Source of the DNA: Pseudomonas sp. sp1636
GTDB taxonomy: Bacteria > Pseudomonadota > Gammaproteobacteria > Pseudomonadales > Pseudomonadaceae
Assembly (NCBI RefSeq): GCF_030376615.1
Contig: NZ_JARRAB010000004.1
Span: forward strand, 1 to 64,000
Reading direction: 5' to 3'
Length of the DNA: 64,000 nt
The notes under the pieces were generated by a model. It ran no database searches. It had not been told where the DNA came from and worked only from the letters and a program-made list of their open reading frames with translations. This document shows positions 1-64,000 of the stretch, piece after piece. Each line of letters begins with the position of its first letter. Within the stretch, counting starts at the first letter, position 1. The position numbers and the translations under genes were made by a program.

Positions 1-1366
1 AGCTTCCGCCAGTGTCGCTGACGCTCAGGCCGTGCTTGCGCAATTTGTCGTGCAGGGTCTTGCGCGGCACGCCGAGGGCTTCGGCCAGGCTGCGCAGCGA
101 AGCATGGCCGCGACTCAGTTCGGCGGCGATCATGGCGCGCTCGAAGGCTTCCACCTGCTCGCTGAGGTTGCCGCTGGGCGGTACGCCGCTCTGCGGGCTG
201 TCCAGGCTCAGTTCGAGGCCCAGATCGAGGCCGAGGGCGAAGCGCTCCGCGGCATTCTGCAGTTCGCGCACATTGCCCGGCCAGGGGTGACGCAAGAGCA
301 GGGCGCGCGGCCCCGGTTGCAGTTCGCGGCCGGGCAGGCCATGGCGGGCGCTGGCGCCATCGGCGAAGTGCTGGAACAGCAGCAGGGCGTCTTCGCCGCG
401 TTCGCGCAGGGGCGGGATGCGCAGCGGGGCGACGTTCAGGCGGTAATACAGGTCGGCGCGGAAGCGCCCCTGATCGGCGGCCTGGCGCAGGTCTTCCTTG
501 GTCGCGGCGATCACCCGGATGTCCAGCGGGATCAACTGATTGCCGCCCAGACGCTCGACCACCCGCTCCTGCAACAGGCGCAGCAGCTTGACCTGGACTT
601 CCAGGCTCATGCTCTCGATTTCATCGAGGAACAGGGTGCCGCCGTTGGCGAATTCGAACTTGCCGATACGGCGCTTTTGCGCGCCGGTAAAGGCGCCCGG
701 TTCGTGGCCGAACAGTTCGCTTTCCACCACCGACTCGGCCAGGGCGCCGGCGTTGATGGCGACGAAGGGGCCGCTGCGGCGGTTCGACAGGTCGTGCAGG
801 GCGCGGGCGACCACTTCTTTGCCGGCACCGGTTTCGCCGAGGATCAACACGTCGGCACTGATTCCGGCCAGGGCGCCGATCTGCTCGCGCAGGCGCTGCA
901 TGGCCGGCGACTGGCCGACCAGGCGCGCACTCAACTGCTGGCGGTCGGCCAGGGCCAGGCGCAGGCAGCGGTTATCCAGCACCAGGCGGCGCAGGGCCAG
1001 GGCACGGTGCACGCTGGCGAGCAGGTCTTCGCTGGCGAAGGGCTTCTCGAGGAAGTCGTAGGCGCCGGCGCGCATCGCCTGCACCGCCAGCGGCACATCG
1101 CCATGGCCGGTGATCAGCAGTACCGGCAGGTCGGGATCCTGTTCGTGCAGCTGTTCGAGCAGTTGCAGGCCATCGATGCCGGGCATGCGGATATCGCTGA
1201 CCACCACGCCGGCCCAATCGCGGCCGATACGCGCGCTAACGCCACGGGCGTCGGCCAGGCTGACGACTTTCAGGCCGGCCAGGTCGAGGGTCTGGCTGAG
1301 GGCTTGGCGCAGATGGGGGTCGTCGTCGATCAACAGCACCTGGGTGCGTGGGTCGAGGCTGGTCAT
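1..1366 (-). CDS. dctD: DctD, sigma-54-dependent response regulator for C4-dicarboxylate transport (3' end cut by window)
   Basis: About 455 codons read from an ATG at 1366 to the window edge without a stop, so the C-terminus is incomplete by only a few residues. Order of parts: receiver domain (residues about 8-120, VVVSDIRMPG holding the phospho-acceptor Asp), AAA+ domain with Walker A GETGAGKE, an intact GAFTGA sigma-54 contact loop and the DEIES Walker B region, and a Fis-type helix-turn-helix at the end (LAEALGVPRKTLHDKLRKHG). The ATG overlaps the dctB stop by 4 bp, so the two are translationally coupled. The known role of the family is to activate the DctA or DctPQM dicarboxylate transporters; no transporter gene is in this window. 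The dctB partner makes the assignment firm. Confidence 0.93.
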   Translation of the reverse strand, partial: MTSLDPRTQVLLIDDDPHLRQALSQTLDLAGLKVVSLADARGVSARIGRDWAGVVVSDIRMPGIDGLQLLEQLHEQDPDLPVLLITGHGDVPLAVQAMRAGAYDFLEKPFASEDLLASVHRALALRRLVLDNRCLRLALADRQQLSARLVGQSPAMQRLREQIGALAGISADVLILGETGAGKEVVARALHDLSNRRSGPFVAINAGALAESVVESELFGHEPGAFTGAQKRRIGKFEFANGGTLFLDEIESMSLEVQVKLLRLLQERVVERLGGNQLIPLDIRVIAATKEDLRQAADQGRFRADLYYRLNVAPLRIPPLRERGEDALLLFQHFADGASARHGLPGRELQPGPRALLLRHPWPGNVRELQNAAERFALGLDLGLELSLDSPQSGVPPSGNLSEQVEAFERAMIAAELSRGHASLRSLAEALGVPRKTLHDKLRKHGLSVSDTGGS

Positions 1367-3177
1367 ACGGGAAAATCCTCGGGCGACTGGGTTTTAACGC
1401 CATGTTCGGCGGCGCGCAGGCGCAGGGTCAGCAGGGCGCCGCCGGCGGGGTGATTGGCCAGCAGCAGTTCGCCGCCGAGCGCGCGCATCAGGGTATCGCA
1501 AATCGCCAGGCCCAGACCCAAACCTTGGGTGCTGGTCTTGGTGGTGAAGAAGGGCTCGCGGGCGCGCTGCAGGGCTTCGGCGCTGAAGCCCGGGCCGTTG
1601 TCGCGCAGGTGCAGGTCGACGCCCGCGGCGGTGCGTTCGGCGCTGAGCCAGATGTGTCGCGGCGGGGCTTTTTCGCTCAGCGCATCGAGGGCATTGGCCA
1701 GCAGGTTGCCGAGTACCTGGCGCAGGCGGGTCTCGCCGGCCTGCACCCACAGGGTGGCGTCCGGCAGGTCGCGAGTCAGCTCGACCTGCATCGCCCGGCG
1801 GCGTTTGGCCAGCAGCGCCAGGGCGTCGTCGAGAGCCGGTTGCAGGGCCACGCTTTCCGGGGCGTGGCGGTCGCGGCGGGCGAAGGCGCGCAGGTGGGAA
1901 ATGATCGAGGCCATACGCTCGGTCATCTGACTGATCAGCTTGAGGTTGGCGCGGGCATCGTCGCTGCGCTGGTGGTCGAGCAGCACCCCGGCGTTGTCGG
2001 CGTAGCTGCGAATCGCCGCCAGCGGCTGATTGAGCTCGTGGCTGATGCTCGCGCTCATGGTGCCCAGCGCCGACAGCTTGCCGGCCTGAACCAGTTCGTC
2101 CTGGGCGCGCAGCAGTTCCTGCTGGGCCTGTTCGCGCTCCAGCACTTCCTGTTTCAGGCGGCTGTTGAGCAGCTCCAGATCCTGGGTGCGTTCCTGCACG
2201 CGCTGCTCCAGTTCCTGGCGCGCCTGGGCGTCCAGGGCGATGCGTTCGAGGTAATGGCGGCGGCGCTGGATCAGCAGGCCGAGGAGCAGGATGAGCACCA
2301 GTAATGCCGCGCCACCGATGGCGACGGCGCTGCGCACGGGACGGTCGAGCAACAGGCGCGGGGCCAGAATGCTCACCGTCCAGCCGATGTCAGCGAGGCG
2401 GCGGCTCTGCCGCAGCCAGGCCTCGGGTTCGAGCTGCAGCGGCGGCGGCGACTGGATGCGGTAGGGCTGGGTGGCGGCAATCGCGGCGCGCTCGGCATTG
2501 TCCAGCTCGCGGGTGGCATGGAAGCGCCAGTCGGCCTGCGAGGTGAGGATCACTACGCCGTAGTTGTCGGTGACCAGCAGTTGCTCCGGGCGCTGGCCCC
2601 ACAGGGTCTCGGTATGGTCGAGGTCGACCTTGACCACCAGCACGCCAAGGATCTGCGTGCCCTCGCGCACGGCGGCGGCGAAGAAGTAGCCACGCTTGCG
2701 GGACGTAGTGCCGAGGCCGAAGAAGCGTCCAGGGCGGCCCTGCATGGCCTCGCGAAAATAGGGGCGGTAGGAGAAGTTGCGCTCGACGAAGCTGTCCTCC
2801 TGCGCCCAGTTGGAGGCCGCCAGGGTCTGGCCGTCGGGGGCCATCAGGTAGATGACGTCGGCGCCGGTCTGCTCCTGTAGGCCGCTGAGCAGGCGGTTGG
2901 CCCGGTCGCGCAGTTGAGCATCGGCACTGTCCTGCAACAGTTGGCGCAGGGTCGGCAGTTGCCCGAGGATCGGCGGCAGCACCTCGTAGCGGTTCAGGGT
3001 GCCGAGCAGGTTGGCGACGTAGAGGTCGAGGGTCTGCCGGTTCTGTTCGCTCAGCCCGCCGCGGTAATAACGCTCGGCCAGTTGTTGCAGCGGCCAGAGC
3101 AGCGGTGCCAGGAGCAGGGCAAGCAACACCAGGCTGCGCCAGCGAAGACGTTTGGGCGTGCGGATGGTTGTGCTCAT
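1363..3177 (-). CDS. dctB: DctB, membrane sensor histidine kinase for C4-dicarboxylates
   Basis: A 604-residue protein if it starts at the ATG at 3177; an in-frame ATG at 3213 would add 12 residues but has no better ribosome site. It has an N-terminal membrane helix (SLVLLALLLAPLLWPL), a long periplasmic sensor region of the double-Cache kind (YLMAPDGQTLAASNW, RPYFREAM), a second helix (IGGAALLVLILLLGLLI), a coiled coil, the H-box SASISHELNQPLAAIR and an ATPase region with DNGPGF and GLGLGLAIC. It should phosphorylate DctD on sensing external succinate, malate or fumarate. The gene overlaps dctD by 4 bp and probably heads the two-gene operon. Length and domain order are normal for the family. 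Confidence 0.93.
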   Translation of the reverse strand: MSTTIRTPKRLRWRSLVLLALLLAPLLWPLQQLAERYYRGGLSEQNRQTLDLYVANLLGTLNRYEVLPPILGQLPTLRQLLQDSADAQLRDRANRLLSGLQEQTGADVIYLMAPDGQTLAASNWAQEDSFVERNFSYRPYFREAMQGRPGRFFGLGTTSRKRGYFFAAAVREGTQILGVLVVKVDLDHTETLWGQRPEQLLVTDNYGVVILTSQADWRFHATRELDNAERAAIAATQPYRIQSPPPLQLEPEAWLRQSRRLADIGWTVSILAPRLLLDRPVRSAVAIGGAALLVLILLLGLLIQRRRHYLERIALDAQARQELEQRVQERTQDLELLNSRLKQEVLEREQAQQELLRAQDELVQAGKLSALGTMSASISHELNQPLAAIRSYADNAGVLLDHQRSDDARANLKLISQMTERMASIISHLRAFARRDRHAPESVALQPALDDALALLAKRRRAMQVELTRDLPDATLWVQAGETRLRQVLGNLLANALDALSEKAPPRHIWLSAERTAAGVDLHLRDNGPGFSAEALQRAREPFFTTKTSTQGLGLGLAICDTLMRALGGELLLANHPAGGALLTLRLRAAEHGVKTQSPEDFPV

Positions 3178-3326
3178 GGAATTAGGCGCCTGGGGGTCGC
3201 AGGTAGTATGCATCTTCGAACTTTAGCAAGGGTTGTGCCAGGAGTCTGGGCGGCTTCCCTCGACATTTTTCCCGGCAACCCGCCTTGCCGCCGGGCGGCG
3301 GCCTGATGCGCTCCGCGCTGGGTGCG

Positions 3327-4202
3327 TTATGCCTGGCGCGGGCTGTGCAGACACTCGAGCAGGGCGCTGTGCCAGTCGGTCAGTTGGATCTGCCAGTCGC
3401 GTTGCAGACGCGCGCAGTCGAGCCGCGAGTTGAGCGGACGCCGTGTGGGCGTGGGGTAGGCGCTGGCGGGGATGGGCTGCAGGGCCGCGGTGGGTTTGCC
3501 TTGCATGCGCAGTCGCTCGGCAATCGCGCAGGCAAAGCCGAACCAGGACACTTCGCCCTGGGCGCTGAGGTGATACAGGCCCCAGGGGCCGGCCTGACCG
3601 GCGTGCCAGTGTTGGATCACCTGCGCGGTGGCGGCGGCGATGCTGCCGGCCCAGGTCGGCGCGCCGATTTGATCGGCCACTACCTTGAGTTCGTCGCGCT
3701 CCTGCAGCAGGCGTTGCATGCTCAGCAGGAAGTTGCGCCCGTGCAGCGAGTAGACCCAGCTGGTGCGCAGGATCAGGTGGGCGCCGCCAACCGCCTGGAT
3801 CGCCTGCTCCCCGGCCAGTTTGCTGCGGCCGTAGACCCCGAGCGGGTTGGGCGCGTCCTCCTCGCTATAAGGCGTGTTTTTTGTGCCGTCGAACACGTAG
3901 TCGCTGGAGTAATGGATCAGCGGTGCCCCCAGCGCAGCGGCTTCCTCGGCGAGAATGCCCGGCGCCGTGGCGTTGATGGCGAAGGCCAGTTCGGGCTCGC
4001 TTTCGGCCTGATCGACCGCGGTGTAGGCGGCGGCGTTGATGATCAAGTCGGGGCGCAATTGGCGCAGCTGCTGGCGAATCTGCGCAGGATCGGCCAGGTC
4101 GAGTTGAGCGCGACCGCGCACGATCAGTTCCCCTTGCCCGTGCAGGCTCAGCTGCAATTCGCGGCTGACTTGGCCGTGTTGGCCGAGCAGCAGAATCTTC
4201 AT
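3327..4202 (-). CDS. rmlD: RmlD, dTDP-4-dehydrorhamnose reductase
   Basis: A 291-residue short-chain dehydrogenase of the extended type. The NAD(P)-binding start is [29 protein letters not shown] and SSDYVFDGTK are characteristic of RfbD/RmlD, and the catalytic YxxxK is YGRSK. It performs the last step of dTDP-L-rhamnose synthesis, reducing dTDP-4-keto-L-rhamnose. It is the last gene of the rmlB-A-C-D operon, and its ATG overlaps the rmlC stop by 4 bp. From memory the P. aeruginosa order is rmlB-D-A-C, so the order here differs. Confidence 0.96.
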   Translation of the reverse strand: MKILLLGQHGQVSRELQLSLHGQGELIVRGRAQLDLADPAQIRQQLRQLRPDLIINAAAYTAVDQAESEPELAFAINATAPGILAEEAAALGAPLIHYSSDYVFDGTKNTPYSEEDAPNPLGVYGRSKLAGEQAIQAVGGAHLILRTSWVYSLHGRNFLLSMQRLLQERDELKVVADQIGAPTWAGSIAAATAQVIQHWHAGQAGPWGLYHLSAQGEVSWFGFACAIAERLRMQGKPTAALQPIPASAYPTPTRRPLNSRLDCARLQRDWQIQLTDWHSALLECLHSPRQA

Positions 4203-4744
4203 GGCAACAGCTCCGCATCGGTCAGGCTGAGGCCGGCCTGGTCTTTTCCGGACAGCTGCGGCGCTGCGCTCAGCGGCCAGTCGATGGCCAGGCTCGGGTC
4301 ATCCCAGCGAATGCAGCGCTCATGTTCAGGCGCGTAGTAGTCGGTGGTCTTGTAGAGGCATTCGGCGAACTCGCTGAGCACCAGAAAGCCATGGGCGAAG
4401 CCTTCCGGCAGCCACAGCTGGCGCTTGTTCTCGGCAGATAAGTGCGTGCCGACCCAACGGCCGAAATCCGGCGAGCCGCGGCGGATATCCACGACCACGT
4501 CGTACACCTCGCCGGCCGTCACCCGCACCAGCTTGCCCTGGGTTTGCTGCACTTGGTAGTGCAGGCCGCGCAGCACGCCGCGCTGCGAGCGCGAGTGGTT
4601 GTCCTGGACGAATGCGCGGGTCAGGCCGGTGGCCTCGGCGAAGGCGCGGGCGTTGAAGCTCTCGTAGAAGAAGCCGCGCTCGTCGCCGAACACCTTAGGT
4701 TCGAGGATCAACACCTCCGGCAGTGCAGTGGCTATTACCTGCAT
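4199..4744 (-). CDS. rmlC: RmlC, dTDP-4-dehydrorhamnose 3,5-epimerase
   Basis: A 181-residue cupin enzyme starting at [11 protein letters not shown] (ATG at 4744). Family signatures include GFFYESFN near residue 24, [18 protein letters not shown] with the catalytic His, and [11 protein letters not shown]. It converts dTDP-4-keto-6-deoxyglucose to dTDP-4-keto-L-rhamnose by double epimerisation. It overlaps rmlA by 10 bp and rmlD by 4 bp, so the operon is tightly coupled. The frame is open further upstream, but that stretch translates the rmlA/rmlB region in the wrong frame, so I place the start at 4744. Confidence 0.96.
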
Positions 4745-5613
4745 GGGTACTCCTGCGCCAGTTTGAACAGGTACTGGCCGTAGCCGGTCTTGCCGAAGGC
4801 CTGGGCTTGCTTGAGCAACTGTGCGCGATCGATCCAGCCATTGTGCAAGGCGATTTCCTCCAGGCAGGCGACTTTCAAGCCTTGCCGATGCTCGATGGTC
4901 TGCACGTACTGCGAGGCCTCCAGCAGGCTGTCGTGGGTGCCGGTATCGAGCCAGGCGAAACCGCGGCCGAAGCGTTCGACGCGCAGCTCGCCGCGCTTGA
5001 GGTAGGCGTTGTTGACGTCGGTGATCTCCAGCTCGCCACGGGCCGACGGCTTGACCGCCTTGGCGATCTCGACCACCGCGTTGTCGTAGAAATACAGGCC
5101 GGTGACCGCGTAGCCGGACTTCGGCTGCTGGGGTTTCTCTTCGATGGAAAGAGCCCGGCCGTCGGCGTCGAACTCGATCACGCCGAAGCGCTCGGGATCC
5201 TTCACCCAGTAGCCGAATATGCTGGCGCCTGAGGGATGAGCCGCGGCCCGCGCCAGTTGGTCGCCGAAGTGCTGGCCGTGGAAAATATTGTCGCCGAGGA
5301 TCAGGCACACCGAATCGTCGCCGATAAACGACTCGCCGATCAGAAAGGCCTGGGCCAGGCCATCCGGCGACGGTTGCTCGGCATAACTGAAGCGCACGCC
5401 GAACTGGTTGCCGTCGCCGAGCATCTTGCGGAAATTGGGCAGATCCTCGGGGGTGGAGATGATCAGGATCTCGCGGATGCCGGCGAGCATCAGCACCGAG
5501 ATCGGGTAGTAGATCATCGGCTTGTCGTAGACCGGCAGCAGTTGCTTGGACACGCCCAGGGTGATCGGGTGCAGGCGGCTGCCGGAGCCGCCGGCGAGGA
5601 CGATGCCTTTCAT
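4735..5613 (-). CDS. rmlA: RmlA, glucose-1-phosphate thymidylyltransferase
   Basis: A 292-residue nucleotidyltransferase. The N-terminal signature [16 protein letters not shown] binds dTTP, and the active-site region [14 protein letters not shown] contains the conserved Lys. GDNIFHG and [13 protein letters not shown] are also typical. It makes dTDP-glucose, the first committed and feedback-inhibited step of the dTDP-L-rhamnose pathway that feeds LPS core or O-antigen and rhamnolipid. It is the second gene of the operon; its ATG overlaps the rmlB stop by 4 bp. Confidence 0.97.
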
Positions 5614-6677
5614 GCGGAATGCTCCTCGAGTGCGCCCAGTCGTTCGCGTCTATAGCTACCATCCTGCACGCGGCGGCACCAGTCGAGGTTGTCCAGGTAC
5701 CAGCACACGGTCTTGCGCAGGCCGCTGGCGAAGGTTTCTGCGGGCGTCCAGCCCAGTTCGCGCTCGATCTTGCCGGCGTCGATGGCGTAGCGTCGGTCGT
5801 GGCCGGGGCGATCCTGCACAAATGCAATGAGTTCTTTGTAGGCGCCGGCCGGTCGCGGCGCCAGTTCATCGAGCAGCGCGCAGATACTCTGCACCACATG
5901 CAGATTGGTCTGCTCGTTGTGTCCGCCAATGTTGTAGGTCTCGCCCACCCGACCCTCGCTCAGCACTTTCAGCAGCGCCCGGGCATGATCCTCGACATAC
6001 AGCCAGTCACGCACCTGCTGACCGTCGCCGTACACCGGCAGCGGTTTGCCATCCAGCGCATTGAGGATCACCAGCGGGATCAGTTTTTCCGGGAAGTGAT
6101 AAGGCCCGTAATTGTTCGAGCAGTTGCTGATCAGCACCGGCAGACCATAGGTGCGCTGCCAGGCGCGCACCAGATGATCGGAGGCCGCCTTGCTCGCCGA
6201 GTAGGGCGAACTGGGCGCGTAGGGCGTGCTCTCGGTGAACGGTTGATCGACGCCATGCAGGTCGCCGTACACCTCGTCGGTGGAAATATGCTGAAAGCGA
6301 AAGGCCTGCCGGCGCGCCTCGTCCAGCTGCAGCCAATAGGCGCGGGTCGCTTCCAGCAAGGCGTAGGTGCCGACGATATTGGTCTGGATAAAGGCCGCCG
6401 GGCCGTCGATGGAACGATCCACATGCGACTCGGCGGCCAGGTGCATGATGGCGTCCGGCTGGAACTCGGCCAGGGCCCGAGTCAGCGTCGCGCTGTCGCC
6501 GATGTCCGCCTGGAGAAACTGGTAACGCGGGTTGTCCGCCACGCTGGCCAGCGACTCGAGGTTACCGGCGTAGGTCAGCTTGTCGAGGTTGAGCACCTGG
6601 TGCTGGGTGTCGTTGAGCAGATGGCGAATCAGCGCCGAACCGATAAAGCCGGCGCCGCCAGTGAGCAGAATACGCAT
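5610..6677 (-). CDS. rmlB: RmlB, dTDP-glucose 4,6-dehydratase
   Basis: A 355-residue extended SDR enzyme. It begins with the NAD-binding [14 protein letters not shown], followed by [12 protein letters not shown], the catalytic STDEVYGDL and the YSASKAASD (YxxxK) segment, then [15 protein letters not shown]. It oxidises and dehydrates dTDP-glucose to dTDP-4-keto-6-deoxyglucose. It is the first gene of rmlB-A-C-D and borders island 1: nothing coherent lies between its start and the membrane protein gene 500 bp away. Its promoter must lie in 6678-6800, but I see no clear boxes. Confidence 0.97.
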
Positions 6678-6703
6678 GAAATGAGTGCCTTCTTCGACAT
6701 GCT

Positions 6704-6916
6704 GTGAGCATCCGACTTAGCTTGTCGGCTGAACGCCCCGGCCGCAAGCGCTGGATGCCGGCAGGGGTGCTGGCGCTCAAAGCACAGAATCAGGCTCGCG
6801 CCACCCTGCAACCCCTCGGCGAACTCAAGACACCCAGGCCGGTAGCCTTGGTAAAACAGGCCAGCATCGGCAACCAGGTTCAGGTGAACAACGGCGGGGG
6901 CCGCTGCAGCGCATAA
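6704..6916 (+). pseudogene. Degraded fragment of a widespread conserved hypothetical protein
   Basis: A 70-codon frame whose C-terminal part (LALKAQNQARATLQPLGELK, then PRPVALVKQAS and VQVNNGGG) looks like a motif I remember from a common proteobacterial hypothetical protein of mobile regions, with the pattern KAQ.Q.RAT...L...KNP.VVF.KQANIA.GPQQVNNG. Normally a long N-terminal part precedes this and about 50 residues follow. Here the N-terminus is unrelated and the frame stops right after the motif. The next 110 bases still look faintly like the missing tail in another frame (EQEQPRRELLD). It is therefore a truncated, frameshifted remnant at the island edge. The identification rests on memory only. 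Confidence 0.5.
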
Positions 6917-7211
6917 CGCCTGGAAAGGAGGCGTCAGACCGCGGCTGCGTGACCTGGCTCGTGCGTTACGCGAGCAGGAACAGCCCCGCCGCGAATTGCT
7001 GGATCGAACCCCGAGGAGGCCGTTACCGCTTAATCTGGGGCAGCGCGTAGCGCGTATCTGCGGTTAGCTCCAGAACAGCCGTCATCTGCCCGACCGTTTT
7101 GACGATCTGGTAGATGGCGGGGTTATCTGCATGCGCGTAGTTGCTGACATAGTTGGCCAGGTACGGGCAATTTGGGTGATAGCGACCTATCCGCATGATG
7201 CCGCCGGCTGT
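6917..7211. other. Intergenic stretch at the left edge of island 1, no gene
   Basis: About 300 bp separate the remnant from the stop of the membrane protein gene. No reading frame with convincing protein character is present, apart from a possible decayed tail of the upstream remnant up to about 7030. No integrase, direct repeat or tRNA fragment was recognised that would mark an insertion end. Confidence 0.5.
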
Positions 7212-7955
7212 CTATCTGGCAGCGCTGACTTCATTGAACTTGATCACCCGCTCGTAGTTATCCAAGCCGTTAAGCACCAGCTTGACCGAGGGAATGGTGC
7301 TCAGGTCGTTGCGCGTTTGCTTGAAGATCAAGGTGACCTTGGTGTTGAGGTTGCGTACCAACTCGATAGAGCCGTACTTCAGCTCCTCATTGCCCACCAG
7401 GGTTTTTTCCAGGCGCAGGTTGTTGCCATCCGGTTCGAACACCGCGCTCACGCTACGCACCTGAACCTCGCGGTCTTTGTTGGTGCTGTTGAACTCGAAT
7501 ACGCAGGAGGGTGTCTGGGCGATGAAGTTGCAGTTGACCAAGCTGATGCGCACGCTATCGACCATCTCCATGCGCTTGCCAAAAAGTGTCGGGCTGTCGT
7601 TTTCGACGATACGTTCTTGAGCCTTGGCGAACTCGAACGAAGGTTTGGCGTACTCCATGCCGATCACGAAGAAGCCGGCCGACAGGCCAGCAGCCAATGT
7701 GAAGTTGACCATGCGACGTGGAATGGTGGGCAGCCGCCAAGCAACCATGGCGATCATCATGGCCATCATGAACACGAAGGCGGCAAAGAAGGACAGGAAG
7801 TTCTTCCAGTTAACGACGCCCAACCCGAAAACCGAGGGATCCGGGAATACATAGGTAATGATTGCCCAGCAGATGCCTATCACGCTGGATAAGCCGCCTG
7901 TCAGCCAGGCCAGTAGTTTTGCGGGAGTGCTCTTGATGTTGGCTTCCATATTCAC
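7212..7955 (-). CDS. Unrecognised membrane protein downstream of hsdS
   Basis: A 247-residue protein of unknown family. It may start at GTG (7955), with GGAAA about 8 bases upstream, or at an ATG two codons later. Hydrophobic segments lie near residues 17-38 (LTGGLSSVIGICWAIITYVF), 50-72 (FLSFFAAFVFMMAMMIAMVAW) and 83-101 (MVNFTLAAGLSAGFFVIGM), so three membrane helices are likely. The remaining 145 residues are polar and strand-rich, with two Cys in NCNFIAQTPSC, and seem to form a soluble domain. It lies 90 bp after hsdS in the same direction and could be an accessory of the defence island or unrelated cargo. I do not assign a function. Confidence 0.75.
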   Translation of the reverse strand: MNMEANIKSTPAKLLAWLTGGLSSVIGICWAIITYVFPDPSVFGLGVVNWKNFLSFFAAFVFMMAMMIAMVAWRLPTIPRRMVNFTLAAGLSAGFFVIGMEYAKPSFEFAKAQERIVENDSPTLFGKRMEMVDSVRISLVNCNFIAQTPSCVFEFNSTNKDREVQVRSVSAVFEPDGNNLRLEKTLVGNEELKYGSIELVRNLNTKVTLIFKQTRNDLSTIPSVKLVLNGLDNYERVIKFNEVSAAR

Positions 7956-8045
7956 TTTTTGATTTCCAGTTGTTGTCAGTGTGTTGGGGTTAAACGGGCG
8001 TCTTCCGCGCCCTGATGGGTTGCATTTTCTTTTGCGGTGAAGGGG

Positions 8046-9503
8046 TTACGCGCTCTTCCGGCCGCGCTTGGCTTTGGGCGCGGCGGCGCGTTGGGCTTGA
8101 ATGCGTTCGAGCAGCACGCTGGCCGGTTCGTCGTTGGGGTCTTGCGCCACCAGTTCGCCACGGAAGGCCTTGGCCAGGATGCTTTGGGTCAGGCGGTCGA
8201 TACGGCTTTTGGCCGAGGCGACTTTGGCTTCGAGTTGATCGGCGAAGGCGAAGAGTTGTTCGACGCGGCGGACGATTTCGGTTTGTTCTTCGGCAGAGGG
8301 GGTAGCAATCTCATGATCTGAAAGCTGCTTGGTGTACATGTGCTTGATCAAAGACCCTGAATCTAGCGTATCAACGAACGCCCTAAACTGAGGAGATCGG
8401 AAATACCAAAATAAATACTCCTTCATCAACGGGGAGTTACCATCGAACACGAAAACACATTGACGCTGATTCAAAAGGGCAGGAATTTCATCAATATAAA
8501 TACATACGCGCCCAAGGAAGTCATCCTTCAGAGACTGCGCTGTCAAGTTCATGACAATATCGCCAGCTCGGACAAGATATCTGTCATTTCCAGGCAAGTA
8601 GGCCTCATCCAAACAAACCGTATTGCTGTCAGTCCAAACTATTCGACCGGCCACATGGAGATTACCGGGGCGGATCAGTCTGACTCCTGCATCTCGATAG
8701 TCTGCACTTGGAAAAGCCTTTCCATTCTGAGCGTGCGCACACTGATCCAAGCGAGTTAACACCCAACTAACCGGTGCAGAGGTAGCGTCATCACTGTCAG
8801 TTTCGTAGCAGCACGGATGGAGCTGAGCGGAATCCGGGGCATAGGTCTCCCCAGATTGCATCCGGGCTACGCGCCACTCCTCCGTCAGCCGCCCGGAAAC
8901 CGCTGCGGTGAGGACGGATTGGCGGAAGCGCTTGAGCAGGGCGGGGATGGCGTCGAGGCGGGCTTTGAGGGTGTCGACCTGGGCCAGCAGTTCATCGAGT
9001 TTTTGGACGATGCGGGTTTGTTCGGCGAGTGGTGGCAAGGGCAACGGAAACGCTTCGAGCTTCTCCGAATCAATACTTTGTACGGTTGTCCCGTCTTTGG
9101 CGCATGCCGAAAGGACTTCCTGTCCAAAGCTCTTGAGTATGTAAAAGGATAATTTCGGTGATATGCCTTCGTTTGGTCTCAGCACTTTGATGTCCTGATT
9201 GACCGTCACATCTGCGCCCGCTAGGGCAACCGGGAACGTGTGCTGAAGAATCCCGCTCCGGGTCACCATCAATACCGATCCGGTCGGATATAGCACCATC
9301 CCAGCTTTATCCATGGCAGTTTGTGAAATCTTGTCTGCGGAGTCATTCAGCAGGTCTTTCTTCATGTCTTTGGGCGATACCCAAGGAATATCAGGGCTAG
9401 ACCAGAATTCAGGGTTGGCTTTTGAAGGAGTTTTGCCACCCGAAACCCCCCCGATATCTGTCAGCGAAAAACTCGTCCAGCCGGCCGGCAGCTCGCCACT
9501 CAT
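8046..9503 (-). CDS. hsdS: HsdS, type I restriction-modification specificity subunit
   Basis: A 485-residue protein with the classic two-repeat layout: target recognition domain 1 (about residues 1-150), a conserved coiled-coil spacer (LAEQTRIVQKLDELLAQVDT, ending in SGRLTEEWR), target recognition domain 2 (about 240-400) and a second spacer (AEEQTEIVRRVEQLFAFADQ, then ILAKAFRGELV). It sets the DNA sequence recognised by the HsdM2S methylase and the HsdR2M2S restriction complex. It overlaps hsdM by 4 bp. The bases for the second recognition domain (about 8300-8770) look distinctly more AT-rich than the flanks, as expected for a swapped domain. The recognition sequence cannot be read from the protein. 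Confidence 0.95.
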   Translation of the reverse strand: MSGELPAGWTSFSLTDIGGVSGGKTPSKANPEFWSSPDIPWVSPKDMKKDLLNDSADKISQTAMDKAGMVLYPTGSVLMVTRSGILQHTFPVALAGADVTVNQDIKVLRPNEGISPKLSFYILKSFGQEVLSACAKDGTTVQSIDSEKLEAFPLPLPPLAEQTRIVQKLDELLAQVDTLKARLDAIPALLKRFRQSVLTAAVSGRLTEEWRVARMQSGETYAPDSAQLHPCCYETDSDDATSAPVSWVLTRLDQCAHAQNGKAFPSADYRDAGVRLIRPGNLHVAGRIVWTDSNTVCLDEAYLPGNDRYLVRAGDIVMNLTAQSLKDDFLGRVCIYIDEIPALLNQRQCVFVFDGNSPLMKEYLFWYFRSPQFRAFVDTLDSGSLIKHMYTKQLSDHEIATPSAEEQTEIVRRVEQLFAFADQLEAKVASAKSRIDRLTQSILAKAFRGELVAQDPNDEPASVLLERIQAQRAAAPKAKRGRKSA

Positions 9504-11044
9504 TCCCCATTCCCCTCAACCACCGCCAACCCCATCACCTCCGCCATCAACTGCTTCTGCGCCGCCACTTCATCGCCGGCGCCCAGCGCTTTCATCAGCT
9601 CTTCCAGCTCATGCAGGGCTTCGGTTAGTTCAGCCATGGCCTCGCCGGCCAGCACCTCGGGTGCCGGTAGTTCGCTGGCGTCCAGGCTATCGGCATCTTT
9701 TAGCCAACTGATATCCAGGGAGTCGCCACGGGCGGCGATGTCGGCGCGGGTAAATACGCGGAAGCGGCTGAGTTCGCCGATGCCTTCGACGTTTTCGGCG
9801 CGCGGGCTGTTGCCGTTGGCATCCGCACCGTAGGCGTCTTCGAAGGGTTTCAGGTGGCCGGCGCCGAAGGGGGTGCGTTTGCCGAAGCTGGGCATATTGC
9901 TGCGCAGGTCATACACCCAGACACGCTGGGTGCAGCCTTGTTCCTGGCGTGGGTTGGTGGCGCTGCCCTTCTGGAAGAACAGCACGTTGGTCTTTACGCC
10001 CTGGGCGTAGAAGATGCCGGTGGGCAGGCGCAGGATTGTGTGCAGGTTGCACTTGTCCAGCAGGTCGCGGCGCACCTCGGTGCCGACGCCGGCTTCGAAC
10101 AGCACGTTGTCCGGCAGCACCACGGCGGCGCGGCCACCGGGCTTGAGGCCGCGGTAGATGTGTTGCAAGAAGGCCAGCTGCTTGTTGCTGGTCTTGTAGG
10201 TGAGGTCGTCGCGGGTCGGGCCGCCACCGCCCTTGGCGGTGCCGAACGGCGGGTTGGAGAGGATCACATCGACCCTGAGCAGGCTGGCGCCGGTTTGGCC
10301 GAGGGCGTTGCCCAGGTGCACCACGCCTTCTGCGTCGCCTTCCATGCCGTGCAGCAGGGTGTTCATCAGCGCCAGGCGGCGGGTGCCGGGCACCAGTTCT
10401 ATGCCGACAAAGGCGCGGTTGCGCTGGAAGCTGCGGGCCTTGTCGTCGAGGTCGTAATGATCGTCGCTGTGGCGCTTGATATAGGCGTCGGCGGCAATCA
10501 AGAAACCGGCGGTGCCGGCGGCGGGGTCCTGGATGGTTTCACCCGGCTGCGGCTGGATGCAGTTGATGATGCTGTCGATCAGCGGACGCGGGGTGAAGTA
10601 CTGGCCGGCACCGGATTTGGTTTCGCTGGCATTCTTTTCCAGCAGGCCTTCGTAGAGGTCGCCGAGGCCGTCCTGGCGGGCGCTGAACCAGTCGATGCCG
10701 TCCAGTGATTTGATCAGCTGCTCAAGGTGGCGCGGCTCTTTCAGGCGGGTCTGCGCATCGGCATAGATGGCGGCGATCAGCGGGTCGCTGTTCTTGCCCA
10801 AGTCGAGCAGCAGCTGCCGGTAGTGGTCGAGCAGGTTGAGCCCGGATCTATCGGCCAGATCCGGCCAGCGCGCGCCTATCGGTAGCTTGTGGGCAAAGCT
10901 GGCGTTGTTCTGCACCTGCTCGTATTCCATCTTGATAAACAGCAAGAGCACCAACTCGGTAACGTAGTCGCTGTAGTTGATGCCGTCGTCGCGCAGCACG
11001 TCGCAGAGGTTCCAGAGCTTCTGGACGATGTCGGAGTTGGTCAT
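9500..11044 (-). CDS. hsdM: HsdM, type I DNA adenine methyltransferase subunit
   Basis: A 514-residue protein when started at MTNSDIVQKLWNLCDVLRDD (ATG 11044), with AGGAAG five bases upstream. It has the N-terminal HsdM helical domain, then motif I (DPAAGTAGFL, about residue 171) for S-adenosylmethionine and motif IV NPPF (about residue 263) for adenine-N6 methylation. The frame is open to 11185, but those residues do not look native. It modifies host DNA together with HsdS, which follows with an ATGA overlap. A hairpin with a T-run sits only about 20 bp before its start codon (see 11063). Confidence 0.96.
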   Translation of the reverse strand: MTNSDIVQKLWNLCDVLRDDGINYSDYVTELVLLLFIKMEYEQVQNNASFAHKLPIGARWPDLADRSGLNLLDHYRQLLLDLGKNSDPLIAAIYADAQTRLKEPRHLEQLIKSLDGIDWFSARQDGLGDLYEGLLEKNASETKSGAGQYFTPRPLIDSIINCIQPQPGETIQDPAAGTAGFLIAADAYIKRHSDDHYDLDDKARSFQRNRAFVGIELVPGTRRLALMNTLLHGMEGDAEGVVHLGNALGQTGASLLRVDVILSNPPFGTAKGGGGPTRDDLTYKTSNKQLAFLQHIYRGLKPGGRAAVVLPDNVLFEAGVGTEVRRDLLDKCNLHTILRLPTGIFYAQGVKTNVLFFQKGSATNPRQEQGCTQRVWVYDLRSNMPSFGKRTPFGAGHLKPFEDAYGADANGNSPRAENVEGIGELSRFRVFTRADIAARGDSLDISWLKDADSLDASELPAPEVLAGEAMAELTEALHELEELMKALGAGDEVAAQKQLMAEVMGLAVVEGNGE

Positions 11045-11062
11045 GGGGCTTCCTGGCCTGAA

Positions 11063-11090
11063 ATAAAAAACCCGCACGATTTGTGCGTGG
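11063..11090 (-). terminator. Terminator-like hairpin immediately upstream of hsdM
   Basis: Read on the minus strand, CGCAC and GTGCG form a short GC-rich stem around a 5-base loop, with a possible extension past one mismatch, followed at once by TTTTTT. It lies after rloB and only about 20 bases before the hsdM start. It could end the rloAB transcript or act as an attenuator between the upstream genes and hsdMS. Confidence 0.5.
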
Positions 11091-11195
11091 CTGCCGGGGG
11101 CAGTCAGAGGCATGGCGGGTATGTTGCGGACGAGGTTATTGTTCGGCAGGCGATTTGGCAAGTTTGCTGGCCGGCATGCAGACATGCGCCCTGAC

Positions 11196-11720
11196 TCAGG
11201 GCTTCAGCAATGCCATGCGCAGCGTGACAATCGAGTGATTGCCTGTGGCATCCAGTACCGGCCGGGTAAACAACTCAGCGTAGGCTGCCGGCTCGGTGTG
11301 CCTGCCATCAAGTCTTGGATGCAAGCGCTGCTTGAGTTGCTGGCTGGTTTCGTGGGCCTGCACGGGCTCATCCAGCGCCTCCAGCAGGGCACCTTCCAGA
11401 CACTGCGGACGCCAGAGAATAACTGTATAGCCGGCCACTGCTGCGCGCTTGTACTCGGCATCGCTGGGCGGCAGATCGGCATCCAGCAGCAGGATGCGGC
11501 GGTTATATTCGGTATTGCGATAGCTGCGGATGGCGTTGCTGATGATGTTGCCGGGCGAGCCACCATCCTGTGCCTGAACCTTGACGCTGACACCGCAGCC
11601 ACGAGGGCAGTACAGCTGCTTCATGTGACTGATGAAGGCCTTGTCATCCGGCCCCTCTCCGACGACCAGCAGTGTTGTCTGCAACGCAGCCTGCCTGACT
11701 CCTTTGTGCTTCGGGCTCAT
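11196..11720 (-). CDS. RloB-like Toprim-fold protein (AbiLii-type partner)
   Basis: A 174-residue protein. It begins with a Toprim-like core: LLVVGEGPDDKAF supplies the conserved Glu (E22), and RILLLDADLPPSD supplies the DxD metal pair (D80, D82). It resembles RloB proteins named for ORFs linked to type I restriction loci in Campylobacter and the second protein of AbiL abortive-infection systems. A metal-dependent nuclease role is plausible from the fold but not shown by the sequence. It follows the ATPase gene with a 4-bp overlap, so the two are a pair. It lies in the middle of the hsd locus, between hsdR and hsdM. Toprim fold is fairly sure; the AbiL label is inference. Confidence 0.75.
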   Translation of the reverse strand: MSPKHKGVRQAALQTTLLVVGEGPDDKAFISHMKQLYCPRGCGVSVKVQAQDGGSPGNIISNAIRSYRNTEYNRRILLLDADLPPSDAEYKRAAVAGYTVILWRPQCLEGALLEALDEPVQAHETSQQLKQRLHPRLDGRHTEPAAYAELFTRPVLDATGNHSIVTLRMALLKP

Positions 11721-12901
11721 AGATCAGGAACCGCGCCCAGCGCGCCAGCCATGTATTTGGCGTACAGGTTGTCATCGGCGCGCAGCCCCTGCACCTCATC
11801 CAGCCGCCAGGCGGTTGAGCATTGGTCTTGTTTCTCGCACAGGTACACCTGGTGTTTTTGCAGGCGGTTGAGCACTTCCGGGGTATGGCAGGTGAAGATC
11901 AACTGCGCCTGGTGCGGGTTGCTGTGCTCAAAGCGGAACCAATCAAGGATCTCAGGCATTAGGTGTGGGTGCAGGTCGTTGTCGATCTCGTCGATGATCG
12001 CCATGCCACCCTGTTCTAGGGTGGTCAGCAGGTGCTCAAGCAGGACGAAGGCCGACTGGGTACCGCTGGACTCCTCAAAGAGGCTCAGCTCGAAAGCCTT
12101 GCCATTTTGGCTCTGATGTATGCCAAACGGCATGTAAATAGTGCTGTCTTTACCCTCCTTGTCGACAACTTCCATCGGTCGAATGACGACGTCGGACAAG
12201 CCCAGATCAAACTCGCGCATGGCTGCAACCATGCGCGATTTGATGGCTGGGGCTGCCTCGTAGAGTTCAGCCGCACTGACCAGTGCACCGCGTTGGAAAT
12301 GATGCCGGCCATGGCTGGCGACATTGCTGTTGATGCGGCGGAAGAACTCAATAAAAGGGCGGGCTTCTTTGATGTCGTAGCTGTGTGCCGCCGCCAGTAG
12401 TGAACAGTTGGCACGCAAGCTCTGTGCCTGGGCCTTGGGAAAGGGGAAGCCTTTGTGCTTGAAGGTGAAGCCTTCAGGGCTGCGCTCACGGCGAAACAGG
12501 TAGCTAAACTGGGTGCTGGTGCGATTGAGCAGCACCTCGCTGACGACTTTGCCGGCATTGAGCACCAGTTGATAGCGGTGCTGGATGCCCTGCAGAAAGA
12601 AGTCGATCTCAATACTGGTGTCCAGCTCCGCGTGCAGGCGGTGGGGCTGGTATGCGATGTCTTGGTCGGGATCCCCTTGCAGGAACGAATCGCAGATAAA
12701 CCAGCCGAGGAAGGCCAGCGGCTTGATCAGCTGGGTTTTCCCCGAGCCGTTGGCGCCTACCACCGCGATGACCTTGTTCAGGCGGGTCTCGGGCAGGTTG
12801 ATATCGAAGCCTGACGGCGTGGGCTTTTTGCCCACGGTAAAATCGAGCCGAGTTTCCTCAGCGAAGCTGTAGAAGTTGGAAAAGCGCAAAGAGCTGATCA
12901 T
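11717..12901 (-). CDS. RloA-like AAA ATPase (AbiLi-type)
   Basis: A 394-residue ABC/SMC-type ATPase of the AAA_15/21 kind. The Walker A motif is GANGSGKT (residues 49-56), and the Walker B/D-loop is AIIDEIDNDLHPHL near residue 300, preceded by a signature-like FEESSGTQS and followed by the H-switch region LIFTCHTPEVLN. The N-terminus MISSLRFSNFYSFAEETRLD is typical of RloA and related ATP-binding defence proteins. The gene overlaps the Toprim partner by 4 bp. ATPase plus RloB is the AbiL/RloAB pair: the ATPase probably senses infection and controls the nuclease-like partner. It is an insertion in the hsd locus, not part of the restriction enzyme. Confidence 0.8.
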   Translation of the reverse strand: MISSLRFSNFYSFAEETRLDFTVGKKPTPSGFDINLPETRLNKVIAVVGANGSGKTQLIKPLAFLGWFICDSFLQGDPDQDIAYQPHRLHAELDTSIEIDFFLQGIQHRYQLVLNAGKVVSEVLLNRTSTQFSYLFRRERSPEGFTFKHKGFPFPKAQAQSLRANCSLLAAAHSYDIKEARPFIEFFRRINSNVASHGRHHFQRGALVSAAELYEAAPAIKSRMVAAMREFDLGLSDVVIRPMEVVDKEGKDSTIYMPFGIHQSQNGKAFELSLFEESSGTQSAFVLLEHLLTTLEQGGMAIIDEIDNDLHPHLMPEILDWFRFEHSNPHQAQLIFTCHTPEVLNRLQKHQVYLCEKQDQCSTAWRLDEVQGLRADDNLYAKYMAGALGAVPDL

Positions 12902-13077
12902 ATTTTCACTGTTCCAACAAAATTTCGTTGATTCTTGCTCTTTGCTGTTTATTTGGCAAGCGTGAAGTGCAGGTAGTGCGAGTGTCGCGACACAGATCCC
13001 CGTGCGGTTAAGCGGCCTCTCGTAGGGTTAGGCGCACGCAGCCAATAGCGATGATTCAGCGAGATCCGTTGCGCCAT

Positions 13078-13190
13078 AACCCACCAGCGGCGCAACTCGG
13101 CCCAGTTTCGAGGCGAGGCGCTTGGTGGGTTGCGCGGCGCACCACCTCGGCGTCGCTTGATCGCTCAGGGCTCAGCGCCGCTAACCCACC
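13078..13190. repeat. REP-like palindromic repeat between rloA and hsdR
   Basis: A perfect 9-bp inverted repeat, AACCCACCA (13078-13086) and TGGTGGGTT (13123-13131), is followed by a further AACCCACC near 13183. The spaces hold GCGGCGC-rich arms. This is the GGTGGGTTACGC...AACCCACC style of repeat seen between Pseudomonas genes. It lies in the 300-bp gap between hsdR and rloA, where the rloA promoter would also be expected (12902-13070). Confidence 0.6.
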
Positions 13191-13198
13191 CACAAGGC

Positions 13199-16100
13199 TC
13201 AGCTAACCGCGTGCCACAGGTTGTCATTCAGGGCTTCCAGCACCCGATCCAGGTTGCCGCCCAGGTTGCGATCCAGGCCTTTGAGGCCGCCATCGTTGCG
13301 GAAGGCATCGTTGACCTGCTGCGGGTCGATGATCACTTCGTGCACCAGTTGCTTGGCCAGGCGCTCCAGCCATTTGCGTTGCACGGGCGTCCAGGGTTGC
13401 TGGGCGTAGATGGTCTGCATGGCCTTGGCCACGCGTTGGTCGAAGGGCAGCAGGGCTTCGCCGATGGCGGCCTGCCGGATATAGCCGATGATGCTGGCGG
13501 CGATTTCCTGGTTGGTCTGGTTGCGCCAGGCGCTCTTCAGGCTGGCTTCGCTGAAGCCGTGCTGGTCGAGCAGCAGGCGTACTTCGCGCAGCTGCTTGCG
13601 GGTCAGATCCTTGGGGCGGTTGACCACCACACCCAGAGCGGCGGACTGGTTGAGCTGTTTGTGAATGAAGTCATGGAAGCTATCCAAGTAGTCGGCGGGC
13701 TTCTGGTTCTGGCCGTAGTTTTGCTCGCGAACCATCAGCTCGTCGCTGTGGGTGGAGATTACCGGGTAGTTCTCCGAGCCGAGCAGGGCGCTGACGGCGG
13801 CGAGCTGGTTGAGCAGTTGGCTGTGCTGGCGCACGAAGTTGGCGGCTTGCTGCGGGCCGAGTTCATGCAGGTGGCTGTGCAGCTTGGCTGGTTCGACGCC
13901 CCAGGCATCCTGTAGCTCATCGAGTTTCTGCTTGAGGCTCGGTTTGCTCTCGGCCTTGTGCTGAGCCTTGCGCAGGATGCGCATGACGCGCTGACTCAGT
14001 TGGTCGAGCACGTCATGGGCGTGGTTGCTGTCGTCCTGGCTGCCGGGGGCGTCAAAGCTGGCGCCGCCGGTGAGCTCGCTGACCAGTTGCTCCAGGGAGA
14101 TGTTGGGGTTCTTCACCAGGGGCTTCATGGTGTCGACCGCCTCCAGGCTGGCGTAGAGGTCGACGGGGTCGTAGATGCGGAACACGGTCTTGCCGATGTC
14201 GTCGCAGCGGCGGGTGGCGCGGCCTTTCATCTGTTCGTAGAGGATGCGCGAGCGCACCCGGCGCATAAACACCAGGTTGCAGATTGTCGGCACGTCGATG
14301 CCGGTGGTGAGCAGGTCGACGGTGATGGCGATGCTGGGGTGCGGTTCGTTCTTGTAGCGGCGAATCAGTTGCTCAACCTTGTCGCTCTGACCGGTGATGA
14401 TGCGCACCGCCGCTTCGTTGTACTGCTCGCCGTAGGCAGCCTTGAAGGCCTCGTCGAGCAGGTTCTTCACCCGCTCGGCATGGGCCTGGTTGACGCAGAA
14501 GATCATGGTCTTCTCTTCGCCGAACGGATCCAGCTCCTTGGCCAGTTCGTCGCAGATGACCTTGTCGAAGGCCGGGGTGATGACGCGGCGGTTGAACGAC
14601 TCGATGTTGAAGCTGAGTTCGTCCTCCAGTTCCGCTACGTCGATCTCGCCGGTCTGGGTGTTGATGACGCTGACCGACTCGCCCTTTTCAAAGCGGATGC
14701 CGTGCTGGCTGAGCTGGGTTTCATAGCGGATCGGCGGTTCGTGATCGATCAACCAATCGTCGGCCACGGCCTCGCGGTAGCTATAGGTGAATACCGGTTT
14801 GCCGAAAATTTCGCTGGTGTGCTTGGCTGGGGTGGCGGTGAGGCCGATGCGGCAGGCATCGAAATGATCGAGCACACGGCGGTATTGCGAGAGGTACTGG
14901 CTGTGGTCGCGCACGGCCAGCTCGCCTTCGGTCATCTCCTGGTCGAGGGTGTAACCGCGGTGGGCCTCGTCGACGATGATGCAGTCGAACTCGCCAATCG
15001 GCGGCGGGTTATCCGAGCGGAAAATGCGGCTGACCATGGCTTGCACGGTGGCCACCTGAACGCGGGTTTCCGCCTCGGCGGCCATGTCACCCAGTTCCTT
15101 GACGTCGTAGATCTGCGCCAGGCTGTGGTTCTGCTCGAGGGTGGTGTCGTTGAACGAGTCGATGGCCTGCTGACCCAGGGCGCTGCGGTCGACCAGAAAC
15201 AGGATGCGCTTGAAGCGTTCGGCCTTGAGGAAGCGATACATCAGGCCAATGATGGTGCGGGTTTTACCGGTGCCGGTGGCCATGGCCAGCAGGCAGTCGC
15301 GCTGGTTGTGGGCCAGGGCATGCTCGACGGCCTGGATGGCTTTCTCCTGGTAGTCACGCAGCTTGAGGTAGGCGAAGCCTTCGGTCTTGAGCTTGGCCTC
15401 GGCGTCGGCCTGGCTGCGCTTGAGCAGGTTTTCTAGATCAGCTGGGGTATGAAAGTCTTGCAACGGGCGGCGGGTATTGGCCGGGCTGCGCAGATCACGA
15501 AACCAGGTGCCGGAAAGCTCGGCGAGCTGCTTGATAAAAGGCCGACCGTTGCAGGCGAAAGCAAAGGGCACATTGAAGCTGCCACCCTGGCCATCGCCCC
15601 ACGGCTGCGCTAGACCGGCCAACAGCCAGGATTGCTGCTGCTCGGCGCTGAGTTTGAACTCGCGGGCATAGCGCTCTGCCTGGGGGATACGGTCGGCAAT
15701 GTTGATGCGCTTACGCTTGGCCTCGACGATGGCGATGGGCGTGAGGCCGGCGAACAGCACGTAGTCGGCGCAGGCTTTGGGGCTGCTGGTGGGCCACTCG
15801 GCGATGGCCTTGTTCCTACCCTTCTCGGGGCGTGCGCCTTTGCTGTAGGTGAGGTCGAGGGAATCGGCTTCCCAGCCGGCGTCGATCAGCTGCTGGTCGA
15901 TTAGGATACGGGTCAGGTCTTCGGAGAGGTCGAAGCTGCTGGTGGCCTGTAGGGTCTTGTGCATGACCTGCTGTGCCGTCTGGGGCTGGGTCAGCAGTTG
16001 CAGTTGCAGGGCTTTGATGCGTTGCTCATGCTCGCAGCGCAGCCGATGCAGCGCTGCTTCGTGCTCGGCGGCCAGTTGTTTGTGAGTGCGTGATTCGACA

Positions 16101-16675
16101 TCCATCTGCTCGGCGAGGACTGCATATTCCTCGGCCTCACGCTTGTGCAGCTCGGCCAGTTGCTGGTTGCTCTCCAGTTGCTGGCTGGATTCGCTCAACT
16201 GGGCCTTGAGCTGTTCGATCTGGCTTTGCAGGTCGCGCAGCGGGGCGCTGGGGTCTGCTGGCGTGATGAAGGGGCCGGACTTGAAGGCGTGGGTGTTCTT
16301 GCCGAAGCACTGGTGATACCAGATGGCCAGGGCGCGGGCGACCTTCAGTCCATCCATGGCCTCGCGGTGCTGGGTGCGGAATTCGTGGGTGGCTCTGTTG
16401 CCCTCGACGCGCAGGGTATGGAACAGGCTGCGGATGTTCTGATCCAGCTGGATCTCGCGGCTGAGCTTGTAGAGCAGGTCGGATTGAGTGGTGGTGGCAT
16501 CGAACTCGATACCGGCGCGACTGGCCAAGTCCTGAGCCAGGGCCTCGCCGAGTTGGCGCAGTTTGATCAGGGTGGTGTTGGGGTCGCTGGCGAAGACCTG
16601 TTCGGCCGTACTGGCAAGCTGCAGGAAGACGGGATCGTGTTCCTGGAGAAAGGCGAAATTACTGCTGGCTGCCAT
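13199..16675 (-). CDS. hsdR: HsdR, type I restriction endonuclease/translocase subunit
   Basis: A 1158-residue protein starting at MAASSNFAFLQEHDPVFLQL (ATG 16675); the frame is open 37 codons further but those residues look non-native. Parts in order: an N-terminal DUF4145-like domain, a coiled coil (about 140-230), a nuclease domain with VEAKRK near residue 316, superfamily 2 helicase motifs with Walker A MATGTGKT (about 464) and VDEAHRGYTLDQ (about 568), a helicase C domain (LTTGIDVPTICNLVFMR) and a C-terminal HsdM-binding region. It cuts unmodified DNA after ATP-driven translocation. It is the first gene of the locus after tRNA-Thr and is separated from hsdMS by rloAB. All motifs look intact. 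Confidence 0.95.
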   Translation of the reverse strand: MAASSNFAFLQEHDPVFLQLASTAEQVFASDPNTTLIKLRQLGEALAQDLASRAGIEFDATTTQSDLLYKLSREIQLDQNIRSLFHTLRVEGNRATHEFRTQHREAMDGLKVARALAIWYHQCFGKNTHAFKSGPFITPADPSAPLRDLQSQIEQLKAQLSESSQQLESNQQLAELHKREAEEYAVLAEQMDVESRTHKQLAAEHEAALHRLRCEHEQRIKALQLQLLTQPQTAQQVMHKTLQATSSFDLSEDLTRILIDQQLIDAGWEADSLDLTYSKGARPEKGRNKAIAEWPTSSPKACADYVLFAGLTPIAIVEAKRKRINIADRIPQAERYAREFKLSAEQQQSWLLAGLAQPWGDGQGGSFNVPFAFACNGRPFIKQLAELSGTWFRDLRSPANTRRPLQDFHTPADLENLLKRSQADAEAKLKTEGFAYLKLRDYQEKAIQAVEHALAHNQRDCLLAMATGTGKTRTIIGLMYRFLKAERFKRILFLVDRSALGQQAIDSFNDTTLEQNHSLAQIYDVKELGDMAAEAETRVQVATVQAMVSRIFRSDNPPPIGEFDCIIVDEAHRGYTLDQEMTEGELAVRDHSQYLSQYRRVLDHFDACRIGLTATPAKHTSEIFGKPVFTYSYREAVADDWLIDHEPPIRYETQLSQHGIRFEKGESVSVINTQTGEIDVAELEDELSFNIESFNRRVITPAFDKVICDELAKELDPFGEEKTMIFCVNQAHAERVKNLLDEAFKAAYGEQYNEAAVRIITGQSDKVEQLIRRYKNEPHPSIAITVDLLTTGIDVPTICNLVFMRRVRSRILYEQMKGRATRRCDDIGKTVFRIYDPVDLYASLEAVDTMKPLVKNPNISLEQLVSELTGGASFDAPGSQDDSNHAHDVLDQLSQRVMRILRKAQHKAESKPSLKQKLDELQDAWGVEPAKLHSHLHELGPQQAANFVRQHSQLLNQLAAVSALLGSENYPVISTHSDELMVREQNYGQNQKPADYLDSFHDFIHKQLNQSAALGVVVNRPKDLTRKQLREVRLLLDQHGFSEASLKSAWRNQTNQEIAASIIGYIRQAAIGEALLPFDQRVAKAMQTIYAQQPWTPVQRKWLERLAKQLVHEVIIDPQQVNDAFRNDGGLKGLDRNLGGNLDRVLEALNDNLWHAVS

Positions 16676-16926
16676 GATCGATCCTTCGGTTGCGTGTCCA
16701 CTCAGTACGCCACGCTTGGCTTTATTACGCGGAGTTTGCGGCAGCTTAACCAAGGTAGGCAGAGTTTGACCATGGCATTGAGTCACTCAACGGCTCAATG
16801 CGTACCGGCCAATAACCAGGCAGTTATAGGCAGCCTTGATCGTGAGTGCCATAGTCCGGTAACCGCGGAGATCCGTAAGTGAAACGGGGAACGAACGGGG
16901 GAAAATTTTGGTTTCGGGAAGCCAGA

Positions 16927-16964
16927 AACGACTTAGGCCCACCTCGCGGTGAGCCTAAGTCGTT
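16927..16964 (-). terminator. Terminator of tRNA-Thr
   Basis: A 12-bp perfect stem AACGACTTAGGC / GCCTAAGTCGTT with an inner CACC/GGTG stem lies nine bases after the tRNA 3' end. On the minus strand it ends in TTTCT, and on the plus strand it is followed by TGTTTT, so it may serve both directions. Confidence 0.7.
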
Positions 16965-16972
16965 GTTTTATA

Positions 16973-17048
<76 letters not shown>

Positions 17049-17351
17049 ATTTCAGGGCCGCCATTATATCCATTCACCTGGCCGAGTAAAGCCGTCTGCG
17101 CGTAGTTTATTGCTGGTCTGGCTATTAGCTGCGAAATCCTTATGCACAAGCGAGTGGCGTTTGCTGAGCGCGCATGTAGTTTTTGTGCGGCATTTCTCGG
17201 CTTTTTATAAGTGTCTGTTTTAATTGGTCTTTGTGGTCTGTTTAAAAAACGAACAGGCGCCTTCAGGGCCGATGGCAGAGGCGTTAGGCGAGTCTGCTCA
17301 GAATCTATCAACACAGTTATCCACAGATAATGTGGGCAACTTGGGCTGAGG
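17049..17351. promoter_or_regulatory. Intergenic region upstream of tRNA-Thr with one perfect DnaA box
   Basis: A 300-bp AT-rich gap. It contains one exact DnaA consensus box, TTATCCACA, at 17317-17325, next to a partner GATAATGTGG that makes a small inverted repeat TTATC/GATAA. No cluster of boxes is visible, so this is not an origin. The tRNA-Thr promoter must lie in 17049-17110, but I could not fix its boxes. No gene is apparent. Confidence 0.45.
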
Positions 17352-18569
17352 TTAGCGGCGTTCGGCGAGCAGCAGCAGGTTGCGCGGGGTGAGTTGGCGT
17401 GGGCAGAAGCTGCCGAGGCGCACGCTGAAGCCCTGATCGTGCAGGTAGAGCGCGCGGTCGAGTAGCAGCCACAGTTCCAGCGGGCGGCGGAACAAGTCGC
17501 GCAGCAGTTCCAGGTTGCGTACCTGGGCCAGCCGTTGCCAGCCTTGGCTTTGCAGTTGCGCCCAGTCGTATGCGGCTTCTGGCGTGGGCAGTTGCTTTAG
17601 GGCCGCGAGGTCGGTGCAGTAATCGCTGAAGTCTTTGCCCAGCCAGGCCGTCGGCAGGGAGGGGGTGGGCAGGTAGTGGTCGATGCCGCGCAGCTCACGC
17701 TGCAGCAGGTCGAAGGCCAGGCGCCAGGCCATGGAGCGATCACGCTGGCGGCGCACGCGGGCGCCGGCGGTGACGGTTTCGCTAAGGGGCAGGGCCAGAT
17801 CCTCCAGCGATAACTGCAAGGCAGACGCCTGGGCGGCAGCGGAGAGCGCCTGGTAATTGGGCGTGGCGATGCGGTTGTAGCAGCACGGCGCTATGGCTAA
17901 TTGCTGACAGCCGGCCGCGCTGGCGAGCTGGATCAGGCGCACATGCAGGTCGCCGCAGGCGTGCAGGGCGACCGGGGTGTGTTCGCGCTTGAGCTGGTTA
18001 TGGGCATCGGCCGCGAGTACATCCTGCTGCAGATGCCGGGCGTTGAGGTGCTGGCGCTGGCTGAGCAGTTGGCCGCTGTGTACCAGTTCGGGGTTGTGCT
18101 CCAGGCAGGTCAGCGGGCGGCCGTCATGCGCCAGCAGGCGACCGAGATGGCCTTTGCCGGCGCACCAGTCGAGCCAGTGTTGGGCGGGTTGGTGAAACTG
18201 CAGGCAGCCGGCGAAGGCCTGGATCTGTTGCCATTTGCGCCCGGGCACGTCGACCGAGAAGCGTGCCGGCAGTTGTGGCGTTGGCTGTGGCGCGAAGGCG
18301 CCGACTCGACTCAGGCTGCTGGCTTGCGCGGCGAGTCCGGCGAAGGGGGCGGGGGCATTCAGCAGGTGCGGTTCAGTGTGGGCGACCTCGGCCTGTTCCA
18401 GGCTGCGCGATCTGAGCCAGCGGGCGAGTTCGGGGTGCAGGCTTTCCCACGGCAGTTGCCGTTGGCTGAATGGCCGCGGTCGCCACAGCGATTGGTGTTG
18501 CCACAAGAATTCATCCAGCGCCTGGAAACGCTGGAGCAGGGCGGCGCCGCTGAGGGGGGAGTCGTTCAT
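17352..18569 (-). CDS. SAM-dependent methyltransferase (Methyltransf_32 / METTL25-like)
   Basis: A 405-residue protein. A variable N-terminal part is followed by a Rossmann methyltransferase core: WLDWCAGKGHLGRLLA (SAM-binding motif I, about residue 132), LTCLEHNPELV, then VALHACGDLHVRL and IAPCCYN. The HACGDL and PCCYN motifs are the hallmarks of the Methyltransf_32 group that includes eukaryotic METTL25/RRNAD1. The substrate is unknown. It starts 45 bp after the stop of the ABC permease gene hisM and probably ends that operon. Its link with amino-acid import is unexplained; the pairing may be historical. Confidence 0.8.
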   Translation of the reverse strand: MNDSPLSGAALLQRFQALDEFLWQHQSLWRPRPFSQRQLPWESLHPELARWLRSRSLEQAEVAHTEPHLLNAPAPFAGLAAQASSLSRVGAFAPQPTPQLPARFSVDVPGRKWQQIQAFAGCLQFHQPAQHWLDWCAGKGHLGRLLAHDGRPLTCLEHNPELVHSGQLLSQRQHLNARHLQQDVLAADAHNQLKREHTPVALHACGDLHVRLIQLASAAGCQQLAIAPCCYNRIATPNYQALSAAAQASALQLSLEDLALPLSETVTAGARVRRQRDRSMAWRLAFDLLQRELRGIDHYLPTPSLPTAWLGKDFSDYCTDLAALKQLPTPEAAYDWAQLQSQGWQRLAQVRNLELLRDLFRRPLELWLLLDRALYLHDQGFSVRLGSFCPRQLTPRNLLLLAERR

Positions 18570-18614
18570 GGTCGTGTCGTCAAGCCTGGATGGGGCAGCG
18601 AGCGCCCCATCGCG

Positions 18615-19304
18615 TCAGCGGCCCTGGCAGGCGTCGACCCTTAGCCAGTTTTCCAGCAGCTTGAAACCACGCACCAGCAGGAAGGCGATCAGCAGGTAGA
18701 ACATGCCGGCGGCGAAGAATATTTCCACCGGCAGGTAGGTGCGGGCGATGATGGTACGCGCCATGCCGGTCAGCTCCAGCAGGGTGACGGTGCTGGCCAG
18801 GGAGCTGGCCTTGAGCATCAGGATCACTTCGTTGCTGTAGGCCGGCAGACCGATACGCGCGGCGCGCGGCAGGACGATGTAGAGCATGGTTTGCCAGCGG
18901 GCCATGCCCAGCGCGCGGGCCGCTTCCACTTCGCCCGGCGGTACGGACTGAATCGCGCCGCGCAGGATCTCGGCGATATAGGCGGCGGTGTGCAGGGTCA
19001 TGGTCAGGATGGCGCACCAGTATGGGTCGCGCAGATAGGTCCAGAGCGGGCCTTGGCGTACGGCGTCGAACTGGGCCAGGCCGTAATAGACCAGAAACAA
19101 TTGCACCAGCAGCGGGGTGCCGCGGAAGAAGAAGATATAGCCGTAGGGCACGGCACGGACGAACCAATGCTTGGAGGCACGGGCGATGCCCATGGGTATC
19201 GCCAGGATCAGCCCGGCGACGACCGCGATGGCGACCAGTTCGAGGGTCAGTACGGCGCCTTCGGCCAGGCGCGGCAGCCATTTGATGATCACTTCCCAGT
19301 TCAT
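18615..19304 (-). CDS. hisM: HisM-type permease of a basic amino-acid ABC importer
   Basis: A 229-residue inner-membrane permease with the HisMQ signature: about five helices and the EAA loop AARALGMARWQTMLYIVLPR that contacts the ATPase. It pairs with the HisQ-like permease, overlapping it by 4 bp, to form the channel for lysine, arginine, ornithine or histidine. It matches the fourth gene of the P. aeruginosa PA5152-5155 cluster by position (memory). Specificity cannot be told from the permease. Confidence 0.9.
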   Translation of the reverse strand: MNWEVIIKWLPRLAEGAVLTLELVAIAVVAGLILAIPMGIARASKHWFVRAVPYGYIFFFRGTPLLVQLFLVYYGLAQFDAVRQGPLWTYLRDPYWCAILTMTLHTAAYIAEILRGAIQSVPPGEVEAARALGMARWQTMLYIVLPRAARIGLPAYSNEVILMLKASSLASTVTLLELTGMARTIIARTYLPVEIFFAAGMFYLLIAFLLVRGFKLLENWLRVDACQGR

Positions 19305-19996
19305 GAGTTGCTCCTGATGAAGCCACGGCCGGCACGCTGTTCAAGGAAGTGCAGGCCGATCATGGCGAGGATGGTCAGGCCCAGGTAGATAAAGGCCGCC
19401 ACCAGGAAGAAGGTGAAGGGCTCCTTGCTGGAGGTCACGGCGATCTGCGAACGGCGCATGATTTCTTCCAGGCCGATCACCGACACCAGGGCGGTGTCCT
19501 TCATCAGGATCATGAACAGGTTGCCCAGGCCGGGCAGGGCAATGCGCCACATCTGCGGCAGGATCAGGCGCCAGAAGATCCGCGGCTTGGACAGGCCCAG
19601 CGCCTGGCCGGCCTCGCGATGGCCCTTGGGGATGGCGAGGATGGCGCCACGAAACACTTCGGTGGCATAGGCACCGAAACAGATGCCCAGGGCGATGGTG
19701 CCGGCGGCGAACGCGCTCAGTTCCAGGCTGTCGATGCCGAGCAGGTCGGCCAGGTTGCGCATCAGCTGCACGGTGCCGAAGTAGATCAGCAGCACCCAGA
19801 GCAGCTCGGGGATACCGCGCACGATGGTCGAATAGGTGCCGCCGAGCCACTGCAGCGGCTTGTACGGCGAAGTCTTGGCCAGAGCGCCGAGCAGGCCGAG
19901 CACCAGGCCCAGGCTGAGCGCCGACAGCGCCAGCTTGATGGTCATCAGGGTGCCGGCGGCGAGGGCCGGGCCGAATCCGTAGAGGTCGAAGGTCAT
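19301..19996 (-). CDS. hisQ: HisQ-type permease of a basic amino-acid ABC importer
   Basis: A 231-residue polytopic permease with the HisMQ family EAA loop GQALGLSKPRIFWRLILPQM. The N-terminal segment TLMTIKLALSALSLGLVLGL forms the first helix. It follows the periplasmic binding protein by 50 bp and overlaps hisM by 4 bp. It forms the membrane channel together with HisM and is energised by HisP. Confidence 0.9.
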   Translation of the reverse strand: MTFDLYGFGPALAAGTLMTIKLALSALSLGLVLGLLGALAKTSPYKPLQWLGGTYSTIVRGIPELLWVLLIYFGTVQLMRNLADLLGIDSLELSAFAAGTIALGICFGAYATEVFRGAILAIPKGHREAGQALGLSKPRIFWRLILPQMWRIALPGLGNLFMILMKDTALVSVIGLEEIMRRSQIAVTSSKEPFTFFLVAAFIYLGLTILAMIGLHFLEQRAGRGFIRSNS

Positions 19997-20046
19997 GGGG
20001 GCTCAGAAGCCTGCGCCGCCCGGGCGGGCGACGCAGAGCAGGCTGC

Positions 20047-20799
20047 TCAGTAGATGCTGAACGGGAAGTACTTGTCGTTGATCTTCTTGTAGGTGCCGTC
20101 GGCGACGATTTCCTTCAGCGCCGCGTTCAGTTTCTCACGCAGCGGATCGCCCTTGCGCACGGCGATACCGATCTTGTCGTTGTCGAACACCGGCTCGCCC
20201 TTGAACTCGAAGCCCTTGCCGGCATCGCTCTTGAGCCATTCCCAGTTGACGAAGGTGTCGGCCAGCACGCCGTCGAGGCGCCCCGAGGTCAGGTCGAGGT
20301 AGGCGTTTTCCTGGGTGTCGTACAGCTTGATGTCGACCACGTCGCCCATGTTGTCTTCCAGCCAGGTGCCGGCGATGGTGGCGCGCTGGGCGCCGATCAC
20401 CTTGCCTTTGAGGCTGGCCTTGTCGGATTTGAAATCGTTGCCTTTGGCGGCGATGAACTGCAGCTTGTTGGTGTAGTAGGGCTCGGTGAAATCGACCGCC
20501 TGCTGGCGTTCCTCGGTGATCGACATGGAGGCGACGATGGCGTCGAATTTCTTGGCATTCAGTGCCGGGATGATGCCGTCCCAGTCGGAGGTGACCACTT
20601 CGCATTCGGCCTGCATCTTGGCGCACAGGGCCTGGGCGATATCGAGGTCGAAGCCGACCACCTGGCCGCTGGCGTCGATCAGGTTGAAGGGCGGGTAGGC
20701 GCCTTCGGTGCCGATCTTGAGTTTGTCTGCGGCGACGGCGCTGGTGCCGAAGGCCAGGGTGGCGGCCGCAGCCAGCAGGATCTTCTTATATTTCTGCAT
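20047..20799 (-). CDS. Periplasmic lysine/arginine/ornithine (or histidine)-binding protein
   Basis: A 250-residue solute-binding protein of the SBP_bac_3 family. The start is the ATG at 20799, preceded by GGAG nine bases upstream; an earlier in-frame ATG lies five codons before. A Sec signal peptide (KILLAAAATLAFGTSAVA) precedes the mature KLKIGTEGAYPPFN. The ligand pocket signatures GFDLDIAQALCAKM, ASMSITEERQQAVDF and YKKINDKYFPFSIY match LAO/HisJ/ArgT proteins. One disulfide (CAKMQAEC) is likely, as in that family. The gene lies between hisP and hisQ. The exact amino acid bound is not decided by sequence. Confidence 0.9.
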   Translation of the reverse strand: MQKYKKILLAAAATLAFGTSAVAADKLKIGTEGAYPPFNLIDASGQVVGFDLDIAQALCAKMQAECEVVTSDWDGIIPALNAKKFDAIVASMSITEERQQAVDFTEPYYTNKLQFIAAKGNDFKSDKASLKGKVIGAQRATIAGTWLEDNMGDVVDIKLYDTQENAYLDLTSGRLDGVLADTFVNWEWLKSDAGKGFEFKGEPVFDNDKIGIAVRKGDPLREKLNAALKEIVADGTYKKINDKYFPFSIY

Positions 20800-20814
20800 G
20801 CGATGTAGCTCCAT

Positions 20815-21588
20815 TTAGTGATTGCTGGACATGAACTGTTTGCAGCGCGCCGAACTCGGGTTGTCGAACACCTGGGCCGGTGGCCCCTGTTCCTCGACCA
20901 GGCCCTGGTGGAGGAACACCACCTCGCTGGACACCTGGCGGGCGAAACCCATCTCATGGGTCACCAGCAGCATAGTCCGGCCTTCGTCGGCGAGCGCGCG
21001 GATCACATTAAGCACTTCCTGCACCATTTCCGGGTCGAGAGCCGAGGTCGGCTCATCGAACAGGATCACCTTGGGCTCCATGCACAGGGTGCGGGCGATG
21101 GCCGCACGCTGCTGCTGGCCGCCAGAGAGCTGGTTGGGGTAGACGTGGCGTTTGTCGGCGATGCCGACCTTGGCCAACAGCGCCTCGGCCCGCTCGGTGG
21201 CCTCGGCCTTGCTCAGGCCGAGCACCCGACGCGGTGCTTCGATGATGTTATCGAGCACGCTCATGTGCGGCCAGAGATTGAAATTCTGAAAGACGAAGCC
21301 CAGTTCGCTGCGCAGGCGGTTGATCTGCTTGCCATCGGCGGCGACCAGTTCGCCCTGCTTGCCGGGTTTGAGCTTGAGCTCCTCGCCGGCGACGATGATC
21401 TGACCCTGGTTGGGGTTTTCCAGCAGATTGATGCAGCGCAGAAAGGTCGACTTGCCGGAGCCGGAAGAGCCGAGAATCGAGATCACATCGCCATCGCGGG
21501 CGGTGAGGGAGATGCCTTTGAGCACCTCAAGGTCGCCATAGCGTTTGTGCAGATTGCGGATTTCCAGCGCGGGCGTGGCCTCGGCCAT
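20815..21588 (-). CDS. hisP: HisP-type ATPase of a basic amino-acid ABC importer
   Basis: A 257-residue ABC ATPase. Walker A is GSSGSGKST, the Q-loop is FVFQNFNLWPH, the signature is LSGGQQQR, Walker B is ILFDEPTSALDPE, and the switch His lies in LLVTHEMGFA. The sequence between Walker A and the Q-loop (SGEELKLKPGK-like insertion) is typical of HisP/OccP. It is the first gene of the hisP-SBP-hisQ-hisM-methyltransferase operon and is followed after 15 bp by the binding protein. Confidence 0.94.
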   Translation of the reverse strand: MAEATPALEIRNLHKRYGDLEVLKGISLTARDGDVISILGSSGSGKSTFLRCINLLENPNQGQIIVAGEELKLKPGKQGELVAADGKQINRLRSELGFVFQNFNLWPHMSVLDNIIEAPRRVLGLSKAEATERAEALLAKVGIADKRHVYPNQLSGGQQQRAAIARTLCMEPKVILFDEPTSALDPEMVQEVLNVIRALADEGRTMLLVTHEMGFARQVSSEVVFLHQGLVEEQGPPAQVFDNPSSARCKQFMSSNH

Positions 21589-21830
21589 GGGGTGTCCTCT
21601 TCTTGTTCGGATGCGCTCAGGCGTTGCTTGGCCTTCCTGGCGAAGGCGTCAAGCTAGCATAGCGTTTCGCTGACCGCCAAGCCGTTTACTGGCCGCCTGG
21701 GGCTGCTTGGGTCACAGGTGTCGCCTGACTGCTGCTGACTGTCGCGCAGACGCAATATTGCGCTTAGCGCACATCGTCGAGATAGCGCTCGAGCCTGCCG
21801 TTCAGGCGCGTCTTGATCGGCTGCCAGTCC

Positions 21831-22071
21831 GGCATCGATCGGATCGTACTGGGCGTGGCTGCCGACAAAGCGAATAAACGCCAGTTGGCGCTCATGGTCG
21901 ATGGCCAGAATGACCCGGTGCTTGTGCCCGGCGATGTTGAACACCGCCCGGCTGCCTTTCAGGATACTGGCCGTGCGCAGCTCGGCCTTGAGGGCTTGCG
22001 GCGTGGGATAAGCGGCCTTTTCCATGGCTCTGTACCCGTTAGGTGTTGTGCCACCAGGCGCGAACTGCCTG
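21831..22071 (-). pseudogene. higB: Broken HigB-family toxin gene
   Basis: The frame holding KAAYPTPQALKAELRTASIL, then KGSRAVFNIAGHKHRVILA and IRFVGSHAQYDPIDA matches the C-terminal two thirds of HigB mRNA-interferase toxins (pattern ASFLKNNRVVFNIAGNKYRLI...FIRFVGTHAEYD). The usual N-terminus is missing from this frame, but QAVRAWWHNT, like the HigB piece QPLRAWFHEA, is found just upstream in another frame, which points to a frameshift near 22030-22045. Past YDPIDA the frame runs on into unrelated sequence. A very short frame starting MPDWQPIKTRL overlaps the end and may be the start of a lost higA antitoxin; no full higA follows. Confidence 0.6.
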
Positions 22072-22264
22072 CGATCCGTAGGAGGCCCGACCTATACCGC
22101 GAAACGATGGGCAGGCGGCCCTGCGGGCTGCATTCGCCGCGGGGCGCGTGACCCACATGGAGGTGGGAAATGCCGCTAGCCTGTCAGGAACAGGCGCGGC
22201 CCTCCGACAAGAGATCGCGCCTGCAACACATAATTGGGACAGCGCCTTTTCCATGTGCCGATAC

Positions 22265-22490
22265 GGCGTTAAAAACAGGTTCGGCAAGCCGCTTGTGGCT
22301 AACGCGCTTTAGCGCGACCCCGCAGGGGCGAGCGAAGCGAGTCATGCTCATTTACAGCTCGTAAACTCCGCTTCCTCGCCTGTTTCGACTCGCTAGCGCT
22401 CGCCCTTCGGGCCAGCCTTCGGCTGTTACTCCCGTTGGTCGTTGCGCCTTGTCTCGGCTGCCTCGCCTACGTTTTTCGACGGCACTGTTA
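22265..22490. repeat. Mosaic of dispersed palindromic repeats
   Basis: This stretch downstream of the YecA gene carries GCGTTAAAAACAGGTTCGGC at the left, an ATGCTCATTTACAGCTCGTA palindrome-like core near 22344, and CTGCCTCGCCTACGTTTTTC with GACGGC at the right. The same pieces recur at 32555, 35219 and 40444. Between 22301 and 22345 there are small hairpins such as GCGCTTTAGCGC and GCGAGCGAAGCGAG. The preceding 22072-22264 contains no gene that I can support. Confidence 0.6.
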
Positions 22491-23156
22491 GTGCAGGCAG
22501 CACTGCTTGAATTTTTTCCCGCTGCCGCAGGGGCAGGGAGCGTTGCGGCCCGGTTGAGGGGCGGCGCGCACAGGGCTTCGAGTCGGCCGGGCGTGGCTGC
22601 TGCGCTGGCGAAGCCAGTAGGCGTGCAGGGCGCGCACCGCCGGTTCGATGTCCTTCACCGACTGCTGGTGCTGGGCCTGGCTCATTTGCTCCAGCAACGG
22701 GAAGAAGGCCTCGTTGCCGTGCAGCTCGATCGCCGCCAGGTGTGCGGCCTCGGCATCCGGCAGTTGCGGCCATTGGCCCAGGGCTACGCCGTGCATATAA
22801 CCGAAGCACCACTCCTCGACGATGGCGATGGTTTCGCCGTCTTGCTCGCGCTGGTGAAACAGCGCCTCGAACTCGGCCGGGTACTCCATCAGCATCATTA
22901 CGCAGTTATTTATGTGCTGGATCAGCAGGGCCATAAAACGCTGCATTTCGGCGCCGCTCCAATCCTGCTCGGGCAGCTCGCCGCCCCACAGCGCCGGCAG
23001 CCAGCGGCTGGGCGGCAGTATCTCCGGGCCGGAGATCAGCGCGGTGAAGAAGCCGTCCAGCTCGGAGGCGTCGAGTATCGATTCGTCGTTGCCGTACTTG
23101 AGCAGGATGCTCTCGACATAATCCAGTTCGGCTTCGCTGAGCGGGTCGGTATTCAT
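22488..23156 (-). CDS. YecA/UPF0149 family protein with C-terminal SEC-C zinc motif
   Basis: A 222-residue protein. The N-terminal two thirds are a helical UPF0149/YecA domain (LDGFFTALISGPEILPPSRW, then EEWCFGYMHGVA). The last 20 residues are a SEC-C metal-binding motif (RNAPCPCGSGKKFKQCC), as at the tail of SecA, with the CxC...CC ligand set. Such proteins are cytosolic and some are linked with ribosome or translocase handling; the substrate is unknown. It stands alone, between the repeat mosaic and the tRNA-Phe region. Confidence 0.88.
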   Translation of the reverse strand: MNTDPLSEAELDYVESILLKYGNDESILDASELDGFFTALISGPEILPPSRWLPALWGGELPEQDWSGAEMQRFMALLIQHINNCVMMLMEYPAEFEALFHQREQDGETIAIVEEWCFGYMHGVALGQWPQLPDAEAAHLAAIELHGNEAFFPLLEQMSQAQHQQSVKDIEPAVRALHAYWLRQRSSHARPTRSPVRAAPQPGRNAPCPCGSGKKFKQCCLH

Positions 23157-23189
23157 GCGGTCATCTCGTGGTTCGGGTTAAGTCGGCGG

Positions 23190-23311
23190 TGTGTAGGGTG
23201 GGGTAGCGGCGCGGGTTGACGCCTCGGCCTCGTCGTCCAGCCTGCCCCGGCGCTGGCCGGTGGGCAGTTGTTCTTCGGCTCCTGTGGTGCGTAATCCACC
23301 CTGTACCCTAG
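23190..23311. repeat. REP-like repeat with GTAGGGTGG / CCACCCTGTAC ends
   Basis: GTGTAGGGTGGGG at about 23190 and the roughly complementary CCACCCTGTACCCTAG ending at 23311 enclose GC-rich hairpin arms. GTGCGTAATCCACCCTG is the typical repeat seen between Pseudomonas genes, and a related piece (GCGCAATCCACCCTGCG) lies near 24200. Confidence 0.55.
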
Positions 23312-23352
23312 GCGGCGCTACGGTTGATTGCCGAGATGGCTGCAACAATCGC

Positions 23353-23487
23353 ATCCGCGTCGGCATCGGCGAACGCCTCGTCCAGCCGCTCATGGTGCAG
23401 TGTGGGGAATGGCGGTTCGTGGAGCTGTCCCGCTGGCGCAACGGCAGGCCGCTAGCCAAGGGCGCGGATCATGTCGAGGTTGGCTGA
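23353..23487 (+). pseudogene. Possible protein fragment of unknown origin
   Basis: About 45 codons ending in a TGA at 23487 read like a genuine protein tail: GERLVQPLMVQCGEWRFVEL, then SRWRNGRPLAKGADHVEVG. There is no start codon with a ribosome site, and upstream the frame runs into the REP element. I do not recognise the family. Between its end and the tRNA-Phe terminator (23488-23734) I see nothing convincing; an opposite frame there begins inside tRNA-Phe. Confidence 0.3.
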
Positions 23488-23736
23488 GCAGGGCGCTTGG
23501 CCTGGCAGCCGCCCCGGTCGGAAATGGTGCGCATAGGCAGGCTGATGTTGTGCTTGCGGCTGGCAAAGCGCTCGGCGCTTTGCCGCCGGATCGCGCAGGC
23601 GCGCAGGGGTAGCGCGAGCTTGCCGCCATCGGTGCTGTAGAGCGTCGGATCATGCATGGCAGCGGGCGTCCCTGGTGACTGACGGTGCTGAACATGGTGC
23701 ACGGCGAACGAGGTCGCCAGCTCTTTCTGCAGATAG

Positions 23737-23767
23737 AAAAAAGGCCCACATCGCTGTGAGCCTTTTT
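23737..23767 (-). terminator. Terminator of tRNA-Phe
   Basis: On the minus strand AAAAAGGCTCACAGCGATGT continues to GGGCCTTTTTT: the stem AGGCTCACA pairs with TGTGGGCCT (one G-T pair) around CGCGA-like loop bases, and a T-run follows. It lies ten bases after the tRNA 3' end. Confidence 0.8.
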
Positions 23768-23776
23768 CGCTATTTA

Positions 23777-23852
23777 TGGTGCCCAGGGACGGAATCGAAC
23801 CGCCGACACGGGGATTTTCAATCCCCTGCTCTACCGACTGAGCTACCTGGGC
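23777..23852 (-). tRNA. tRNA-Phe (anticodon GAA)
   Basis: A 76-nt cloverleaf with encoded CCA. The acceptor GCCCAGG pairs with CCTGGGC, the D-arm is AGCTCAGTCGGTAGAGC, the anticodon arm GGGGATTGAAAATCCCC gives GAA, and the T-arm is CGGTTCGATTCCG. It is a single gene with its own terminator. Confidence 0.97.
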
Positions 23853-24258
23853 CAACGGGGCGCTATTAGACGGATTTGCAGGGTAGGTGTCAAGCGTGAG
23901 TTTGAAAAATATTTAGTTATTACGGGCGGTTAGGTTCAGGCAGCGGAAAAAGCTGGCGGCGCTGTGTAGCCCGGATGCAATCCGGGTGCGGTTTTTCAGG
24001 CGCCGGGCTTCCCTGGATTTCATCGGGGCTACGGCTGCGTTCGCCGCAGGTCGTGTGGCCTGCTTGGCCTTCCGCTTTTGCCGGAGGTTCGACCCGGGGC
24101 GAAGTCTTTGCTAGCACATCGCCGGCAGCCCTGCGGATCGCATGCGCCGCGGTTCGTGCCTGCTACGCGGGGACGCGGCGATCCTGGTTTCGTGTGAGGC
24201 GCAATCCACCCTGCGCTTTCGCAGACCTTGCACATGGACACATGGACATAGGCGCTAC
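23853..24258. repeat. Gene-free stretch with a paired REP element (23965-24032)
   Basis: The 400 bp between tRNA-Phe and the yggX terminator contain no supportable gene. GTAGCCCGGATGCAATCCGG at 23965 and, facing it, GGATTTCATCGGGGCTAC ending at 24032 form a REP pair of the GTAGCCCGGATG family. A shorter GCGCAATCCACCCTGCG lies near 24200. A run of imperfect GGATTGCATCCG-like bases also occurs inside hsdS at about 8845. Confidence 0.6.
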
Positions 24259-24295
24259 AAAAAAATGCCGCTCACCTGGCTTAAGTGAGCGGCAT
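24259..24295 (-). terminator. Terminator of the asmA-mutY-yggX operon
   Basis: On the minus strand ATGCCGCTCACTTAAGCCAG continues to GTGAGCGGCAT and TTTTTTT. The 11-bp stem ATGCCGCTCAC / GTGAGCGGCAT is perfect, the loop is short and the T-run is seven long. It lies 30 bp after the yggX stop. Confidence 0.92.
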
Positions 24296-24326
24296 TGTGT
24301 GCGGGCTACGGGATTGCGGCGCTTGG

Positions 24327-24599
24327 TTACTCGCTGGGCGGCACGTAGCCTTCGGCCTGGGCGTAATCTTCGCCGGAGAAGAATTTGTCCATCTCGCCCT
24401 GGAGGAATTTGCGATCCTCGGCGTTCATCATGTTCAGGCGACGTTCATTGATCAGCAGGGTCTGGTGTTTCTGCCATTCGTCCCAGGCTTGTTTGGAGAC
24501 GTTGTGGTAGATGTCTTCGCCTTTGGCGCCCGGATAAGGGGGGCGGTCGAGGCCGGGCAGTTCTTGCTTGTGCTTGCGGCACATTACGGTGCGGGTCAT
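24327..24599 (-). CDS. yggX: YggX, iron-trafficking / oxidative-protection protein
   Basis: A 90-residue cytosolic protein with the full YggX pattern: [20 protein letters not shown] at the start (one conserved Cys), [16 protein letters not shown] and [19 protein letters not shown]. The family protects Fe-S clusters against superoxide, possibly by handling labile iron. Its ATG overlaps the mutY stop by 4 bp; the mutY-yggX pairing is conserved in gamma-proteobacteria and fits because MutY carries a [4Fe-4S] cluster. It is the last gene before a strong terminator. Confidence 0.96.
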
Positions 24600-25675
24600 G
24601 GCTGCTCTCCGGTGTTCAGTCCGACATTGAGTGTGTCGGCCGCGCGTTTCAGCAGTTTCTTCACTGGGGCGGCAAGGCCCAGGCGCGGCGGTGTGGCGAG
24701 GTTATACCAGAGCCAGTCGGCCTCGGCCACGGCCGATGGCGCGGCTTCGACGCGGATCAACCAGGGTTCGATGGCCAGTTGGAAGTGGCTGAAGGTGTGG
24801 TGCAGGCCGGCCAGTTCGCGGCGTTCGCCCAGTTGCAGGGCGTGCCGGTTGGCCAGCAGGTCGAGGCTGGGCAGGTCGTCCAGTTCCGGCAGGCTCCACA
24901 AGCCACCCCAGAGGCCGCTGGAGGGCCGGCGGTAGAGCAGAACCTCGCCGGCCCGGTTGAGCAGGATCGGCATCAGGGTGCGCTTCTGCGGTGGCGTCTT
25001 GCGCGGTTTGGCGATCGGGTAGCGAATCTCCAGGCCGAGCAGGTGGGCCTGACAGCCGCTTTGCAGCGGGCAGAGCAGGCAACTGGGTTTGCTCCGGGTG
25101 CAGAGGGTGGCGCCGAGATCCATCATCGCCTGGGTGTAGTGGTTGGTTCGCGTGTGCGGGGTGAAACGTTCGGCCACGTCCCACAGCTGTTTGGCGACTT
25201 TCGGCTCGCCCGGGTAACCCTCCTGGGCCAGGTAGCGCGCCAGCACGCGCTTGACGTTGCCGTCGAGAATCGGTGCGCGCAGGCCCATGCTCAGGCTGGC
25301 GATGGCGCCGGCGGTGGAGCGGCCGATGCCGGGTAGCGCGGTCAGTCGCTCGACATCGGCGGGGAATGCGCCGGCGTATTCGGCCATGACGATCCGTGCA
25401 GCCTTCTGCAGGTTGCGGGCGCGGGTGTAGTAGCCGAGGCCGGTCCACAGGTGCAGCACTTCGTCCTCGGGCGCTTCGGCCAGCTGCTGCACGGTCGGCA
25501 GCGCGGCCATGAAGCGCTCGAAGTAGCCGAGCACGGTGCCGACCTGGGTCTGTTGCAGCATGATTTCCGAGACCCACACGCGATACGGCGTGATGCCCTG
25601 TTGCCAGGGCAGGTCCTTGCGTCCGTGCTGGTCGTACCAGTCGAGTACGCGGCTTGCGAACTGCTCGGGGCTCAT
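24596..25675 (-). CDS. mutY: MutY, A/G-specific adenine DNA glycosylase
   Basis: A 359-residue base-excision repair enzyme that removes adenine opposite 8-oxoguanine. The start is [20 protein letters not shown] (ATG 25675). The catalytic Glu lies in [12 protein letters not shown] (E37), followed by the helix-hairpin-helix [12 protein letters not shown] and the [4Fe-4S] ligand set C-x6-C-x2-C-x5-C ([17 protein letters not shown]). A C-terminal NUDIX-like domain recognises oxoG ([19 protein letters not shown]). Its ATG overlaps the asmA stop by 4 bp and its stop overlaps yggX. Confidence 0.97.
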
Positions 25676-27900
25676 CGGTTGAACAGGCCCTTGAGGGCGT
25701 CTTTCAGTTCGGGGCTGACTTTGTCGCCGAGCTTCTCTTCGAGCTTCTGGTTGATCTTGTTGCCGGCCAGCTTGGCGGCGACCTTGCCCATGCCGTCCTG
25801 ATCCAGGCGGCAGGCCTTGCCGCCCATTTCCAGTGGGCCGCGGCAGCGTATCGGCCACTCGATGCCGACATAGCGCTCGTTGACCTGGCAGGCCGGGTCG
25901 GGCATTGCGCGTTGGTCGCCGATCAGGGCGATGCCGATGCGGTAGTCGAGGCCGAGTACGCGCAGGTCGAGGTCGCCATTGCCGCTGACCGTCAGGCCGG
26001 GGAGGCGGGCCTCGAGATCCGGGTTGTGGGCCACGCCGTTGAGGAAGCTGAGGTTGCCTTGCAGGGTTTCGAAGGGTGTGTCCTGGTTGCGCGGCGCATT
26101 GCTCAGGGCCTTGCGGTTGAGTGCGGCAATCCCGCGGCAGAGCTGCTGTTCGAGGTTGGCGCCAACCAGCACGCCGTCGCTGAGGGCGAAGTGGCTCGTG
26201 CCGTTGAGGCCGTCGATCCAGGCTTTCTGGCTGTTGCCGCTGGTGTTCAGGTCGGCCTGCAGGTCGAGCAGGCCTTTGACCGGCGAGGGCTGCTGTTCGC
26301 TCTTGAGGAAGGGTTCTACGCTGATCCGGCTCAGGCGTTTTTGCAGGCTCAGCAGGGGGATGCTCGGGCGTACATCGAGCGTCGCCTTGGCGTCGAAATT
26401 GCCGCTGCCGAGGTTGCCGCGCATTTCTTCCAGGGTCAGTAGGCCGGCTCGGCTCTTGGCTTTGAGGCTGAAGGCGTCAATCGCTTGCTGGTCGACGGTC
26501 AGTTGGTCGAGGCCCAGCGCCAGGTGCAGGTCGAGGCTGCGCAGGCGCTCGATCGGCAGCGCTGGTGTGGCGCTCCAGGCGTGCTGGGTCGGTGCCTTGG
26601 GCAGTGGGGTGCTACCGCTTTGGCCGGCGCTGGCGACGCTTTGCTTGACCTCGGCCTGGCGCGCGGCGCTGGCATCCTGGCTGTCCTGGGATTTCGCCGG
26701 CAGGTAACGGTCGAGATCCAGTTGGTCGCCCTTGAGCTGCACGCGCAGGGCCTGCTTGGCGAAGTCGGCGATGCCGATCTGGCCGCTGAAGCTGCTGTCG
26801 TCGAGCTTCAGCTTCAGCTCTTCCAGGGTCAGGCTGGTCGGGCTGCCGCTGAGGCGGGTGACCAACTCGAACTGGCCAAGGGCTTTGCCATCGTGCAGCG
26901 GCGGCAGTTGCTGGCCGATGGTGGTGAGAAACTCGCGCAGGTTGACCGGCGCGATGGACAGGCCGCCGCTCAGTTTCGGCGCCGTATCCAGGTCGCGGAT
27001 TTTCACTTCGCCGAGCGCGCGCAGCTGGTTGGCCGAGAGTTTCAGGCCGTTCCATTCGGCGACCTGCGCGGCCAGGTCGACCAGCAGTTGGCCTTGCAGG
27101 GAGTAGGTCAGGGTTTGCCCGGCGAAGGGTTCGCCGGAAGCTTCGCCGGAGAGCTTGGCGTCTTCCAGTTGGTAGCGTTTGAGCGCGCGGTCGAAGCGCA
27201 GCTCGCCTTGCAGTTCGCTGCGCGCGCGCACGACCGGTTGGTTGGTGCCGAAGAAGGCGCTGAGTTTGAGCGGGATGGCCGCCCCTTCGCGGATCGCGCC
27301 GGTGGTCAGCTGGATGCTTTCGGCGCTGAATTGCTGGCCTTTCTTGGCGTCGCGGTAATCGATGCGTGCGCTGTTGACGATCAGGCTGTCGATATCCAGT
27401 TTGATCGGGGTGCCGGGTTTGCTGCTCGCGGGCTGCTCGGCGGCGCTTTCTGCGGGCGCTGCGCTGGCGGCTGGGTTCGCGGCCGCGGCAGGTTGTGCCG
27501 GGCGGCCGACGTCTTCCCAGTTGCCGTGACCGTTTTCGTCACGCTGCAGGTTGAGGTTGAGGCCGTCGATGCGGATGTCGCTCATCTGCACTTCGCGGCG
27601 CAGCAGCGGCAGCACGCGCACCGACAGGCCGAGCAGGCGCAGGTCGGCAAATGGCTGCTCGGGGGTGGTGGCGCTGGCCAAGGTGGCGTCGGTCAGCTCC
27701 AGGCCGAGCCAGGGGAACAGGCTCCAGCCGATGTCGCCATTGAGGGTCAACTCCAGGTTGGCCTTGTCGCGGGCCAGCTGGCGAATCTCGTCTTTGTAGT
27801 CGTTGGGATCGAACAGGTGGGTCAGGGCAAAGCCCAGCGCCACCAGGATCAGCAACAGCCCGAGAAAAAACAGACCCAGGATTTTGCCGAGCGCTTTCAT
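25672..27900 (-). CDS. asmA: AsmA family protein
   Basis: A 742-residue protein of the AsmA group. A single N-terminal membrane helix ([20 protein letters not shown]) is followed by the AsmA_N beta-rich region ([34 protein letters not shown]) and a C-terminal AsmA domain ([20 protein letters not shown]). A low-complexity Ala/Ser/Pro linker lies near residues 155-175. Members of this superfamily are anchored in the inner membrane and are thought to move phospholipids toward the outer membrane. It is the first gene of the asmA-mutY-yggX operon. Confidence 0.92.
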
Positions 27901-28008
27901 GGACGATTCCTTGTTTCGAATGACTTGGATTGAGTCGGCGAGTATAGCGCCGACAACCGCAATAGACCGGCGAAAGTCCCGGTTGGGCGGCGATTTTGCA
28001 AGCGGCTG

Positions 28009-29109
28009 TTACAGCTCGCGGACCACGCGCTCGGCAATTGCCAGACTGGCGGTCAGCCCTGGCGACTCGATGCCGAACAGATTGACCAGCCCCGGCAGGC
28101 CGTGATCGCTGGCGGTTTGGATCAGGAAGTCGGCGGCCGGTTCCCCGGGGCCTGCGAGTTTCGCCCGGATGCCGCTGTAACCGGGCGTCAGGCGCGTGCT
28201 GTCGAGGCCCGGGAAGTAGCGGCGGATCGCCTTGGCAAAGGGCTCGCGCAGCTGTTCGTCGACCCGGTAGTCGATATGTTCGAGGTATTCGGTGTCCGGG
28301 CCGAAGCGCAGCTGGCCGCCGAGGTCGAGGGTGGCGTGGATGCCCAGGCCCGAGGTGTTGGCCTCCGGCAGCGGATAGATCAGGTGCTGGAAGGGCGCGC
28401 GGCCGCTGTAGCCGAAGTAGCGGCCGCGGCACAGGTGCAGGGGCGGTACGTCGTGGAGGCCTTGGGTGTGGGTAGCGAGCCGTTGGGCGAACAGGCCGCC
28501 GGCATTGATCACCCGCTGCGCTCTGAGCTGGAAGGCTTCGCCGCTGCTGGTGCCGCTGACGATCCAGCCGTCGGGGCCGGGCTCGAGCCGGTCGACGCGG
28601 GTCTGCAGCACCAGTTGCGCGCCCTGGTTCTCTGCGGCGGCGAGCAGCGATTGCAGGTAGGCATGGCTGTCGATGATCCCGGTGCTCGGCGACAGCAGCG
28701 CCGCGACGCCGCGTACGGCCGGTTCCAGTGCGGCGAGCCGGGCTGGCGCGATATATTCCAGGTCATGCACGGCGCAGGCTTGGGCATTGGCGGCCAGCGC
28801 TTCGAGCCGGCCGCGTTCGCTCGCGCTGACCGCCACCAGCAGCTTGCCGATGCGCCGGTGCGCCACCCGGTGCTGGCTGCACCAGGCGTACAGGCGTTCG
28901 CGGCCTTCCCGGCACAGCTCGGCTTTCAGCGAACCGGGCGCGTAGTAGAGGCCGGCGTGGATCACCTCGGAGTTGCGGCTGGAGGCGTGGCTGCCGATCA
29001 GGCTTTCCGCTTCGACGATCAGGCAGCTCTGCTGCGGCCTGGCCAGGCGTGCGGCGCAGGCCAGGCCGAGAACGCCGGCGCCGATAATCAGGGTGTCGAT
29101 ACTGTCCAT
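28009..29109 (-). CDS. FAD-dependent oxidoreductase of the DAO / L-2-hydroxyglutarate dehydrogenase type
   Basis: A 366-residue flavoprotein. The N-terminal dinucleotide fold is [18 protein letters not shown], followed by [14 protein letters not shown], which is strongly typical of L-2-hydroxyglutarate oxidase/LhgO-like proteins (flavin-contacting His). The C-terminus [20 protein letters not shown] closes the FAD site. The likely reaction is oxidation of a 2-hydroxy acid, but the substrate is not proven. It is divergent from hisB and separated from asmA by 108 bp, so it is probably a single-gene unit. Confidence 0.85.
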
Positions 29110-29254
29110 GGCGTGTGCGCTGTCGGGCTTTGGTGGGTTGGGCTGGCGAGCATAGCAATATCTGCGTGGCGGCTATGAGTGTCGCGCTCATGGCCGCTGC
29201 GCTGGGCGCTCGGCGGACGCGGATGGGCGCGTATCCCCGCGGCGGCTTTGGCCC

Positions 29255-29260
29255 TATAAT
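29255..29260 (+). promoter_or_regulatory. Possible -10 box of the his cluster
   Basis: A consensus TATAAT lies 38 bp before the hisB ATG in the divergent space to the FAD oxidoreductase. No good -35 box sits 17 bp upstream, so this is a weak candidate. Confidence 0.35.
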
Positions 29261-29297
29261 GGCAGCCTTTTTCCGTGGGCAATTTCTGGAGCTGGTG

Positions 29298-29891
29298 ATG
29301 GCCGAACGTACGGCATCCGTCGAGCGCAATACCCTGGAGACCCAGATCAAGGTCTCGATCAACCTGGATGGCACGGGCAAGGCCAAGTTCGCAATTGGCG
29401 TGCCGTTCCTCGAGCACATGCTCGATCAGATTGCCCGTCACGGCCTGATCGACCTGGATATCCAGTGCCAGGGCGACCTGCATATCGACGACCACCACAC
29501 CGTCGAGGACGTCGGCATCACCCTCGGCCAGGCCTTTACCCAGGCCATCGGCGACAAGAAGGGCATGACCCGCTACGGCCATGCCTATGTGCCGCTGGAC
29601 GAGGCGCTCTCCAGGGTGGTGATCGACTTCTCCGGGCGTCCCGGCCTGCAGATGCACGTGCCCTTCACCCGCGCGGTGGTCGGCGGCTTCGACGTCGACC
29701 TGTTCCAGGAATTCTTCCAGGGCTTCGTCAACCACGCTCTGGTCAGCCTGCACATCGACAACCTGCGCGGCACTAACACCCACCACCAGATCGAGACCGT
29801 ATTCAAGGCCTTCGGCCGCGCCCTGCGCATGGCCGTCGAGCTGGATCCGCGGATGGCCGGGCAGATGCCCTCGACCAAGGGTGTGCTCTAG
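29298..29891 (+). CDS. hisB: HisB, imidazoleglycerol-phosphate dehydratase
   Basis: A 197-residue monofunctional enzyme, not fused to a histidinol phosphatase as in enterobacteria. The start is [20 protein letters not shown] (ATG 29298). The metal-binding motifs [31 protein letters not shown] and [15 protein letters not shown] are complete. It dehydrates imidazoleglycerol phosphate in histidine synthesis. The stop is directly followed by the ATG of hisH without a gap. Confidence 0.97.
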
Positions 29892-30530
29892 ATGCAGACG
29901 GTAGCCGTCATCGATTACGGCATGGGCAACCTGCACTCGGTGGCCAAGGCTCTGGAGCACGTCGGCGCCGGCAAGGTGCTGGTGACCAGCGATGCCCAGG
30001 TGATCCGCGAAGCCGATCGCGTGGTGTTTCCCGGCGTCGGCGCGATTCGCGACTGCATGGCCGAGATCGAACGCCTGGGCTTCGATGCGCTGGTGCGCGA
30101 GGTCAGTCAGGATCGGCCGTTTCTCGGCATCTGCGTCGGCATGCAGGCGCTGCTCGAACGCAGCGAAGAGAACGACGGCGTCGATTGCATCGGCCTGTTC
30201 CCCGGCCAGGTGCGCTTCTTCGGCAAGGGTATGGTCGAGGACGGCGAGCAGTTGAAGGTGCCGCACATGGGCTGGAACGAAGTGGCGCAGGCGGTCAAGC
30301 ATCCGCTGTGGCACGACATTCCGGATCTGGCGCGCTTCTACTTCGTGCACAGTTATTACGTCGAGGCCGGCAAGCCGCAGCAGGTGGTCGGTCGCGGTCA
30401 CTACGGCAAGGACTTCGCCGCGGCGCTGGCCGAGGGTTCGCGTTTCGCCGTGCAGTTCCACCCGGAGAAGAGCCACACCCACGGCCTGCAGCTGCTGCAG
30501 AACTTCGCCGCCTGGGATGGGCGTTGGTAG
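29892..30530 (+). CDS. hisH: HisH, glutaminase subunit of imidazoleglycerol-phosphate synthase
   Basis: A 212-residue class I glutamine amidotransferase. The nucleophile Cys is in [15 protein letters not shown] and the His-Glu pair in [11 protein letters not shown]. Its N-terminus [14 protein letters not shown] is typical of HisH. It supplies ammonia to HisF, encoded 1.1 kb downstream. Its stop abuts the start of the DUF2164 gene. Confidence 0.97.
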
Positions 30531-30791
30531 ATGAGCCGGGCCAAGAGCAAAGCGCCGATTCTCAGCCTGGCGCCGGAGCAGGAGCGTGAGGCGACCAGCA
30601 CCATCAAGCGCTTCATGGAAGAGCGCTTCGAACTGCAGCTGGGTTCGTTCGAGGCCGCGGAAATTCTCGAGCTGTTTACCCGCGAAATTGCTCCGCACTA
30701 TTACAACCGGGCGATTTTCGATGTGCAGACCGTCCTCAAGGACAGGTTCGACAGCATCGAAAGCGACCTCTGGGCGCTCGAGAAGAGCTGA
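30531..30791 (+). CDS. DUF2164 family small protein
   Basis: An 86-residue cytosolic protein beginning MSRAKSKAPILSLAPEQERE. The core FMEERFELQLGSFEAAEILE and FTREIAPHYYNRAIFDVQ matches the DUF2164 pattern as I remember it. Function is unknown. It is inserted between hisH and hisA without gaps (start at the base after the hisH stop; 36 bp before hisA), an arrangement that I recall as conserved in pseudomonads. Confidence 0.8.
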   Translation: MSRAKSKAPILSLAPEQEREATSTIKRFMEERFELQLGSFEAAEILELFTREIAPHYYNRAIFDVQTVLKDRFDSIESDLWALEKS

Positions 30792-30827
30792 TCCCACCGA
30801 ATCCAACGACTTGAACAGGTTCAACCG

Positions 30828-31565
30828 ATGCTGATTATTCCCGCTATCGATCTGAAAGACGGCGCTTGCGTGCGCCTGCGCCAGGGCCGTATGGACGACT
30901 CCACGGTGTTTTCCGACGACCCGGTGAGCATGGCCGCCAAGTGGGTGGACGGCGGCTGCCGGCGTCTGCACCTGGTCGACCTTAACGGTGCCTTCGAGGG
31001 CCAGCCGGTCAACGGCGAGGTGGTTACCGCCATCGTCAAGCGCTACCCGCACCTGCCGATCCAGATCGGCGGCGGTATTCGCTCGTTGGAAACCATCGAG
31101 CATTATGTGCGTGCAGGCGTGAGCTACGTGATTATCGGCACCAAGGCGGTCAAGCAGCCCGAGTTCGTCGCCGAGGCGTGCAAGGCGTTTCCCGGCAAGG
31201 TGATTGTCGGCCTGGATGCCAAGGACGGTTTCGTCGCCACCGACGGCTGGGCCGAGGTCAGCACGGTACAGGTGATCGACCTGGCCAAGCGCTTCGAAGC
31301 CGACGGCGTGTCCGCCATCGTCTACACCGACATCGCCAAGGACGGCATGATGCAGGGCTGCAACCTGCCCTTCACCGTGGCCCTGGCCAACGCCACGCGG
31401 ATTCCGGTGATCGCTTCCGGCGGCATCCACAACCTCGGCGATATCCAGGCCCTGCTCGACGCACGCACCCCCGGCATCATCGGCGCGATCACCGGTCGGG
31501 CGATCTACGAAGGCACCCTCGATGTAGCCGAGGCGCAGGCCGTCTGCGACAACTTCAATAAGTAA
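30828..31565 (+). CDS. hisA: HisA, ProFAR isomerase
   Basis: A 245-residue TIM barrel. The catalytic Asp lies in [17 protein letters not shown] and the second in [14 protein letters not shown]-like [10 protein letters not shown]. The phosphate-binding loops are IGGGIRS and [10 protein letters not shown]. It opens the ribose ring of ProFAR in histidine synthesis. It is preceded by GAACAGGTTCAACC rather than a strong ribosome site. A palindromic repeat separates it from hisF. Confidence 0.97.
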
Positions 31566-31567
31566 CA

Positions 31568-31645
31568 CGTAGGGCGTACTCGCCGCAGGCAGTACGCCAT
31601 CGCCAACCGGCGGACTGTTCGCTTCGCTCCTGAGTCCGCCCTACG
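31568..31645. repeat. BIME-like palindromic repeat between hisA and hisF
   Basis: The element has outer arms CGTAGGGCG / CGCCCTACG (perfect 9 bp, 31568-31576 and 31637-31645). Inside are two further perfect hairpins: GGCGTACT...AGTACGCC and GGCGGACT...AGTCCGCC. It fills almost all of the 91-bp gap in an otherwise gapless his cluster. Confidence 0.85.
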
Positions 31646-31656
31646 GGAACACTGCT

Positions 31657-32427
31657 ATGGCTTTGGCAAAACGCATCATCCCCTGCCTCGACGTGGACAA
31701 CGGCCGCGTGGTCAAGGGCGTGCAGTTCGAGAACATCCGCGACGCCGGCGATCCGGTGGAGATCGCCCGCCGTTACGACGAGCAGGGCGCCGACGAGATC
31801 ACCTTCCTCGACATCACCGCCAGCGTCGACGGCCGCGACACCACCCTGCACACGGTGGAGCGCATGGCCAGCCAGGTGTTCATCCCGCTCACCGTGGGCG
31901 GCGGCGTGCGCAGCGTGCAGGACATCCGCAACCTGCTCAATGCCGGGGCGGACAAGGTCTCGATCAACACCGCGGCGGTGTTCACCCCCGAGTTCGTCGG
32001 CGAGGCGGCCGCGCGTTTCGGCTCGCAGTGCATCGTCGTCGCCATCGACGCGAAGAAGGTTTCCGGCCCCGGGGAGACCCCGCGCTGGGAAATCTTCACC
32101 CATGGCGGGCGCAAGCCGACCGGCCTGGATGCGGTGCTCTGGGCGAAGAAGATGGAAGACCTCGGCGCCGGCGAAATCCTCCTCACCAGCATGGATCAGG
32201 ATGGGGTGAAGCGCGGCTACGACCTCGGCGTCACCCGTGCCATCAGCGAGCTGGTCGGCATCCCGGTGATCGCCTCCGGCGGCGTCGGCAACCTCGAACA
32301 CCTGGCCGCCGGCATCCTCGAAGGCAAGGCCGATGCGGTGCTGGCGGCGAGCATCTTCCATTTCGGCGAGTACACGGTGCCGGAAGCCAAGGCCTATCTG
32401 GCCAGTCGCGGCATAGTGGTGCGTTAA
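31657..32427 (+). CDS. hisF: HisF, cyclase subunit of imidazoleglycerol-phosphate synthase
   Basis: A 256-residue TIM barrel starting [20 protein letters not shown] (catalytic Asp11). The second catalytic Asp lies in [28 protein letters not shown] and [12 protein letters not shown] bind phosphate. It partners HisH to make IGP and AICAR. It is downstream of the palindromic repeat, so its expression may depend on read-through or on RNA processing there. The his cluster ends here; hisI and hisE are not in this window. Confidence 0.97.
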
Positions 32428-32554
32428 ATCGACCTGGCCGGTGCTGCTACCGGCCACTGCTGCGGGCAAGTCGACAATAAATCGGCAGGCACTCGATTAG
32501 ACTCTGCGCCGAATCTTTTGGCTCTGCCCCCGTTAACTGTTGCAAACACGCTTG

Positions 32555-32615
32555 GCAGGCCGTTGAAAAACTACCTGCGTTGCCGATGCCTCGCCTGCAT
32601 TTTTCAACGGCCTGC
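32555..32615. repeat. Dispersed repeat, compact copy with perfect 16-bp inverted ends
   Basis: GCAGGCCGTTGAAAAA (32555-32570) and TTTTTCAACGGCCTGC (32600-32615) are exact reverse complements around a 29-bp core (CTACCTGCGTTGCCGATGCC...). This is the shortest and cleanest copy of a family also seen at 22265, 35219 and 40444. Confidence 0.9.
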
Positions 32616-32634
32616 TAGGCGTGAGGGTCTCCCG

Positions 32635-32681
32635 GTAGGAGCTGCTGCAGCCGCGACCTGCGCGGATGAGTCCGCGCCTAC
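32635..32681. repeat. Classic Pseudomonas REP (GTAGGAGC type)
   Basis: GTAGGAGCTGCTGCAGCCGC at 32635 is the head of the well-known pseudomonad GTAGGAGCGGC..AGCCGCGA repeat. It ends in CCGCGCCTAC, giving GTAGG/CCTAC ends. The rest of 32428-32797 holds no gene; an inverted GGCCGGT...ACCGGCC just after hisF could be a weak terminator. Confidence 0.7.
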
Positions 32682-32797
32682 AAGAGCACGACCCCTCTGC
32701 ACCATGTAATCGGGACATAGCCCATCGTTTGCTGCCGCTGCGCGCCTGGTGCGCGTGGCCAGGCCCATCTTCTCTATTCTTGCGATATGAGGTTTCT

Positions 32798-33535
32798 ATG
32801 TCCGTTTTCCGGATGCTGGCCGTCATGGCCGCGCTTGGCAGCGCAGGCTGGGCGCGAGCCGAGTCTCTGGTGCTGCTCACCGAGAATCTAGCGCCTTTCA
32901 ATATGGCCGTCAGTGGCAGTAATTTCGCCAAAGGCGAAGGCGTGAGCGGCATCAGCTCCGATACCTTGCGGGCAGTCTGCGAGCGGGCGCAGGTGGAGTG
33001 TCAGCAAATCCTGCGGTTCCCCTGGGCCAGGGTTTACCAGCAAACGCTTAACGACCCTGGTTACGGTCTGTTCTCGGTCGCGCGAACCACCGAGCGTGAG
33101 TCGCTGTTCAAGTGGGTCGGCCCTATTGCCAGCAACGACTGGGTGCTGATCGCCAAGGCGGACAACCCTATCGTGCTGAATGATTTGCAGGGGGCCGCGC
33201 CCTACCGGATTGGCGGTTACCAGGGCGATGCGATCAGCCAATACCTGATCGACCGCGGCTTGACCGTGCACACCTCGTTGCGTGACAAGCAGAACCTGAA
33301 GAAGCTGGTCAATGGTCAGGTCGACCTTTGGGTCACCTCCGACCCGGCGGGCCTGTATATGGCCAGGAAAGAGGGGGTTACGGCGCTCAAGGTGGTGCAG
33401 CGTTTTCGCACGGCCGAGCTGTATCTGGCACTCAACAAGAACACCCCGGATGCGCTGGTAGAGAAGCTGCAGGGCGCTCTGGAGGGCTTGCGTGCCGAGG
33501 GTCGACTGGGGGCAATCGCCGCGCCTTACCAATAG
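32798..33535 (+). CDS. Periplasmic solute-binding protein, SBP_bac_3 type (first of three paralogues)
   Basis: A 245-residue secreted protein starting MSVFRMLAVMAALGSAGWAR (signal peptide cut after ARA). The mature part begins ESLVLLTENLAPFNMAVSG and shares LLTEN..PFNM, RFPWARVYQ, LFKWVGPIASNDWVLI, VDLWVTSDPAG and AELYLALNKNTPD with the two genes downstream. It belongs to the amino-acid-binding SBP_bac_3 family but is shorter than transporter partners, and no permease gene is nearby. The ligand is unknown. By position it matches one of PA5137-5139 of P. aeruginosa (memory). It is the most divergent of the three copies. Confidence 0.85.
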   Translation: MSVFRMLAVMAALGSAGWARAESLVLLTENLAPFNMAVSGSNFAKGEGVSGISSDTLRAVCERAQVECQQILRFPWARVYQQTLNDPGYGLFSVARTTERESLFKWVGPIASNDWVLIAKADNPIVLNDLQGAAPYRIGGYQGDAISQYLIDRGLTVHTSLRDKQNLKKLVNGQVDLWVTSDPAGLYMARKEGVTALKVVQRFRTAELYLALNKNTPDALVEKLQGALEGLRAEGRLGAIAAPYQ

Positions 33536-33625
33536 GCGCGGCACTTTTCCATGGCAGATTTTGCCTGTTGTGGCTGTGCTGGTTATTCTGCATGGCACAG
33601 TCTGCCACCGGTAATGAGAGCCCCT

Positions 33626-34381
33626 ATGTTCAAACGCACCCTAATCGCCTTGGCCGGCACCCTGCTTATGCTGGCCGGCAGTGTTCGCGCAGAGATCGAC
33701 CCCAATTACCGCATGGTGCTGCTGACGGAAAATTTCCCGCCGTACAACATGTCGATCAATGGCAAGAATTTCGCCCAGGAAGACAATATCGATGGCATCG
33801 CCGTGGATATCATCCGCGAGATGTTCAAGCGTTCGGCCATCAAGTACAACATGACCCTGCGCTTCCCTTGGGAGCGCATCTACAAGCTGGCATTGGAGAA
33901 GCCGGGCTACGGCGTATTCGTCACGGCGCGGCTGCCCGAGCGCGAGGCGCTGTTCAAATGGGTGGGGCCCATCGGCCCGGACGACTGGGTGTTGCTCGGC
34001 AAGAGCGACAGCCCGATTACCCTGAACAGTTTGGAGGACGCCAAGCAGTACAAGGTCGGGGCTTACAAGGGCGACGCGATTGCCGAGTACTTGGTCGAGA
34101 AAGGCCTTGAGCCGATCACGGCCTTGCGCGACCAGCTCAATGCCCAGAAGCTGGTGGCCGGAAAGATCGACCTGTGGGCCACCGGTGATCCTGCCGGGCG
34201 TTATCTGGCGAAGCAGGAAGGTGTCTCCGGACTGAAAACCATCCTGCGTTTCGACAGCGCCGAATTGTACCTGGCGCTGAACAAGGATGTGCCCGACGAG
34301 GTGGTGCAGAAGCTACAGGCTGAGCTGGATCGGATGCGCAGCGAAGGATTCGTCGATGACATCCTCGACAGCTATCTGTAA
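33626..34381 (+). CDS. Periplasmic solute-binding protein, SBP_bac_3 type (second paralogue)
   Basis: A 251-residue protein starting MFKRTLIALAGTLLMLAGSV with a Sec signal peptide (cut after VRA). The mature part is EIDPNYRMVLLTENFPPYNM. It is close to the third copy (LRFPWERIY, LFKWVGPIGPDDWVLLGK, KIDLWATGDPAGRYLAKQEG). It starts 90 bp after the first copy and is followed after 75 bp by the third. It has no adjacent transporter, so it may serve an unlinked permease or act as a sensor protein. Confidence 0.85.
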   Translation: MFKRTLIALAGTLLMLAGSVRAEIDPNYRMVLLTENFPPYNMSINGKNFAQEDNIDGIAVDIIREMFKRSAIKYNMTLRFPWERIYKLALEKPGYGVFVTARLPEREALFKWVGPIGPDDWVLLGKSDSPITLNSLEDAKQYKVGAYKGDAIAEYLVEKGLEPITALRDQLNAQKLVAGKIDLWATGDPAGRYLAKQEGVSGLKTILRFDSAELYLALNKDVPDEVVQKLQAELDRMRSEGFVDDILDSYL

Positions 34382-34456
34382 AACGGAACACCGCAGGTTG
34401 GCCACGAGCCGAGCTGCCGCTAGCCATAATCACAACACTTGCGAGCGGGAAGACTA

Positions 34457-35212
34457 ATGTTGAAAATCATAAAAAGCAGTCTGTTGTTAGGCCTCATCTT
34501 AAGCGCCTGCGCGGCCCATGCCGAGTTGCCCTATGGCTACAAGGTGGTGCTGCTGACCGAGAACTTCCCGCCGTTCAATATGTCGGTCGACGACAAGAAC
34601 TTCGCCCGTGACGACGGCATCGACGGGATCAGCGCCGAGATCGTGCGAGCCATGTTCAAGCGCGCCAAGATCGACTACAGCCTGAGCCTGCGCTTTCCCT
34701 GGGATCGGCTGTACCGGCTGACCCTGGACAAGCCCAACTATGGATTGTTTTCCACCACCTTTACCCCGGAGCGCCAGCCGCTGTTCAAGTGGGTGGGGCC
34801 GGTTGCCAACACTGGCTGGGTGCTGCTGGCCGCGCCAGGCAATAACCTCAGCGTGGCGAGCCTGAAGGAAGCGGGGCAATACAAGATCGGTGCCTACAAG
34901 AACGATGCGGTCAGCCAGCATCTGGAAAGCCAGGGGCTGGCGCCGATCAATGCGCTACGCGACCAGCAGAACGTGCAAAAGCTGATCAAGGGGCAGATCG
35001 ACCTGTGGGCCACCACCGACCCGGTTGGCCGCTACCTGGCCAAACAGGAAGGCGTCAGCGGCCTGACCACCGTGCTGCGTTTCAATGAGGCCGAGCTGTA
35101 CCTGGCGCTGAACAAGGACACCCCGGACGAGGTGGTGCAGCGCTTGCAGAAGGCACTGGACGAGCTGCGCAGCGAAGGCTTTATCGAGGACATGACCAAT
35201 AGCTATCTGTAG
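34457..35212 (+). CDS. Solute-binding protein, SBP_bac_3 type (third paralogue, possible lipoprotein)
   Basis: A 251-residue protein starting MLKIIKSSLLLGLILSACAA. Unlike its two neighbours, the signal region ends in LILSAC, which fits a lipobox, so it may be lipid-anchored; an AHA signal peptidase I site follows at once and is the alternative. The mature part shares LLTENFPPFNMSVDDKNFAR, LRFPWDRLY, QIDLWATTDPVGRYLAKQEG and AELYLALNKDTPDE with copy two. It ends just before a dispersed repeat. The ligand is unknown. Confidence 0.85.
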   Translation: MLKIIKSSLLLGLILSACAAHAELPYGYKVVLLTENFPPFNMSVDDKNFARDDGIDGISAEIVRAMFKRAKIDYSLSLRFPWDRLYRLTLDKPNYGLFSTTFTPERQPLFKWVGPVANTGWVLLAAPGNNLSVASLKEAGQYKIGAYKNDAVSQHLESQGLAPINALRDQQNVQKLIKGQIDLWATTDPVGRYLAKQEGVSGLTTVLRFNEAELYLALNKDTPDEVVQRLQKALDELRSEGFIEDMTNSYL

Positions 35213-35218
35213 CGCCTA

Positions 35219-35304
35219 AGGCCGTTGAAAAACTACCTGCGTTGCCGAAGCGTCGTTAAAAAACAGGCTCGGCTGCCTCGCCTACATTTTTCGACGGCCT
35301 GCTA
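35219..35304. repeat. Dispersed repeat, expanded copy
   Basis: AGGCCGTTGAAAAACTACCT at the left is identical to the 32555 copy, and TTTTTCGACGGCCTGCTA at the right is near-complementary. An extra GTCGTTAAAAAACAGGCTCGG is inserted, the same phrase as in the 22265 mosaic. It lies right behind the third binding-protein gene. Confidence 0.85.
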
Positions 35305-35319
35305 ATCCCGGCAGAAAAC

Positions 35320-35349
35320 AAACAGCCCGGCATCGCGTCCGGGCTGTTT
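35320..35349 (-). terminator. Terminator of ctpA-envC
   Basis: A perfect 11-bp stem AAACAGCCCGG / CCGGGCTGTTT around an 8-base loop. On the minus strand it continues GTTTTCTG. It lies 18 bp after the ctpA stop. Confidence 0.88.
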
Positions 35350-35367
35350 GCGTTCTGCGCCAGCGCC

Positions 35368-36675
35368 TCAATCGCCGCGGGTGACGCTCAGGCCCTTGAG
35401 CAGGTTGAGCGCCTGGCTCAGCTGGTAGTCGTCATCCTGTGGCCGTGCCGGCTGGCCGGCTTTGCTCTGGCTCGGTTTGTCCGCGCCGCCGTTGCCGTTG
35501 CCCAGGTGGCCCTGCAGATCGGCCTCCTTGATGCTGGCGTCATCCTGCTCGCGAGTCAGCTTGGCGCGGGCCACTTCGATGTCCGGCACTATGCCCTGGG
35601 CCTGGATCGAGCGACCGTTCGGGGTGTAGTAGAGGGCGGTGGTGAGTTTCAGGGCGCGGTCGTTGTTCAGCGGCAGTACCGTCTGTACCGAGCCTTTGCC
35701 GAAGCTGTCGGTGCCCATCAGTACGCCGCGTTTGTGGTCTTGCAGGGCGCCGGCGACGATCTCCGAGGCCGAAGCGCTGCCGCCATTGATCAGTACGACC
35801 AGGGGGGCGCCTTCGCTGGCATCTGCCGGGTCGGCGGAGAAGCGCAACTCGGAGTTGGCGATGCGCCCCTTGGTGTAGACGATCAGGCCTTTCTTGAGGA
35901 AGTGGTCGGAGACCTCGACCGCGGCCTGGAGTACGCCGCCCGGATTGTTGCGCAGGTCCAGCACCAGGCCGCGTAGTTTCTTGCCGTTGTCCTTGCGCAG
36001 TTTGTTCAGCGCCTTGCCGACTTCCGTGCCGGTGTTGACCTGGAATTGGGTGATGCGCAGGTAGCCGTAACCGTCATCGAGCAGCTGGCTCTTGACGCTT
36101 TTGACCTTGATCACCGCGCGGGTCAGCGTTACGTCGAACGGCTTGCCGCCCTCGCGCACCAGGGTCAGGAGGATCTTGCTGCCGGCTTCGCCGCGCATCT
36201 TGTCGACGGCCTCCAGCATCGACAGGCCCTTGGTCGGCTGGCCGTCGATCTTGACGATCAGGTCGCCCGGCTGAATGCCGGCTTTCGAGGCCGGGGTGTC
36301 GTCGATCGGCGAGACCACCTTGACGAAGCCGTCTTCCATGCCGACTTCGATGCCCAGGCCGCCGAACTCGCCGCTGGTGCTTTCTTGCAGCTCACGGAAG
36401 GTTTGCGGGTCGAGGTAGGCGGAATGCGGGTCGAGATTGCTGAGCATGCCCTTGATCGCGTTTTCCAGCAGGGTCTTGTCGCTGACGGGGTCGACATAGG
36501 CGGCCTTGATGCGATCGAGCACCTCGGCGAAGGTGCGCAGGTCGTCCAGCGGCAGCGGTGCCTTGTCGTTCGCACTGGCAGGCGCTGGCGGCGCTTCGGC
36601 GGCCTGCAGCATCGGGGGGGCGCCGAGCAGGGCGAGAGCCAGGGTCAGAGAGGTGAGGCGAGGCAGATGCTGCAT
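35368..36675 (-). CDS. ctpA: CtpA-type carboxy-terminal processing protease (S41)
   Basis: A 435-residue periplasmic protease with signal peptide (LTSLTLALALLGAPPMLQAA). A short N-terminal helical region is followed by a PDZ domain (GLGIEVGMEDGFVKVVSPID, then KAGIQPGDLIVKIDG) and the S41 core. The Ser-Lys dyad is in NGGSASASEIVAGALQDHKR (Ser near 300) and FGKGSVQT. An acidic and Gly-rich linker closes the protein. CtpA-type proteases cut cell-wall hydrolases and their partners. The gene follows envC, a murein-hydrolase activator, by 34 bp; that pairing is functionally coherent. Confidence 0.95.
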   Translation of the reverse strand: MQHLPRLTSLTLALALLGAPPMLQAAEAPPAPASANDKAPLPLDDLRTFAEVLDRIKAAYVDPVSDKTLLENAIKGMLSNLDPHSAYLDPQTFRELQESTSGEFGGLGIEVGMEDGFVKVVSPIDDTPASKAGIQPGDLIVKIDGQPTKGLSMLEAVDKMRGEAGSKILLTLVREGGKPFDVTLTRAVIKVKSVKSQLLDDGYGYLRITQFQVNTGTEVGKALNKLRKDNGKKLRGLVLDLRNNPGGVLQAAVEVSDHFLKKGLIVYTKGRIANSELRFSADPADASEGAPLVVLINGGSASASEIVAGALQDHKRGVLMGTDSFGKGSVQTVLPLNNDRALKLTTALYYTPNGRSIQAQGIVPDIEVARAKLTREQDDASIKEADLQGHLGNGNGGADKPSQSKAGQPARPQDDDYQLSQALNLLKGLSVTRGD

Positions 36676-36709
36676 GTCGAACTAACTCCTAGAGAGGTGA
36701 GCGCAACGC

Positions 36710-37963
36710 TTATCCTTGCGTGCGGCACCATTGCGCCGGGTCGCTGGGGCGGCCCTGCTGGCGAATCGCGAAATACAGCGCGGGGGTGTCTTGCCCGCCG
36801 CTGGTGCCCACTGTGGCGATAGGCTCGCCAGCGTTGACTACATCGCCGGCGTCTTTGAGCAGGCTTTGGTTGTGCCCGTACAGGCTCAGGTAGCCGTGGC
36901 CATGGTCGAGAATGACCAGAAGCCCGGCGCCGCGCAACCAGTCGGCGAACACCACGCGGCCGCCATGCACGGCACGCACCTGGCTGCCGGCCGTGGCGCC
37001 GATCAGCACGCCGTCCCACTTGGTTCGCGCGTCGGCGCCGCGCGGGGTGCCGTAGCGGGCGACCAGGCGGCCGTCGACCGGCCATGGCAGCTTGCCGCGG
37101 GCCTGGGCGAAAGGCCCGCCGTAAGTGCTGCCGGCGCTGACCAATGGGCCGCTGTTGGGGCTCAGTGCTGAGCGGTTGTTGCGTTGCTGCTGTTGCTCGC
37201 GCGCCGCGATCAAGGCCCGTTGCCGCGCTTGTTCGGCTTCGCGCGCCTGGCGGGCGAGGGTGGCTTCGATGGTTTTCAACACCCGGGCCAGTTGCGCCTG
37301 CTCTTGCTGGCGGGCCTTGAACTTCTGGTCGCGGGCGGCATATTCCCGGTTCAGTTGGGCCAGGGCCAGTTGGCGCTCCTGGCGCGCCTGGGCGAGTTGT
37401 TCGGCGCGAGCGTCCAGGGTGCTTTTGTGTTCCAGCAACTGGTTCTGCTGGTTGACGATGTCCTGCTCGACGTTGGCCAGTTGACGCAAGGTTTCGTTGA
37501 ACGTGGCCAACTGCTCCATGCGCGCTTCGCTGAGGTAGTCGTAATAGGTCAGGGTGCGCGAGAATTTTTCCGGGTTCTGCTGGTTCAGCAGCAGCTTGAG
37601 GTATTCCTGACGGCCGCTCTGGTAGGCGGCGCGGGCCTGGATGCCGATCAGACGTTGTTGTTCGAGGCGCGCGTCATGGAGTTTTTTTTTCTCCTGGTTG
37701 AGGCGCTGGATTTCCCCTTCGCCGTCTTTCAGGCTTTTTTGCAGATCCTTGACCTGCTTTTCCAGCTGACCCATTTCGGTTTCGGTCTTCTGCAGCTCTT
37801 TCTGCACCCCGGATTTGTCCTGCTGCAACTTCTCCAGCAGCTTTTTCAGCTCGGCCACATCGCTGCGCGCAGCTTCCAGCTGCTTCTGGGTGTCGGCCTT
37901 CTCGTCGGCAAAGGTCGGCGACAGCAGGCAGGCGAGGAAAATCAGGGCAAGGAGGCGAAACAT
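36710..37963 (-). CDS. envC: EnvC-type murein hydrolase activator (coiled coil plus degenerate LytM/M23)
   Basis: A 417-residue periplasmic protein started at MFRLLALIFLACLLSPTFAD (ATG 37963, signal peptide); the open frame further upstream is not native. Residues about 20-250 are long coiled coils rich in Gln, Lys and Glu. The C-terminal 130 residues are a LytM domain (YGTPRGADARTKWDGVLIGA, VVFADWLRGAGLLVILDHGH, YLSLYGHN). The first and last zinc-ligand spots seem altered from HxxxD...HxH, as in EnvC/NlpD activators that do not cut peptidoglycan but activate amidases during septum splitting. ctpA follows. Confidence 0.9.
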   Translation of the reverse strand: MFRLLALIFLACLLSPTFADEKADTQKQLEAARSDVAELKKLLEKLQQDKSGVQKELQKTETEMGQLEKQVKDLQKSLKDGEGEIQRLNQEKKKLHDARLEQQRLIGIQARAAYQSGRQEYLKLLLNQQNPEKFSRTLTYYDYLSEARMEQLATFNETLRQLANVEQDIVNQQNQLLEHKSTLDARAEQLAQARQERQLALAQLNREYAARDQKFKARQQEQAQLARVLKTIEATLARQAREAEQARQRALIAAREQQQQRNNRSALSPNSGPLVSAGSTYGGPFAQARGKLPWPVDGRLVARYGTPRGADARTKWDGVLIGATAGSQVRAVHGGRVVFADWLRGAGLLVILDHGHGYLSLYGHNQSLLKDAGDVVNAGEPIATVGTSGGQDTPALYFAIRQQGRPSDPAQWCRTQG

Positions 37964-38100
37964 GGTACTGGCGACACCTGGGCGGGAGACGGACTTAGTA
38001 TGCCTAAAAATCCAGCGGCAAGCTGCAAGTCGTAAACAGCAAGGGCGCGGCATGCCAACCGGGGGATGGTTGGCATGGTCGCGCTTGCCGTTTGGGGTTT

Positions 38101-39636
38101 TTAGCTCAGCTCGATAATGCTGGTGCCGGTCATTTCCGCCGGGATCGGCAGGCCCAGCAGGGTCAGCATGGTCGGGGCCACGTCGGCCAGTACCCCGCCT
38201 TCGCGCATGCTCAGCCGGCGCTTGCCGACGTAGATGAAGGGCACCGGCTCGCAGGTGTGGGCGGTGTGCGCCTGGCCGGTGCAGACATCCTCCATTTGCT
38301 CGACGTTGCCGTGGTCGGCGGTGATCAGGGCTTCGCCGCCGACCTTGTCGAGCGCTTCGACGATGCGCCCGACGCAGTTGTCCAGACACTCCACGGCCTT
38401 GACTGCGGCGTCGAACACGCCGGTATGGCCGACCATGTCGCCGTTGGCGTAGTTGACGACGATCACGTCGTAACGCTGCTGCTCGATGGCCTCGACGATC
38501 CGGTCGGTGACTTGCGGCGCGTTCATCTCGGGTTGCAGGTCGTAGGTGGCGACGTTGGGCGACGGGATCAGGATGCGTTCCTCGCCCGCGAACGGCTCTT
38601 CGCGCCCGCCCGAGAAGAAGAAGGTGACGTGGGCGTATTTCTCGGTCTCGGCAATGCGCAGTTGGGTCTTGCCGTGCTTGGCCAGGTATTCGCCGAGCAC
38701 ATTGGTCAGGCTGGCCGGGGCGAAGGCGCTGGGCGTCGGAATATTCGCGGCGTACTGGGTCAGCATGACGAAGCCGGCCAGTTGCGGCAGGCGCGCGCGC
38801 GGGAATTCCTGGAAGTCGGGCTCGACGAAGGCGCGGGTCAGTTCGCGGGCGCGGTCGGCGCGGAAGTTCATGAACACCACGGCGTCGCCGTCCTCGACCT
38901 TGACCGACTCGCCGAGGGTGGTGGCCTTGACGAACTCGTCGTTCTCGCCACGCGCGTAGGCGGCGTGCAAACCATCGAGCGCGCTGGCGGCGTTGAACTC
39001 GCCCTGGCCGTCGACGATCAGGTTGTAGGCCTGCTCGACGCGATCCCAGCGGTTGTCGCGATCCATGGCGAAGTAGCGGCCGACCAGGCTGGCGATGCGG
39101 CCCTTGCCGAGCTTGGCGAAGGTGCTGTCGAGCAGTTCGATGGAGGCCTGGGCGCTTCTCGGCGGGGTGTCGCGGCCGTCGAGGAAGGCATGCAGGTAGA
39201 TCTTTTCGGCGCCGCGTCGGGCGGCCAGTTCGGCCATGGCGACCAGATGATCCTGGTGGCTGTGTACGCCGCCGTCGGACAACAGGCCGAGGATGTGCAC
39301 GGCCTTGCCGGCGCCCACCGCCTGATCCACCGCGCGGGTGAGCGCCGGATTGTCGAAGAATTCGCCATCGCGGATGGCTTTGGTCACCCGGGTGAAGTCC
39401 TGGTACACCACGCGGCCGGCGCCGAGGTTCATGTGGCCGACCTCGGAGTTGCCCATCTGCCCGTCCGGCAGGCCGACGTCCATGCCTGAGCCTGAGATCA
39501 AGCTGTGCGGCTGGCTGGCGCGCAGGCGATCGTAGACCGGCGTGTGGGCGGTATGGATGGCGTTGTATTCGGTGCTGTCACTGTGGCCGAAGCCGTCGAG
39601 AATGATCAGGAGCAAAGGTTTGGGCGTGGCGCTCAT
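38101..39636 (-). CDS. gpmI: GpmI, cofactor-independent phosphoglycerate mutase
   Basis: A 511-residue alkaline-phosphatase-superfamily enzyme. The start [20 protein letters not shown] (ATG 39636) carries the first metal Asp. The catalytic Ser is S64 in [17 protein letters not shown]. The lid domain holds [11 protein letters not shown], and the metal residues recur in [12 protein letters not shown] and [11 protein letters not shown]. It interconverts 3- and 2-phosphoglycerate in glycolysis and is Mn-dependent. It is divergent from the rhodanese gene and separated from envC by 137 bp. Confidence 0.97.
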
Positions 39637-39776
39637 TAATCGGGCTCGCTGTGCATAAGGAACAAAAAGGCCGTGCATTTTAAGGCCAAGTGGCAGGCCC
39701 GTCACCGTTGGGCGGGGTGTGGCCGACCTGCGGGGCTGTGTATACTGCCGGGATTTTACCGTCCCGGAACCACCAC

Positions 39777-40190
39777 ATGCTTGCCAATCTGATTGATTTT
39801 GCCTCTACCCACTATGTCTTGGGCGGATTGTTCGTTGTCCTGCTGGCGCTGCTGGTCTTCACGGAGCTGCGTAAAGGCGGGCAAAGCCTGAGCAGCCGCG
39901 AGCTGACCGCCCTGATCAACAACGAGCAAGGCCTGGTGCTGGATGTGCGCGGGCAGAAGGATTTCTCTGCCGGGCATATCGTCGGCGCGCTGCATATCCC
40001 CTATGAAAAGATCACCAGCCGCATCGGCGAGCTGGAAAAGCACAAAGGCAAGACCCTGATCGTGGTCGATGCCCTGGGCCAGCACGCCGGTACGGTCAGC
40101 CGCGACCTGAAAAAAGCCGGGTTCAACGCCGCCAAGCTGTCGGGCGGGATTGCCAGCTGGCGTGGCGATAACCTGCCGCTGGTGAAGTGA
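39777..40190 (+). CDS. Membrane-anchored rhodanese-fold protein (YibN-like) without the active-site Cys
   Basis: A 137-residue protein. One N-terminal membrane helix ([19 protein letters not shown]) is followed by a cytosolic rhodanese domain: [20 protein letters not shown] (CH2A-like), then the active-site strand [14 protein letters not shown] and [15 protein letters not shown]. The loop that carries Cys in active sulfurtransferases (VVVCxxGxxS) reads VVDALGQHA, with Asp in its place, and the whole protein lacks Cys. The fold is clear but the transferase chemistry is probably lost. It lies 1 bp before grxC, in the grx-secB gene set. Confidence 0.88.
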
Positions 40191-40191
40191 T

Positions 40192-40446
40192 ATGTCCGCC
40201 GTCGTCATTTATTCCAGCGATTGGTGCCCCTACTGCATGCGTGCCAAGCAGTTACTGACCCAGAAGGGCGTGACCTTCGATGAAATCAAGGTCGACGGCC
40301 AGCCTGAGGTGCGCGCGGAGATGACCCGCAAGGCGCGTCAGACCTCGGTGCCGCAGATCTGGATCGGCAGCAGCCATGTTGGTGGCTGCGACGATCTGTA
40401 TGCCCTGGAGCGCGCGGGTAAGCTGGATGCGCTGCTCGAGGCTTAG
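40192..40446 (+). CDS. grxC: GrxC, glutaredoxin 3
   Basis: An 84-residue glutaredoxin with the dithiol centre in SSDWCPYCMRAK (CPYC at about residues 12-15), the GSH-binding TSVPQIWIG (cis-Pro) and GGCDDLYALERAGKLDALL. It reduces disulfides with glutathione. It starts one base after the rhodanese stop, so the two are co-transcribed. Its TAG stop is also the first base set of a dispersed repeat. Confidence 0.96.
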   Translation: MSAVVIYSSDWCPYCMRAKQLLTQKGVTFDEIKVDGQPEVRAEMTRKARQTSVPQIWIGSSHVGGCDDLYALERAGKLDALLEA

Positions 40447-40595
40447 CAGGCCGCTGAAAAACTACTGCGGGCTTCGCGCGCTATGCTGCGTTGAAATCAG
40501 CCTCAAAATGCTCATGTACAACTCGTACACTGCGCTTTTTCGGCTGATTTCGCCTTGCCTAGCCATCGCTCGCTACATTTTTCAACAGCCTGCTA
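40444..40595. repeat. Dispersed repeat, longest copy
   Basis: TAGCAGGCCGCTGAAAAACT at the left and TTTTTCAACAGCCTGCTA at the right are complementary apart from a few bases. The 115-bp core includes ATGCTCATGTACAACTCGTA, similar to the 22265 mosaic. The left end includes the grxC stop codon. Confidence 0.85.
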
Positions 40596-40638
40596 GTACT
40601 CTCCCCATCTCTCAGTACCCACGAAAGAAGGCTTTGCC

Positions 40639-41130
40639 ATGACCGAACAAGCTAGCAGCGGCGCCGCCGCCCAGGGCGAACAGAACCCGCAGTTTTCCCT
40701 GCAACGCATCTATGTCCGCGACCTGTCCTTCGAGGCGCCGAAGAGTCCGGAAATCTTCCGCAAGGAATGGACGCCGAGCGTTGCCCTGGATTTGAATACC
40801 CGGCAGAAGCCGCTGGATGGCGACTTCCATGAGGTGGTGTTGACCCTCTCGGTTACCGTGAAAAACGGCGAAGAAACCGCCTTCATCGCCGAAGTCCAGC
40901 AAGCCGGGATCTTCCTGATCAAGGGCCTGGACGCCGCTTCCATGAGCCACACCCTGGGCGCGTTCTGCCCGAACATCCTCTTCCCCTATGCGCGCGAGAC
41001 CCTGGACAGCCTGGTGGTGCGCGGTTCCTTCCCGGCCCTGATGCTGGCGCCGGTGAACTTCGACGCACTCTACGCGCAAGAACTGCAACGCATTCAGCAG
41101 CAGGCTGGCGAGGCCACTACGGCTCATTGA
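40639..41130 (+). CDS. secB: SecB, protein-export chaperone
   Basis: A 163-residue chaperone with the full family core: [53 protein letters not shown] and [15 protein letters not shown]. It is a tetramer that keeps preproteins unfolded and hands them to SecA. A repeat separates it from grxC, and a strong terminator follows. Confidence 0.97.
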
Positions 41131-41146
41131 GCCGTCGTCGTCGGAT

Positions 41147-41174
41147 AAAAAAACGCCCTGCGGGGCGTTTTTTT
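41147..41174 (+). terminator. Terminator of secB
   Basis: AAAAAAACGCCCTGCGGGGC followed by GTTTTTTT: the stem ACGCCC/GGGCGT is flanked by seven A and seven T, so it may work in both directions, serving secB and the converging trmL. Confidence 0.93.
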
Positions 41175-41212
41175 GTACGGCAAACCTGGCGACGGTGCCG
41201 GGTGGGTTCGCG

Positions 41213-41674
41213 TCAGGGGGTGGCGAAGTCCTGCTGACGCCAGGCCTCGTAGACCGCCACGGCCACGGTATTGGACAGATTCAGGCTGCGACAGCCCGGG
41301 CGCATCGGCAAGCGCAGACGCTGCTCGGCGGGCAGGCTGTCGCGGATATCCTCGGGCAGGCCGCGGCTTTCCGGGCCGAACAGGAAGGCGTCACCGGGCC
41401 GATAGCGCACCTGGTGATAGAGCTGGGAGCCTTTGGTGGTGAAGGCGAAGACGCGCGGCTGGCCGAGGCTCTCCAGGCAGCTGGGCAGATCCGCATGGCG
41501 CTGCAGGGTGGCGTACTCGTGGTAGTCGAGACCGGCGCGGCGCAGGCGCTTGTCGTCCAGCTCGAAGCCCAGCGGCTCGATCAGGTGCAGGTGGCAGCCG
41601 CTGTTGGCGCAGAGCCTGATAATGTTGCCGGTATTCGGCGGAATTTCCGGTTGAAAGAGGATCACGTGAAACAT
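41213..41674 (-). CDS. trmL: TrmL, tRNA (cytidine/uridine-34-2'-O)-methyltransferase
   Basis: A 153-residue SPOUT methyltransferase. The start MFHVILFQPEIPPNTGNIIR (ATG 41674) carries the Asn-rich motif 1. FGPESRGLP (motif 2) and MRPGCRSLNLSNTVAVAVYE (motif 3) form the knotted SAM site. It methylates the ribose of the wobble base in tRNA-Leu isoacceptors. Its start codon overlaps the start codon of the divergent hypothetical gene in the shared tetramer CATG. Confidence 0.95.
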   Translation of the reverse strand: MFHVILFQPEIPPNTGNIIRLCANSGCHLHLIEPLGFELDDKRLRRAGLDYHEYATLQRHADLPSCLESLGQPRVFAFTTKGSQLYHQVRYRPGDAFLFGPESRGLPEDIRDSLPAEQRLRLPMRPGCRSLNLSNTVAVAVYEAWRQQDFATP

Positions 41675-42113
41675 GCGCGGCTCCAAGCCTGAAGACGGTC
41701 GGCATTCTACTCCTGATCCGGGCCCGCGGCCGCGTCCTTGGGCGCGGGTGATCGGCTCCCTGGCGTTGTTCGGTTTTCTGATCGGCTTGATGATCGGCCG
41801 TATGCTGCAGCCCGACCCGCTGCGTCTGGCCAGTGTCGAGGTGGTGGAGCAGGGCCTGCAGCTGTGGTTCAACGTCGAACCTAAGGTGCGTGTCGCGCAT
41901 ATCCAGGGTGCATTCTTCCTGCGCGTCGAGAGCCTGGGGCGCGAGCGGCAGGGGCAGTTGCGCCTGCAGGGCAAGGTCGCCAAGTGGCGAGTGCGGCGCG
42001 AGGGGCGGGAGTTGCTGCTGCGGGTGGTGGCGACCCGTCCGCTGCGCGGGCAATGGCGCGCCGAAGAGCTGGACGGGCGGTGGCGGCTGACGGTCAGCCT
42101 GGAGCACGAATAA
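41673..42113 (+). CDS. Single-pass membrane protein of unknown function
   Basis: A 146-residue protein with a Pro/Arg-rich N-terminus (PDPGPRPRPWAR), one membrane helix (VIGSLALFGFLIGLMIGRML) and a C-terminal strand-rich domain (VEVVEQGLQLWFNVEPKVRV). I do not know the family; by position it should match PA5126. The ATG at 41673 overlaps the trmL start; a GTG at 41748 is an alternative that would begin directly at the helix. Start choice is uncertain. Confidence 0.6.
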   Translation: MRGSKPEDGRHSTPDPGPRPRPWARVIGSLALFGFLIGLMIGRMLQPDPLRLASVEVVEQGLQLWFNVEPKVRVAHIQGAFFLRVESLGRERQGQLRLQGKVAKWRVRREGRELLLRVVATRPLRGQWRAEELDGRWRLTVSLEHE

Positions 42114-42338
42114 AAGTGGGGAATCCCCGGCCTGCCTGTACCAAGGTCCCCAAAACCGGGATTGCTTGGATCAATGCAGGGGCTGTGCCAGATCGCTTCG
42201 GCTGGCGGCGGCCCCCATGTTTCGGGGCCTGCAGCGGTGCTGAGGGCTGCGCTCAGGGGCGGCCTCGGGCGCGAGAATGAGCCGCCGGAGTGCATCCTGG
42301 TGCAGGGTGGTGCCGCTAGGGGGCATGCGCGCGGGCAG

Positions 42339-42361
42339 AAAAAGCGGGCTCGGGGCCCGCT
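42339..42361 (-). terminator. Terminator of ntrB-ntrC
   Basis: On the minus strand AGCGGGC CCCGA GCCCGCT is followed by TTTTCTG: a 7-bp perfect GC-rich stem plus a T-run, 43 bp after the ntrC stop. Nothing else is seen in the 290-bp gap 42114-42403. Confidence 0.82.
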
Positions 42362-42403
42362 GGGTCTGGTGCCTGTGCGGGCCCCAGCGTTTGTTGCAGC
42401 CGC

Positions 42404-43836
<1,433 letters not shown>

Positions 43837-43840
<4 letters not shown>

Positions 43841-44922
43841 GGCGGAGATGCTCCTTGTTCAAGCGGCAGGAAGATCGAGAACACGGTATGACCAGGATGG
43901 CTCTCGCACTCGATCAAGCCCTGATGCTGGCTAATGATGTTCTGAGTAATGGCCAGGCCCAGCCCGGTGCCGTCGGCACGCCCGCTGACCATGGGATAGA
44001 AGATGGTGTCCTGCAGCTCGGCGGGGATGCCGGGGCCGTTGTCGATGATTTCCAGGCGGGCCACCAGCCGGTGGCGGACATGGCCGATGGTGAACTGGCG
44101 CAGGGTGCGGGTGCGCAGGGTGATGCGGCCCAGGCGCAATTCGTTCTGCGAGCCGATCGCTTGCATGGCGTTGCGCACGATATTGAGCACGGCCTGGATC
44201 ATCTGTTCGCGATCGATCAGCACGTCGGGAATGCTCGGGTCGTAGTCGCGCACCAAAATGATGCTGCCCTGGCTTTCTGCCTCGACCAGGCTGCCGACCC
44301 GTTCCAGCACCTCGTGCACGTTGGTCATCGCCAGCGACGGCAGCTTGTTCGAGCCGAGCATGCGGTCGACCAGATTTCTCAGGCGGTCGGCTTCTTCGAT
44401 GATGACGTTGGTGTAGTCCCTGAGGCCTTCGTTCGGCAGCTCGCGGGCCAGCAATTGGGCGGCGCCGCGAATGCCGCCGAGCGGATTCTTGATCTCGTGG
44501 GCCAGGCCGCGCACCAGGATCTTGGTGGTTTCCTGCTTGGACAGCTGCGCCTCTTCCTTGGTGATGCGCAGCAAGCGGTCGCGTGGGTGTACCTCCAGCA
44601 ACAGCAGGGTCTCGCCGCGGTTGAGAATCGGCGTTACCGCGTAGTCGACGGTGAGGGTCTGGCCGGTGACGGCGGTGAGTACCGCCTCGCGTTTATTGAA
44701 CGGATGCGCCTGCTCGACGGCCTGGCGCAGGGCGCTCAGCGCCTCGGCCGATTCGGTGAACAGCTCGCTGATGAATTGTCCGTGGCTGCGTTGGCCGCTG
44801 ACGGCCAGGAGCATTTCCGCCGCCGGGTTCATGTACTCGAGGCGCAGGTCGGCGTTGAGCAGCAGGGTGGCGGTGGTCAGGTTGTCGAGCAGCAGGCGGT
44901 GCAGTGCGTCGTTGATAGTCAT
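43837..44922 (-). CDS. ntrB: NtrB (GlnL), nitrogen sensor histidine kinase
   Basis: A 361-residue cytosolic kinase/phosphatase. A PAS domain (about 10-120, LLLNADLRLEYMNPAAEMLL) is followed by the H-box VRGLAHEIKNPLGGIRGAAQ and ATPase boxes IIDNGPGIPAELQ and GTGLGLAITQNI. It has no membrane helices, as expected, because it senses nitrogen through PII. It is followed by ntrC with a 4-bp overlap. Unlike E. coli, glnA is not directly upstream: two DUF4124 genes lie between. Confidence 0.97.
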
Positions 44923-45116
44923 AGGCAGAGGCTTCCGGCAATGCAGCAGGAAAATGCAAGAAGCAAACCAAAGCGCCGAAAAGACCCGCGCAATAAGCCG
45001 TGGCGGCGACTTGGGAGCGTTTCAGTTTGGCCGCCAGGGGTGCGGGCGAACCAAAACAGGGACAGCATAGCCTGTGGTGCGGCGACGCGCACCAATATGG
45101 TGCGGTGTCTGCGCGG

Positions 45117-45731
45117 TCAGATAAAGGGCACGAAGGGGATGTCTTTCTTTTCCGCGGGCTTGTCCTTGAGTGGGCATTCCGGGCGCACGCCGTAATCGCC
45201 TTTCATGCAGGGCCTGGCCAGGCGTTTCTGCGCCAGGGAGATGCGCAGTATGTGCAGCGGTTGGCTCGGGGTGCGCTCCACGGTGCGGCCCTGAGCGTCG
45301 ACGATTTCCACGGCCAGCTGGTGAGTGCCGCGGTCGATATTCTCCAGTGGGAACACCGGGCTGCGGCCGGCTTCGCCCATCGCCTGGCCGTCCAGTAGCA
45401 GGCGAAAGCTGTGGCCGTTGTGCAGTGCCGGTTCGCTGGTGGCGGTGACGATCAGGTTGCCGGCGCTGTCGCGAATGGTCGCATCGGGCTGCGGTACCAG
45501 AATCCGCAGCATCTGGTAGCTCGGTGCCGGTGTGCTGATCGGCGCAACTGTTGGCGGCACCGGGCTGAGCTCGCTGCTCATGCCGTTGGTGGGCGCCAAT
45601 TGCAGGCGTTCGGCATTGCCCTGTCGGGGTTTGTCGGTAAAGACCCGGTTACCCTCGGCGTCTATATAGGTGTAGACCTGGGCGGCGGCCGGCAAGCAGG
45701 TCAGCAGCAGGCAAAGCAGGAGGTTGCGCAT
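45117..45731 (-). CDS. DUF4124 domain periplasmic protein (second copy)
   Basis: A 204-residue exported protein with signal peptide (LLLCLLLTCLPAAA). The DUF4124 motif QVYTYIDAEGNRVFTDKPRQ is directly at the mature N-terminus. A Pro-rich spacer is followed by a strand-rich domain (YQMLRILVPQPDATIRDSAG) with two Cys near the end. Function is unknown. It starts 3 bp after the related gene 45735-46292, so they are a tandem pair. Confidence 0.82.
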   Translation of the reverse strand: MRNLLLCLLLTCLPAAAQVYTYIDAEGNRVFTDKPRQGNAERLQLAPTNGMSSELSPVPPTVAPISTPAPSYQMLRILVPQPDATIRDSAGNLIVTATSEPALHNGHSFRLLLDGQAMGEAGRSPVFPLENIDRGTHQLAVEIVDAQGRTVERTPSQPLHILRISLAQKRLARPCMKGDYGVRPECPLKDKPAEKKDIPFVPFI

Positions 45732-45734
45732 GGT

Positions 45735-46292
45735 TCAGGAGGCCGGTTTGGGTTTGGGCTTGGGTGGTGGCGGGCGCAGCGCTGGGCTGCTGGTATTGAC
45801 CCGTTGTAGGGTGAAGACGACGCTGGCGCTCTGTTGAATCGATTGCTCGCCGCTCAGCACCTCGACCGCCAGGCTGTGTTCGCCGCGCTCGATATTGCTC
45901 AATTGCAGGCGCGGCACGCTGCTCGGTTGGCCGTAGGGCCGGCCATCCAGTAACAAGCGCAGGCGGTGACTGCTGGCCAGGCGGGGCTCCAGGTCGACGC
46001 CGACGCTGAAGGTGCCGTTGTTCGCGCGCAGGGCTTCGCTGCTGGGCAGGTCGGTCAGTTGCAGGGTTCGATAGAAGGCTTCTTGGCTGGTCTTGGGGCT
46101 GTCGCTGGTGGCGGCGCTGGGCGCCTGCATGTCCACGGTGTTGGTTGGCGGCAGTTCGACGGCTTGCGTGGCCACGCCTTCGGGCGGCTGATTGGTGAAC
46201 ACGGTATTGCCGTTGGCATCGGTGTATTTGTAGATCTGTGCGCTGGCCGGCAAGGCCAGGGTCAGCAGCAGGCAGGTGAGTATCAGGCGCAT
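45735..46292 (-). CDS. DUF4124 domain periplasmic protein (first copy)
   Basis: A 185-residue exported protein. I start it at the ATG at 46292, eight bases after GGGAGA; an ATG two codons earlier is too close to that site. The signal peptide is LILTCLLLTLALPASAQ, the DUF4124 motif is QIYKYTDANGNTVFTNQPPE, and the C-terminal part (LRLLLDGRPYGQPSS, IERGEHSLAVEVL) aligns with its neighbour. The tail is Pro/Lys-rich (PPPPKPKPKPAS). The pair probably arose by tandem duplication. Function is unknown. Confidence 0.82.
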   Translation of the reverse strand: MRLILTCLLLTLALPASAQIYKYTDANGNTVFTNQPPEGVATQAVELPPTNTVDMQAPSAATSDSPKTSQEAFYRTLQLTDLPSSEALRANNGTFSVGVDLEPRLASSHRLRLLLDGRPYGQPSSVPRLQLSNIERGEHSLAVEVLSGEQSIQQSASVVFTLQRVNTSSPALRPPPPKPKPKPAS

Positions 46293-46421
46293 GGCCATTC
46301 TCCCGATGGATGTGCTGCTAAGACTTGCACTGGCGAAGCGCGCTGGCAAGGGCGCTGATGTCGCGAACGGGACTGGTGCAACAAATCGGCGGTTCAGCCT
46401 AAGGGTGCGATGAGTCGTCAC

Positions 46422-46447
46422 AAAAAAGGCCACCCGAAGGTGGCCTC
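46422..46447 (-). terminator. Terminator of glnA
   Basis: On the minus strand AGGCCACCTTCGGGTGGCCT is followed by TTTTTG: an 8-bp stem with a TTCGG-type loop and a T-run, 18 bp after the glnA stop. Confidence 0.93.
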
Positions 46448-46464
46448 TGATCTTGCTTGCCGGT

Positions 46465-47871
46465 TTAGACGCTGTAGTACAGGTCGTATTCCAGCGGGTG
46501 AACGAAGGTGCGGACTTTGATTTCTTCTTCGCTCTTCAGTTCGAGGTAGGCGTCGATGAAGTCGTCGGAGAATACCCCGCCCTTGGTCAGGAACGCGCGG
46601 CCCTTGTCCAGCTCTTCCAGGGCTTCTTTCAGGCTGCCGCAGACTTGCGGGATCAGCTTGCCTTCTTCCGGTGGCAGGTCGTAGAGGTTCTTGTCGGCGG
46701 CATCGCCCGGGTGGATCTTGTTCTGGATGCCGTCCAGGCCGGCCATCAGCAGCGCGGCGAAGCACAGGTACGGGTTGGCGGCCGGATCCGGGAAGCGCGC
46801 CTCGATGCGGCGGGCTTTCGGGCTGGTCACATAGGGGATGCGGATCGAGGCGGAGCGGTTACGCGCCGAGTAGGCCAGCATCACCGGTGCTTCGAAGCCC
46901 GGAACCAGGCGCTTGTAGGAGTTGGTCGCCGGGTTGGTGAAGCCGTTCAGGGCCTTGCCGTGCTTGATGATGCCGCCGATGAAGTACAGGGCGGTGTCGG
47001 ACAGGCCGGCATAGCCTTCGCCGGCGAAGGTGTTCTTGCCGTCTTTGGAGATCGACATGTGTACGTGCATGCCCGAACCGTTGTCGCCATACAGCGGCTT
47101 GGGCATGAAGGTGGCGGTCTTGCCGTAGGCGTCGGCCACGTTGTGCACGCAGTATTTCAGGGTCTGAACTTCGTCAGCCTTGGCTACCAGGGTGTTGAAC
47201 TGCACGCCGATTTCGTTCTGGCCGGCAGTGGCCACTTCGTGGTGGTGCACTTCGATGACCAGGCCCATTTCTTCCATGGCATTACACATGGCAGTACGGA
47301 TTTCGTGGTCGTGGTCGAACGGCGGAACCGGGAAATAGCCGCCTTTGACGCCTGGGCGGTGGCCCTTGTTGCCACCCTCGACGTCCTGGTCGGACATCCA
47401 GGAACCCTGTTCGGAGTAGATCTTGAACATCGAGCCGGAGATGTCGGACTTGAACTTCACCTCGTCGAAGATGAAGAACTCGGGCTCCGGGCCAACGAAC
47501 ACGGTGTCGCCGATGCCGGTGGACTTGAGGTATTCCTCGGCGCGGGCGGCAATCGAGCGTGGGTCGCGATCGTAGCCTTGCATGGTGCTCGGCTCGACGA
47601 TGTTGCAGACCAGGATCAGGGTCGGCTCTTCGGTGAACGGGTCGAGCACGGCGGTGTCGTCGACCGGCATCAGGATCATGTCGGAGGCTTCGATGCCTTT
47701 CCAGCCATGAATGGAGGAGCCGTCGAACATCTTGCCGATTTCGAAGAAGTCTTCGTCCAGTGCATCACGCGCGGGCATGGTGATGTGGTGCTGCTTACCC
47801 TTGGTGTCAGTGAAGCGCAGGTCTACCCACTTCACGTCGTGTTCTTTGATCAGTTGAATCGACTTCGACAT
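46465..47871 (-). CDS. glnA: GlnA, glutamine synthetase type I
   Basis: A 468-residue enzyme. The start [20 protein letters not shown] (ATG 47871) has GGAGG five bases upstream. The metal and glutamate loops [16 protein letters not shown] and [17 protein letters not shown] and the ATP loop [10 protein letters not shown] are complete. Tyr397 in [11 protein letters not shown] is the adenylylation site, so activity is set by GlnE as in E. coli. It makes glutamine from glutamate, ammonia and ATP. Transcription should be driven by a sigma-54 promoter (47969) and NtrC sites (48058-48103). The next genes are on the same strand, but a terminator follows. Confidence 0.98.
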
Positions 47872-47968
47872 GCTGTCCTCCAGGTGGATAAGGCTCGCCA
47901 TGGTGAGCCCTCGATAATGGTGTACGGTCCGGCGCGATAGTCCGCCAGGATAACCTGCCTCACAAGGG

Positions 47969-47984
47969 AGCAAATTGCATGCCA
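47969..47984 (-). promoter_or_regulatory. Sigma-54 promoter of glnA
   Basis: TGGCATGCAATTTGCT on the minus strand matches TGGCAC-N5-TTGCW with one substitution, keeping the invariant GG (-24) and GC (-12) twelve bases apart. It predicts transcription from about 47958, leaving a leader of about 87 bases to the glnA ATG. Confidence 0.85.
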
Positions 47985-48057
47985 GTGCACGGGAATGGGC
48001 TGAGTGGCTGAAACTCAGGTGTGGCGAGGCTTGCGCGGAACAGGAGACACAATTAAT

Positions 48058-48103
48058 GCACCAAAATGGATCCTTGCAAACCTTGTGCGCACCAATTGAG
48101 TGC
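48058..48103. promoter_or_regulatory. Two NtrC-binding sites upstream of glnA
   Basis: GCACCAATTGAGTGC (48089-48103) and GCACCAAAATGGATC (48058-48072) match the NtrC consensus GCACY-N5-GGTGC, the first nearly fully and the second in one half. Their centres are 31 bp apart and fall about 107 and 138 bp upstream of the predicted glnA start. From memory the E. coli glnAp2 enhancer sites are at -108 and -140. Confidence 0.82.
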
Positions 48104-48152
48104 GTTGCGGTGGGGTGGTGGTATTTTTGGTCAAAGCTTGCACAATTTCCGC

Positions 48153-48158
48153 TATAAT
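48153..48158 (+). promoter_or_regulatory. Likely -10 box of thiI
   Basis: An exact TATAAT 42 bp before the thiI ATG. The -35 match is poor (TTGGTC with a long spacer), so the promoter may be weak. It lies 50 bp past the distal NtrC site of the divergent glnA. Confidence 0.5.
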
Positions 48159-48200
48159 CCGCGCCCCTGTTTTTTAGCCGTCTCGGTATGCGCTGTTTTA

Positions 48201-49655
48201 ATGAAACTGATCGTTAAAGTCTTTCCAGAAATCACCATCAAAAGCCGGCCGGTGCGTAAGCACTTTATCCGGCAATTGGCGAAGAACATCCGCTCGGTGC
48301 TGCGCGATCTCGATCCGCAGCTGCTGGTTAGCGGTGTGTGGGACAACCTGGAAGTCGAAACGGCGATCAGCGAGGCGAAAACCCTGCAGGCCATGATCGA
48401 GCGGCTCAGCTGCACGCCGGGGATTACCCATTTTCTCCAGGTCGACGAATACCCGCTGGGCGACTTCGACGACGTGCTGGACAAATGCAAGACGCATTTC
48501 GCCGACCAGCTGCCGGGCAAGATCTTCGCCGTGCGCTGCAAACGCGCCGGCAAGCATGCGTTCAGCTCGATGGACATCGAGCGCTATGTCGGCAGCCAAT
48601 TGCGCCAGCAATGCGGCGCGGCCGGGATCGACCTGAAGCAGCCCGAAGTCGAAGTGCGCATGGAAATCCGCGACCAGCGCCTGTTCGTGATCCATAACCA
48701 GCACCAGGGCCTGGGCGGTTACCCGCTGGGTTCGCTGGAGCAGACCCTGGTGCTGATGTCCGGCGGTTTCGATTCCACGGTCGCCGCCTACCAGATGATG
48801 CGCCGTGGCCTGGTCACCCATTTCTGCTTCTTCAACCTCGGCGGCCGCGCCCACGAGCTAGGGGTGATGGAAGTCGCCCATTACCTGTGGCAGAAGTTCG
48901 GTCGCTCGCAGCGCGTGCTGTTTATCAGCGTGCCCTTCGAGGAAGTGCTCGGCGAGATTCTCGGCAAGGTCGACAACAGCCAGATGGGCGTGATCCTCAA
49001 GCGCATGATGCTGCGCGCCTCCACCCACATGGCCGAGCAGTTGCAGATCAATGCGCTGGTCACCGGCGAGGCGATTTCCCAGGTTTCCAGCCAGACCCTG
49101 CCGAACCTCTCGGTGATCGACTCGGCCACCGACATGCTAGTGCTGCGCCCGCTGATCGCCAGCCACAAGCAGGACATCATCGACACCGCCAGCGCCATCG
49201 GCACTGCCGAGTTTGCCAAGCACATGCCGGAGTATTGCGGGGTGATCTCGGTGAACCCGACCACCCGGGCGAAGAAAGACCGCATCGAACACGAAGAGCG
49301 TCAGTTCGATATGGCGATTCTCCAGCGCGCCCTCGAACGCGCGACCTTGCTGCCGATCGACAAGGTGATCGACGAGCTGGGCAAGGACGTCAAGGTCGAG
49401 GAAGTCAGCGAAGCCCTGGCCGGTCATGTCATCATTGATATCCGCCACCCCGATGCCGCCGAAGAGCAGCCTCTCGAGTTGCCCGGTGTCGAAGTGCAAA
49501 CGCTGCCGTTCTATGCCCTGAACAGCCGCTTCAAAGAGTTGGATGAGAATCGTCAGTACCTGCTGTATTGCGACAAGGGTGTGATGAGCCGTCTGCATGC
49601 CCACCACCTGCTCAGCGAGGGACATGCCAATGTGCGCGTTTATCGTCCGGCATAA
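48201..49655 (+). CDS. thiI: ThiI, tRNA 4-thiouridine synthase / thiazole sulfur-transfer enzyme
   Basis: A 484-residue enzyme starting [20 protein letters not shown] (ATG 48201). It has an NFLD and THUMP domain (about 1-165), a PP-loop ATP pyrophosphatase ([20 protein letters not shown], about 180) and a C-terminal rhodanese domain with the persulfide Cys in [10 protein letters not shown]. It forms s4U8 in tRNA and, through its rhodanese domain, donates sulfur to thiamine thiazole. It is divergent from glnA, with a 330-bp shared control region between. Confidence 0.96.
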
Positions 49656-49816
49656 GACGCCGGGGTTGAATGGCGGCAGCATCCGCCATCGCCCTCCCGA
49701 CTGCAGGCGGGGGTGAAAGCCGCCGCGCTTTTACACCGTCTGGCCGAATTCGTATTTAGTTAATCTCCGCCGCGTAGACTATGCGGCAAACCGAATCCTC
49801 TGATCGAGATACACAA

Positions 49817-51637
<1,821 letters not shown>

Positions 51638-51656
51638 TCCTGAGGCCCGGTGACTG

Positions 51657-51693
51657 AAAAGCCCCCGTCAACCTGAGTTGGCGGGGGCTTTTT
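51657..51693 (+). terminator. Terminator of typA
   Basis: AAAAGCCCCCGTCAACCTGA continues to GTTGGCGGGGGCTTTTT. The stem AGCCCCCGTCAAC / GTTGGCGGGGGCT is nearly perfect, with A and T runs at either end. Confidence 0.94.
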
Positions 51694-51735
51694 GCATGTG
51701 CACAGTAACTATCAGTTGGGCAGCAAGGGGGCGTA

Positions 51736-51936
51736 TTAGCGTCTATCTCGTTTGGGTAGCTTGGCTAGCAGAGCTTCCACCCAGGTGGCTGCCCGCTTCT
51801 GCAGTTGTTCATGCCGGCAGTGTGGGCAGTGCTCGGGCCATTCGTCAGGGAATATGGCGTCGCTGCGCGACGCCAGAGTGTATTGCCAATTGCACTTGGG
51901 GCAGACCAGGGTAATGGGCGCGGGACGTATTGGCAT
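51736..51936 (-). CDS. Small zinc-ribbon-like protein (left edge of island 2)
   Basis: A 66-residue protein from the ATG at 51936 (the frame is open six codons further). Two Cys pairs, LVCPKCNW and EHCPHCRHE, could bind one zinc. A basic helical end follows (LQKRAATWVEALLAKLPKRD). It resembles the gene at 59219 in CxW...S/EHCPxCR...L..R.AT. Function is unknown. Its start lies 5 bp after the stop of the 46-residue gene, so the two and the broken GYF gene were one transcript. Confidence 0.65.
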   Translation of the reverse strand: MPIRPAPITLVCPKCNWQYTLASRSDAIFPDEWPEHCPHCRHEQLQKRAATWVEALLAKLPKRDRR

Positions 51937-51941
51937 AGGTC

Positions 51942-52082
51942 TTACTCTTGGCACGTCGCGGGCTGGCCGGTCTGTTGCCGCTGCTCTTTTTCGCGTTTGA
52001 GCGAGCTGTATTCCCGATATAGCTCATAGCTCTTTTGCCCTACAACGAACAAGCCGATTGCAGCGAGTAGGTTCTTCAGCAT
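51942..52082 (-). CDS. 46-residue single-pass membrane protein
   Basis: ATG 52082 is preceded by AAGGAG eight bases upstream. The protein starts MLKNLLAAIGLFVVGQKSYE (membrane helix) and continues LYREYSSLKREKEQRQQ, a charged coiled-coil-like tail ending in Cys-Gln-Glu. The strong ribosome site, the coherent helix-plus-tail design and the operon position (between the GYF gene and the zinc-ribbon gene, with 16 and 5 bp gaps) support it. No family is recognised. Confidence 0.6.
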   Translation of the reverse strand: MLKNLLAAIGLFVVGQKSYELYREYSSLKREKEQRQQTGQPATCQE

Positions 52083-52098
52083 CTCGAGTGCTCCTTGG

Positions 52099-52661
52099 TT
52101 AGGCAATCAGTGCCAGCACGAAACAAACCAGCCAGACGATAAAGTAGGCCAGGTTCTGCTGCAGGTGTTGGGCGCGCTGGTAGAGATAGACCGGTACCAG
52201 CCAGACCCAGCCTTTGAAGCGCGCGGTGTTGTGTCCGGCCTTCTGCAGGCGTTTTTCATCGAAGATGCCCAGCAGAATGTTCAAGGCCAGGGTGATATAC
52301 CAGTAACCACCTTCAACCACCTTCTGCCATGACCTTTTCCGCGCGGAACTCGTTGTCATGGATGGCGAACGCCAGCATCCACTCCAGCATGTAGCCAATC
52401 ATAGGTGCGAAGGCCAGTACCCAGACCAGGGTATTGTTCACAAGCTGTCCCGCCAGGGGCGGTGGGTTCTGTGTACTCAGGTGCTGACGCAACTCGGTAT
52501 CGCCCCCCCAGGCGCTGCCAGTCATCGAAGCCTTGCTTCCAGACTAGGCTGCTGCGATTCAGGGTGTCCGACTCGATCAGACCGGCCAGTTCTAACGCTG
52601 AGGCAGCGCGCTTGCGCTCGCCCTTATCTTCGTAGAACCAGCCTTCATCCATGTTGTGCAT
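52099..52661 (-). pseudogene. GYF_2-domain membrane protein broken by two small indels
   Basis: From an ATG at 52661 with AAGGAG six bases before it, the frame starts MHNMDEGWFYEDKGERKRAA and holds a GYF_2 domain (SLVWKQGFDDWQRLGG). At 52503-52509 a run of seven G (minus strand) shifts the frame; one G fewer restores DTELRQHL and the membrane part (LVNNTLVWVLAFAPMIGYML). At about 52310-52330 GAAGGTGGTT is present twice in tandem; removing one copy joins KVMAEGG to YWYITLALNILLGIFDEKRL and the last helices. Removing both insertions (1 + 10 bp) leaves exactly 552 bp, 183 codons plus stop. Confidence 0.82.
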
Positions 52662-52830
52662 GGCGTACTCCTTGGGCGTAACGGTGAGGGAGAAACCTGT
52701 CTCGGCAGGTTGGCTCCAGTATCCAGGCAGGGGGCGACAGATCATGTCGCGCATTCTGCAATCAGGCTGATCAGTGGCTGCGGGCAGCCGCCTGCAGTAT
52801 CGTCGTGCCATCACAACAAGGAGAGAGAAC

Positions 52831-53481
52831 ATGCAGTACGCAGTATTGAAGGCGCGGCATCGGCAGGAGCGCGACCAGCAACAGCCCAATCTGAGCCTGC
52901 GCGTGCACCGTGCCCTGAGTTGGTTGAACCGCGCCGAGCAGAGCGATGACGTCGATGGCCGTTTTATCTTCCTGTGGATCGCCTTCAATGCGGCCTATGC
53001 CACCGAGATCGATGAAGACCATCGTCTGTCCGAGCAAGGCGCATTCCGGGCTTTTCTGGAAAAGCTCTGCGCCATGGACAGCGGCAAGCGCATTGACGGG
53101 CTGGTCTGGAAGGAGTTTTCCGGAAGCATTCGCCTGCTGCTGGATAACCCCTACGTCTTTCAAAGTTTCTGGGAGCACCAGTGCGGCAAGATCAGCGAGG
53201 CGGACTGGAAGGAGCGCTTCGCCATTGGCAAGAAACGCGCCCAGACGGCCCTGGCCGGGAGCAATACGCCGGCATTGCTCGGGGTGGTGTTCAACCGCAT
53301 CTACACCTTGCGCAACCAGTTGATCCACGGAGGTGCCACCTGGGGCGGCTCGGTCAACCGCCAGCAGCTCAGAGATTGCACCAGCCTGATGAGCAAACTG
53401 GTGCCGCTGGTTATCGAGTTGATGATGGATAACCCGGATAGCTTGTGGGGGGAGGCTTGTTATCCGGTGGTGACGGGATAA
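52831..53481 (+). CDS. HEPN-motif protein, facing the leo operon
   Basis: A 216-residue cytosolic, largely helical protein starting MQYAVLKARHRQERDQQQPN (ATG 52831, GGAGAG six bases before it). The segment IFLWIAFNAAYATEI and, near residues 161-166, RNQLIH (R-x4-H, in LRNQLIHGGATWGGSV) are typical of HEPN or Apea-like HEPN domains, many of which are RNases in defence and toxin systems. It is convergent with leoA. Functional linkage to the leo genes is only inferred from position. It could also be an independent house gene. Confidence 0.68.
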   Translation: MQYAVLKARHRQERDQQQPNLSLRVHRALSWLNRAEQSDDVDGRFIFLWIAFNAAYATEIDEDHRLSEQGAFRAFLEKLCAMDSGKRIDGLVWKEFSGSIRLLLDNPYVFQSFWEHQCGKISEADWKERFAIGKKRAQTALAGSNTPALLGVVFNRIYTLRNQLIHGGATWGGSVNRQQLRDCTSLMSKLVPLVIELMMDNPDSLWGEACYPVVTG

Positions 53482-53599
53482 CGGCGGGCTAGCCGTGGCC
53501 CGCACTTAAGTCAGTGTCATTCGGCCGCGACTCTGATCCTGAGTGCTTTTCTATGTGTGGGTGAATTCGGGGGAGTGACGGGTTGTTATTGGGGGGGTG

Positions 53600-53629
53600 G
53601 CCGCCAGTGTTCGACACCTGGCGGCTTTC
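53600..53629 (+). terminator. Hairpin between the HEPN gene and leoA
   Basis: GCCGCCAG TGTTCGACAC CTGGCGGC is a perfect 8-bp stem followed by TTTC on the plus strand. It lies in the 157-bp convergent gap, ten bases beyond the leoA stop on the other strand, and could serve both genes. The T-tract is short. Confidence 0.6.
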
Positions 53630-53638
53630 AAGTCTCAG

Positions 53639-55384
53639 TTAAGCAGTCACCTCTAGCATTGAAGACTCTGTCGTACTCGGAAGCGCCAAGGCGCTTAGTT
53701 TTTCTTGCACTCGAATGAGTTTTTTCTGGCTGGAGCGGATGAATTCCGAGCGTTCATCAACAGCTGCGACGATCTTTTCAAACTCTTTGAGTTGTGGGGC
53801 AAAGAAGTCGAGCAGTTTTTCATCGTCGCCAATAAGGTCGTAGATGTCCTTGAACGAACTCTTGATAACGGTTGCGATGGAGTCTTTGGCGGTCTTCAGT
53901 TCCTGCTCAAGTTCATGGGCCTTGTAGGCACCGAGAAGATCCGAAGTCAGGTTGAAGGCTGCACCAGCGGGGCCAGCCCACTTGGAAATGGCGCCGGCAA
54001 TCTTGGTCGCCTGCCACGGTTTGAACTTGATTGCCACTCCGGTCAGTTTGCCGAGCGTATCGCGTGCGGCAAATACTGCCCCCTTGATGATGTCTGGGCT
54101 CAGGTTGGCAATGCCTTTGGCTGCGCCGCCCATGGACTTGAGTGCGCCCTCGCTCATGGCATTGAGGAAGCTTTCGCTTGAGTTAAGCTGACGGCCGATG
54201 TCTTGGGAGATTCGGCTGGTGACTTTGGATGACTGATCGAATGAACGATCGATGGCGGCTTTGATCTTCAGGTTGAGTTTGTAGCCGACGCCCTCTTCGG
54301 TGTAACCGATCTCGTCTTCGAGGAAACCACGGATATCCTCCAGCGACAGCGGCCGAAGCTTACCCAACATACCGTTTTCGATATTCTGCAGCTCCTCGAA
54401 AAGCTCGCCTGCAAGGCGTTTGACTTCTCGGCGGCCTTTGGAAATATCCTGGTTGATGCGCGCGGATTCCTCGGCGTTCTGTTGCGCAAAGGAACTCAGC
54501 CTGCTCAGTTGGTCTTCGGCCCTGATGACGTGCTGGCCCACCACATCGCGCACGACATCCATGCCTGTCTTGGCAATCAATACCGCCGGTACATTGTCCT
54601 GCAGGATACGGGTGGTCATGGCTTTCAGATCGTTGATCCGTGAACGGCTCTCGTATTGTTCGGGTTTGCCGAACCAGTACGCCAGCCCTCGGCCGTTGGG
54701 GTTCGAGGCTAGGCAGACGATGTTCAGGCGCGCCAGTTCGTCCGGGGTCAGGTTGGCTGCCCGCTGGAGCTTGACCTTCAGGTTGTCCTTCTTGATGGTG
54801 GCCTGAGTATCGAACAGCGCCTGTTCAGTTAGGTCGGTCACTTCATCCATCTTGTTGATTACGAAGACCGTCGAAGACAGTTTGTTCAAGTCCCGTAGGA
54901 TCCATTTGGCGATCGCGCTGTGGCTTTCCTTGAGGGGGTTGGTGGCGTCCACGACATAGAGAATCAGGTGCGCCTCCGAGATATAGCGTTTGGTGAGGTC
55001 TTCATAAATCACCTGTTCGCCGTCAACCGTCTTTTCCTTGTCGCCGAACAGCCCGGGGGTGTCGACGATTTCACACTTGCCTGGCAGCCCTTCCGGGGTG
55101 TAGACCGCCAGGCGGTCGGAGGACTCGTCCATGTCAATCTTCATGTCGGCCATCACGTTACCCAGCCAGGCTGCGACCACGCTGGTCTTGCCGTCGGAAA
55201 AGGCGCCCAGCAGCGCAATGCGCAGCGCATCGGCTTCGATCGCTTTTACTGCGTCGTCGATCTTCTGCAGTTCTGTCTCGACGTCAGCGCCCATCTCTCT
55301 CAGCTCGTTCAATACCGCCCGAAGCTGATCCAGGCCTTTGATCGCCGCCTGCTTATCAACATTGAATTGCGTGAATTGTTCCAT
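53639..55384 (-). CDS. leoA: LeoA-like bacterial dynamin GTPase
   Basis: A 581-residue large GTPase. G1 is GAFSDGKT (60-67, in RIALLGAFSDGKTSVV), G3 is DTPG (108-111, in CEIVDTPGLFGDKEKTV) and G4 is NKMD (177-180). The C-terminal 300 residues are helical with coiled coils and a hydrophobic Ala/Gly-rich segment (GPAGAAFNLTSDLLG). It resembles LeoA of enterotoxigenic E. coli and the LeoA component of the Eleos anti-phage system. As in all dynamins it should bind or remodel membranes. Its start overlaps leoC by 29 bp; it is the last gene of leoB-C-A. Confidence 0.8.
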   Translation of the reverse strand: MEQFTQFNVDKQAAIKGLDQLRAVLNELREMGADVETELQKIDDAVKAIEADALRIALLGAFSDGKTSVVAAWLGNVMADMKIDMDESSDRLAVYTPEGLPGKCEIVDTPGLFGDKEKTVDGEQVIYEDLTKRYISEAHLILYVVDATNPLKESHSAIAKWILRDLNKLSSTVFVINKMDEVTDLTEQALFDTQATIKKDNLKVKLQRAANLTPDELARLNIVCLASNPNGRGLAYWFGKPEQYESRSRINDLKAMTTRILQDNVPAVLIAKTGMDVVRDVVGQHVIRAEDQLSRLSSFAQQNAEESARINQDISKGRREVKRLAGELFEELQNIENGMLGKLRPLSLEDIRGFLEDEIGYTEEGVGYKLNLKIKAAIDRSFDQSSKVTSRISQDIGRQLNSSESFLNAMSEGALKSMGGAAKGIANLSPDIIKGAVFAARDTLGKLTGVAIKFKPWQATKIAGAISKWAGPAGAAFNLTSDLLGAYKAHELEQELKTAKDSIATVIKSSFKDIYDLIGDDEKLLDFFAPQLKEFEKIVAAVDERSEFIRSSQKKLIRVQEKLSALALPSTTESSMLEVTA

Positions 55385-57098
55385 GAGGCATTTTCTCCAA
55401 TTGATTTTTAGTACGGTCCATCAATGCCATCTGCTGCTTGATGATATGCAGGGGGCGGGTCAGGGATGCATGGATATCGTTTACCTGACCGAGGATTTTT
55501 CCCTCGATCTGACTGCGAACGGGAGCGAGCAGGTTTTTCAGATCTTCGCGCAGTGAACCGATGGCTTGAGCGCGCGCCTCGTCGATCTTTTCCTGAACGC
55601 TGGCCTGGGCTTTGCGAATACGTTTTTCCTTGCCAACGAAGATTTGCACGGCACTGATCAGAACGCCCAACAGGGCGCCGGCCACCGCGCCAATGATGTT
55701 ACCGATGACGGGGAATAATGTGCCGATTGAGGCGCCCCCCAGGGCATAGGAACCGATGTTGAACGCCATCCAGCCATAATCGCTAAGGTCCAGGCCAAGA
55801 CCCAGCTCGGGGGGCTTGTAGGAAACGTTCAGGTCGCCGTCTGCGAAGGTGAGTGCCTGCTCGAATTCAACCCGCGAGACATCCTCCAACAGCCGTTGCA
55901 TGGCCTGGACAAGGTCGTCTTGCAACTCCGTCAGGTACTTGGCGAACTGCGTCTGCAGATCCTCTTTCAACTGTTCCTGGCGATCCCGAAACGCGCGTTT
56001 GATCTTGCTTGAGATGATTTCGTTGTCGCCGAAATTGTCCTCGACGGTAGTGTCAGCGGCCGCGCTCAGGTCATTGAACAGTCCGCTCCAGAGATTCTTT
56101 CGGCCCGCCGTCACGAGCCGCTCGAACGTCTCCAGTGCGTCTTTGACGGCGGTGCGGCATTTGTCGAATTCCGGCTCGGTCTTGGCCACGAACGCCTCGT
56201 GGCTGGCGTGGAGTTCTTGCAGGATGCCGAGATTTTCCACCAGCAACTCATGCACCTTGGTCTTGTTGCTTTCGATCATGTCCTCTTTGAACGTCCCTAG
56301 CTTTCCATGAAGCACCCGGGCGACCGACTTGATCTGGCTGAATTCGTACATAGCCTTCGAGGATGGGAAACGCTTCCGGTAACTACGCTGCTGAATGACC
56401 AGATCCTGAGCCCGGGAAGGGTGAATCGTGGTATTCCCGGTCTTGGTGTCTGTCGCTAGAGACGAGAAGGCCAGCAGCCCTTGGACGCAGTGACCTTGCT
56501 GCATGGCCTCGGTGCCGAGCACTGACTCAAGCACGTCCACGGTTTGGCGCAAGGCTTTTGCCGAATCCCCGTGGCTTTCGAGGGTTTGCCGGTCTTCCTC
56601 ATCCTCATAAGCGTCGCCATTACCGCGCACGTTCAGCAAGGGGCACACTTGAGTGCCGAGGCGCAAATAGGATCGAATCTTCTGCGCCGTGGCCTTCTCA
56701 GGCTTCTTGTTGGTGCCGTTTACGTAGAACACCAGATGCGCCTTGGCCACCGCTTCACGGACCAGATGGGCGTATTTGCCTTCGTCGCCCTCGATGCCGG
56801 GCACATCAATCAACTGGAAGCGTTTACCCTTGTAATTGAGGGTGTAGAACGTGTTGCCTTTGGTGAAGTCCGCTTCGCCCGTGCCGATGATTCGGCCGTC
56901 TATCCGCAGTGCCAACGCCTTTTGCCGTTCATGTTCCACGATCCCGGAAAAAAGACCGGTCAGTCGATGGTTCAGCACTTCGTCCAGGGAGGTCGAGGTC
57001 ACCTCGATGGGTGTAAAGGGCCGTTTGGCAATGAGCTCCTCAGGTGCAGAGGTTAAGGTCGCTTCATCAAACAACTCGTCCAGTTCAACTCCGCTCAT
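55356..57098 (-). CDS. leoC: LeoC-like dynamin half, GTPase part lacking the P-loop
   Basis: A 580-residue protein. It contains the G3 motif DVPG (98-101, in FQLIDVPGIEGDEGKYAH) and the flanking GTPase strands (AHLVFYVNGTNKK), and a poor G4-like LLNVRGNGD, but no GxxxxGKS before it. The missing P-loop is found in the gene just upstream (leoB). The middle is a coiled coil, and residues about 440-490 hold a Gly/Ala-rich hydrophobic hairpin (ASIGTLFPVIGNIIGAVAGA) suited to membrane insertion. It starts 1 bp after leoB, with GGAG six bases before the ATG, and overlaps leoA by 29 bp. Confidence 0.75.
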   Translation of the reverse strand: MSGVELDELFDEATLTSAPEELIAKRPFTPIEVTSTSLDEVLNHRLTGLFSGIVEHERQKALALRIDGRIIGTGEADFTKGNTFYTLNYKGKRFQLIDVPGIEGDEGKYAHLVREAVAKAHLVFYVNGTNKKPEKATAQKIRSYLRLGTQVCPLLNVRGNGDAYEDEEDRQTLESHGDSAKALRQTVDVLESVLGTEAMQQGHCVQGLLAFSSLATDTKTGNTTIHPSRAQDLVIQQRSYRKRFPSSKAMYEFSQIKSVARVLHGKLGTFKEDMIESNKTKVHELLVENLGILQELHASHEAFVAKTEPEFDKCRTAVKDALETFERLVTAGRKNLWSGLFNDLSAAADTTVEDNFGDNEIISSKIKRAFRDRQEQLKEDLQTQFAKYLTELQDDLVQAMQRLLEDVSRVEFEQALTFADGDLNVSYKPPELGLGLDLSDYGWMAFNIGSYALGGASIGTLFPVIGNIIGAVAGALLGVLISAVQIFVGKEKRIRKAQASVQEKIDEARAQAIGSLREDLKNLLAPVRSQIEGKILGQVNDIHASLTRPLHIIKQQMALMDRTKNQLEKMPHGTIHAIQC

Positions 57099-57099
57099 C

Positions 57100-57795
57100 T
57101 CAGGCTCCTGCCAGCTTCATGAGTACTGCCGCAGTGGCTGCTCCGAGGATGAGTCCGCCAGTGGCGAAAAGGATCAGCTTTATCCTGATACTGGAATTGG
57201 CCTGTTCCTGGGCAAGTCGCAGGCGTTGGGCGGATTCCTCCTGCTCTGCCTTCAGTCGGGCGCTGGTTTCCTGCTCGGCATGTTGGGTTCTGGCATCAGC
57301 CTCGGCTTCGGCGATCCGATTCCTGGCTGTAGCTTCGTCCAGCAAAATCTGGGAAAGCTTGGCCATTCCATGATTGATGGCAGTGATTTCTGCTGCATAT
57401 TCCGCATAAACCGCGTTCAATCCTTCGCGCAGCCGTTCGATATGATCGGCCAGGGCACTCTCGAACTTCTCCAGGTCGTGGGCGTGCTGTTCCAGCAATG
57501 CTTGCCGGGATTCCTCCTTGAACAAAATGCGCAACGACTCGATGATCGTGCTCTTGCCCGCGTTGGTTTCGCCAAAAAATGCCATGGTGAACATGTCCCA
57601 CTCGGCATGGGTCTTCAGCTGGACGAGTTCACCATCGAAGCGGGCTTGGATGCCGCGGAGCTTCTCAGTCATGTTGCCAAGCTCGCGCTTGCCGTCTTTG
57701 TGTTCGACATTCAAATCCAGAATATCCGCCATGGCGCTGGCGATGCTGTCGGAAACGTCGGAGTACAGGCGGTTGAGATCTTGAGGCGCGTTCAT
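57100..57795 (-). CDS. leoB: LeoB-like dynamin half carrying the P-loop
   Basis: A 231-residue protein started at MNAPQDLNRLYSDVSDSIAS (ATG 57795, AAGGA seven bases before). A P-loop GETNAGKS (75-82, in AFFGETNAGKSTIIESL) is followed not by switch motifs but by a long coiled coil (about 100-200, rich in Glu/Ala/Gln) and a C-terminal membrane helix (LILFATGGLILGAATAAVLM). The remaining GTPase motifs are in leoC, which follows after one base. The two products probably form one GTPase. In related systems the two may be fused (LeoBC). Confidence 0.75.
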   Translation of the reverse strand: MNAPQDLNRLYSDVSDSIASAMADILDLNVEHKDGKRELGNMTEKLRGIQARFDGELVQLKTHAEWDMFTMAFFGETNAGKSTIIESLRILFKEESRQALLEQHAHDLEKFESALADHIERLREGLNAVYAEYAAEITAINHGMAKLSQILLDEATARNRIAEAEADARTQHAEQETSARLKAEQEESAQRLRLAQEQANSSIRIKLILFATGGLILGAATAAVLMKLAGA

Positions 57796-58025
57796 TGCTG
57801 TTCCTTGTGTTAATGCTTGATTCAGCCCCGTTGCGCAAACACTAATGTCCAAGGCTGTTTATCGGACGATTTGGTTTTCCTGCTGGGCTTAGACCTAAAG
57901 GCTCAAACCAACACGTGCGCGACGCTGACGGCGACGGTGTCCACTGCGCGCTGTGTTTGATGGGACATAGGTCAAGAACCCACTTTTCATCGCCGTTGTA
58001 CTTCTCCTAAACGCCCCGTTCTCAA

Positions 58026-58045
58026 AGTGCAGGTACACCCGCACT
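58026..58045. repeat. Inverted repeat behind the WYL gene
   Basis: AGTGCAGGTACACCCGCACT is an almost perfect palindrome (arms AGTGC.GGT / ACC.GCACT) directly after the WYL gene stop and 230 bp before leoB. It may be a weak terminator of the WYL gene or an operator. The space 57796-58025 has no gene and no obvious promoter boxes. Confidence 0.5.
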
Positions 58046-58046
58046 C

Positions 58047-59057
58047 TTAACCTGCGGCATAGATTTCTCGCATCCTTTCCACCTTCCCCCTGATCTCCTC
58101 CACCCACACCAGCGGCGCATGTACGCGGATATGGTCGTTCAGCCCGAATATCCACCACAGCGTTTCCTGATCCATCGGCACTCTGGCGCGCAGGCGCTGC
58201 CAGTCGTTGTTTGGTAGTGGTTCTAGATTCTGTTCTGCGCTAAGCGGTGTTTCGCTAAGCAACCAGGCGATCTGTGGGGATACGTCGGCGACCAGCTCGG
58301 TTTCTTCGGCCGGGCCGGGGTTATTGAAGCCGCCGCCCTGGATATAGCGGTCGATGTCCAGGGCTTCGGCTTCATGGGCTGGGGTATCGAGTGTTTCGGC
58401 CATATCTATGCGATGCAATGCGAACTGGCGCAGGTCGCTGTAGCCGTTGACCGTGCCGATCAGGTAGCTGACCGAGTGGCGCGATACCAAACCGGCCGGG
58501 TGCAAGGTGAGTACCTTGTGCTCGGACTTGCTGCGGCTGAGGTAGGTGACCTTGAGCTGGCGGCGTTCCAGCAGGGCGGTGGAAACTTCGCCCCAGACAT
58601 TCGGATTGATTTCAGCGGGATGCAGCGCTTTGCCATTAGGTATGGCGCGTACGCGACGTGCCCAGTGGGCCAGTTCATTACGCTGCAGGCCGTCCAGGTG
58701 GTTGCGGGCTCGGTTGAACTGTGGTGCGAGCTGATCCAGGACGATCTGCGGCAGCAGGGGCTTGAGGTGGTTCTCGGCGAGGTAGAGCGCCAGCGCGGTA
58801 GGCGTGTCCATGGCGGCCAGGTCGAGTGGAGCATCGCGCATATAGCTCCAGCGATTGCCGGAAGATTGGACTTCGCATTGCAGGGCGAAGGGTAGCGACA
58901 GATTGGCCAGGTCGCGCTGCAGGGTACGCTGGCTGACGGAAAAGCCTTGCTCCCGCAGCTTTTCCAACAGGGTGGTGGTGGCGCGGCGCTGGGGTTCGCG
59001 GGGTATCAGGCGGAGCAGGGCGAGTTGCCTGAGCAGCGTATCCTTTGCATCGGACAT
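58047..59057 (-). CDS. WYL-domain transcriptional regulator
   Basis: A 336-residue regulator. The N-terminal winged helix (LLEKLREQGFSVSQRTLQRD) is followed by a linker and a WYL domain (about 165-240: LKVTYLSRSKSEHKVLTLHP, AGLVSRHSVSYLIGTVNGYS, RQFALHRI) and a C-terminal WCX region. Such proteins (BrxR/CapW and others) are common repressors or sensors next to defence genes. It lies 251 bp upstream of leoB in the same direction, so it probably controls the operon. The link is by position. Confidence 0.88.
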   Translation of the reverse strand: MSDAKDTLLRQLALLRLIPREPQRRATTTLLEKLREQGFSVSQRTLQRDLANLSLPFALQCEVQSSGNRWSYMRDAPLDLAAMDTPTALALYLAENHLKPLLPQIVLDQLAPQFNRARNHLDGLQRNELAHWARRVRAIPNGKALHPAEINPNVWGEVSTALLERRQLKVTYLSRSKSEHKVLTLHPAGLVSRHSVSYLIGTVNGYSDLRQFALHRIDMAETLDTPAHEAEALDIDRYIQGGGFNNPGPAEETELVADVSPQIAWLLSETPLSAEQNLEPLPNNDWQRLRARVPMDQETLWWIFGLNDHIRVHAPLVWVEEIRGKVERMREIYAAG

Positions 59058-59218
59058 CGTGACTACCTTGTGCTGTTGCCGGCTTCCGCCATTAGGATGA
59101 CGCCATTCTTGTGGCGACTTTAGCGTGCTTGATGGCTCTTTGCTATATGGCGCGCGTCAGGCCGGGTTGCACGCACTCAATCTCGCGCTGTTGCGTCCTT
59201 TCCGTTTCTGTTGCCCGA

Positions 59219-59467
59219 TTATTGGCGCGTCCAGGTTCGGATGATTTCCTCTTGCCGGATTAGCTGAGCGCGAAGCGGACGGGGTGGCGCTTGTTGCGGG
59301 GCATGGGTGGGAATCATTGCGGCAATGAGTTCGAGGCGGGTTGCTGGGCGTTGGTTGAGTTTGCTGGATCGGCAGCGTGGGCAGTGACTGTAGGTATCTG
59401 CCTGCAATGTCTGTGTTGTTTCGTGCCAATCACAGGTTTGCCAGAAATGGGTCAGGGCATTTGGCAT
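59219..59467 (-). CDS. Small zinc-ribbon-like protein (right edge of island 2)
   Basis: An 82-residue protein starting MPNALTHFWQTCDWHETTQT. CDW and HCPRCRSSK provide three Cys and nearby His, so a zinc knuckle is possible but incomplete. PATRLELIAAMIP and a basic tail (EEIIRTWTRQ) follow. It resembles the gene at 51736 on the other side of the island. I recall similar small proteins in pseudomonads, of unknown function. It is transcribed away from the DUF2339 gene. Confidence 0.6.
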   Translation of the reverse strand: MPNALTHFWQTCDWHETTQTLQADTYSHCPRCRSSKLNQRPATRLELIAAMIPTHAPQQAPPRPLRAQLIRQEEIIRTWTRQ

Positions 59468-59592
59468 GGGCGGCCTCCTTGGTTGCTCTCGCGATGGATA
59501 TAGCTTGCCCTGGCAGCGCGTCAGATTGTGTCGCGCTGTTGTGGCGTGTCAGTGTTCTTTTCGCGGTCTTAATGCATCGGCCGCTGCCAACG

Positions 59593-59629
59593 AAGCCCCG
59601 CCCGCCATCCTGGTTGATGGGGCTTTTTT
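59593..59629 (+). terminator. Orphan plus-strand terminator
   Basis: AAGCCCC, a 19-base loop and GGGGCTT followed by TTTT on the plus strand. No plus-strand gene lies in the preceding 6 kb except the HEPN gene, so the hairpin either ends a small RNA in about 59470-59590 or a decayed gene. The rest of 59468-59800 has no gene; the DUF2339 promoter should lie near 59700. Confidence 0.6.
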
Positions 59630-59800
59630 GTGTTGTTGCGCGCCTGCAGGTGAGTGAAATTGCCGTGCCTGTGATATGCCCGACACTCGTCTGTAGGAGG
59701 CGGGGAGGCCGGGTCGCTATACTCGCGGCACGCCCCAGGCGCGGGTGCGCGCAGTGCAGGGAAGCCTGTGGTTCGGTTCAATCCGTCTAGGAGTTAGCGC

Positions 59801-63381
<3,581 letters not shown>

Positions 63382-63385
<4 letters not shown>

Positions 63386-64000
63386 GTGGATTGATCGGTA
63401 TGCGCGGCTTGCTGCTGACGTTGCTGGCCTTGCTCGCCCCTCTGGCGCTGGGTCAGGAAAACGCCAGCGACTATGCCCTCAAGGTGCCGCTGAGCCTGAG
63501 CGGCGAGGGCCCCTGGTACCGCCTGGAACTGCCGATGGCCGCGCATCTGGCCGCGCGTTACGCCGACCTGCGCGACCTGCGGGTGTTCAACGGCGAAGGC
63601 GAGGCCCTGGCTTATGCCCTGACCCTGGGCAGTGCCCGGCAGAGTGAGACGAAGGACACGGCGGTGAAGTGGTTCCCCTTGCGCGGCCCGTTGAGTGCCG
63701 AACAGGCCCCGAACGTGCGTGTGCAGCGCAGCAGCAGTGGCACCCTGGTCGAGGTGCTGGGGGAGGCGGCAGCGGATGCCCAGGCAGAGGTGCTGCGCGG
63801 CTGGTTGCTCGATACCAGCGGCATCGAGGCGCCATTGCACCGGTTGATTCTCGATTGGAGCTCCGGGGACGAAGGCTTTCAGCGCTTTTCCATCGAGGCC
63901 AGCGACGACCTGCAGCAGTGGCGCGCCTGGGGCGATGGGCAGATTGCCCGGCTGTCGTTTGCCGATGAGCGTATCGAGCAGCGCGAAATCCGCCTGCCGG
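63382..64000 (+). CDS. DUF3999 family protein (3' end cut by window)
   Basis: The first 206 codons of a longer gene. A signal peptide (LLLTLLALLAPLALGQ) precedes the strand-rich DUF3999 domain (KVPLSLSGEGPWYRLELPMA, DLRVFNGEGEALAYAL, SIEASDDLQQWRAWGDGQIA). Family members usually also have a C-terminal membrane helix, outside this window. Its ATG overlaps the DUF2339 stop by 4 bp, so the pair is translated together. Function is unknown. Confidence 0.88.

Follow-up and report, generated by a model that had tools for sequence, protein, structure and literature searches.

The window analysed, a 64-kb stretch of DNA from Pseudomonas sp. sp1636, carries a type I glutamine synthetase gene, glnA, and encodes both NtrC and NtrB. 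The GlnA protein is 95-96% identical to GlnA of P. oleovorans and P. guguanensis, and NtrC shares 69% identity with E. coli GlnG, the two being almost the same in the C-terminal HTH stretch. The genes on the minus strand are arranged in the order glnA - DUF4124 - DUF4124 - ntrB - ntrC, while thiI and typA are encoded on the plus strand in the opposite direction. On the minus strand, a simple scan predicted no terminator in the interval from glnA to ntrB. The genes and predicted control elements are as follows.

42404-43840, minus strand: ntrC (glnG), with receiver, sigma-54 interaction and Fis-type HTH domains
43837-44922, minus strand: ntrB (glnL), NCBIfam NF008293 above cut-off
45088-45104, no strand: single near-perfect predicted NtrC operator before ntrB, centre 45096, 23.2 bits
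45117-45731, minus strand: second DUF4124 protein gene, Pfam PF13511
45735-46433, minus strand: DUF4124 protein gene, Pfam PF13511, true start probably further in
46465-47871, minus strand: glnA, type I glutamine synthetase, NCBIfam TIGR00653 and NF007006 above cut-off
47958, minus strand: predicted glnA transcription start (+1), by convention from the -12 GC
47969-47984, minus strand: sigma-54 promoter of glnA, TGGCAT-N5-TTGCT, matching 11 of 11 consensus positions and kept across Pseudomonadaceae
48057-48073, no strand: predicted promoter-proximal NtrC site, centre 48065 (-107), 14.2 bits
48088-48104, no strand: predicted promoter-distal NtrC site, centre 48096 (-138), 18.0 bits
48153-48158, plus strand: TATAAT, thiI -10 element (divergent promoter), kept in an alignment of the genus
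48201-49655, plus strand: thiI, divergent neighbour of glnA, NCBIfam TIGR00342 above cut-off

An earlier note on this DNA had proposed a sigma-54 promoter before glnA, and this -24/-12 promoter was confirmed as a conserved, full-consensus element that reads TGGCATGCAATTTGCT on the minus strand from 47984 to 47969. The +1 position was set by placing the C of the promoter GC at -12. By itself the motif is weak evidence, as it occurs near the chance rate in the window (7 matches with at most one mismatch, 5.57 expected; two of the seven exact). Between glnA and thiI no other sigma-54 match in the window reaches 10 of 11 positions, and this one is directed at glnA. A second full-consensus sigma-54 promoter, TGGCACAACCCTTGCT, lies on the minus strand at 3240-3225 and has no NtrC pair. 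When glnA loci were compared, 210 of 251 had an upstream promoter matching at least 10 positions out of 11 and 41 had none at this level, versus matches in 1.4% of first-order Markov shuffles; the count excludes L001 as well as L035, L221, L228 and L256, four loci that lack an anchor. Order searches had added 43 glnA loci, 15 of which, all in the G113 order, had no promoter at this threshold. Nine of the 32 genomes in that order lacked any close GlnA match.

The two NtrC sites that the note had placed at -107 and -138, 31 bp apart, were recovered as predicted sites at the same positions, so that two NtrC palindromes stand upstream of glnA a whole number of helical turns apart. The proximal 17-mer reads TGCACCAAAATGGATCC on the plus strand, and the distal one, CGCACCAATTGAGTGCG, fits the strict palindrome pattern. 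The matrix behind these scores was trained solely outside Pseudomonadaceae, and the analysis used only the 210 promoters that reach 10 of 11 positions, thinned to 184 at 85% identity. Among about 513,000 shuffled positions, one scored at least 18.0 bits (1.9e-6) and nine scored at least 14.2 bits (1.8e-5). The pair before glnA is unique in the 64 kb when both sites are required to score at least 8 bits and to lie 18-33 bp apart, and the NtrC sites before glnA exceed chance expectation. An exact IHF consensus was found within -200 to -1 of glnA in none of 96 Pseudomonadaceae. The glnA leader RNA folded no better than its shuffles (z = -0.38) and gave no Rfam match at the gathering threshold.

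In its sigma-54 promoter and its two NtrC sites about three turns apart, the region resembles E. coli glnAp2. With the same code, the NtrC sites of E. coli (L116) were placed at -108 and -140, 32 bp apart, in agreement with the note's claim of a spacing close to that of glnAp2. The E. coli glnA control region also includes a sigma-70 promoter, glnAp1; a simple scan of 47860-48210 found no counterpart, and the same scan missed the conserved TATAAT of thiI too. From the -12 element on into the leader (47970-47930) the sequence is nearly constant in Pseudomonadaceae: GTGAGGCAG occurs in 85 of 96, versus 1 of 116 regions elsewhere. The motif TTG(T/C)GA-N16-18-GANTAT is present there in 75 of 96 versus 0 of 116; it may be a sigma-70 promoter that overlaps the sigma-54 promoter.

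The note had further stated that glnA and ntrBC do not form an operon here. This holds in part: two DUF4124 genes intervene, so that glnA, glnL and glnG are not adjacent as in E. coli glnALG, but ntrBC lie nearby on the same strand and in the E. coli order. Like glnALG, the cluster has a single NtrC operator before ntrB/glnL and has typA on the other side of glnA; unlike E. coli, thiI stands between glnA and typA. The operator, CGCACCAATATGGTGCG, has the top NtrC score in the window and lies 174 bp upstream of the ntrB start; the E. coli glnL operator scores 24.4 bits. Of the 67 named loci that could be scored, 64 have a site of at least 14.8 bits before ntrB (exceptions L185, L188 and L191), the scorable set being drawn from 80 named loci and complemented by E. 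coli, and the other 13 having no NtrB H-box in the sequence. Since the E. coli gene order and the glnL-type operator are retained, the separation of glnA from ntrBC is less surprising than the note had made it, and the retention of both the glnA enhancer pair and the ntrB operator points to an inherited circuit that is known in kind. A further NtrC-like palindrome within the ntrB coding sequence (44249-44265, centre 44257, 18.1 bits) may be a chance match.

Within Pseudomonadaceae the arrangement is largely constant. Among 96 non-redundant regions the best pair lies at -138/-107 in 49, at -139/-108 in 21, at -140/-109 in four and elsewhere in 21, and one region (L069) has no pair; in 81 of the 95 regions with a pair the proximal site falls at -107 to -109. 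Because the E. coli-like geometry is common to most Pseudomonadaceae examined, it is best ascribed to inheritance. The thiI side was compared as well. Of 92 Pseudomonadaceae regions that carry a pair, 78 have the TATAAT of thiI, and the distance from the distal NtrC site to this element (48096 to 48158) is 62 bp in 58 of the 78. In Pseudomonadaceae pairs the enhancer distance was unchanged in 26 of 35 with respect to the thiI promoter versus 19 of 35 with respect to the glnA promoter. Constant length within the family was therefore rejected as proof of looping, the distance on the thiI side being equally constant.

To describe the geometry across Gammaproteobacteria, 67 glnA regions were used, namely E. 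coli and a sample of roughly one region from each family other than Pseudomonadaceae, with 21 named loci left out; the matrix was trained on the sites, not the positions, of 88 regions that contain these 67. The regions carried 2.39 NtrC sites on average versus 0.144 in shuffles, and 95.5% of them had at least two sites versus 1.1% of shuffles. The spacing between the sites, determined in 201 regions with a pair, was 31 bp in 121, 29-33 bp in 172 and 19-22 bp in 26. Measured from the predicted start, the strongest site per region showed a clear phase at 10.5 bp (R = 0.58, n = 66, Rayleigh p = 2e-10; residual relatedness is ignored here and shared ancestry inflates all the Rayleigh p-values), and no phase was seen when the same sites were measured from a coding-sequence anchor (R = 0.075). 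In 28 regions outside the matrix training, which come from few clades, R was 0.43 at 10.5 bp (p = 0.005) and a period of 11.0 bp fitted better (0.50). Natural distances thus cluster at whole turns, and the sites at -107 and -138 in the window deviate from the class phase by no more than about 1.5 bp. Not all clades follow this phase: the G083 order has sites at -121/-142, 21 bp apart and about 3 bp off (seven loci, L292 and L294-L299), Marinobacter and a relative have them at about -132/-162, and locus L143 at -199/-229.

The displacement of the proximal site between relatives was analysed in 87 pairs that are independent on the GlnA tree, for which the 174 of 201 paired regions with enough GlnA were used. 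The distance changed by at most 1 bp in 50 pairs, by 2-3 bp in five and by at least 4 bp in 32. Thirteen of these 32 shifts measured 9-14 bp and nine measured 20-25 bp, with none at 15-19 bp, one at 7 bp and nine above 25 bp, a clustering at whole turns that was significant against a jitter of plus or minus 5 bp (p = 0.0005). In these pairs the length of the 5' leader showed no whole-turn clustering (44 changes, mean cosine -0.27). The 32 shifts fit 11.5 bp slightly better than 10.5 bp (0.43 versus 0.38), and for the 19 shifts between pairs of sites three turns apart 10.5 bp was the best of five periods. The phasing period is not sharp, as 10 to 11 bp all fit, and some of the 13-14 bp shifts, in which palindromes overlap, may be misread pairs.

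An untrained pattern, consisting of a strict NtrC palindrome, a gap of 44-104 bp and a sigma-54 promoter, was then searched for in 185 gammaproteobacterial genomes. It gave 143 matches in 82 genomes, and the reversed-pattern control gave matches in 0 of 185. The distances formed a comb with teeth at about -87, -97, -108, -119/-120 and -129 and almost no matches in between (R = 0.53). Restricting the data to a single match from each genome gave R = 0.55 (p = 1e-11). Counted in this way, the matches at glnA gave R = 0.79 (22 genomes), labelled matches at other genes R = 0.48 (26 genomes; p = 0.003, or 0.026 at the low end of resampling) and unlabelled matches, which include three genomes without a located glnA, R = 0.64 (45 genomes). 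In a further search 24 of 64 genomes of the class match the pattern, and 23 matches in 17 genomes outside the 185 gave R = 0.60 with a phase of -2.6 (one per genome, p = 0.002); for the 17 of these 23 that lie outside Pseudomonadaceae R was 0.51 (one per genome, n = 12, p = 0.06). In other classes of the phylum, matches in 1 of 175 genomes for the pattern and 2 of 175 for the reversed control make the pattern uninformative there.

A Pfam check covered 20 of 30 reading frames behind such matches, the ten left out being of GlnA length. The 20 proteins comprise glutamine synthetases of type I (three) and type III (one), P-II proteins (three), nitrite-reductase-like flavoproteins (four), MFS transporters (two), an NMT1-like binding protein, an electron-transfer flavoprotein, a phosphofructokinase and four members of Gcw_chp (PF09694), an uncharacterised family. 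The Gcw_chp genes were seen in L305, L309, L314 and L321; in L305 the gene is divergent from a P-II gene. The Gcw_chp product is a candidate nitrogen-starvation protein. The phosphofructokinase-family gene lies behind a match at -131 in L322.

We consider it highly probable that the region between glnA and thiI holds an inherited, nitrogen-controlled NtrC/sigma-54 promoter of glnA, whose geometry has probably been kept by selection on the helical face. What is observed is the set of elements with its conservation, the pairing of sites 31 bp apart and a phasing of about 10.5 bp. The regulatory steps are modelled on E. coli. Under nitrogen limitation NtrB would phosphorylate NtrC, and two NtrC-P dimers would occupy the pair of sites, three helical turns apart, in a cooperative manner and then oligomerise. 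The oligomer would loop the DNA and spend ATP to open the sigma-54 polymerase at 47984-47969. From the single strong operator before ntrB, NtrC would control its own gene, by repression if the analogy with E. coli holds. The enhancer geometry would have come from a gammaproteobacterial ancestor and would have been held by selection on the helical face. Such selection is likely, as enhancer distances differ mostly by whole turns, which suggests that NtrC approaches the promoter from the same side. Work cited in PMC3900584, as given in the available part of that article, holds that the activator must reach the promoter on the side of the helix that is left unbound, and this would be a reason for the phasing of the enhancers.

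That the distances are fixed by descent alone, the comb being an echo of a few ancestral positions and of the 31-bp pairing, appears improbable. Identical distances in 22 of 43 independent Pseudomonadaceae pairs speak for it, several peaks of the comb stem from few clades, and part of the data counts the two sites of a pair together. Yet the phasing persists with one site per region (about one per family) and with one match per genome, the shifts between relatives that are independent on the tree concentrate at one turn and at two, and labelled promoters of genes other than glnA show the comb as well, if more weakly. Chance matches to short motifs can practically be set aside: the rate of the sigma-54 motif in the window would allow them, but the conservation, the pairing and the unique position before glnA contradict them.

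It is very unlikely that the NtrC sites mainly serve the divergent sigma-70 promoter of thiI. The distance of 62 bp between the distal site and the thiI -10 element, seen in most of the family, would fit this reading, but the unconserved stretch on that side is short, so that few indels are expected, and E. coli glnA has near-identical distances although its divergent neighbour is typA. Together with the glnA-facing sigma-54 match, the E. coli distances led us to reject thiI as the main NtrC target. Selection on the helical face of an inherited enhancer remains our preferred reading. The broader proposal, that NtrC enhancers including that of glnA are held on one helical face relative to the sigma-54 promoter throughout Gammaproteobacteria and that glnA is face-dependent at natural NtrC levels, is one towards which we lean with some reserve.

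Minchin reportedly examined, in 1989, the NtrC-dependent nifLA promoter of Klebsiella, a single promoter at the bench, whereas here natural variation over many genomes was used. Among the literature matches listed, from a search with subscription journals mostly outside its scope, there was no earlier report of cross-genome phasing at glnA. The accessible part of a report on P. stutzeri A1501 (PMC8443478) describes a putative NtrC site before glnA, a feature shared with the window, gives no geometry for it and calls ntrC distant from glnA. In Vibrio, 61 qrr enhancers of LuxO form loops whose lengths cluster at intervals of about 11 bp, according to the available text of PMC4740811. These are likewise sigma-54 looping enhancers with stepwise loop lengths, but qrr concerns another activator within one genus, whereas the present comb is one of NtrC sites, at glnA and at further nitrogen genes, in many families. 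The comb extends the evidence for stepwise loop lengths to NtrC and glnA. A 2020 review (PMC7408454), in the part available, describes helical phasing as shown for activation loops, not for glnALG, where facing may matter less; the evolutionary shift of enhancers by whole turns argues instead that the glnA enhancer is face-dependent.

What is new is the comparative helical comb, which is worth specialist attention; the control region itself is known in kind. The comb turns the old question of the helical face at glnA into a testable one, and the natural changes in spacer length yield a simple rule for the annotation of NtrC promoters. The control region, an ordinary one, suggests that the classic nitrogen switch of E. 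coli is ancestral.
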